Part shown: positions 1 to 33,754 of the stretch, piece after piece
Numbering within the stretch: position 1 is the first letter of the stretch
How the letters are laid out: each line of letters opens with the position of its first letter
The notes under the pieces: model-generated
Told to the model about the DNA's origin: nothing
Database searches by the model: none
The model's input: only the letters and a program-made list of their open reading frames with translations
Position numbers and translations under genes: made by a program
Assembly (NCBI GenBank): GCA_027035765.1
Contig: JALVUD010000020.1
Location: 1-33,754 of the forward strand
Direction of reading: 5' to 3'
From: Campylobacteraceae bacterium
GTDB taxonomy: Bacteria; Campylobacterota; Campylobacteria; Campylobacterales; Sulfurovaceae
DNA: 33,754 bases

Positions 1-1819
1 GTGCATGGCCAGTGCGGTGATGGGGTACAAGCAAAGTTTCGGCAGCGACGGCCCTCCGGGCTGCTACGAAGATTTTAGCCACGCGGAAGTCATCATGCTC
101 ATCGGCGCCAACATCGCCGACAACCACCCGATCCTCAAGCTCCACATCGCTAGAAACAAGCAGGTCCGGGGCAAAAAGCCCACGATCATCGTCGTCGACC
201 CCCGCCATAGCAAAACCGCTAACATGGCCGACGTGTACCTGCCCATCAAACCCCGCACCGACCTGGCGCTGATCAACGGGCTGTGCTACATCATCTGGGA
301 GCAGGGGTGGATGGACGAAAAATTTATTAATGAGCGCACCGTCGGCTACAAAGAGTTCATCAAAAAGATCCAGAAATACCCACCCCAGGAAGTGGCCCAC
401 ATCACCGGCATCGACGTCAAGACCCTCTACGAAGTGGCCCGCCTCTACGCCGGGGCCGACGCGGCCATGAGCGCCTGGACGATGGGAGTGAACCAATCGG
501 CCATGGGAACCGACACCGTCAGTGCCATCGTGAATTTAGCCCTGATGACCGGAAACCTGGGCAAACCCGGCGGGGCGCCCATGAGTATCACGGGACAGTG
601 CAACGCCATGGGGACCCGTGAGAGCGGCTTCACCAGCTCCATACCGGGCTACCGGGATTTCAAAAACCCTGCCGATCGAGCCGAATACGCCCGCATCGTG
701 GGCGTGCCCGAAGAGCTGGTTCCGCGTGAACGGGGCTACGCCTACCCCCAGATCATCGAAGCGATCGAACGGGGCGAGATCAAAGCCCTCTGGGTCGTCG
801 CCACCAACCCGCTGGTGAGCTATCCCGACCAGCCGCGGCTGCGCAAAGCCCTGGCCAAGCTGGAGATGCTGGTGGTGCAGGATAGCTTCATGAGCGACAC
901 CGCCGAGCTGGCCGACGTGCTCTTCGGTGCTGCCACCTGGAGCGAAAAGACCGGCACCTACACCAACAGCGAGCGCCGCTGCAACCTGGCCAAAAAGTCG
1001 GTCCCCAATTACAAAGACTCCAAAAGCGACTTCGAGATCGTCCTGGAGTTTTCCAAATATTTCGAGGGCAAACACGACCTGCTCTTCAAAGGATGGAGCA
1101 AACCCGAAGACGCCTTCGAGGAGTGGAAAAAAGTGAGCAAAGGGCGGCTTTGTGACTACAGCGGCATGAGCTACGAAAAGATCGAAAAACTCGGCGGCAT
1201 CCAGTGGCCCTGCAACGAGGAGCACCCCGAAGGCACACCCCGCCTCTACACCACCGACATGCCGACCCGAAACCCCGAGGGCAAACCCAAGTTCGTCTTC
1301 GCCGAGTGGCAGCCGATGAAGGAGGATATCTGCACCGCCTTCCCGATGATCCTCAACACCGGCCGCACCGTGGAGCAGTTCCACACCCGCACCAAGACCG
1401 GCACCATCAAAATCCTCGACGACCTGGCCCCCGAAGCGTGGGTGGAGCTAAGCCCCAAAGATGCCGAGAAGCTGCAGGTCCAAAGCGGCGACCGCATCGC
1501 GCTGAGCTCCCCCCGAGGCAGAGTGGAAAACGTCATCGTCCGTGTCACCGAAGCGGTCCGCGAAGGGACGATCTTCGTCCCTTTCCACTTCAACACCCAG
1601 CTGGTCAATGAGCTGACCCAGTCGCTCTTCGACCCCAAGTCTTTCGAACCCAACTACAAACAGACCGCCGTGCAGCTGCACAGCGAAAAAGTGCCCGAAG
1701 GGATCGTGTTGAAAGAGGAGGAGATCGCCGGTGCCTTGTCCCACCAAAAAGAGCAACGCGTGGAGTTTGGAAAAAGTGAGACAGCAAAAGAAGTGTCAGA
1801 GGAGCGGGGAGCCGACTGA
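1..1819 (+). CDS. NasA-like molybdopterin nitrate reductase, catalytic subunit (5' truncated by window)
   Basis: This is the C-terminal 600-odd residues of a Mo-bisMGD oxidoreductase. The frame is open to the left edge, so the N-terminal 4Fe-4S domain lies outside. The first complete codon (2-4, TGC) gives the context CMASAVMGYK, which matches the molybdenum-ligand cysteine region of Nap/Nas reductases. Other family motifs are PPGCYED, GQCNAMGTRESG, WSEKTGTYTNSERR and LNTGRTVEQFHTRTKTG; the last two resemble assimilatory NasA/NarB more than periplasmic NapA. The end (HFNTQLVNELTQS, then a molybdopterin-dinucleotide-binding fold) is also Nas-like. The expected reaction is nitrate to nitrite in the cytoplasm. 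A formate dehydrogenase-like substrate cannot be excluded, because electron-donor partners would be upstream and are not visible. The family call is sure; the substrate is an inference. Confidence 0.75.
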   Translation, partial: CMASAVMGYKQSFGSDGPPGCYEDFSHAEVIMLIGANIADNHPILKLHIARNKQVRGKKPTIIVVDPRHSKTANMADVYLPIKPRTDLALINGLCYIIWEQGWMDEKFINERTVGYKEFIKKIQKYPPQEVAHITGIDVKTLYEVARLYAGADAAMSAWTMGVNQSAMGTDTVSAIVNLALMTGNLGKPGGAPMSITGQCNAMGTRESGFTSSIPGYRDFKNPADRAEYARIVGVPEELVPRERGYAYPQIIEAIERGEIKALWVVATNPLVSYPDQPRLRKALAKLEMLVVQDSFMSDTAELADVLFGAATWSEKTGTYTNSERRCNLAKKSVPNYKDSKSDFEIVLEFSKYFEGKHDLLFKGWSKPEDAFEEWKKVSKGRLCDYSGMSYEKIEKLGGIQWPCNEEHPEGTPRLYTTDMPTRNPEGKPKFVFAEWQPMKEDICTAFPMILNTGRTVEQFHTRTKTGTIKILDDLAPEAWVELSPKDAEKLQVQSGDRIALSSPRGRVENVIVRVTEAVREGTIFVPFHFNTQLVNELTQSLFDPKSFEPNYKQTAVQLHSEKVPEGIVLKEEEIAGALSHQKEQRVEFGKSETAKEVSEERGAD

Positions 1820-1879
1820 AATGATACTTATAAAAAAGATAAGAGGATCAGGAAAGAAATAGTTAAGAAAAATTCTCGT

Positions 1880-1963
1880 TTAACTTCGGTTATACTTTGG
1901 AGAGCATACTTGCAGCGTCGGCATCCGACCGACAACGCGATACCAACCGACCATCGAATTCAT
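1880..1963 (-). CDS. Possible 27-aa peptide overlapping the end of the EAL gene
   Basis: This short minus-strand frame begins MNSMVGWYRVVGRM and ends at a TAA at 1880-1882. Its ATG overlaps the TGA of the EAL gene as ATGA. A near-perfect Shine-Dalgarno (AAAAGGAGG) lies 5 bases upstream, inside the last codons of that gene. The same CAAAAGGAGG string occurs a second time about 25 bases earlier, so the apparent ribosome site could be chance repetition in a Lys/Glu/Gly-rich tail. No family is recognised. The initiation signal is visible; translation is unproven. Confidence 0.25.
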   Translation of the reverse strand: MNSMVGWYRVVGRMPTLQVCSPKYNRS

Positions 1964-3252
1964 TTTTCCTCCTTTTGAATGGATTCATTCCCTCCTTTTG
2001 AAGGCCCTTCGGGGCCTGAGCCTTCCTCATTTTCTCCAAGCAGTTTTTTTGCTGGAAATGGTTTGGCAAAATAGAATCCCTGCAGATAGTCCACACCCAT
2101 CTTTTGCACAGCTTCATAGACCTCTTTCGACGAGACATGCTCAGCGACGGTCCGAGCCCCAAGATCCCTGGCCATCTGAATGATGTTCCCCACCAGCAGC
2201 TGGGTTTCCGGTGACTGCACTATCCCTTCGAGCAGACTCCCCTCGATCTTGATATACTCGGGTTTGAACTTCAGGATATTCTCCATACTTGAATACCCTG
2301 AACCGAAATCATCCACCGCAATGGAACACCCCAATCTTCTGACCTCCTGGAGAAAAGTGTCGACGATGTCAAAATCTTCGATGAAGTCAGTCTCGAGGAT
2401 CTCGAAGACGATTCGTTCCGGATGAGGAAATTCCCGGATTTTATGGTTGAGATAACGACGAAAACGGCGATCGGCGATATCTTCATAGCTCAGATTGAGG
2501 GAGAATCCGTAAGGAAGCGTGGAGAAGATTCCTAGAGCTTTTTCGATCATCAACTCCATCAACCCCTCATACAGATGGATACTTTTGGCGGTTTTCAGCA
2601 AAGGATAGATGGAGTAGATCTCACCGCTCTGAGGGTCCGAGATCCGCATCAGACACTCATACCCGACTGTCTCGCCCAATGCCGCACTGACGATCGGTTG
2701 AGCGTACACCTCCACACTTCCGTAACGGATCGCCCGTTTGAGCAGGACCACCTCCGAGATAAGCTGTTGCTTCTCTTCATCTTTATACGTCAAACTCAGG
2801 ATGTCCAGGTTGATATCGAGAATCTTATTCAGCGCATTGAGCTCTTGCGTATATCCTTGCCCCAGAAGCAGGTCTCCTAGAACCTCTCTGACATAACTGA
2901 AGGCTGCATTGACATAGTGCGACGGCAACCCGATCCTGACATGGATCTCACTCACCCCGGCCAGCCAATGGAAATAACGCTCGTCATATTCTCCGGCCAC
3001 CAGGGCTATGAACCAGCGACGGATCCCCCGTCGGTGGCGCTGCAGGATCTCCGCGTTGCGCAAAAAAGCCTTGGCGTGGGCGAAAGAGAAGATGAATTCG
3101 TAAAAACCCGGGATGATCCGATCCAGATATTCGTCAAAAAGTGGACGCAATTCTTTGAGATGCGCAGCATCCTTCTCATCAAAACGGTAATGACGGAGTA
3201 TCGTAGCAATATCGTGCTGTTGAAGTTTTTGTGCCGCCTTCGCTCCACTCAT
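1960..3252 (-). CDS. Globin-coupled sensor EAL-domain c-di-GMP phosphodiesterase
   Basis: A 430-aa cytoplasmic signalling protein. Residues about 20-155 look like a protoglobin/globin-coupled sensor; His104 in EIHVRIGLPSHY sits where the proximal haem ligand of this family lies. Residues about 170-400 form an EAL domain: E199 (ECL variant of EAL), N253, E287, the pair D314-D315 in DDFGSGYS, K335 and E371 are all present, so hydrolysis of c-di-GMP to pGpG is expected. There is no GGDEF domain. The last 25 residues are low-complexity (EEGSGPEGPSKGG). An oxygen- or NO-dependent switch would fit beside respiratory genes, but that is inference. The gene is monocistronic apart from the tiny overlapping frame at its end. 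GGGTGG precedes the chosen ATG. Confidence 0.88.
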   Translation of the reverse strand: MSGAKAAQKLQQHDIATILRHYRFDEKDAAHLKELRPLFDEYLDRIIPGFYEFIFSFAHAKAFLRNAEILQRHRRGIRRWFIALVAGEYDERYFHWLAGVSEIHVRIGLPSHYVNAAFSYVREVLGDLLLGQGYTQELNALNKILDINLDILSLTYKDEEKQQLISEVVLLKRAIRYGSVEVYAQPIVSAALGETVGYECLMRISDPQSGEIYSIYPLLKTAKSIHLYEGLMELMIEKALGIFSTLPYGFSLNLSYEDIADRRFRRYLNHKIREFPHPERIVFEILETDFIEDFDIVDTFLQEVRRLGCSIAVDDFGSGYSSMENILKFKPEYIKIEGSLLEGIVQSPETQLLVGNIIQMARDLGARTVAEHVSSKEVYEAVQKMGVDYLQGFYFAKPFPAKKLLGENEEGSGPEGPSKGGNESIQKEEK

Positions 3253-3409
3253 TTTCCACCCTGTTTAAAAAAGATAATCGAAATATTGTAATGAAAAATA
3301 CCTGAATACAATTGAAAAGAATCTAACTGTCACTAAAAGATTTAAAGTAATGAGATTTCATGGTGAAGGCACCGCAGCCACGGAAGGCTCCGGCGGAGGA
3401 AAAGAGAGA

Positions 3410-3799
3410 TTAACGCTTGGAGAACTGGGGGCTTCTTCTCGCTTTTTTCTTTCCGTATTTTTTCCGCTCGACGACACGGGCATCGCGGGTGAGCAGACCC
3501 ATGGGCTTGAGGATAGCCCGGAAAGCGGGCTCATACTCGACCAGGGCTTTGGAGATACCGTGCTTGAGAGCGTCAGCCTGGGCGCTGTAGCCGCCGCCGA
3601 GGGTCGTCGCCTTGACAGTGACCGCTTCGAGCTGCTTGGTGGCTTCCAGGGGGAGACGCACCTTCATCTTCAGCGTCTCGTGGCCGCCCAGCCACTCGTC
3701 CAGGCTCTTGCCGTTGACGATGATACCGCCGTTGCCGGGAGTCAGCCAGACTTTGGCGATTGCCGTTTTTCTTTTACCGGTTGCGTAAACTGTCGCCAT
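3410..3799 (-). CDS. rpsI: 30S ribosomal protein S9
   Basis: A full-length S9 of 129 aa. It starts [19 protein letters not shown], has the [19 protein letters not shown] core and ends in the basic tail [12 protein letters not shown] that reaches the P-site tRNA in the small subunit. The start follows the rplM stop by one base (TAA-G-ATG), with GGAAAG as ribosome site inside the end of rplM, so the two are translated together as in most bacteria. Confidence 0.98.
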
Positions 3800-3800
3800 C

Positions 3801-4226
3801 TTACTTTCCTTTGTTCAGTTGTGCAGTATGGGGATGCTCGGCGCCTTCGTAGACTTTGAGCTTCTTGAGCATCTGACGTCCCAGCTTGGTCTTGGGCAGC
3901 ATGCCGCGGACCGCCAGGCGATAGAGCTTTTCGGTGTTGTTTTCCAGCATATCGGAGAGCTTGTTGCTCTTGGTGCTTCCGAAGTATCCGCTGTGGCGGA
4001 AATACTCTTTGTCCTCCAGCTTGTTCCCGCTGAAGACCGCCTTTTTGGCGTTGATGATGACGACGTAATCTCCGCAGTCGACATTGGGGGTGAAAGAGGG
4101 CTTGTGCTTGCCCCGCAGGTAGGTGGCGGCTTCAGTGAGGATGCGGCCGAAAGTCTTGCCTTCCGCATCGATCAGAATCCAGTTCCGCTCCACCTCATGA
4201 GGCTTGACGACTTTTGTCATTTTCAT
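3801..4226 (-). CDS. rplM: 50S ribosomal protein L13
   Basis: A full-length L13 of 141 aa with hallmark stretches [30 protein letters not shown] and [20 protein letters not shown]. It is the first gene of the rplM-rpsI operon. The ATG follows AAGGAAA at 7 bases. A TATAAT hexamer lies about 50 bases upstream (4275-4280, minus strand). Confidence 0.98.
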
Positions 4227-4274
4227 GATCGTTTCCTTGTATGATTTCCACGGTCGAACCGTTTGGTAAGCGGG

Positions 4275-4280
4275 ATTATA
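4275..4280 (-). promoter_or_regulatory. Candidate -10 box of rplM-rpsI
   Basis: A perfect TATAAT on the minus strand, 49 bases upstream of the rplM ATG, with A/T-rich sequence further upstream. No clear -35 is visible, which is usual for sigma-70 promoters in this phylum. Confidence 0.5.
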
Positions 4281-4333
4281 GGGAGTTATCCTTAAAAAGC
4301 ACTGAATTTAAAATAAATTTAAGCAAACAGTTC

Positions 4334-4389
4334 CTCACTCCTCACTCCTCACTCCTCACTCCTCACTCCTCACTCCTCACTCCTCACTC
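4334..4389. repeat. Heptanucleotide tandem repeat, 8 copies of CTCACTC
   Basis: Eight perfect copies of a 7-bp unit lie between rplM and addA and form the last codons and stop of addA. On the minus strand (GAGTGAG units) every frame meets a TGA within three units. The strict 7-bp period also occurs in different sequence at 8281-8308 and 19428-19448, and as a two-copy run at 20248-20261. Confidence 0.95.
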
Positions 4390-7117
4390 TCTCCATCTCC
4401 ACCCCGCTCTCCGTCAGATAGACCAGCACCCCGGAGGCGGGACGTCCCAGGATCTCTTCCACTGCCCGGACATAGCGGCCCACCTGCTTGCGATGTTTTT
4501 CGGCGAACTTTCGGGAGCTCTTGTAGTCCACCACCATCGCCCGGTCGGGAAACTCCAGCAGCAGATCGAGCTGCAGCAGCTCTCCCTGCCAGGCCAGGGG
4601 CTGCTCCCGCCGGATCAGCGCGCCGTCGATCAGCGCCAGAAAATCACGGTCTTTTAACAAAGCACCGATGCGCCTTCCGATCTCGTCGATCCCCTCGTCG
4701 TGCAGAAGGGCCCCGAACCGGTTGTGCACCGCATCCATCGCCTGCGGCAGGGCTCCCAGGTCGAAAGATTCCAGCATCTCCAGGGCATAGTGCATCGCCG
4801 TTCCGAAGAGGATCGCCCGATAGTCGAGGCCTTCCCCCTCCTCTTCCTCATTCTCCGGCAGCTCCTGGTGCCCGTAGGCGCTCAGCACCACCGACGGGGC
4901 TGCCGGACTCTCCACCGGGTGCTCTCGATTCTCCTGCACCGTGATCTCCCCTTTGACAAAGGGAACCATCTCCAGGGGCTCAAAAAGCGACTGCTCCGGC
5001 TTCTTCAGGACGATCATCCCCTCCACCGCCCGGGTCAGGGCCACATAGAGCAGATTGAGCCGATCTTTTTCGGCCGCCGCCTTGCGCTCCTCCAAAATCC
5101 GGGCATAGTCGTCGTCGAAGCGCTCCCGTCCCCTGATCCGGTAGTAGAAACGCTCGATATGCAGGTTTTCGCCATACTCGGGGATGAGCGGATCCCGTTC
5201 GCTGCTGCCTCTGCCGCTGCGATCCGCGACGATGACATAGTCAAACTCCAGCCCCTTGGAGCCGTGGATCGTCAGGATCCTGGCCCCCCGGAGGGTATCG
5301 GCCGCCACCGCGATCCGGGAGCTTTCGAACTCCTCCAGAAACTCATCCAACCGCTCGAAGCCGGCAGCGAACTCCAGGAGTTTGAGCAGATTGGGATCGT
5401 TGTCAAAGACCTGGTAGCTCTCCATCAGTCGGTGCAGCACCTCCACCGGCGCCATCCAGGGACGGTACCAGCTCAGTTCGGGAGGGGTCTCGTGGCCGCT
5501 GCGGTGCAGCAGAGCCGCCGCATCCAGCCGCTCTCCCCGGTAGAGATGCTCCGCCATCCGCACCAGGGCCGCCACCTGGGGCAGGCTCCGCAGGGAGGAG
5601 CTGGTCTGGAGTACCGAGGGAATCCCCACCCCGGTGCAGCGCTCCTGGAGCTCCTTGCCCTCCTTGTTGGTCGCCACCAGAAAGGCGATCCGCTCCGGCG
5701 CGATCCCTCGGTCGATGAGCCGCTGCGCCTGAGCGACGGCTTCAGGCAGGGGCTCCTCCGCCTCCAGCACCTCCACATACCCCTCCGCCTCAGCGTGGGG
5801 GATCTGGGGGCGATAGCCCGGCATTCGCTCGGCGAACCACCGATTGACGCTCTCGACAATATGACGGGCGCTGCGGTAGTTGTACTCCAACGCCTCGACG
5901 GGGATGCCGTAGGCCCGGGCCACCCGGTCAAAGAGCTCCTCCACCCCGCCCCGGAAGCGATAGAGCGACTGCTTGGTATCGCCGACATAGAAGAAGCTGC
6001 GGATCTCCTGCTGCCCCTTCCCGGCAAAGATCTCGTCGATGAGCGGGCGCAGCAGCAGAAACTGCAACGTAGAAGTATCCTGAAACTCGTCCAGCAGAAT
6101 GTGCCGGAAGCGGCTGTCGAGGCGGAAATAGAGCAGATCCTTCGAGAGGCTCTCATAGAGCAGCCGGTAGGCGAAATAGCCCAGATCGTCGAAATCGAGA
6201 CGACCGCTCCCCCGCGCCCGCTCGATCCGGGTATTGCGATAGTGATCATAGAGCTGCCCCAGCCGCCGCAATACCGCCCGCTCTCTGACCCGGGTCCAGC
6301 GCCCCATCAGTTGCCGGAGCCGCTGATACTCTTGCTCGATCATCGGATCTTTTGGGAGGTATTTGCGGTAGTGGCTGTGCTCCTCGAGGCTCTCTTTGTT
6401 GAAAAAACTTTTGGCGTAGAGCTCCGCCACCGTCATCGGAGCAAAATTCTTGACCGCCGACGCAGAGGCCCCCACCCGCTCTACCCGCGCGTAGAGGGAA
6501 GCCCGGAGCCTCTCGATCTCCGCCTCGATCTTTCCCATCTTTTCCCCTTCGTCCGCGGGAAAATCCGGCAACAGGGGATCCTGGCTGTAGAGCGTGCCCA
6601 GACTCTCGGTCATTCCCTCCACCTTGCGCTTCTCCATCTGGATCGCCAGCTCCACCAGCGTCCCCAGCATCCCCCGGCGCTCCAGCTCCTCCAGGAAAGA
6701 AGCCTCCAGATCCTCCGTTACCTCCTCTTTGACGGTAAAGTCGGGCTCCAGCCCGATCTCCAGCGCCCCCGCCCGCAGCACCGAGACGAAAAAGCTGTCC
6801 AGGGTTACGATATGCGTCGCACTGCGCAGGAAGCGGTGCAGGACCTCCTCCCGGCGCTCCAGCAGCTCCGCTTCGCTCAGCCCCGTCTGCTCCGCCAGGG
6901 CCCGGCGGAAGGGTTGCAGCTTCTCCTCCTCCAGTTTCCGCAGCGAATCCACCACCCGCTGACGCATCTCGGCCGCCGCCTTGTTGGTAAAGGTCGCCGC
7001 CAGGATCGCCGAAGGTGACTCCCCCAGAAAGAGCAGCGCCAGATAACGGACGCTCAAAGAAAAGGTTTTGCCGCTGCCCGCCGATGCGGAGAGGGCCAGA
7101 AAGGGCTGAAATCCCAT
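4370..7117 (-). CDS. addA: AddA: RecB-like helicase-nuclease subunit
   Basis: A 915-aa superfamily-1 helicase of the Helicobacter AddA/RecB-like type, acting with AddB on double-strand ends during recombination repair. The Walker A (SASAGSGKTFSL) is at residues 10-21, motif Ia is ATFTNKAAAEMRQRV, motif II LLDEFQDTSTLQF, motif III GDTKQSLYRFRGG, and later motifs include TIHGSKGLEFDYVIV and LLYVALTRA. The C-terminal nuclease has VVDYKSSRKF, the core of the PD-(D/E)XK site. The ATG at 7117 is chosen over one at 7147 because GGGGAG stands 5 bases before it and the Walker A then sits at the normal distance from the N terminus. The last residues and stop come from the heptanucleotide repeat. Divergent from tsdA. 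Confidence 0.93.
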   Translation of the reverse strand: MGFQPFLALSASAGSGKTFSLSVRYLALLFLGESPSAILAATFTNKAAAEMRQRVVDSLRKLEEEKLQPFRRALAEQTGLSEAELLERREEVLHRFLRSATHIVTLDSFFVSVLRAGALEIGLEPDFTVKEEVTEDLEASFLEELERRGMLGTLVELAIQMEKRKVEGMTESLGTLYSQDPLLPDFPADEGEKMGKIEAEIERLRASLYARVERVGASASAVKNFAPMTVAELYAKSFFNKESLEEHSHYRKYLPKDPMIEQEYQRLRQLMGRWTRVRERAVLRRLGQLYDHYRNTRIERARGSGRLDFDDLGYFAYRLLYESLSKDLLYFRLDSRFRHILLDEFQDTSTLQFLLLRPLIDEIFAGKGQQEIRSFFYVGDTKQSLYRFRGGVEELFDRVARAYGIPVEALEYNYRSARHIVESVNRWFAERMPGYRPQIPHAEAEGYVEVLEAEEPLPEAVAQAQRLIDRGIAPERIAFLVATNKEGKELQERCTGVGIPSVLQTSSSLRSLPQVAALVRMAEHLYRGERLDAAALLHRSGHETPPELSWYRPWMAPVEVLHRLMESYQVFDNDPNLLKLLEFAAGFERLDEFLEEFESSRIAVAADTLRGARILTIHGSKGLEFDYVIVADRSGRGSSERDPLIPEYGENLHIERFYYRIRGRERFDDDYARILEERKAAAEKDRLNLLYVALTRAVEGMIVLKKPEQSLFEPLEMVPFVKGEITVQENREHPVESPAAPSVVLSAYGHQELPENEEEEGEGLDYRAILFGTAMHYALEMLESFDLGALPQAMDAVHNRFGALLHDEGIDEIGRRIGALLKDRDFLALIDGALIRREQPLAWQGELLQLDLLLEFPDRAMVVDYKSSRKFAEKHRKQVGRYVRAVEEILGRPASGVLVYLTESGVEMERVRSEE

Positions 7118-7192
7118 GAAAACTCCCCGGTTTTTTTCTACCACCATTGTACCAAGCCCAACAAAGCATTGAAAAAAGTATCGATTCCCACA

Positions 7193-7221
7193 TTGTAAAT
7201 CTGTGAAAATTTATATAAATA
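7193..7221 (+). promoter_or_regulatory. Candidate promoter of tsdA
   Basis: TTGTAA (7193-7198) is followed after 17 bases by TAAATA within an A/T-rich run (an overlapping TATAAA starts at 7214). It lies about 60 bases before the tsdA start, in the divergent addA-tsdA gap. The hexamers are only partial matches. Confidence 0.35.
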
Positions 7222-7279
7222 TAAGAAAATAGGGGGTAGGATTGAATAGGAAATACCATAACTAAAGAAGGAGAGAAAG

Positions 7280-8233
7280 ATGCAAAAATCCCTCATTATT
7301 GCGGCGCTGGGCTACGCCCTCTGCAGCCTGGGTTTGAATGCGGCTGAGATCCCCGCCGCCCCCCAAAGCTATCCCGAAGGGGAATTGGGGCGAATGGTCA
7401 AACTGGGGGAAGCGATTATGAACCAGACCGATACCCATCCCCTGACCAAAGATCTGGTCGGCAACAAGCTTCAATGTAAAAGCTGCCACCTCAAAGGAGC
7501 CGACGGCAAACCCGGCACCGGCAAAGGGATCGGCACCTTCATCGGCACCGCCACCGCCTTCCCCGCCTATTCCAAACGGGAAAAGACCGTCCAGACCCTT
7601 CAGGATCGGATCAACAACTGCTTCATGCGGAGCATGCACGGCAAACGCCCCATCATCGACACCGAAGCCAGCATCGCCATGGCCGCCTATGTCACCTGGC
7701 TCTCCCAGGGACTCCCGATGAAAATGGATACCAAACGCCCCTGCAGCCCCTATACCAGCGAACGGTGGGCCAAAGCCCAGAAAAAGTTCGCCGCCATCCT
7801 CAAAAAGGCCACCCACGCCAACTACCTCAACGGCAAAAAGCTCTTTGAGGCCAAGTGCGCCGCCTGTCACGGCAAAGACGGCGCCGGCGTGGGAAATTTC
7901 CCTCCCCTTTGGGGCAAGGGCAAAGACGGCAAATGGCTCTCGTATAACACCGGCGCCGGGATGAGCAAGCTCAATAAAGCCGCCGCCTGGATCCAATCCA
8001 ACATGCCGCTCAATCAAGGCGGAAGCCTCAGCGATCAAGAAGCAGCCGACATCGCCCTCTATATCGACGCCCAACCCCGAGCCGATTTCGACCTCAAAAC
8101 CCATCTCCTGCCCAAAGAGCAGATGGGATACTACAACTCCAAAGTCCTCGACGAACACCACAGCGTCCGCAGCAACTTCAAGCAGTTCGGACTCGACATC
8201 GACAAGATCCGGGGCGACAAAATCATCCCCTAA
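7280..8233 (+). CDS. tsdA: TsdA-like dihaem cytochrome c (thiosulfate dehydrogenase)
   Basis: A 317-aa periplasmic protein. A signal peptide (about residues 1-22) precedes two c-type haem motifs, CKSCH (66-70) and CAACH (193-197). Between them C114 in RINNCFMRSMHGK matches the unusual cysteine axial ligand of haem 1 in TsdA, followed by the TsdA-like EASIAMAAYVTWLS. M242 (SNMPLNQGGSLSDQEAADIALYID) is a plausible ligand of haem 2. TsdA oxidises two thiosulfates to tetrathionate, or does the reverse. The ribosome site GAAGGAGA precedes the ATG. It is a single gene set between addA and addB, so no electron partner is adjacent. A SoxA-like or generic dihaem cytochrome is the alternative. Confidence 0.8.
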   Translation: MQKSLIIAALGYALCSLGLNAAEIPAAPQSYPEGELGRMVKLGEAIMNQTDTHPLTKDLVGNKLQCKSCHLKGADGKPGTGKGIGTFIGTATAFPAYSKREKTVQTLQDRINNCFMRSMHGKRPIIDTEASIAMAAYVTWLSQGLPMKMDTKRPCSPYTSERWAKAQKKFAAILKKATHANYLNGKKLFEAKCAACHGKDGAGVGNFPPLWGKGKDGKWLSYNTGAGMSKLNKAAAWIQSNMPLNQGGSLSDQEAADIALYIDAQPRADFDLKTHLLPKEQMGYYNSKVLDEHHSVRSNFKQFGLDIDKIRGDKIIP

Positions 8234-8280
8234 GCCTCACCGGCGGGGGCTCCCTTTCCGATCACTCCCCAATCCATCAT

Positions 8281-8308
8281 CCAAAATCCAAAATCCAAAA
8301 TCCAAAAT
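8281..8308. repeat. Heptanucleotide tandem repeat, 4 copies of CCAAAAT
   Basis: Four perfect copies sit in the convergent gap between tsdA and addB, flanked by degenerate related sequence (AATCCATCAT before, CTTCCATCCTCCATCC after). The period matches the arrays at 4334 and 19428 but the unit differs. A weak hairpin just after the tsdA stop (8232-8250) might end transcription. Confidence 0.9.
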
Positions 8309-8331
8309 CCTCAATCTTCCATCCTCCATCC

Positions 8332-10692
8332 CTACAAATACTCTCCCCGTTCACAAAGCAGCTGATAGGGGCACCAGGTGCAGTGCTTGAGATCCTCACA
8401 ACGTTCCGCCGCAAAGGAGCGGGTGGCCTTGAGTTCTTCCAGATGCTCCTTCAGCAGCGCATTCTTCTCCTCCAAAGCCGCTACCGGGACAAAAGCCCGC
8501 TCCTCCAGCGGCATGACGAAGGCCAGGTCCAGCTGAGGATATTCGGGACGCAGCAGCGCGTCGTAGATACTCATCTGGAAATCGGTCACTTTTTCCAGGG
8601 AGCTTTTGCGGTTGGCTTCCGTCAATTTACCGCTCTTGTAGTCCAGGACCATCCGCTCATCTTCGCGTACATCGATCCGGTCCACCCGGCCTGTGAAGCG
8701 CACCCCCTCGATCGTCCCCTGGATGCTGCGTTCTCTCGCTTCCACCCGCCACCCCCGGGCGAAGCGCTCTGTCTCCTGGCGGAAATAGGGGACCAGCTTC
8801 CGGCTCCAGTAGGCCTGCAGATAGCGTCCGGCGCTTCCGCTGCGCTCCAGCTCCTCGGCTGCCAAGGTCTCGAAACGCCTTCGCATCGCTTCCGGGTCCT
8901 CATAACGGTCCCGCTCGACAAAGAGCCGCTCCAGGATCCGATGGAGCACCTGTCCCTCGTTGATCTCCTCGGAACGCTTCTCCTCCAACCCCAGAATGTA
9001 GCGGTAGTAGAAACGGCGGCGGCACTCCAGCCAGATCTTCAGGCGGCTGGCGGACCACTGCATCGCCAAAGGATCGAAAGACTCCACCACCGGATCTCTC
9101 CGCTCTTTGGGCAGCGGAGCGTGGCTGTAGAGCAGTTCCCTCGGAGCCGCTACCGCCTCCCCCTCTTGCAATCCCAATTCATAGAGCAGCCGCGAAGGCA
9201 GTCGGCTCTCCCCGGCGGTATAGAGGATCACCGCCTCCCTGGCCCCCTCCAGCAGGCGGGCGTAGTAGTGTTTTTGCAGCGCTTCTCGGTCCAGGCGGTC
9301 GGGCAGACCGGCGAAGCGGCGCACCCGGCTGTCGAGGAAACGGTCCTTGCCGCTGGAGGCGGGGACGATCCCTTCGTTGAAATCGACGATCACCACCCCG
9401 TCGAAGTGGACACCGCGGGTCTCCAGCACCCCCATCACCGTCACTTTGCCGCCCCGCACGTCATCCAGCCGCAGCTGCCCCAGCTCCTCCAGCCAGAGAA
9501 AGAGCCACTCCCGCATCGCCAACCGCCGCCTCTGATGGATCTGTAGAAAGCGATGCCACAACTCCAGAATCGGCGCGGCTTCGCGGCTAGGCTCTTTGTC
9601 CGCTTCCGGAGCGATAAAACCCGGGATTCCCACTGCCTGAAGGCTCTCGTAAAAAATTTCCGCCGTGACACTCTTTGAGGGATCCAGCTCAGGGTAGCGC
9701 TCCGGGCCATAGCCGTAATGCTCAAGCATCTGCCGATCTTCGGGAGCGAAGCCCTTCCAATACTCCAGCAGCGCCGAGGGCACACGATACTCGGGGCGGT
9801 CCCGATAGTCGTAGCCCATAGAGAAGTTGAGATTCTCCATCCGGTCGTAGAGATCGAAAGCCCGCATGAAGGACTCATCAGGCAGTACCAGGGCGATCCG
9901 TTCCGGAGCGATCCCCGCACGCACCATCCCTTCGATCTCCGCCAGGGCCACCGCCACCTGCTCATAGCGTTCCCGGACCGCCAGCACCTTGGCCTCGATC
10001 TCCAGCGGCAAGGGTTCCGACTCGATCAGCTCTTTTTGTGACAATGAAAAGACAACCTTGCTCTGACCGGGAAGATCCAGTCCCCTTTCGGCAAAACGCT
10101 GACGCATCTTTTCGTTGTAGGGAGTCGTCCGCCAGTGAATGCGAAGTTCCCGCCGCTGCGCCGCCGCCGCCAGCAGCTCCAGCTCGAAGCGGCTCAGCGT
10201 TCCTTCCAGATAGAGTTCGAGAGTCTCCGCCGTCGTCAGAAAGGCTTCGTTGATCCGGTAGAGTTCGGGCAAAAAGATCCGGTCGTAGACCCCTTCCCGA
10301 TCCAGGATCTTCCGGTAGCGCTCCCGCAACTCGCCCAGGATCCGCAGATGATCGGCATACTCCGCGTAGGCGTCCGCCTCCTCCAGGCGCTCCAGAGGCA
10401 CCTGCTCCCAGGCCAGCTCCTCGAAAAAACGGAAAAAATCGGAACTGCGGGTAAAAAAGCGCACCAGATCCCGCTCGTTTCCCAGCCGTTCAAACCCTTC
10501 AAAGGCCGCCGCCTCCCGCAGCCAGAAGATCCGCTCACCCGCCTCAGCCTGGCGCCGCCCCGGCACCACGACGACCCGGGTCAGAAATTCATCCATCCGC
10601 ATCAGGCGGGGCAGGAACCCCCCGGCACCGCGCAACGAAGTGACCCTTTCACGGATGGAACGAGAGGTGGGAAAAATCTGAAGATCAGGCAT
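8332..10692 (-). CDS. addB: AddB: PD-(D/E)XK nuclease subunit with Fe-S cysteines
   Basis: A 786-aa partner of AddA in double-strand-end resection. The N-terminal two thirds is a degenerate UvrD-like helicase fold with no clear Walker A (it starts MPDLQIFPTSRSIRERV). The C terminus is a RecB-family nuclease: GQVLHRILERLF, then MVLDYKSGK. A cysteine in LECRRRFYYRYILG and three near the end spaced C-x5-C... C-x2-C-x5-C (CEDLKHCTWCPYQLLC) fit the AddB 4Fe-4S staple. The ATG at 10692 is preferred to the longer frame because AAAGGAG lies just upstream and the extra 35 residues would be read from repeat-bearing intergenic DNA. It is separated from addA by the oppositely oriented tsdA. Confidence 0.9.
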   Translation of the reverse strand: MPDLQIFPTSRSIRERVTSLRGAGGFLPRLMRMDEFLTRVVVVPGRRQAEAGERIFWLREAAAFEGFERLGNERDLVRFFTRSSDFFRFFEELAWEQVPLERLEEADAYAEYADHLRILGELRERYRKILDREGVYDRIFLPELYRINEAFLTTAETLELYLEGTLSRFELELLAAAAQRRELRIHWRTTPYNEKMRQRFAERGLDLPGQSKVVFSLSQKELIESEPLPLEIEAKVLAVRERYEQVAVALAEIEGMVRAGIAPERIALVLPDESFMRAFDLYDRMENLNFSMGYDYRDRPEYRVPSALLEYWKGFAPEDRQMLEHYGYGPERYPELDPSKSVTAEIFYESLQAVGIPGFIAPEADKEPSREAAPILELWHRFLQIHQRRRLAMREWLFLWLEELGQLRLDDVRGGKVTVMGVLETRGVHFDGVVIVDFNEGIVPASSGKDRFLDSRVRRFAGLPDRLDREALQKHYYARLLEGAREAVILYTAGESRLPSRLLYELGLQEGEAVAAPRELLYSHAPLPKERRDPVVESFDPLAMQWSASRLKIWLECRRRFYYRYILGLEEKRSEEINEGQVLHRILERLFVERDRYEDPEAMRRRFETLAAEELERSGSAGRYLQAYWSRKLVPYFRQETERFARGWRVEARERSIQGTIEGVRFTGRVDRIDVREDERMVLDYKSGKLTEANRKSSLEKVTDFQMSIYDALLRPEYPQLDLAFVMPLEERAFVPVAALEEKNALLKEHLEELKATRSFAAERCEDLKHCTWCPYQLLCERGEYL

Positions 10693-10760
10693 GCTCTTCT
10701 CCTTTGGCTTGGGGGTATTATGGCGAAAGGGGCGCTTTGGGAAACTGAAACGATCTCTCT

Positions 10761-10842
10761 TCGTCGTCCCGAACTTGATTCGGGATCCACGGCGCAACGG
10801 ATATTCTAACCCCTGGATTCCGGATCAAGCCCGGAATGACAA
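10761..10842. repeat. Palindromic interspersed element (MITE/REP-like)
   Basis: Two arms of about 28 bp (10762-10789 and 10814-10841) are imperfect inverted copies of each other around a 24-bp spacer. Each arm holds its own hairpin: CCCGAA...TTCGGG in the left and TTCCGG...CCGGAA in the right. Read through, the element gives the familiar spurious peptide WIPDQARNDK, the translation signature of a palindrome family dispersed in many proteobacterial genomes. It lies just upstream of addB. Confidence 0.75.
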
Positions 10843-11008
10843 AGGTTTTTCACATCCTTTTATCGAGGTTCAAGAGATAATTCAATGGGAGATTGGGGTA
10901 TTTTGTATCGGATAAGTCAGTGATCCGTTTTCCAAGATTTTTTCTTTTGGGCGGTGGGCCCAGAGGGGCCACCACATCAAAGATTCGGTATCCGAGAGAT
11001 AAAAGAAA
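10843..11008. other. Gap between addB upstream region and fixH end
   Basis: No gene is seen here. The only structure is a hairpin at 10953-10973 (GGTGGGCCC pairing with GGGGCCACC with one bulge). It is not followed by a T-run in the sense of fixH, so I do not call it a terminator. Confidence 0.4.
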
Positions 11009-11560
11009 CTATTTCGCGGGCTTGAGATATCCCGACGTGTCCATGTAGCCGACAGCGTCGCTCTTCTGCACCCTTACACGCAGGATATAGCGTCCGGGAT
11101 TTTTCAGGGTAAGCTTTTCGAGAACATAATGTCCGTTTTTGAAAGGAAGATGATTGAAACGCTGATCCTCCTTTTCGGTGTGAGGGCGGGTCAGCAGGAG
11201 GCTCACATTGGCATCGCTGACAACGTTTCCGGCTCTGTCGGTCACACTGTAGCTGATCCGGTTGACATGATCTAAGGCGACGATCTTGCCCGGTTTGCGC
11301 TTGAGATGCTCCGGCTTGAAGTCCGAGAGCTTCATATCGTCAAGCTTCACCCGATAGTGCTGATCGAAACGGGCCTGGGCCTCTTCGATCTGATTGGCGT
11401 CCAGATCCGCTGTCTGATACTTCATCATATATTCATTGGACTCGTGGACCGGCAATCCGATCGCATGCTTGACGGTCCAGAAACCCAAGGTGATTCCGAT
11501 GGCCAGAAAGCCCAGAATCATATAGGGCCAGTATTTCCCTCTGTCACTGTTATTTGCCAT
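11009..11560 (-). CDS. FixH/CcoH-like membrane protein of the cbb3 locus
   Basis: A 183-aa protein with one N-terminal membrane helix (about residues 12-33, YMILGFLAIGITLGFWTVKHAIG) and a periplasmic beta-rich domain (SYSVTDRAGNVVSDANVSLLLTRPH...RYILRVRVQ). The arrangement GLPVHESNEYMMKYQ after the helix is typical of FixH. FixH/CcoH is a cbb3 oxidase assembly factor in other bacteria. It is the last gene of the cco cluster and overlaps the TPM gene by 11 bases. GAGGAT precedes its ATG. Confidence 0.82.
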   Translation of the reverse strand: MANNSDRGKYWPYMILGFLAIGITLGFWTVKHAIGLPVHESNEYMMKYQTADLDANQIEEAQARFDQHYRVKLDDMKLSDFKPEHLKRKPGKIVALDHVNRISYSVTDRAGNVVSDANVSLLLTRPHTEKEDQRFNHLPFKNGHYVLEKLTLKNPGRYILRVRVQKSDAVGYMDTSGYLKPAK

Positions 11561-12146
11561 GGCGTATCCTCATATAGATTGGTCGCCCGAAATATACCCA
11601 AAAAACCAAAACGGCTCCTAAATAGACGAGCCAGGTTATAATTTTTATAATCCATTGCCCCTCATTCTTGATCGTCTGAGTCAGCTTGACTTTTTTGGCA
11701 GCCGCCAGCTCATCCGCCAGCTCCGAATAGGCCTGGACCATCGCCACGTCATATTTGGACTGCATGGAGTTGCTGTCGGCGCTGCCCAGGATATCGATAG
11801 CGTACTTTTTGACCCGGCTTGCCTCGTAGGCTTTTTTGAGATCGGGATCGGAGACCAGAATCCCCAGCCGCTTGTTGTTGGGGAGAAAAAGGATCGCCAC
11901 CCACGGCCTGCTGAAACTCTTCTCATACTTTTTCACATACTCATAGAGATTGGCCCGTCTATCCAGCCGATCGTTACTGGCGATCACATAGACATGGATG
12001 CCTGTCTTTTGCTGCAATTCCGAGCCGATCTTTTCGATCACATCACCCGCCTTGGGAGAGATCAGATGGTCGTTGATGAGATAGTGTGCTGAGAGTGAAA
12101 AAGTAAGAAGCAGCATCAGCAAGGTCGCCCCTGCTATCTGCCGCAT
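11550..12146 (-). CDS. TPM-domain membrane protein of the cbb3 locus
   Basis: About 198 aa. An N-terminal signal or anchor (residues about 5-22) is followed by a TPM fold: GDVIEKIGSELQQKTGIHVYVIAS, RPWVAILFLPNNKRLGILVSDPDLKKAY. A C-terminal helix (WIIKIITWLVYLGAVLVFWVYFG) then anchors it with a short basic tail. TPM domains occur in photosystem-repair and other membrane-complex proteins; a role in cbb3 oxidase upkeep is only an inference from position. The start is uncertain. ATG at 12146 has a poor ribosome site, while an in-frame TTG at 12158 overlaps the stop of the preceding small gene as TTGA. Translational coupling could explain either. Confidence 0.7.
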   Translation of the reverse strand: MRQIAGATLLMLLLTFSLSAHYLINDHLISPKAGDVIEKIGSELQQKTGIHVYVIASNDRLDRRANLYEYVKKYEKSFSRPWVAILFLPNNKRLGILVSDPDLKKAYEASRVKKYAIDILGSADSNSMQSKYDVAMVQAYSELADELAAAKKVKLTQTIKNEGQWIIKIITWLVYLGAVLVFWVYFGRPIYMRIRHGK

Positions 12147-12154
12147 AGGTTGGA

Positions 12155-12256
12155 TCAACCTACGTAGAGATGGTTGGGAGTCAAAACAGACCAGAGAGTA
12201 ATGATAGCCAGAACGACCATCATCCAACCGAGAACTTTATCCATAACCTTGATCAT
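12155..12256 (-). CDS. 33-aa single-helix membrane peptide of the cbb3 operon
   Basis: A short gene below usual size cut-offs: MIKVMDKVLGWMMVVLAIIT, continuing LWSVLTPNHLYVG to a TGA at 12155. It is almost one membrane helix with a lysine-bearing N terminus. Its ATG overlaps the DUF4006 stop (ATGA), and GGGGAG lies 6 bases upstream. Size and placement resemble small accessory peptides of haem-copper oxidases, but no family is assigned. It may be a subunit or assembly peptide of the oxidase. Confidence 0.7.
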   Translation of the reverse strand: MIKVMDKVLGWMMVVLAIITLWSVLTPNHLYVG

Positions 12257-12513
12257 TTTTTCTCCCCTTTCTTCTCTTCTTTGACGTCGACAAAGGCAAA
12301 CTTGGCGTTGTCCTTGCTGATCATCTTGACATTATCCAGGCTGTTCCACAGAGGGGCCGGATCATAGTAGTGGGTTGCCTGGGCACGCTCCACGCCGATG
12401 GCTTTGGTTACCAGGAAGGCCAGGATGCTCAGCAGGAGCGCTGTCGCGATCAGCATTCCCAGGACACCGTTGATGCCCCACGCGCTGCGATTGGTATTTT
12501 CAGTTGCTGCCAT
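12253..12513 (-). CDS. DUF4006 family membrane protein
   Basis: 86 aa with one membrane helix (about residues 15-38, GVLGMLIATALLLSILAFLVTKAIG). The segment HYYDPAPLWNSLDNVKM follows, then a Lys/Glu-rich end. This is the small protein that regularly follows ccoP in Campylobacter and its relatives. Its function is unknown; the context says oxidase biogenesis. AAGGAG lies before the ATG and the gap to ccoP is 10 bases. Confidence 0.8.
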   Translation of the reverse strand: MAATENTNRSAWGINGVLGMLIATALLLSILAFLVTKAIGVERAQATHYYDPAPLWNSLDNVKMISKDNAKFAFVDVKEEKKGEKK

Positions 12514-12523
12514 AGTTCACTCC

Positions 12524-13411
12524 TTACTGTTTCAGTGTCTGCAAATAAGCTGCCAGCGCTTTCTCCTGAACCGGAGTGAAGCGGCCGGGGAAGGCGGGCA
12601 TATGGCCGATGATGCCGGTCTTGCCGTGCTTGAGCACATGCTGTACCAGTGTCACGTCATAGGTCTTCAGGTTTGGAGCGGTCCCCCCGTTGCCTGTGCC
12701 GTCCTGTCCATGACAGCCGGCACAAGTCGCCCACGCGGCAGGAGCTTTACCCTTCATGCCGCCGGCGACGTAGGCGGCAACCTCTTCTGCCTGCTGGCCG
12801 GAAGCCAGTCCGGCGGGCATCGCACCGAGAGGATACATCAGCTGATGCTGTCCGCTTTTGAGTACGGCCAGAACCTGTTTTTTACTCATCCGGTGCTCGA
12901 AATCCTGAGCCTTGCCGGAGAGTCCGTCACCGGTCTCACCGTGGCAGGGGGCGCACTGGACCAGGAAGATCGACTCACCCATCTCTTTGAGCACTTCGGG
13001 GGAGGCATTCTTGTGGATCGCCTCGAACTTCTTGTTGTAGTTCTTGACCTCCTGGTTGTACTCGCCGATCTGGCTGTAGGCGTTGAGAGGATACCCCCAG
13101 AGGAAATACCAGATCGCCCAGATCATAACTCCCAGGAAAGAGTAGGCCCAACCGGCTGGCAGTTCGTTTTTGTACTCGCCGATTCCGTCCCAATTCTCCT
13201 CGGCCAGTTCTCCGGTCGCGGTATCGGTCTTCATTTGACCCATATACTTTGCCGCCACTCCAAAGGCGAGAACCGCAATAGCGATCGCCCCCAGGAACGT
13301 GATCATATTGACCGGATCGCTCAGATCAACATGCATCTGTTTGATCACGACCAATGTCCCGACGATCAGCACACCGGCAAGTACCAGTGCTTTGACAACG
13401 AATGAATTCAT
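12524..13411 (-). CDS. ccoP: cbb3 cytochrome c oxidase dihaem subunit III
   Basis: A 295-aa membrane-anchored dihaem cytochrome c. Two N-terminal helices (about 5-24 and 36-53) and a third near 88-106 precede two periplasmic haem domains with CAPCH (153-157) and CAGCH (230-234). Candidate Met ligands lie in LGAMPAGL and GHMPAFPGRF. It carries electrons to CcoO/CcoN. Its ATG directly follows the ccoQ TAA (TAAATG), with AAGGAG upstream. Confidence 0.96.
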   Translation of the reverse strand: MNSFVVKALVLAGVLIVGTLVVIKQMHVDLSDPVNMITFLGAIAIAVLAFGVAAKYMGQMKTDTATGELAEENWDGIGEYKNELPAGWAYSFLGVMIWAIWYFLWGYPLNAYSQIGEYNQEVKNYNKKFEAIHKNASPEVLKEMGESIFLVQCAPCHGETGDGLSGKAQDFEHRMSKKQVLAVLKSGQHQLMYPLGAMPAGLASGQQAEEVAAYVAGGMKGKAPAAWATCAGCHGQDGTGNGGTAPNLKTYDVTLVQHVLKHGKTGIIGHMPAFPGRFTPVQEKALAAYLQTLKQ

Positions 13412-13624
13412 TTAATTCTCCTTCTTATCGTTCTTGTCTTTTGGATTCGCTTCGACGGGTCGATCGTGCAATTCATCATCGAGTGCCATCTTCCCGTACT
13501 TTTCGTAATCCTGTTCACCTTTTTTTTCACTGCGGTAGAGATGCAGAATGTAGCCATAGAGAATCACGACCAGCAAAACCGTGAGAAAGAAAAAGGCGTA
13601 ACCCTGCATTTCTGTCAATGTCAC
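13412..13624 (-). CDS. ccoQ: cbb3 oxidase small subunit
   Basis: 70 aa with one helix (residues about 8-28, YAFFFLTVLLVVILYGYILHLY) and a charged cytoplasmic tail. This is the CcoQ architecture, in the ccoNOQP order. The start is GTG at 13624, supported by AAGGAG 6 bases before it; the only nearby ATG would cut into the conserved N terminus. Confidence 0.9.
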   Translation of the reverse strand: MTLTEMQGYAFFFLTVLLVVILYGYILHLYRSEKKGEQDYEKYGKMALDDELHDRPVEANPKDKNDKKEN

Positions 13625-13634
13625 CGCAGACTCC

Positions 13635-14303
13635 TTACTTCAGATGTTCCAGATAAGCGATCAGGGCAACAATCTCGGGAATCTTGCCCTGCTGAACCAT
13701 GGCCAGAACGTCCTTGTTCTTCATTGCTTTGGCGATCTTCAACGCTTCGGGCAGTGCCTTCTCTTTGTAATACTTCTCAAAAGCGGCTTTGCTGGGCTGA
13801 ATATCATCACCGTAAGGCGTGTTAAAGACCTTTTTGACCGTCACGGCTTCCGCATAGGCGGTCTCCAGATCGGCCAGGTTCTTGAACTGATGCTTGTACG
13901 CCGGCATGATCGAGGCGGGAACGACTGATTTGGGATCCCACATATGGTTCGCATGCCAGTCGGGAGTCCGATAGTTTCCGACACGGTGCAGGTCAGGGCC
14001 GGTCCGTTTGGATCCCCAGAGGAAGGGACGATCATAGGCGTACTCACCGGAGAGGGAGTATTTGCCGTATCGATCAGTCTCAGCTTTGAAGGGACGGATC
14101 AGCTGGGAGTGGCAGGCGATACAGTTGTCTTTTTTATAGACCTCTTTCCCTGCGAGCTCCAGTACGGTGTAGGGCTTGAGCCCCTTGATAGGCCGTGCTG
14201 CATTTGTAAAACTGGGCAGAATCTCGACGAGACCTGCAAACGCGATGACGACGAAGACCCCGACCGCGAAGAGGAAGGGGTTTTTTTCCAACCAATGAAA
14301 CAT
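13635..14303 (-). CDS. ccoO: cbb3 cytochrome c oxidase monohaem subunit II
   Basis: 222 aa with one N-terminal helix (about 11-29) and a periplasmic cytochrome c domain with CIACH (61-65) and a likely Met133 ligand in SIMPAYKHQF. Other family marks are GKEVYKKDNCIACHSQLIRP and GTGPDLHRVGNYR-like text (GSKRTGPDLHRVGNYR). It passes electrons from CcoP to the haem-copper centre. It lies 11 bases after ccoN. Confidence 0.97.
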   Translation of the reverse strand: MFHWLEKNPFLFAVGVFVVIAFAGLVEILPSFTNAARPIKGLKPYTVLELAGKEVYKKDNCIACHSQLIRPFKAETDRYGKYSLSGEYAYDRPFLWGSKRTGPDLHRVGNYRTPDWHANHMWDPKSVVPASIMPAYKHQFKNLADLETAYAEAVTVKKVFNTPYGDDIQPSKAAFEKYYKEKALPEALKIAKAMKNKDVLAMVQQGKIPEIVALIAYLEHLK

Positions 14304-14314
14304 TCTTTACCTCC

Positions 14315-15781
14315 TTATGCCATAGGGGAGCGGAACTGGGGCTCCTGCTCAAGCTTGCGTCCTGCCGTTGCCGTCATGAAGAAGTTGTAGGCGAACATCA
14401 AGACACCGATCAGATAGAGCAGACCGCCGATCGCGCGGATCGTATAGTAGGGATGCAGAACGGAAACGGTATCGATGAAGCTGTACATCAGGTTTCCGTA
14501 CTCATCCACGGCACGCCACATCATTCCCTGAGTAATCCCTGCAATCCACATGGAGGTGAAGTAGAGCACAACCCCGGTAGTCTGAATCCAGAATTGAGCT
14601 TCCAAAAGGGACTTGCTGTAGATTTCGCGTTTGAAGGCCCGGGGAGCCATATGCATCAGGGCGGCAAAAACCATAAAGGCAACCCAACCCAGGACGCCAT
14701 CGTGTACGTGACCGGGAATCCAGTCGGTGAAGTGGGCGATGGCGTTGACGGATTTGACCGCCTGAATAGGACCTTCCAGAGTCGAAAGCATATAGAAGGT
14801 AGAGGCAAGAACCATGAATTTGATCAGCGGGTTCTCGGTCAGTTGATTCCACTCACCCTTCATGGTCAGCAGCATGTTGATCGCCGAACCCCAGGAGGGA
14901 AGGATCAGTACGACGGAGAAGACCGATCCCATGGTCTGCATCCAGTCAGGAACGGTGGACCATAGCAGGTGGTGTCCGCCGGCCCAGAGGTAGACAAACA
15001 TCAGACCCCAGAAGGAGAGCAGAGAGAGCTTGTAGGAGTAGACAGCCTGCCCGGACTCTTTGGGGAGGAAGTAGTAGATCATCGCAATAATGGGTACGGT
15101 AAAGACGAAGGCAACCGCATTGTGTCCCCACCACCACTGAACCAGTGCATCGTTGGTACCGGCATACATGGAGACAGAGTGATACCAGTGTCCCAGTCCG
15201 CCGGAGAAGAAGTAAGTGGGGACTTCCATGTTGTTAAAGAGGTAGAGCATCGCCACACCGAGGAAACAGGCGATATAGTACCACATGGAGATATAGAGGG
15301 CTTTTTCACGGCGCGCACCGATCATGGCAAACATATTGATACCCCAGATCACCCAGTAAACGACGATCAGGATATCCAAGGGCCACTCCATCTGGGCGTA
15401 CTCTTTGCTGGCGGTGATTCCCATCGCCAATGAAATCACCAGAAAAGTCGCAGCGACCAGATAGGCCAGGAACTGGAACTTCGCCAGGGCGTTGATGAAG
15501 GGGAGCTCGGCCAGAGAAACTTTGAGCACCCGCTGAGCAGAATAATAAAAAGAGGCCATGATACCGCTGATGGTAAATCCGTAGATTATCACGTTGGTAT
15601 GGAGAGGTCTCAGACGGGAAAAAGTCCCGTATTCACCCATCAGATAGTTGAGTTCCGGAAACGCCAGCTGAGAAGCGATCAGAACACCGATGGTCATTCC
15701 GACGATGCCGAAAATGACCGCTGTCCACATGTAAAGTTTGGCAACGGAATAGTCATATTCCAGCGCTGCACTAGACTGCAT
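14315..15781 (-). CDS. ccoN: cbb3 cytochrome c oxidase catalytic subunit I
   Basis: A 488-aa, 12-helix haem-copper oxidase subunit that reduces O2 to water with high affinity. All metal ligands are visible: H61 (RPLHTN) and H360 (low-spin haem b), H358 (high-spin b3) in PGHVHDG, and H220, H270, H271 for CuB (WWWGHNAVAF, AGGHHLLW). It is the first gene of an operon that runs through ccoO, Q, P, DUF4006, the 33-aa peptide, TPM and fixH. A strong ribosome site (AGGAGG) lies upstream of the ATG. Confidence 0.98.
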   Translation of the reverse strand: MQSSAALEYDYSVAKLYMWTAVIFGIVGMTIGVLIASQLAFPELNYLMGEYGTFSRLRPLHTNVIIYGFTISGIMASFYYSAQRVLKVSLAELPFINALAKFQFLAYLVAATFLVISLAMGITASKEYAQMEWPLDILIVVYWVIWGINMFAMIGARREKALYISMWYYIACFLGVAMLYLFNNMEVPTYFFSGGLGHWYHSVSMYAGTNDALVQWWWGHNAVAFVFTVPIIAMIYYFLPKESGQAVYSYKLSLLSFWGLMFVYLWAGGHHLLWSTVPDWMQTMGSVFSVVLILPSWGSAINMLLTMKGEWNQLTENPLIKFMVLASTFYMLSTLEGPIQAVKSVNAIAHFTDWIPGHVHDGVLGWVAFMVFAALMHMAPRAFKREIYSKSLLEAQFWIQTTGVVLYFTSMWIAGITQGMMWRAVDEYGNLMYSFIDTVSVLHPYYTIRAIGGLLYLIGVLMFAYNFFMTATAGRKLEQEPQFRSPMA

Positions 15782-15804
15782 ACAAGCCTCCTAAATAAGA
15801 TTTT

Positions 15805-15837
15805 GTTACGACGATGTAACGGTAACGGCCTATTATA
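15805..15837 (-). promoter_or_regulatory. Candidate cco promoter with inverted repeat
   Basis: A perfect TATAAT (15832-15837 on the minus strand) lies about 50 bases upstream of ccoN. Just downstream of it, over the expected transcription start and leader, is an inverted repeat GTTAC-N6-GTAAC (15805-15820) with a third GTAAC-like copy adjoining (GGTAAC at 15821-15826). This could be an operator; no regulator can be named. Confidence 0.45.
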
Positions 15838-15948
15838 GGTAAGCCAAGCTATAAAAAAACTTAAATAAACGGAAAATTTCGAGAGTATCTATCTAACTAT
15901 TTTTATTAAGATTTATTTAATTTTTAAGAGAGGGGTACCGGTTGCAGG

Positions 15949-16995
15949 CTAGGCTTTGCCTTTGGCCGACTGGATGGAGTGGATATAGCGGTAGTCGATG
16001 GCGATCTTCTTCTCCTTCGGGAGAGCCCGGGTGAGACGTTCCAGCATCCCTTCGAAGTCCTCAAAAAGATAGTTGGCCATGGAGCCGGGGATGGGGTTGA
16101 TCTCGTTGAGATAGACCTCGGACCCCACGACAAAAAAGTCACAGCGGATCAGACTCCCCCGAAAAAGAGGATCGTAGATCTTTTTGAAAGCCGTTTCCAG
16201 CTTTTCCTTAAGCGGAGCATCGATGACCGCCTCCCTCACCCGGGAGTCCCGGGAGAAGTCCCGGTACTTCTTGTCAAAATCGAGAAACTCCTCTTTTTGG
16301 GGCTCCTCTACCAGGGAGAGCTCCCAGGCGGAGGTTTTGCAGCCGGCCAGGTTGTATTCGACGATCCCTTCGACAAAGGGCTCCACAATCACCTGCTCGT
16401 CAAACTCAAAGGCCACATCCAGTGCGTAATCCAGCTCCGACGTCTCCCGGACCACACTGACGCCGATGGAGCTGCCCAGATGCACCGGCTTGACGATCAG
16501 GGGAAAATCCAGATCTACCGTGCGTTCTCCCCCCTTCTGCAGCAGGCGATACTCCAGGGTCTCGATTCCCAGCGAGTGGGCCAGGAGTTTGGTGTTGAGC
16601 TTGCTGTAGCTCAACACCGAAGCCTCGATCCTCGGGCCGATGTAGGGGACGGCGAAAAACTCCATCATCCCCGCGATCTTGCCGTCTTCGCCGTCACGGC
16701 CGTGGATCAGATTGAGCAGCACGTCGAAGGCCACCGGCTTGCGCCCGCCCAGCAATCCTCCGGCGGCGAAGAAACCGCCGTGTTCCAGGGTCAGCTTCTT
16801 TCCTTTTTTATAGTCACCGGAACTGAAAGTCTTGGAAGTCATCTTTTCGCCGTCGATCAGATAGAACTCCCGTTCGCTGTCGACAAAGATAAAGAGGAGT
16901 GACGATCGCTTCAGAACCTTTTTGAGGGTGATAGCACTGACGATGCTGATCTCATGCTCGAAACTCGATCCGCCGAAGAGAATGGCCAGGGTCAT
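15949..16995 (-). CDS. ddl: D-alanine--D-alanine ligase
   Basis: A 348-aa ATP-grasp enzyme making D-Ala-D-Ala for peptidoglycan in the cytoplasm. Motifs: LFGGSSFEHEISIVSA at the N terminus, NLIHGRDGEDGKIAG, LIVKPVHLGSSIGVSVV (ATP-binding loop) and metal-binding YLNEINPIPGSMANYLFED near the C terminus. Length is normal for the family. The AAAGG ribosome site is about 8 bases from the ATG. It is the last of a minus-strand group with the ComEA-like gene upstream. Confidence 0.97.
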   Translation of the reverse strand: MTLAILFGGSSFEHEISIVSAITLKKVLKRSSLLFIFVDSEREFYLIDGEKMTSKTFSSGDYKKGKKLTLEHGGFFAAGGLLGGRKPVAFDVLLNLIHGRDGEDGKIAGMMEFFAVPYIGPRIEASVLSYSKLNTKLLAHSLGIETLEYRLLQKGGERTVDLDFPLIVKPVHLGSSIGVSVVRETSELDYALDVAFEFDEQVIVEPFVEGIVEYNLAGCKTSAWELSLVEEPQKEEFLDFDKKYRDFSRDSRVREAVIDAPLKEKLETAFKKIYDPLFRGSLIRCDFFVVGSEVYLNEINPIPGSMANYLFEDFEGMLERLTRALPKEKKIAIDYRYIHSIQSAKGKA

Positions 16996-17121
16996 GACTG
17001 CTTACCTTTCCGTAACTTTCCCCACCGGGAAATTGATACGCTATTTTAGCATTGATTGGTTTCGAGACTCATGGAGGAGTGACGGAGGCCCAGGCCGGGA
17101 GGATGGCCAGGAAGAGGTGAT

Positions 17122-17781
17122 CTACTTCTTTTTCTTCTTATTCTTTTTTTTGTCGGAAGATTTTTTACCCTTTTTGGATCCACTCTTTTTCTTTGATTTG
17201 GCGGCCTCTTTCGCCTCTTTCTTCTTGGCTTTGGCCTCTTTTTTCTTTTCGCTGGCCTTGGCCCGGCTCTTTTTGGCCTTGGCCTGACTCTCTTTCATCT
17301 TGGCCTTGTCCTTCTTCAGCCGCTTCTCATCTTCTGCCACTTTTTTCTCAAGCTTGGCGGCTTTTTTGGTATCGCCGCTCTTTTTAGCCGCTTTCAGGGC
17401 CGCTTTGTCTTTCTTGAGTTTCTCCTTCTCCTTGGAGAGCTTCCCTTTCATCTTGTCAGCTTTGACCTTGGATTTCTCAGCCTTTTTGGCATGCTTTTTG
17501 GCATCCATACCTGCTTTTTTTGCCACACGCTTCTTCTGTTTGGCCTCGCTGACCTTGACGTTTTTGTAGACATTATCAGCGATTTCAGGCCCGATACCGG
17601 GGACCTGCATCAGATCTTCACGGTTTTTGATCCGATGTTTCTTGCGGTATTTGACGATGGCGGCGGCTTTGACCGGCCCGATCCCCTTGATGCTCATCAG
17701 CTCCTCCTGGGAGGCAGTCTGGGGGTTGAGGCCGAAGGCCAGGCCGATACTGAGGGTCAGAAGTACGAGAAGTTTTCTCAT
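17122..17781 (-). CDS. ComEA-like helix-hairpin-helix protein with long H1-like basic tail
   Basis: 219 aa from the ATG at 17781, which has AAAGGA upstream and begins a signal peptide (MRKLLVLLTLSIGLAFG). A longer frame to 17922 would bury that signal. Residues about 18-75 are a ComEA domain with two hairpin motifs, MSIKGIGPVKAA and MQVPGIGPEIAD, which bind the DNA backbone. From about residue 76 to the end the protein is almost only Lys, Ala, Glu, Asp and Ser, without aromatic residues, and ends in KKKNKKKKK. Short ComEA proteins act in DNA uptake at the outer face of the inner membrane; a DNA- or wall-binding role of the tail is inferred. A spurious frame is unlikely given the signal peptide and HhH motifs. 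Confidence 0.85.
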   Translation of the reverse strand: MRKLLVLLTLSIGLAFGLNPQTASQEELMSIKGIGPVKAAAIVKYRKKHRIKNREDLMQVPGIGPEIADNVYKNVKVSEAKQKKRVAKKAGMDAKKHAKKAEKSKVKADKMKGKLSKEKEKLKKDKAALKAAKKSGDTKKAAKLEKKVAEDEKRLKKDKAKMKESQAKAKKSRAKASEKKKEAKAKKKEAKEAAKSKKKSGSKKGKKSSDKKKNKKKKK

Positions 17782-17802
17782 GGCTTTCCTTTCTGTCAAT
17801 AA

Positions 17803-17818
17803 TGATAGGATCATTATA
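17803..17818 (-). promoter_or_regulatory. Candidate promoter and operator of the ComEA-like gene
   Basis: A perfect TATAAT on the minus strand at 17813-17818 is overlapped by a small palindrome ATGAT-AGG-ATCAT (17803-17815), about 25-35 bases before the start codon. This suggests the gene has its own promoter rather than depending on carA. Confidence 0.4.
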
Positions 17819-17864
17819 ATCAGAAAAAGCGGAGATTTCGTTGAATATTCCGAATCATCCGAGG

Positions 17865-18194
17865 TTAAATCAGCCAGTTCTGCATCCCAAAGCTCTCCTC
17901 GTTCACCGGCATCGACTTCCATCCGCCGCTTTCCAGCACCATGACTTTGCCGCCGAAATACCCCGCAGCGTATCGTTCGAAGTAAATGGGAAAGCCACCG
18001 GCCCGGAAAGCGGCGAAGATCTCCTCGGGATTCTCCGGATGCCGGTAGGAGGTAAAATTGAGTGAGTGGATCGCCCGCAGGGTCTCGTGCAGATTCTCAT
18101 TCCGGTGAAGACGGGGACTCAGGAGATACCAGGCGGGATAGCTGACGACAGGATCCTCCAGAAGTTCGTGAAGGTAAAGGCGGGATTTTTTCAT
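17865..18194 (-). CDS. Hypothetical protein, 109 aa
   Basis: I do not recognise a family. The protein (MKKSRLYLHELLEDPVVSYP...) is soluble, without signal or helix, and rich in aromatic residues, with motifs SLNFTSYRHPENPEEIFAAF and ESFGMQNWLI. It lies 56 bases downstream of carA on the same strand and ends 83 bases before the ComEA-like gene. The ribosome site is weak (AGAAG). Codon use is like its neighbours, which supports a real gene. Confidence 0.6.
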   Translation of the reverse strand: MKKSRLYLHELLEDPVVSYPAWYLLSPRLHRNENLHETLRAIHSLNFTSYRHPENPEEIFAAFRAGGFPIYFERYAAGYFGGKVMVLESGGWKSMPVNEESFGMQNWLI

Positions 18195-18233
18195 GAACTT
18201 CTATCGAGTTTTCAGATTCCGAATACTTTACTA

Positions 18234-18252
18234 GAACCCAAATTTTGGGTTC
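18234..18252. repeat. Inverted repeat at the carA stop codon
   Basis: Arms GAACCCAAA and TTTGGGTTC with one central base overlap the end of carA. The sequence after it in the carA direction (TAGTAAAG) is not a T-run, so it is at best a weak terminator or attenuating hairpin before the next gene. Confidence 0.4.
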
Positions 18253-19369
18253 AAAGCATCTCGTAGAAGGTTTTGAAGATATAGGCGCTCTCGTGGGGAC
18301 CGGGGCTCGCTTCGGGGTGGTGCTGCACCGACATCACCGGCTCATCTTTGTAGCGGACCCCTTCGACGGTGTTGTCGAAGAGGTTGACGTGAGTCACCTC
18401 CGCCACCTCGGTGATGGTGTCGGGGACGTTGTAGTTGTGGTTCTGGGCGGTGATCTCCACGGCGCCGGTCTGGAGGTTTTTGACCGGATGGTTGCCGCCG
18501 TGATGACCGAACTTGAGCTTGTAGGTATCGTAGCCGTGGGCGATGGAGAGCATCTGGTGTCCCAGGCAGATCCCGAACATCGGGATCTTCGCCTCCAGGA
18601 GCTTTTGGGTGCGCTCCTTCTCCTCGGAGAGGATCAACGGATCCCCGGGACCGTTGGAGAGGAAGACCCCGTCGATCTCTCCGGCTTTGAAGCGCTCGAT
18701 CACCTCTTCGGCGGGGGTGTCGTTGGGGATCACCTCTACCTGCATTCCGGCGTGGGTCAGTTCGTTGAGGATGTTGCGTTTGATCCCGAAATCGTAGGCG
18801 ACGATCTTTTTGTCTGTTTTGGGTTCTTCGTAGCGGAAGGTCCGGGCATCGTAACGACCGGCCTGATGCACGTAGGGTTCGTCGGTGCTCACCTCTTCGA
18901 TATAGTTGATCTCCTCGATGCGGGGAGCGGCGGCCAACATCCCGGCCAACTCTTCCCGGTCATGGATCTCCGTGGAGGCGATCATCTCCATGGCCCCCTG
19001 GGTCCGGAGCATCCGGGTCAGGTAGCGGGTGTCGATGTCGCAGATCCCCATGACGCCGAAACGTTTCAGCAGCACATCGAGGCTCTCCTCGCTGCGGAAG
19101 TTGGAGGGGCGTTTCTGGTACTGCCGGACGATGACCCCTTTGCAGAAGGCCCCCCGGCTCTCCATATCCTGGGCGTTGCAGCCCACGTTGCCGATCTCGG
19201 GCATCGTAAAGGTGACGAACTGCCCGGCATAGCTGGGATCGGTGACGATCTCCTGATAGCCGGTCATGGAAGTGTTGAAAACCACCTCCCCGACCGCCGT
19301 CCCCTCGGCCCCGAAACTCCGCGCCTCCAGAAAGAGCCCGTTCTCAAAATAAAGCGAAACCTTCTGCAT
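18251..19369 (-). CDS. carA: Carbamoyl-phosphate synthase small subunit
   Basis: 372 aa. The glutaminase subunit splits glutamine and passes ammonia to CarB for carbamoyl phosphate (arginine and pyrimidine synthesis). It begins MQKVSLYFENGLFLEARSFG. NTSMTGYQEIVTDPSYAGQ is the N-terminal domain signature. The class I amidotransferase site has the Cys of FGICLGHQML and the His/Glu of VQHHPEASPGP. The start at 19369 is chosen over 19426 because AAAGGA lies 6 bases upstream and family members begin here; the longer frame would run through a hairpin-containing leader. carB is not in the window, as is common when carA and carB are unlinked. Confidence 0.97.
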   Translation of the reverse strand: MQKVSLYFENGLFLEARSFGAEGTAVGEVVFNTSMTGYQEIVTDPSYAGQFVTFTMPEIGNVGCNAQDMESRGAFCKGVIVRQYQKRPSNFRSEESLDVLLKRFGVMGICDIDTRYLTRMLRTQGAMEMIASTEIHDREELAGMLAAAPRIEEINYIEEVSTDEPYVHQAGRYDARTFRYEEPKTDKKIVAYDFGIKRNILNELTHAGMQVEVIPNDTPAEEVIERFKAGEIDGVFLSNGPGDPLILSEEKERTQKLLEAKIPMFGICLGHQMLSIAHGYDTYKLKFGHHGGNHPVKNLQTGAVEITAQNHNYNVPDTITEVAEVTHVNLFDNTVEGVRYKDEPVMSVQHHPEASPGPHESAYIFKTFYEML

Positions 19370-19391
19370 CTCAATCCTTTTTGTAATCAAA

Positions 19392-19465
19392 GCGTTGCCG
19401 GGGCAACGCAAACCGAAGTTTCTCATTCTTCACTCTTCACTCTTCACTTCAAATGCGAAGCATTT
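19392..19465. repeat. Leader with two palindromes and heptanucleotide repeat before carA
   Basis: The DUF507-carA gap carries three elements: a perfect palindrome GCGTTGCCGGGGCAACGC (19392-19409), three tandem copies of CTTCACT (19428-19448) and a hairpin AAATGC-GAA-GCATTT (19451-19465) that reaches the DUF507 stop. The first palindrome is just upstream of the carA ribosome site and could act in attenuation or as an operator. Confidence 0.7.
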
Positions 19466-20016
19466 CAAAGCATTCCCCTCCGCTGAAGCTCCTCCCGGTA
19501 GAGGCGCTCGTAGAGCAGTTCGTAATCCTGAGATCCCGGGATCACCTCCCGCTCCATGTTGCGGATCTTGTTGTAGACGATGTCGTCGATCTCCTCGTAG
19601 GCATCGGCGAACTCTTTGAAGGCTTTGAAGATCACGTTTCTGACCTGGTTTTCGTTGACATCGTACTCGATGAGATAGTTTTCGTAGAGCTCGTCAAGGA
19701 TACGGTGAGAGAGGTCGTTGTAGCGGTCGTCGTAGTTCATGATCACCCCGTACTCGGGAGCCAGCTTCTTCTTGATCATGAAAAAGAGCTGCCGCTCGTC
19801 GGCGTGCTGGAACTCGATCTCGTCGTAGTTCTCGTCGATGATCTCCTTGACCTTCTCATCCAGGGCCCGCTCCTGCTGGAGATTCGCGTCGATCAGCTCC
19901 TTGACCTTCTCCCGGACGGCATCTTTGCCTTTGAGAAGCTTGACAAAAGGGGCGTTGGCCAGATCGATCGCCACTTTGCTCGCTACGTATCCGGTCTGTT
20001 GCGGTTTCAGTCTCAT
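19465..20016 (-). CDS. DUF507 family protein
   Basis: A 183-aa soluble, acidic, helical protein (MRLKPQQTGYVASKVAIDLANA..., ending DYELLYERLYREELQRRGML) matching the conserved DUF507 family found beside carA in Campylobacter and relatives. No catalytic motif or known function. The ribosome site is AGAAGGGG. A perfect TATAAT lies 34 bases upstream (20050-20055, minus strand), so it probably heads the DUF507-carA transcript. Confidence 0.88.
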   Translation of the reverse strand: MRLKPQQTGYVASKVAIDLANAPFVKLLKGKDAVREKVKELIDANLQQERALDEKVKEIIDENYDEIEFQHADERQLFFMIKKKLAPEYGVIMNYDDRYNDLSHRILDELYENYLIEYDVNENQVRNVIFKAFKEFADAYEEIDDIVYNKIRNMEREVIPGSQDYELLYERLYREELQRRGML

Positions 20017-20049
20017 AATTCCCCTTCTCTACTCGAATATCATTATCAA

Positions 20050-20055
20050 ATTATA
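20050..20055 (-). promoter_or_regulatory. Candidate -10 box of DUF507-carA
   Basis: A perfect TATAAT on the minus strand, 33 bases before the DUF507 ATG. No -35 is clear. Confidence 0.45.
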
Positions 20056-20138
20056 ACCAGTTGCATCTGCCATCCCGACCAATAATGCACTGGAACCTGC
20101 TCAAATGTTATTGAACCCTCTAAATAACGTCCAAGAGA

Positions 20139-20223
20139 GGTTTCACTCGATGGCGACAAAGGAGCGCCCAACCCGTGTAACGGGCGCTTGCGTTCGCGAC
20201 TGCCAGAGCTATCGAGTGAAACC
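20139..20223. other. 85-bp structured element of unknown kind
   Basis: Perfect 13-bp inverted arms (GGTTTCACTCGAT at 20139-20151, ATCGAGTGAAACC at 20211-20223) enclose about 59 bases that contain a second perfect stem, GCGCCC (20164-20169) with GGGCGC (20182-20187). It sits in the 259-bp gap between purA and DUF507. It could be a small structured RNA, a terminator-like structure or a small mobile palindrome. No T-run follows on either side. Next to it are a short stem GTTTT-CCAG-AAAAC and two tandem ATTAACT heptamers (20248-20261). Confidence 0.6.
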
Positions 20224-20275
20224 GGTTGTTTTCCAGAAAACTCAATTATTAACTATTAACTGACGATTGTTCGCT

Positions 20276-21529
20276 TCAGCGGACGATCGTATCTTCCCGC
20301 TCCGGTGAGGTGGAGATGATCCCGATCCGGCAGCCGATCATCTTCTCCAGCTCCGAGATATACTCTCTGGCGGCTTCAGGCAGCTCCTCAAAGCTCCGGG
20401 CGCCGCAGCTGCGCTCCCAGCCCCGAAAGACCCGGTAGACCGGTTCCGCATCCTCCAGATCGTAGGGGACGTAGTCGATCTCCTCCCCGTGGACCCGGTA
20501 GGCGACGCAGACCTTGACTTCGTCGAAGCCGTCCAGTACATCCAGCTTCATCAAAGCCACCTGATCCGCTCCGTTGATCCGCACCGCATGGCGCATCGCC
20601 ACAGCGTCGAACCAGCCGCAGCGGCGGGGCCGGCCAGTGGTGGTGCCGTATTCGTGGCCGTTGTCCCGCAGCCGCTGTCCCGCCTCCCCGAAATCCTCGC
20701 TGGGGAAGGGACCGTTGCCCACCCGGGTGCAGTAGGCCTTGGCGATGCCGGTGACCCGGCCGATATCCTTGGGGTTGAGCCCCAGGCCGCTGCAGGCACC
20801 CGCGCTGACAGTAGTGGAGCTGGTGACATAGGGGTAGGTGCCGTGGTCGATGTCGAGCATCGTCCCCTGAGCTCCCTCCAGAAGCATCCGTTTCCCCTCC
20901 TCCAGGGCTTTCCAGACCAGCAGCGTCGTATCGGTGATGTAGGGCTCCAGGACCTCTTGGTACTCCGTCAGCTGATGGAAGAGCTCCTGCTCCTCGGGAG
21001 TCTCCACCCCCATCGCTTCGAAAACAGGACGGTTCATGGCGAAGTAGGCCATAATCTTGTCGGTCAGTTTCCTGGGATCATGGAGCTCCCCGACCCTATG
21101 GCCCACCCGGGCGACCTTGTCCCCGTAGGCGGGGCCGATCCCCTTGCCGGTAGTGCCGATGGCTTTGTCACCCTTCATCCGCTCCCGGGCCTGGTCGATC
21201 GCCGCATGATAGGGCAGCAGCAGATGGGCCTTGTCGGAGATGTAAAGACGCCCCCGCAGGTCGCCGAACTGGCGCATCTCCTCGATGAAATCGACCGGAG
21301 AGAGGACCACGCCGTTGCCCACGATATTGACGGCCTCGGGGTTGAGGACCCCCGAAGGGATCAGATGCAGGGCGTAGGTTTTGTCGCCGACGACGATGGT
21401 GTGGCCGGCGTTGTGGCCGCCGGCGAAGCGACAGACATAGTCGTGGGTCTGGGCCATATGGTCGACGATCTTGCCCTTGCCTTCGTCACCCCATTGCAAT
21501 CCGACGATCAGATCGGCTTGGTTTCTCAT
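20276..21529 (-). CDS. purA: Adenylosuccinate synthetase
   Basis: 417 aa, normal length. It joins IMP and aspartate with GTP to make adenylosuccinate for AMP synthesis. Signatures: [15 protein letters not shown] at the N terminus (GTP loop and catalytic Asp), [47 protein letters not shown] and [13 protein letters not shown]. Its ATG overlaps the hisZ stop (ATGA), the last gene of the aminotransferase-hisZ-purA run. Confidence 0.98.
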
Positions 21530-22377
21530 GCATTCCCTTTTGTCATTTTTTCTGCGATGCAGGCATCGGTCATCAGCGCAAAGCCCGCCGAGCGCACGCC
21601 GTCGATCCGGTAGCTTCCTCCGGTGGCAAAGAGGGTATTGCCCTCATAGAGCCGAAAGAGCAGCGAATCGTAGTAGCGCAGTTTGGCATAGTAGAGCGGC
21701 GCCACCACCAGAGGACGGTAGGCGATCCCCTCGACGGCCAGGCGGATCCTCTCCAGCTCCTCCGCCAGATCCTCGGGGTAGAGGCTCAGATCCTCCAGAT
21801 CCTCCGCCCGGTGGATCCGCACCAGAGCCTCCAGCCAGGAGTGGCCGGTATCGAGAATCCGCTGGATGTGCATCGTCTTGAGATCCTCCAGGGCCACGCC
21901 GTAGCGTTCACTCAGAAGTCTGGGGATGGCGATGTTGGCCACCTGGAGCAGGGGACGAATCTCCAGCCGTTCCAGCAGCGTCGTAGCGTCAGCGGCCACC
22001 CGGGCAAACTCCCCGCCCAGAAACTCGGCGCCGATCTGATACTGCTCCCGGGTGGGGAAACGATAGACCGGCTGGATATAGAACCACTGCTTCGAATCGG
22101 TACTCCGCCCCAGGCGTTTGGTGGCGATACGCACCACGTCGGCGGTGGAGTCGGCCCGCAGACTCACTTCGTGGTTGTCGGTGTCGTTGAGGCGGATCAG
22201 CGCCTTGGGATCGTCGAAGCTCTCATGCTGATGGTAGGAAAAGAGCGGTGTTACCATCTCCCGGTAGCCCCGCTCCTCCAGAAACTCGGCGGCCCGGTTC
22301 TCGATCCGGCGCTTGAGGCGGGCACTCTCGCCGAAATAGAGCCGGCTGCCGCTAGGGATTTCGTGTTCGAAGATCAT
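21526..22377 (-). CDS. hisZ: ATP phosphoribosyltransferase regulatory subunit (HisZ-like)
   Basis: A 283-aa class II aminoacyl-tRNA synthetase-like core related to HisRS but without its anticodon domain. [26 protein letters not shown] matches motif 1, [15 protein letters not shown] and [21 protein letters not shown] motif 2, and [17 protein letters not shown] the C-terminal motif. HisZ activates short-form HisG in histidine synthesis. A short-form hisG would be expected elsewhere in the genome. It overlaps neighbouring genes by ATGA on both sides. Confidence 0.88.
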
Positions 22378-23507
22378 GCGCCCTCCGCGGCTTTGGCCAG
22401 CATCGTTTTGAAGTAGGTCTCGTTCCAGATCCTGACGGCGGTCCCGTCAAAGGGGCGGCGCCCCAGCTTGGCCAGGGCCAGCTCCACGGCGTTGACCACC
22501 CAGCTCATCTCGTAGGGTTCGATGAGCCCCATCTGGTTGATCCGGAAAATTTTGCCTTTGAGGTGGTCCTGCCCGCCGGCGACGTTGACATCGAAGTCGT
22601 TCTTGAGGAGGCTGCGAATGGCGTTGGCATCGGGGTCGTCGATGGTGGTCATGGAGCGGGCGGGGGTTTTGGGGTAGCTGTGCAACCCGATCGCCTCCAG
22701 GGCGAAGCGGGTCGCCTTGGCCCGACGGGCGGTGTCGCAGTAGAGTTTGCCCAGGCCGCCGCGCTTTTCGATCGCTTCGAGGATCGCCCGCAGACCGATG
22801 ATCAGGGTCGTCGGCGCCGTATAGGCGGTGGTGTTCTGGCGCTGTTTTTTGATCTCGGAAGCGAGGTTGAAGTAGTAGCCCTTCCCTTCTCCGATCTTCT
22901 CCACCGCGGCGTCGCTCAGGCCCAGGATCGCCAGGCCGGGAGGAAGCATCAGCGCCTTTTGGCTCCCGGCGATGAGGGCGTCGATGTGGGTGGTGTCGAT
23001 CCGCTCGACCCCCACGGCGGTGATCCCGTCGGCGATCACCATCACCTCGGGGCGCTCCGCTTTGACGGCGGCGGCAATCTCCTCCACCGGATGGCGCAGG
23101 CCGCCGGCCGATTCGCTTATCTGGATCGCCAGCGCGTCGATCTCGGGATCGGTGCGCAGGGCTTCCAGCACCTCCTCGACGGTGGCGGGGGTATCCCACT
23201 CATGGACGATCTCGGTATTGGCCAGACCGTGAGCCCGGGCGATCAGTCCGAAACGCTGACCGAACTTCCCGGCGTTGACGTTGAGGAGTTTGCGCCGGCA
23301 GAGATTGACCACCGCCGCCTCCATGGCACCGGTGCCGCTGGAGGCCAGCATCACCACCTCATCGGTAGCCATCAGTTCAAAGAGTTTCGTCCGCGCCTCG
23401 GCGAAGATCGCCTCGAACTCCGGAGTCCGGTGGTGCAGAGTCGGCCCTGCCATGGCCAGACGGACCGATTCGGGGACGGGGGTGGGACCGGGGGTAAAGA
23501 GGAGCAT
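22374..23507 (-). CDS. Class V pyridoxal-phosphate aminotransferase
   Basis: A 377-aa fold-type I enzyme of the serine/alanine-glyoxylate aminotransferase group. It starts LLFTPGPTPVPESVRLAM; D160 in VMVIADGITAVG and K184 in GSQKALMLPPG are the PLP-ring and Schiff-base residues, and FRINQMG lies near the end. In this phylum such proteins are often named soluble hydrogenase subunit or phosphoserine aminotransferase; the exact amino donor cannot be read from sequence. It heads a tightly overlapped operon with hisZ and purA. AAGGA precedes its ATG and a TATAAT lies about 60 bases upstream. Confidence 0.87.
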   Translation of the reverse strand: MLLFTPGPTPVPESVRLAMAGPTLHHRTPEFEAIFAEARTKLFELMATDEVVMLASSGTGAMEAAVVNLCRRKLLNVNAGKFGQRFGLIARAHGLANTEIVHEWDTPATVEEVLEALRTDPEIDALAIQISESAGGLRHPVEEIAAAVKAERPEVMVIADGITAVGVERIDTTHIDALIAGSQKALMLPPGLAILGLSDAAVEKIGEGKGYYFNLASEIKKQRQNTTAYTAPTTLIIGLRAILEAIEKRGGLGKLYCDTARRAKATRFALEAIGLHSYPKTPARSMTTIDDPDANAIRSLLKNDFDVNVAGGQDHLKGKIFRINQMGLIEPYEMSWVVNAVELALAKLGRRPFDGTAVRIWNETYFKTMLAKAAEGA

Positions 23508-23565
23508 AGCCTATCCTTGCGTCAAAGTTCACCCTGCGGAGCTTTCCTCAGGGCAAATGCGAAGG

Positions 23566-23571
23566 ATTATA
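23566..23571 (-). promoter_or_regulatory. Candidate -10 box of aminotransferase-hisZ-purA
   Basis: A perfect TATAAT on the minus strand, 58 bases upstream of the aminotransferase ATG, in the 110-bp gap after the histidine kinase gene. Confidence 0.45.
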
Positions 23572-23617
23572 TCCAAATGGGGGTTAAGAAGGGATGGATC
23601 CAAGACCCCGGCAGGGA

Positions 23618-24844
23618 TTACCCTTCCCGGTTCAATGGCCCGACAGTGAAGAGATTCTCCCCATTCTCGTGGCGGTAGCCCAGCTCCATCCCGTGGCGTT
23701 CCAGGATCTCGCGGACGATGTAGAGCCCCAGGCCGAAGCCCTCCTCTTTCGGCTCTGCATACTCCTGCCGGAAGGGTTCGGTGTAGTGTTCCAGGGGCCG
23801 TTTGAGCGGCGCCCCGAGGCTGCGGATCACCAGCAGGTCTCCTTCGAATCCGATGTGAGGATCGCGGCCGTATTTTCGGGCGTTGTCCAGGAGGTTTTTG
23901 ATAACGATTACCATCGCCTCCCGGTCGGCGAAGAGGGTCAGGTCCTCCGGGATCTCCATACCGACCCCCTTCGCTTCGCAGTAGAGCCGGCGGCACGCCT
24001 CCCGGGCCAGCTCCTTTACATTTAGTTCCTCCCGCTCGGCAAAGGGCTCCGATCCGGCGGCGATCCGCTCCACCTCCACCAGTTCGCCCAGAAGGATCGA
24101 GAGGCGCTGAAAGATCGTGCCGAGCATCCGGCGGGTCCGGGGTTCCTGACTCAGCTCCGCCAGGAGTTTGCCTTTGGTCACCGGGGTGTTGAGTTCATGG
24201 AGCAGGTTCCGCAGAAAGAGCCGCCGCGCCTCGCCGTAGCGCTTCAGACGCTCCACCGAATCGTAGAAGGCCCGGGCGATCCGGGAGATTTCGTCCTCTC
24301 CGCTGCGGAAACGCTCCGCATAGCGCAACGGCTCTCCCCGGCCGTAGCGACGGATATCCTCCTCCAGTCGCCGCATGGGACTGAGAGTCCGGCGCAGTGC
24401 CCAGTAGCTGAGGCTCAGAATCAGCAGGATCGCCCCCAGGAGCAGACCCGGGAGGAGATAGCGCCGAAGGGTATTCTGCCGGGCGTGGAGCAGCAGACGC
24501 TCCCGGGGCATGCGGATCAGGAGATAGACCTCTCCCCCGCGATGCAGAAGGCGTCGCGCAAAGCGACGCTTGTGCCCGCGGAGATTCGTCTGCCTCCCGT
24601 TACGGGGCAGGAGCCGGGCAGCCCGGGCTGGCGGAACCCGCTCCAGGTCCAGGGCCTGCAGCAGTGTGTCGGAGAGTTGGCCATCCCGGCGCAGCTCCTG
24701 GAGGATCAGGCGGCTTTTGAGGAGCAGCGCCATCCGGTCCCGATGCTCCAGCTGCCGGTAAAGAAGCCCCCCGGCGATGAGGGTGACGATCAGAGCCGTG
24801 GCGAAGAGAAGGTTGAGTTTGAAAAAGATGGAGTGGCGGTTCAT
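23618..24844 (-). CDS. ArsS-like sensor histidine kinase
   Basis: 408 aa. Two membrane helices (about 10-28 and 129-150) flank a short, very basic periplasmic loop of about 100 residues. A HAMP-like linker (RRTLSPMRRLEEDIRRYGRGE) follows, then the phosphoacceptor H216 in LLHELNTPVTKGKLLAEL, an N box with N317 and N321 (IVIKNLLDNARKYG) and a glycine box (EGFGLGLYIVREILERHG). The HELNTPVTKG text is characteristic of the ArsS group of Helicobacter and its relatives, where it senses acid. Its ATG abuts the regulator stop (TGAATG). With a metal-rich CpxP-like protein upstream, envelope or metal stress is a likely signal (inference). Confidence 0.9.
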   Translation of the reverse strand: MNRHSIFFKLNLLFATALIVTLIAGGLLYRQLEHRDRMALLLKSRLILQELRRDGQLSDTLLQALDLERVPPARAARLLPRNGRQTNLRGHKRRFARRLLHRGGEVYLLIRMPRERLLLHARQNTLRRYLLPGLLLGAILLILSLSYWALRRTLSPMRRLEEDIRRYGRGEPLRYAERFRSGEDEISRIARAFYDSVERLKRYGEARRLFLRNLLHELNTPVTKGKLLAELSQEPRTRRMLGTIFQRLSILLGELVEVERIAAGSEPFAEREELNVKELAREACRRLYCEAKGVGMEIPEDLTLFADREAMVIVIKNLLDNARKYGRDPHIGFEGDLLVIRSLGAPLKRPLEHYTEPFRQEYAEPKEEGFGLGLYIVREILERHGMELGYRHENGENLFTVGPLNREG

Positions 24845-25519
24845 TCAGGGTCCGATGTACTGATAGCCCACCCCCCGGACCGATCGGATAAATCGGGGGT
24901 GGCGGGGGTCGTCGCCGATCTTGCGACGCAACCGGCTGACGATGACGTCGATGCTGCGTTCGCTGCTCTCCCAGCGAAGCGACTCGACACTGTTGGCGAT
25001 GAAGTCCCGGCTGACCACCTCGCCCCGGCGTTCCAGGAGCAGCGCGAAGATCTCGTACTCGGCGGGGGTCAGCTCCAGAGGCGTTCCCTCCCGGGTGATC
25101 CGCATCCGGGCCCGGTCGAGGCCGAATAACGACGCCTCTTCGCTTGCGGCAAGGCGCCGGTAGCGTTTGATCAGGGCCTGGATCCTGGCCACCAGTTCCC
25201 TCGGTTCGTAGGGCTTGGCGATGTAGTCGTCCACCCCGATCTCGAAGGCTACGACCTTGTCGCTCACATCGGCCCGGGCGGTGGAGACGATGACCGGCAG
25301 CTGGGGATAGCGCTCTTTGACCCGGCGACAGAGCTCCAGGCCGTCCATCTCCGGAAGCCCCAGATCCGCCAGCATCAGATCGTAACGCTCCGTCGCCAGC
25401 TTCTCCAGCCCCACCGTCGGGGAGCGGACGCTGAAGAGTTCGATCCCGTAACGGGCCAGATACTCCTCCAGCAGTTCGGTGATCTCGGGATCATCCTCCA
25501 CCATCAGCACTTTCGCCAC
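24845..25519 (-). CDS. OmpR-family response regulator
   Basis: 224 aa. The receiver domain has D9-D10, phospho-acceptor D52 (LADLGLPEMDG), T80 and K102 (AKPYEP). The C-terminal winged helix is LELTPAEYEIFALLLERRGEVVSRDF ... SIDVIVSRLRRKIGDDPRHPRFIRSVRGVGYQYIGP. It is the cognate regulator of the kinase immediately downstream and follows the CpxP-like gene by 43 bases, so all three may share a transcript and an autoregulatory loop. Confidence 0.94.
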   Translation of the reverse strand: MAKVLMVEDDPEITELLEEYLARYGIELFSVRSPTVGLEKLATERYDLMLADLGLPEMDGLELCRRVKERYPQLPVIVSTARADVSDKVVAFEIGVDDYIAKPYEPRELVARIQALIKRYRRLAASEEASLFGLDRARMRITREGTPLELTPAEYEIFALLLERRGEVVSRDFIANSVESLRWESSERSIDVIVSRLRRKIGDDPRHPRFIRSVRGVGYQYIGP

Positions 25520-25562
25520 TGCGTCTCCCTTTTCCCGTCAGGGTCTGCTTCCTTCCGGGCGC

Positions 25563-26156
25563 TCAGTTCTTCTGGGACAATTTTATCAGCTTTTCACGCT
25601 GGGCGGGGGTCAGGACGGTGAAGACCTTCTCCATGCGATCGGCCATCCGGTCCAGCCGCTCGGTCTGCCGCTGTTGACGCATCTTCTCCCGGGCAGCCCA
25701 GCGCTTCTGCATCGCTTTTTTGAAGGCGGCTTTGTCGAAACTCTCCGGCGTCATGAAGCTGGAGAAATCCATAGCGTTGTGTCCCTTCTTTCCGCGATGC
25801 ATTCCGGGGCCTTTCCCCTGCCGGACCCGGGCGATCCTCGCCTCGATCCGCTCTTTTTGCGCCTCCAGCCGGATCAGGTGGATCTGCTTTTTCTGTTCGT
25901 CAGTCAAGTCCAGCTGACTCATGACCTGGTGCATCATGGCAGCCCGCACTCCCTGTCGCTGCATGCCCTTGGCCATGCCGTGGCCCCGTTTCGTTCCCCG
26001 GTTTCCGCACTGCCCCGCTCCGGCATGCATCCCGTGGCCCATCCCTGGGCCCATGCCCTGACCTTTTCCGGGTCCCATACCCTGTCCGGCATAGGCGGCA
26101 GTGGCCAGTCCCAGTGTCGCGGCGGTCATGATTCTGATTGCTTTTCCTTTTTTCAT
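25563..26156 (-). CDS. CpxP/Spy-like periplasmic LTxxQ protein with Met/His/Gly-rich segment
   Basis: A 197-aa exported protein: signal peptide (MKKGKAIRIMTAATLGLATAAYA), then a segment of about 30 residues rich in Gly, Met, His (repeats like GQGMGPG, GMGHGMHAG), then helical text with two LTxxQ motifs, LDLTDEQKKQIHLI and VLTPAQREKLIKL. CpxP and Spy are periplasmic chaperones or inhibitors linked to envelope-stress two-component systems. The Met/His-rich segment suggests copper or another soft metal as ligand (inference). The ribosome site is AAAAGGAT. A CCCGATTCGGG palindrome lies upstream at 26229-26239. Confidence 0.83.
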   Translation of the reverse strand: MKKGKAIRIMTAATLGLATAAYAGQGMGPGKGQGMGPGMGHGMHAGAGQCGNRGTKRGHGMAKGMQRQGVRAAMMHQVMSQLDLTDEQKKQIHLIRLEAQKERIEARIARVRQGKGPGMHRGKKGHNAMDFSSFMTPESFDKAAFKKAMQKRWAAREKMRQQRQTERLDRMADRMEKVFTVLTPAQREKLIKLSQKN

Positions 26157-26297
26157 TGTCGATCCTTTTCTCCCAATCTGCGTAGTAGAAAGTGTGTCAG
26201 GTACGTCGATTGGTGGTTTTTAAATTTCCTCTGCCCGATTCGGGAAGGGGATACTGCAATGATAGGAGAGCTGTGTCAATGCGCTGTGAAGGGATTG

Positions 26298-27266
26298 TCA
26301 ACGAATGTAAACGGCGAAAACTTTCCGATCGATCCCCCCAAGTGGGGCGGCCTCGATCGTTTCGGGGGAATGGTAGGTCACCTTTCTGGAAAGCTCCGGC
26401 GGCAGCGACGATACCTGCCACACTTCAGCCTCCAGGGTGAAGTGGCTGTAGCTCTGGCGCAGAGTGCCCAGATACTCCCCCTCCACCGTCGCCTCCGTTT
26501 GGGGAAAGTGCCAGAGTCCGCCATGGAAACGCTCACGGCTGCGCTGCATCGCCCAGGCGTCTTCGCGCTGATGGAGCAGGATCCTGCGGCGACGTACCGG
26601 GATTACCACCCGTTTTTTCGGTGCCGGATAGCGCTCGGGATGCGCCCGGCCCCTGCAGCTCTCCGCCAGAGGGCATCCCTCGCAGCGGGGAGCCCTGGGG
26701 GTGCAGAGCGTCGCCCCCAGATCCATCATCCCCTGATTCCATTCGTAGGCGTGCGCCGGATCGAAGAGCCGCTCTGCCATCCGCCAGAGCTCCTTTTCCG
26801 TTGCCTGCCGTCGGCGGAAATAGCGGTAGAGGATACGCCGGACGTTGGCATCGAGGATCGGCAGAGCTTCGCCGAAAGCGAAACAGGCGATGGCCCTGGC
26901 CGTGGAACGCCCGATCCCGGGCAGCTTCTCCAGCTCCTCGGCCGTCTCGGGGAGCCTGCCTCCCGTCAATCTGGCGGTGCGGTGGAGGTTACGGGCCCGA
27001 CTGTAGTACCCTAGCCCCTCCCAGGCTTTGAGCACCGCCTCCTCCTCCGCTTCGGCCACATCCCTGAGTGTCGGGAAACGCTCCAGAAAAGGAAAATAGA
27101 ACCGCTCCAGCACCGTAGAGACCTGGGTCTGCTGCAACATGATCTCACTGAGATAGATCCGGTAGGGATCCTTCGTCCGCCGCCAGGGCAGATTGTGGCG
27201 GCCGTTGGCGAGGTACCAGACGCAGAGTCCTTTCCGGGGACCCGATTCCGCATTTGCCACACTCAT
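26298..27266 (-). CDS. mutY: A/G-specific adenine glycosylase
   Basis: 322 aa from the ATG at 27266 (AGGATAAAGGA upstream); the longer frame would run through the divergent promoter region. It removes adenine opposite 8-oxoguanine. The catalytic Glu is in SEIMLQQTQV, the HhH is LEKLPGIGRSTARAIACFAFG, the catalytic Asp is in LPILDANVRRIL, and the 4Fe-4S loop is C-x6-C-x2-C-x5-C (LCTPRAPRCEGCPLAESCRG). A C-terminal NUDIX-like domain begins near RRRRILLHQREDAWAMQRS. Confidence 0.96.
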   Translation of the reverse strand: MSVANAESGPRKGLCVWYLANGRHNLPWRRTKDPYRIYLSEIMLQQTQVSTVLERFYFPFLERFPTLRDVAEAEEEAVLKAWEGLGYYSRARNLHRTARLTGGRLPETAEELEKLPGIGRSTARAIACFAFGEALPILDANVRRILYRYFRRRQATEKELWRMAERLFDPAHAYEWNQGMMDLGATLCTPRAPRCEGCPLAESCRGRAHPERYPAPKKRVVIPVRRRRILLHQREDAWAMQRSRERFHGGLWHFPQTEATVEGEYLGTLRQSYSHFTLEAEVWQVSSLPPELSRKVTYHSPETIEAAPLGGIDRKVFAVYIR

Positions 27267-27310
27267 TCCTTTATCCTTGTAGTCCTGATCATCTAAAATC
27301 TCAAAGTTTT

Positions 27311-27334
27311 TATAGCACAAAAGCCCGCTATAAT
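27311..27334. promoter_or_regulatory. Divergent promoter region with inverted repeat
   Basis: Between mutY and the lipoprotein gene a perfect inverted repeat TATAGC-N10-GCTATA (27311-27332) overlaps a TATAAT on the plus strand (27329-27334, for the lipoprotein) and a TATAAA on the minus strand (for mutY). One regulator could control both. A second palindrome (GTAAA-AC-TTTAC, 27357-27368) follows. Confidence 0.45.
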
Positions 27335-27399
27335 CCTCTTCCAGTTTCAACACTGTGTAAAACTTTACAATCCCCATCGGATTTATAGAAGGAATCTCC

Positions 27400-27849
27400 A
27401 TGAAAAAGTATTTATTCTCTGCAATATCGATTGCGGTGTTTGGTCTGGCTTTTTCGGGTTGTACAAGGCACCATCTGATCTTCAAGCCAAAAGATTGTGC
27501 AGAGGCCAAAAGACAGAATAATCTATACGCCACTTATATAAGGAACTTTTTCGACCAACGCTATTTCGACCGGGGTGATTACCTTGGAGCAGCAGCAGAA
27601 GTCGCCGCTTTCAAAAATGCGATCTACCTGCTGGACAATTATCCGAGTATGTATTACACACCCAGAGGAGAGGGGCGCAGGCTTATCACTTTGTACTTTT
27701 TCTATCGGGATATCCAACAATATGCCAGACAGATGAACTGCAACATGAGTGGTTTTCAGGCAAATCCTATTGATTACGCTGCCAGACGAGTCCTTCGGGC
27801 AACAGGCAGGCTGCTGAAATCGCCTACAAAGATACCACCTCGCCACTAA
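27400..27849 (+). CDS. Putative lipoprotein, 149 aa
   Basis: A type II signal peptide with Cys21 (MKKYLFSAISIAVFGLAFSGC) predicts a lipid-anchored envelope protein. The rest is helical and aromatic, with segments such as NNLYATYIRNFFDQRYFDRGDYL, NYPSMYYTPRGEGRRL and PIDYAARRVLRATGRLL. No family is recognised. GAAGGA precedes the ATG. It is followed directly by the repeat-rich end of the transposase element. Confidence 0.75.
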   Translation: MKKYLFSAISIAVFGLAFSGCTRHHLIFKPKDCAEAKRQNNLYATYIRNFFDQRYFDRGDYLGAAAEVAAFKNAIYLLDNYPSMYYTPRGEGRRLITLYFFYRDIQQYARQMNCNMSGFQANPIDYAARRVLRATGRLLKSPTKIPPRH

Positions 27850-27871
27850 AAGCACAAAAAGAAGTAGTTTA

Positions 27872-27930
27872 GTTTAAGGGGTTTAAGGGGGGTTTAAGGG
27901 GTCAGGTGATGGTTTAAGGGGTCAGGTGAT
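27872..27930. repeat. Serial partial copies of the element's left end
   Basis: GTTTAAGGGG occurs four times (from 27872, 27881, 27892 and 27912). The last two belong to a perfect 20-bp tandem duplication (27891-27910 and 27911-27930, GGTTTAAGGGGTCAGGTGAT). The final copy runs into the element's terminal inverted repeat, so these look like repeated or abortive end copies. Confidence 0.85.
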
Positions 27931-28785
27931 GCTAATGCATCACATCTTTGTCCGCTTGATAATCCTCTGTACCGTTGCCTGGTTAAGCCCCAGCACTTTA
28001 GCTATCCTGTGCTGAGAATACCCTTGTTGATAGGCATGGACGATCTGCCTGTTTCGCTCCTGCCTCTCATTGACCTCTTCAAACATTCTTCTCAGTTTGT
28101 CCATATCCGGTTCATTGTCAGTATCGGGCGCCTCCACCAGAGAAGCGGCCTTTTTCATCTCCTCCAATTGCGAAGCATCTATCTTGCTGTTGAGAAAAGC
28201 TCTGATCGCCTCCGTATCGTCCCGATAGTGTCGAACCACCCATGAGTCTGCCAGGCATTCTGGCACATTGTCCGTGTCCAGGAAATGACTGTATGAACTG
28301 TATGGATATTTTTCGAGTACCGGCACGATGTCGGCTTTGAGCGGATTCTGTTCTATATAGAGCATCAGGCTGTAGAGATAGGCTTCGTCGGTCACATACC
28401 ATGATTTATATCGCCCCTGCCACAGGTGCCCGGTTCTTTTATACTTTTTGTTGAAGTAAATGGCGTAATTCATATTGAGCTGCCGCATGAATTTCGAGAG
28501 ATTGGGTTGTGTGATCTCAATGAGCAGATGGTAGTGGTTGCTCATCAGGCAATAATTATGGATAGTGATACGGTGGTTTTTGGCATACATGCACATCAGC
28601 GTTTCGAACTTTTCATAATCCTCTTTCTCTTTGAAGACAACTCTTTGCTCCACACCTCGGTTGACGATATGGTAAAAGCCTGCTATTTCGATACGGGGCT
28701 TTCTCGGCATCTATGGCTCCTGTATTTTTCTTCTGCTAGAAAGAGAATAGCGAAAAAGAACTTAGCATTAGCATCACCTGACCCC
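27918..28785. mobile_element. RAYT (REP-associated transposase) element with 21-bp terminal inverted repeats
   Basis: A single-gene element. Its ends are perfect 21-bp inverted repeats: 27918-27938 starts GGGGTCAGGTGATGC and 28765-28785 ends GCATCACCTGACCCC. The left end forms a hairpin GTGATGC-TAAT-GCATCAC (27926-27943) that overlaps the transposase stop codon, as in REP-type recognition hairpins. The right end cuts into the duplicated haemagglutinin fragment. Confidence 0.85.
27940..28710 (-). CDS. REP-associated tyrosine transposase (Y1_Tnp, RAYT)
   Basis: 256 aa. It starts MPRKPRIEIAGFYHIVNRGV, the usual opening of this family. The HUH metal site is H59-Y60-H61 in SNHYHLLIE. The catalytic tyrosine is within residues 111-118 (YLYSLMLYIEQNPLKA), and HLWQGRYKSWYV is also conserved. 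A C-terminal helix-turn-helix (QGYSQHRIAKVLGLNQATVQRIIKR) adds DNA binding. Such enzymes nick single-stranded REP hairpins. AGGAG is 7 bases before the ATG. The frame is intact. Confidence 0.93.
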   Translation of the reverse strand: MPRKPRIEIAGFYHIVNRGVEQRVVFKEKEDYEKFETLMCMYAKNHRITIHNYCLMSNHYHLLIEITQPNLSKFMRQLNMNYAIYFNKKYKRTGHLWQGRYKSWYVTDEAYLYSLMLYIEQNPLKADIVPVLEKYPYSSYSHFLDTDNVPECLADSWVVRHYRDDTEAIRAFLNSKIDASQLEEMKKAASLVEAPDTDNEPDMDKLRRMFEEVNERQERNRQIVHAYQQGYSQHRIAKVLGLNQATVQRIIKRTKM

Positions 28786-29035
28786 TATCTTTCCTGAAGA
28801 GTCCGCCCTCACCGAAGCCCGGGATCCCCTCACCCAGGCTCGCCATCATCGAGGCGCTGCCCACCTCGAAGAAGGCCCGGTCACTCAGATCCTGCGTCAG
28901 TTCCCCCAGCAGCACATCCTGGAACCGGGCGCCGTAGAGGGCGCTTTGCACTCCGGCGTGGGCCAGGGCGTGGCGGGGGATGTTGGCGAAGGTGAGGGTT
29001 AGGAGGAGAAGGAGGGGGAGGAGGAGTCTTTTCAT
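28736..29035 (-). pseudogene. Broken duplicate of the haemagglutinin gene behind a signal peptide
   Basis: The 99-codon frame is a chimera. It opens with a clean signal peptide (MKRLLLPLLLLLTLTFANI), then continues with about 55 residues (HALAHAGVQSALYGARFQDV ... EGIPGFGEGG) nearly identical to residues encoded at 31961-32133 in the large gene. DNA identity over about 173 bp is high, with about 6 mismatches by eye. The frame then runs into the right end of the RAYT element and stops. It is probably the 5' stump of an orphan toxin cassette whose toxin was lost. No good ribosome site is seen. Confidence 0.75.
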
Positions 29036-29049
29036 ACTAGGTAGGATCG

Positions 29050-29508
29050 TTATGTGTCCTCATCACCGTAGTACCACTCCAAAAAGTCATAGAAGCTGTT
29101 GAACATCGGCTTGAGTTTACCTGCGTTTAACTCTTCGAGTTGGCTCCAATCGACACTATAGACCGCGTCTGTCTCTTTGTCATAAAAGTAACTATGCTCT
29201 CCCTCTGGGGAAGAGATCTGCAAGTAGCGCTTACCTATTTGAGGGTATTGGGCGTAGAGGGGGTGTGGGTTTTTGTAGTTTTCTAGTATTTCTTCTAAAT
29301 CGAATAATTGTCCTCCTTTGCCCATTGGACCGATTACAAAAGAATAAAAATCAACAAAAGAAGAATCGGTATTTTTTATACCTAGCGCTTTTTTAAACCA
29401 TTCTCTTGACCCTTTTGTTAATTCTAAAGTTTTTTTTCCAAAATCAAATTCGTCTTCAAAATATGAATTGCTTTTTAAAATCTTATCAATTACTTTTTTT
29501 GAAAGCAT
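29050..29508 (-). CDS. SMI1/KNR4 (SUKH) family immunity protein
   Basis: 152 aa, acidic and soluble, with SUKH features: FSFVIGPMGKGGQLFDLEEILENY-type middle (VIGPMGKGGQLFDLEEILEN), RYLQISSPEGEHSYFYD, DAVYSVDW and the ending NSFYDFLEWYYGDEDT. SUKH proteins commonly neutralise nuclease toxins of polymorphic toxin systems. It starts two bases after the stop of the nuclease-toxin frame, with AAAGGGA as ribosome site, so it is the partner of that toxin. AT-rich, unlike the 58% or so GC surroundings. Confidence 0.82.
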   Translation of the reverse strand: MLSKKVIDKILKSNSYFEDEFDFGKKTLELTKGSREWFKKALGIKNTDSSFVDFYSFVIGPMGKGGQLFDLEEILENYKNPHPLYAQYPQIGKRYLQISSPEGEHSYFYDKETDAVYSVDWSQLEELNAGKLKPMFNSFYDFLEWYYGDEDT

Positions 29509-29510
29509 TT

Positions 29511-29936
29511 CTAGTTCCCTTTCTTCATTTCCAAATTAAATCTTTCTTTATTTATATACTGTCTATCTTTGCCCCATTCTGTGTGATCAACAGGATTATT
29601 CGGGTTTTTATTCTTTCCATAGGGATGGAGGTTGATATAGTCGCTTTTGTGCTTTTGCGACTCCAGCTCCAAAATCGGCCCGTCAGCATTTTGATGCAAA
29701 TGGTGTTGTTCTGTTGAAACTGGTTTTCCATTTTCATCACGAACATATGGATTGTTACCTCTTTTAATCCATTCTCTATTAGTAACTATTTCACCTTTAG
29801 GTGTTCTAAACTTCAAATCCAAATCAATCTCCCTCCCGTAATGGTCATACACCCGGCCGCTCGGTGCCGTAAAGGTGCCCTTTGTGAGGACCTTGCCTTC
29901 CGGTGTTATGATGTTACCATCTTTGTTCTTTCTGTA
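29511..29936 (-). CDS. Orphan C-terminal nuclease toxin (HNH/EndoVII, LHH-like), no proper start
   Basis: The open frame runs from just after a TAA at 29937-29939 to the TAG at 29511. The only candidate start within it for the last 113 codons is a GTG at 29852, without a ribosome site, and coding text continues in frame upstream (KNKDGNIITPEGKVLTKGTF). The nuclease part carries STEQHHLHQNADGPILELES, QKHKSDYINLHPYG and NPVDHTEWGK, the His pattern of LHH/HNH-EndoVII toxins that cleave DNA. It lacks its delivery protein and pretoxin domain, so it resembles a stored (orphan) CdiA-CT cassette. It may be silent unless recombined. Confidence 0.7.
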   Translation of the reverse strand, partial: YRKNKDGNIITPEGKVLTKGTFTAPSGRVYDHYGREIDLDLKFRTPKGEIVTNREWIKRGNNPYVRDENGKPVSTEQHHLHQNADGPILELESQKHKSDYINLHPYGKNKNPNNPVDHTEWGKDRQYINKERFNLEMKKGN

Positions 29937-30289
29937 TTACTTCCATGTTTTTTATTATCAGTTATCTTATTTTTCTATTTCAATTCATCGAATGTGAGCA
30001 TATAAGATATTCTTCTTCCAATTTTGGCTGAATATTTTGGAATTCTTTTAAGCCTATGATATGAGTACAATTTGTAGAGTTGTTATAAAAATTACAATAA
30101 CTTTTAGAAAAAATTCACCTTTCTCATATCCATATTTTCCAATAAATAACCTGTCAATAAAAAGTTTGTAAAGTTTACAAATTCCAAGTTAGGTTTGTTT
30201 GTCATAATGGCAATACTTACAACGGTTCGAACAGCTAAGTCCCATAAAACCATGACCAGCACTGCATTAGTAAATGTCTTTAATTTTTT
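29937..30289. other. AT-rich gap in the toxin array
   Basis: About 350 bp of low-GC DNA between the first immunity gene and the orphan toxin. It holds one possible 49-codon frame and a perfect palindrome TTTGTAAA-G-TTTACAAA (30165-30181). No other gene or RNA is seen; probably decayed cassette DNA. Confidence 0.5.
30104..30253 (-). CDS. Possible 49-aa peptide in the toxin array
   Basis: The frame begins MVLWDLAVRTVVSIAIMTNK and ends NMDMRKVNFF. It is hydrophobic at the N terminus and open for a few codons upstream of its ATG. No ribosome site is clear and no family is recognised. It may be a remnant of an immunity or membrane gene. Confidence 0.25.
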   Translation of the reverse strand: MVLWDLAVRTVVSIAIMTNKPNLEFVNFTNFLLTGYLLENMDMRKVNFF

Positions 30290-30532
30290 TCATCTTCCAA
30301 ACCAATAATACCAATTTTGTTCAATAGATTCTTCTTCCCTGGAGAGTTTTATGCCAAGTTTTCCTTTAAAACTAAGCCAAACTAAGAAAGCAGACTTGTT
30401 ATTATTTTCTTTAAGTAAACATTCAATTGCATCTACAGCAAAAGAGCTTCTCTTATCTTTTAACTTATCTCTTATAAGCTTTCTAAATGCCTCTTTATCT
30501 TGTTCATATCTTTCATTGTCTATCATCTTCAT
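30290..30532 (-). CDS. Candidate immunity protein of the large toxin gene
   Basis: 80 aa, charged and soluble (MKMIDNERYEQDKEAFRKLI ... EQNWYYWFGR). Family unknown. Its ATG overlaps the stop of the large gene (ATGA), with AAAGGAG 8 bases upstream inside the toxin's last codons. A small gene coupled to the toxin end is the standard immunity position; the role is inferred from that alone. Confidence 0.65.
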   Translation of the reverse strand: MKMIDNERYEQDKEAFRKLIRDKLKDKRSSFAVDAIECLLKENNNKSAFLVWLSFKGKLGIKLSREEESIEQNWYYWFGR

Positions 30533-33500
30533 TTCTTTATCTCCTTTAACTTAAACTTTTTTATTGGTGTATTTGTGATAGCTTGAGTCGCTCCACCTTC
30601 ACCAAATCGTAAATCTGGATCAGGATGATCCATTCCAAAATCTTTAGTTATAGGTTCATAATGCTCTGCAGTACCCCATTCACCTTTAGGCACACGAATA
30701 TCGTCAATAATCTGCAAAGTATCGAACTCCCCATAATGTGAAGGTACATAAGGAATCTGGAGTTCACTTTTTATCTGCAAGGGGCTTTTTCCGTCAAGGT
30801 TATCAAAGGTAAAGTATGTATCTCCGTTTCTTGACATAATATTGCCTTTTTTTGCCTCTTTTACGGCAAGACCGCCGATAGCTCTATACCCGTTAGAAGG
30901 TATCACCTCACCGTTGGGCTTCACATAGAAATCAGCGGTAGAGACCTTACCCAGTTTGCCCAGTTTGCTCAACCCCTTGCCCACGCCGCCGATGATCTTG
31001 GTGGCACCCCCCAGGGTGGCCACGCCCTCGAAGAGGGTCTCATCCACCATATAGCGTCCCGCATCCGCGGCGGTGGGATCACGGTAGAGCTCATTGAGCA
31101 GATCGGCGGTGCCGTCGGTGTTGCGGGCGATCTCTCCGGAGCTTCCCGCGGCGTAGGCGCCGTCGGTGACGGTCTGTACGATCCCGCCGACGAAGGCTTG
31201 GGCGCCCGCTTCGGTATCGGCGGCGATTTGGGAAGCCGGGGTGTTTTGGAGGTAGGCGTAGAGTGCTTCGATCCCTTCGGGGGTCTTCCGGAGTCCTTCC
31301 CAGAGCGCCTCGGCCTTTTGGATACCCCGGCGTTTGAGGTCGGCGAGATAGAGGTCCTTGAGGGGGGTGGGATCGGCGTCGGGGGTGTAGGCACGGTAGA
31401 AGCCGCTCAGGGTCGCCTTCTGTTCAGGGGAGAGGTCTTTGATCCTGGTGACGCTGTCTCCGTAGCGGGTGATGGTCGGGTCGTAGAACTCCGCTTCGCT
31501 TTTGACTTCGAAGAGGTGCTCTTTGTTTGTACGCAGGAAGGCTTCGGCCTCTTTATCGGTTTGGGTGCCCAGTTTGAGCGACCAGCCTTTGTCGATATCC
31601 CGCAGGGCCTGTTCGGTCAGTTTGCTTGTGGCCTCTTCCAGGGGGAGGTGACGGGCGGCGGCGAACTCTTCCGCATGCTTTTCGATCCACTCTATCTCCT
31701 TCTGGTGCAACTGCCGGTTGTTCGCCTCGGCGCTGAGGGCCACGGCATAGCCGATCTCGGCGCCCCGGTCACCGCCGGCGATGGCTCCGGCGGTGATCCC
31801 GATGAGGGAGGAGACGAAGCGCTGGGTCGGCTTGTCGGCGCCCCGGCTCAGGGGGGCCAGGAGCTCCCGGGCGCCGGCGGCCGCGGCCCCGGCGGCGAAG
31901 CGGCCGCCCATGAGCTCGGCGGCTACTCCGCCGGTGAGGCCGTGGAAGAGGACCTTGAGGAGTCCCCCCTCACTAAAGCCCGGGATCCCCTCACCCAGGC
32001 TCGCCATCATCGAGGCGCTGCCCACCTCGAAGAAGGCCCGGTCACTCAGATCCTGCGTCAGTTCCCCCAGCAGCACATCCTGGAACCGGGCGCCGGAGAG
32101 GGCGCTTTGCAGTCCGGCGTGGGCCAGGGCATGCGCGCCTGTTTCCAGCAAGGGAGCGGAGGCGAGGCTGTCGTGGATCTGCAGATCCACCCCCGCACTC
32201 AGTCCGGCCCCCAGGGCGGTGCGGGCCAGGGAGCCGGCATCGAGGTGCAGGCCGTTGCCCGTCAGGGCCGCCTCCAGGGTCGCGGCGACGATCCGGCGGG
32301 TGACGGCGTTGACCGAGGCGGCCACCGCCCGCTGCAGCACCGCGTTGCCGATCCCGGCACTCAGGGCGTTGCCCACTCCCGGGGTGATGAAGGTGGCCAC
32401 CGCCTGGACGATGAGCGCGCCGGTGGGCGAGAGCATCCGGTGGGTCTCGTTCCATCGGCGGTTTTTCAGCAGCGCCCGCTCTGTGCTGACTCCCGCCGGC
32501 AGGAGATCATCGGTGGTGCTGAGGCGGTTGCCCTTTAGCGCCATTCCTCGCAGACGCAGGCTCTCCCGGGCGCTGATCGCGGAGCCCACCGCCTGCTCGG
32601 TGACACTCCCCTCGTCATGGATCGTGCGGATCAGCAGGCCGCTGTCATCGGTGTGCAGGGCGTGGGCGGTGCGCTCTTTGCCCTCCTTGAGCCGCACCGA
32701 TTCCACCTGCAGGTCGACGGTCTTGGCGCCGAGGGTCGAGCTCTCCAGGCTCAGGCGCCGGCCGCCCACCCGCAGAGAGCTGCCGGCGGAGGCCGCGGCA
32801 CCCCGCAGCCGCTCGGCGGAGCGCTGTTCGCTCAGGGAGGAGCGCAGCAGCCCGCCCAGGGCGGAGTGTTCCTCTTCGTGGCTGGAGGCCACCGTATAGC
32901 CCAGGCTCGTCAAACGGATATCACCCCCCTCGGAGCGCAGGTGCATGGAGCGCTCCGCGCTCAGATCGGCCGCCTGGATCGTGAGGTCTTTGCCGGCGGC
33001 GATGCTCAGATCACCGGCGGCGATCTCGGTGCCCTTCACCGACTCCCTCAAAGCGCTGTCGGTGACCGACCATTTGGAGAGGAAGCCCTTGCCGGTGAAG
33101 TGCTCGGTGTGGAAATCCTGCTCCAGTACCGCCGAGAGATTCACCGCTCCCGCCGCCGCCAGATCGACGGAATCGGCGGCGAGACGGGCCGCCTCCAGAC
33201 TCAGGTCTCCGCCCGAACGCACCCGGATCCCCTCCGCGGCTTCCAGGGTGCTGCGCCGACGGCGCAGGCTCTCGCCCCGGGCATAGCCCTCGGGCAGATC
33301 GTAGTCGTATCCCCGGCTCCGCGCCAGGGTCCTGATCTCGACCCCCCGGCCCGCGGCCAGGTCGATCCCCGCCCCGCTCTTGACGTCGGCGCCCACGCTG
33401 ACGATCCGGTCGGCCGCCGCCGCCCGCAGCCCACCCGAACCGGCTTCGATCACCGCCGCCCGGCCCGCCAGGGTGTAGTGCTCCGTCCCCAGATCGTGCC

Positions 33501-33754
33501 GGAGCGTGCGCTCCCGGCCGTCGGTCACGTTCAGCAGCGACCCGCCCACAGAGAGCAGATCCACCCCGGTGCCCCGGATCGTCCCCGAGAGGTTGAGCAG
33601 ATCCCCCGACGCCACCGCCGTCAGGCTCCCGCCCGCGGCCAGGGTGCCCCCCAGGTTGAGCAGGCTCCCCGCCGTCAGGCTCAGATCCCGCGTCGCCGCC
33701 AGGGTCCCGCCGTTGGCCAGGCGCTTGCCGACCTGCAGCTCCACCCGATCGGCG
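30529..33754 (-). CDS. CdiA/filamentous-haemagglutinin-like polymorphic toxin (N-terminal part outside window)
   Basis: More than 1070 residues; the frame is open to the right edge, so the secretion domain is missing. The order read is: haemagglutinin repeats (GGTLAATRDLSLTAGSLLNL, LAAGRGVEIRTLARS, VDLQVESVRL), then a DUF637-like segment (MLSPTGALIVQAVATFITPG ... ALAHAGLQSALSGARFQDVL), then a pretoxin region with a degenerate VENN-type motif ([16 protein letters not shown], about 31,700-31,740). A linker follows and a C-terminal toxin of about 130 residues below about 30,930, where base composition falls sharply. The toxin has PSNGYRAIGG, DTYFTFD, FDTLQIIDDIRVPKGEWG and GEGGATQAIT. The R...YFT...GGATQ pattern suggests an ADP-ribosyltransferase or NAD-glycohydrolase fold, but this is inference. 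Two-partner secretion is expected; no transporter gene is in view. Confidence 0.85.
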   Translation of the reverse strand, partial: ADRVELQVGKRLANGGTLAATRDLSLTAGSLLNLGGTLAAGGSLTAVASGDLLNLSGTIRGTGVDLLSVGGSLLNVTDGRERTLRHDLGTEHYTLAGRAAVIEAGSGGLRAAAADRIVSVGADVKSGAGIDLAAGRGVEIRTLARSRGYDYDLPEGYARGESLRRRRSTLEAAEGIRVRSGGDLSLEAARLAADSVDLAAAGAVNLSAVLEQDFHTEHFTGKGFLSKWSVTDSALRESVKGTEIAAGDLSIAAGKDLTIQAADLSAERSMHLRSEGGDIRLTSLGYTVASSHEEEHSALGGLLRSSLSEQRSAERLRGAAASAGSSLRVGGRRLSLESSTLGAKTVDLQVESVRLKEGKERTAHALHTDDSGLLIRTIHDEGSVTEQAVGSAISARESLRLRGMALKGNRLSTTDDLLPAGVSTERALLKNRRWNETHRMLSPTGALIVQAVATFITPGVGNALSAGIGNAVLQRAVAASVNAVTRRIVAATLEAALTGNGLHLDAGSLARTALGAGLSAGVDLQIHDSLASAPLLETGAHALAHAGLQSALSGARFQDVLLGELTQDLSDRAFFEVGSASMMASLGEGIPGFSEGGLLKVLFHGLTGGVAAELMGGRFAAGAAAAGARELLAPLSRGADKPTQRFVSSLIGITAGAIAGGDRGAEIGYAVALSAEANNRQLHQKEIEWIEKHAEEFAAARHLPLEEATSKLTEQALRDIDKGWSLKLGTQTDKEAEAFLRTNKEHLFEVKSEAEFYDPTITRYGDSVTRIKDLSPEQKATLSGFYRAYTPDADPTPLKDLYLADLKRRGIQKAEALWEGLRKTPEGIEALYAYLQNTPASQIAADTEAGAQAFVGGIVQTVTDGAYAAGSSGEIARNTDGTADLLNELYRDPTAADAGRYMVDETLFEGVATLGGATKIIGGVGKGLSKLGKLGKVSTADFYVKPNGEVIPSNGYRAIGGLAVKEAKKGNIMSRNGDTYFTFDNLDGKSPLQIKSELQIPYVPSHYGEFDTLQIIDDIRVPKGEWGTAEHYEPITKDFGMDHPDPDLRFGEGGATQAITNTPIKKFKLKEIKK

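Follow-up and report, generated by a model that had tools for sequence, protein, structure and literature searches.

A ComEA-like protein with a polycationic C-terminal tail and a predicted signal peptide in Campylobacteria

The ComEA proteins described from Gram-negative bacteria, including V. cholerae ComEA, N. gonorrhoeae ComE and C. jejuni Cj0011c, share a signal peptide and one double helix–hairpin–helix (HhH) domain, and have been described as a stand-alone DNA-binding domain. V. cholerae ComEA requires its GIG hairpin and residue K63, which models place in the minor groove (PMC3879209). In Gram-positive ComEA (B. subtilis, G. stearothermophilus; 8dss, 8dfk) the HhH region is joined to an additional domain for oligomerisation, which lies N-terminal to it together with a membrane anchor. 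The oligomerisation domain brings about DNA condensation with a pull of ~0.1 pN (PMC13168374), whereas Gram-negative ComEA, as a lone DNA-binding domain, is held to lack condensation (PMC13168374, PMC9747964). In current models Gram-negative ComEA is a passive ratchet consisting of a single small domain, and active condensation is assigned to the Gram-positive proteins.

The protein considered here is encoded in the window, by which we mean the whole 33,754-nt stretch of DNA that was analysed. It shares the GIG hairpin and a K63-equivalent lysine with Gram-negative ComEA, but adds a selected basic tail of 142 residues; we found no paper on a lysine-rich ComEA tail. The Gram-positive two-domain architecture is absent, with the HhH domain beginning directly after the predicted signal peptide. 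Unlike Gram-positive ComEA, the window protein lacks an anchor, and its extra part is C-terminal, polycationic, predicted to form a helical hairpin and without detectable homology. By analogy, the tailed protein would be a diderm counterpart to the Gram-positive two-domain ComEA.

The gene product and its HhH core

The open reading frame runs on the minus strand from 17781 to 17122, exactly within the limits given by an earlier sequence-only reading (Table 1). A longer product of 266 aa could start from an ATG at 17922, but the 219-aa start is preferred because of its AAGGAAAG Shine–Dalgarno sequence, the signal peptide that follows and conservation of the start in relatives. By eye, residues 1–17 look like a Sec signal peptide with textbook n, h and c regions, and the N-termini of relatives are similar; export is predicted on this basis. 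The HhH pair of the earlier reading is borne out, with Pfam placing a double HhH of ComEA type after the signal-like N-terminus.

Table 1. Features of the window, with residue ranges of the 219-aa protein where they apply
Feature	Coordinates	Strand	Basis
Gene for ComEA-like HhH protein of 219 aa, predicted to be exported, with polycationic C-terminal tail	17122..17781	-	ORF and translation, Pfam HHH/HHH_3, dN/dS
Predicted Sec signal peptide, residues 1–17 (MRKLLVLLTLSIGLAFG, followed by LNPQ)	17731..17781	-	Sequence reading, comparable N-terminus of relatives
Double HhH core, residues 18–77	17551..17730	-	Profile and structure matches, alignment, AlphaFold pLDDT ~90
Polycationic tail, residues 78–219, net +47	17125..17550	-	Composition; without Pfam match
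Predicted tail helix 1, residues 79–135, stripe A101 A108 L115 L122 L129	17377..17547	-	AlphaFold, heptad test
Predicted tail helix 2, residues 138–200, stripe A141 V148 L155 M162	17182..17370	-	AlphaFold, heptad test
Disordered Lys/Ser/Gly end, residues 201–219, net +11	17125..17181	-	Low pLDDT, composition
Upstream neighbour, 109 aa, no Pfam/NCBIfam match; also in L003, L004, L006	17865..18194	-	
Downstream neighbour, D-alanine–D-alanine ligase (ddl)	15949..16995	-	Profile matches
IS200-like (Y1) transposase with C-terminal HTH, adjoining haemagglutinin locus	27940..28710	-	
Fragment repeating pretoxin region of haemagglutinin-repeat protein	28736..29852	-	
Small possible immunity gene	29050..29508	-	
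LHH-nuclease module (PF14411)	29511..29852	-	
Large haemagglutinin-repeat protein (PF13332)	30529..33744	-	

A profile search of the protein matches Pfam HHH (2e-14) and HHH_3 (3.1e-14) over residues 18–70; the HHH_3 score of 53.3 bits, well over the cut-off of 27, identifies a tandem HhH. In the PDB the ComEA entries 8dss (5.5e-8) and 8dfk (9.7e-7) are matched, with coverage limited to residues 18–77. The NCBIfam model for the ComEA HhH region, TIGR00426, gives 2.4e-12 and 46.7 bits, which is under its curated cut-off of 53.1. Four tail-less relatives pass this cut-off (56–81 bits) and two other tailed ones fail it (41 and 37 bits), and ‘ComEA-like’ is therefore the safe name. The full-length Gram-positive model TIGR01259 (comE) scores 45.6 bits, far from its cut-off of 152.35.

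Positions G33 and G35 of the GIG hairpin (G33–G35), together with K38, are invariant in a 16-row core alignment, and G35 and K38 occupy the places of the V. cholerae GIG hairpin and K63. The K63-equivalent lysine is found in at least 100 of 106 homologues. The neighbouring K62-equivalent position is valine in the window clade, unlike in the Gram-negative ComEA proteins compared. We considered whether the tail compensates for loss of the K62-equivalent lysine, and rejected this idea on finding no association in independent pairs.

Composition, constraint and predicted fold of the tail

The tail contains 63 lysines (44%) but only 3 arginines and 19 Asp/Glu residues, giving a calculated pI of 10.4, and it ends in poly-lysine (KKKNKKKKK), as had been read from the sequence. 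Pfam identifies no known domain in it. Across 57 tails of at least 30 aa, lysine averages 43% and stays near that value from 28 to 60% G+C (Spearman +0.23, p 0.09), whereas alanine rises (+0.69) and serine falls (-0.60) with G+C. The filler residues track base composition, unlike the lysines, and composition bias therefore does not explain the tail.

Relative to the closest relative (L003), the tail shows 40 synonymous and 25 non-synonymous differences (dN/dS 0.09). Resolved by part, dN/dS is 0.03 in the HhH core, 0.03 in the predicted tail hairpin and 0.17 in the remaining tail. The tail is therefore translated and constrained, though more loosely than the core. Purifying selection on the tail, and its occurrence in close relatives too, show that it is more than a chance addition. 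These values bear directly on the possibility that the tail is functionless low-complexity sequence produced by replication slippage in AAA/AAG tracts. Poly-A tracts of up to 8 nt, the short 9–21-bp periodicities found by TRF and the spread of homologue tail lengths from 0 to 142 residues would all suit slippage; yet TRF finds no single expanded repeat, AAA and AAG codons are used equally (32 to 31), a heptad stripe is conserved, all 62 of 62 family tails are positively charged and dN/dS is 0.09–0.17. Slippage as the origin of a functionless tail is thus very improbable, and we reject a slippage or composition artefact on the grounds of dN/dS and the G+C-independent lysine content.

An AlphaFold model based on 25 family sequences has a mean pLDDT of 83.5, rising to 94–98 over roughly residues 111–160, and predicts two helices joined by a short turn (Table 1). 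The run was of the monomer only, and helix may be over-predicted in sequence this rich in Lys, Ala and Glu. Independently of AlphaFold, alignment reveals a seven-residue hydrophobic stripe common to the eight clade members, which also share invariant L122, D125, L129, A132, D137 and A149. In a heptad test, a single register takes up 53 of the 74 hydrophobic cells, a count not reached in any of 10,000 permutations. Comparison of the tail fold with the PDB returns nothing at E<=0.001 and only generic coiled coils. In a protein from a sister genus (L066), the tail carries a similar charge but is predicted to be disordered, with pLDDT mostly <55; the charge of the tail is common to the sister genera and the predicted fold is not.

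The description of the tail as histone H1-like holds only for composition. Like H1-type tails it is rich in Lys, Ala and Ser with few Arg, but it has no homology to them, is predicted to be exported and, in the window clade, is predicted to form a helical hairpin with a heptad stripe.

Distribution of the tail and genomic context

A match to the protein is present in 125 of the 150 genomes of the window family, a few of the matches being larger HhH proteins. Among 106 ComEA-like homologues extracted from this family, 62 carry a lysine-rich tail 25 aa or more in length, every one with net positive charge, and the window tail is the longest. The sequence-only reading had proposed looking for the same fusion in relatives; it is found over the full length in close relatives (89% and 69% identity), so tail absence from close relatives, which that reading had counted as evidence against itself, does not apply. 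Its statement that ComEA usually stops after the HhH domain is correct for Gram-negative bacteria (PMC9747964) but not for the window lineage, in which many of the proteins are tailed. A core tree, built from a short alignment and with many unresolved forks, requires at least 12 gains or losses of the tail.

Beyond the window family, tailed proteins occur in the class in families f9 (L121, L128) and f4 (L156, net +24), and most examples from genus g13 of family f3 have tails of 71–115 aa with a weaker net charge of +9 to +19. The examples examined from f2 and f7 are tail-less. Judged from these homologues, the tail is a lineage trait of Campylobacteria. We found no plasmid-borne close copies. 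Some genomes of the window's genus (G010, G020, G038 and G076; loci L094, L106, L095 and L055) encode another ComEA-like protein, which has a short tail or none and branches separately; G020 carries both types, its tail-less copy having no readable in-frame start.

On the minus strand the gene order is carA, the 109-aa protein gene, the ComEA-like gene and ddl; the 109-aa protein is kept at this place in close relatives only. In other genera the gene is flanked either by UDP-sugar dehydratase-like or MraY-like and glutamyl-tRNA synthetase-like genes, or by FtsZ-like and thioredoxin-like genes (names by sequence reading). Contexts therefore vary by genus, and no conserved competence operon surrounds the gene. 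Elsewhere in the window, the haemagglutinin-repeat genes resemble a locus for contact-dependent inhibition that includes an orphan toxin module, and the adjoining transposase is probably REP-associated.

The rest of a DNA-uptake machine is encoded in the genome: ComEC, DprA, a secretin, PilB/GspE-type ATPases and PilC/GspF. On contig C5 the genes for a secretin (best match MshL), an AAA ATPase, a TPR protein, PilB/GspE and PilC/GspF are contiguous, a cluster that we take, as a lead, to resemble the C. jejuni cts transformation genes. No other ComEA-like gene was found in the genome at E<=10, the weak match at 0.146 being a RuvA-like ORF. Co-occurrence with ComEC is uninformative because both genes are nearly universal in the window family; among well-assembled genomes both are absent only from G073.

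A separate observation concerns rRNA operons. Families f3 and f6, together with genus g9 of the window family, have a ComEA-like gene just downstream of, and co-oriented with, a 5S rRNA gene, at about 90–520 nt in many examples and about 0.8–1.25 kb in some. Such loci are L147–L149 (G261), L150–L151 (G156), L152–L153 (G171), L154–L155 (G337), L119, L157–L160, L163, L165 and L137, with L019, L022, L025, L027, L031 and L032 in the window family. The genes are often present in 2–4 copies, identical where compared and matching the rRNA operons: three 3.2–3.3-kb copies of 23S, 5S and ComEA-like gene in G261 are 100% identical, and the protein is the same in two or more copies within each of G156, G171 and G337. 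In f6, the stretch between 5S and the ComEA-like gene shows, by eye, a hairpin resembling a terminator and a TATAAT-like box, so the gene probably has its own promoter while sharing rRNA-operon dosage. The window copy has no rRNA nearby, and we found no paper on ComEA beside rRNA operons.

Possible roles of the tailed protein

We propose, with moderate confidence, that the protein serves the cell as its periplasmic DNA receptor of ComEA type, to which a polycationic module has been added that would strengthen DNA retention and possibly condense DNA. After export, the HhH core would hold double-stranded DNA drawn through the secretin by the pilus machinery. The +47 tail could make a second, non-specific contact with phosphates of the same or another duplex, raising affinity and lengthening residence, and in the window clade the helical hairpin may pair with other copies. 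Retention and partial condensation would prevent back-diffusion of DNA before ComEC takes over, the tail doing electrostatically the job of the Gram-positive oligomerisation domain. In support of this proposal, positive charge is kept despite the differing predicted fold in sister genera. Against it, the gene is not adjacent to competence genes. In C. jejuni, the best-studied relative, a ComE knock-out lowers transformation by only 1.3 log10 and hardly affects DNA uptake, and the gene is missing from C. coli and C. lari (PMC10046745); by analogy, this dispensability for uptake may also count against a receptor role. The repeated gain and loss of tails means that they are not essential for uptake.

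The main rival is that the tail tethers an otherwise normal ComEA in the envelope, its lysine-rich chains binding anionic polymers (LPS phosphates, acidic peptidoglycan or polyphosphate) while the HhH domain alone binds DNA. We consider a tether unlikely: predicted export and a generic charge pattern without a conserved fold would fit it, as would the binding of Lys-rich stretches to other polyanions such as polyphosphate (PMC12077175), but Pfam recognises no envelope-binding domain in the tail, and DNA avidity is simpler because the core already binds a polyanion, DNA. It is also conceivable, though quite unlikely, that the exported protein binds DNA in a role outside transformation, for example extracellular DNA in biofilms or adhesion. 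The lack of linkage to competence genes and the small contribution of C. jejuni ComE to uptake (PMC10046745) are consistent with such a role, and HhH motifs of Pasteurellaceae ComE1 bind fibronectin as well as DNA (PMC2601033); however, all hallmark competence genes searched for are present and no other ComEA is. A cytoplasmic nucleoid protein whose hydrophobic N-terminus was mistaken for a signal peptide would account for the resemblance in composition to H1-like nucleoid proteins, but is highly improbable given the ComEA-type HhH pair and the signal-like N-terminal segment in homologues from several families.

Extending the proposal of a DNA receptor with a retention module, it is possible, though doubtful, that a diderm lineage has converted ComEA, otherwise a ratchet of one domain, into a DNA-condensing receptor with two parts. 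The polycation at its C-terminus, which in one clade would form an oligomerising helical hairpin, would bridge and pull DNA in a manner analogous to the separately evolved Gram-positive oligomerisation domain, and its dosage would rise with rRNA operons where the genes are adjacent. Set against the recent condensation model for Gram-positive ComEA, these proteins gain in interest. A widespread, selected polycationic addition in Campylobacterota offers natural material for testing whether uptake across an outer membrane is driven by condensation, and the existence of tailed and tail-less natural homologues with the same core allows a direct comparison.
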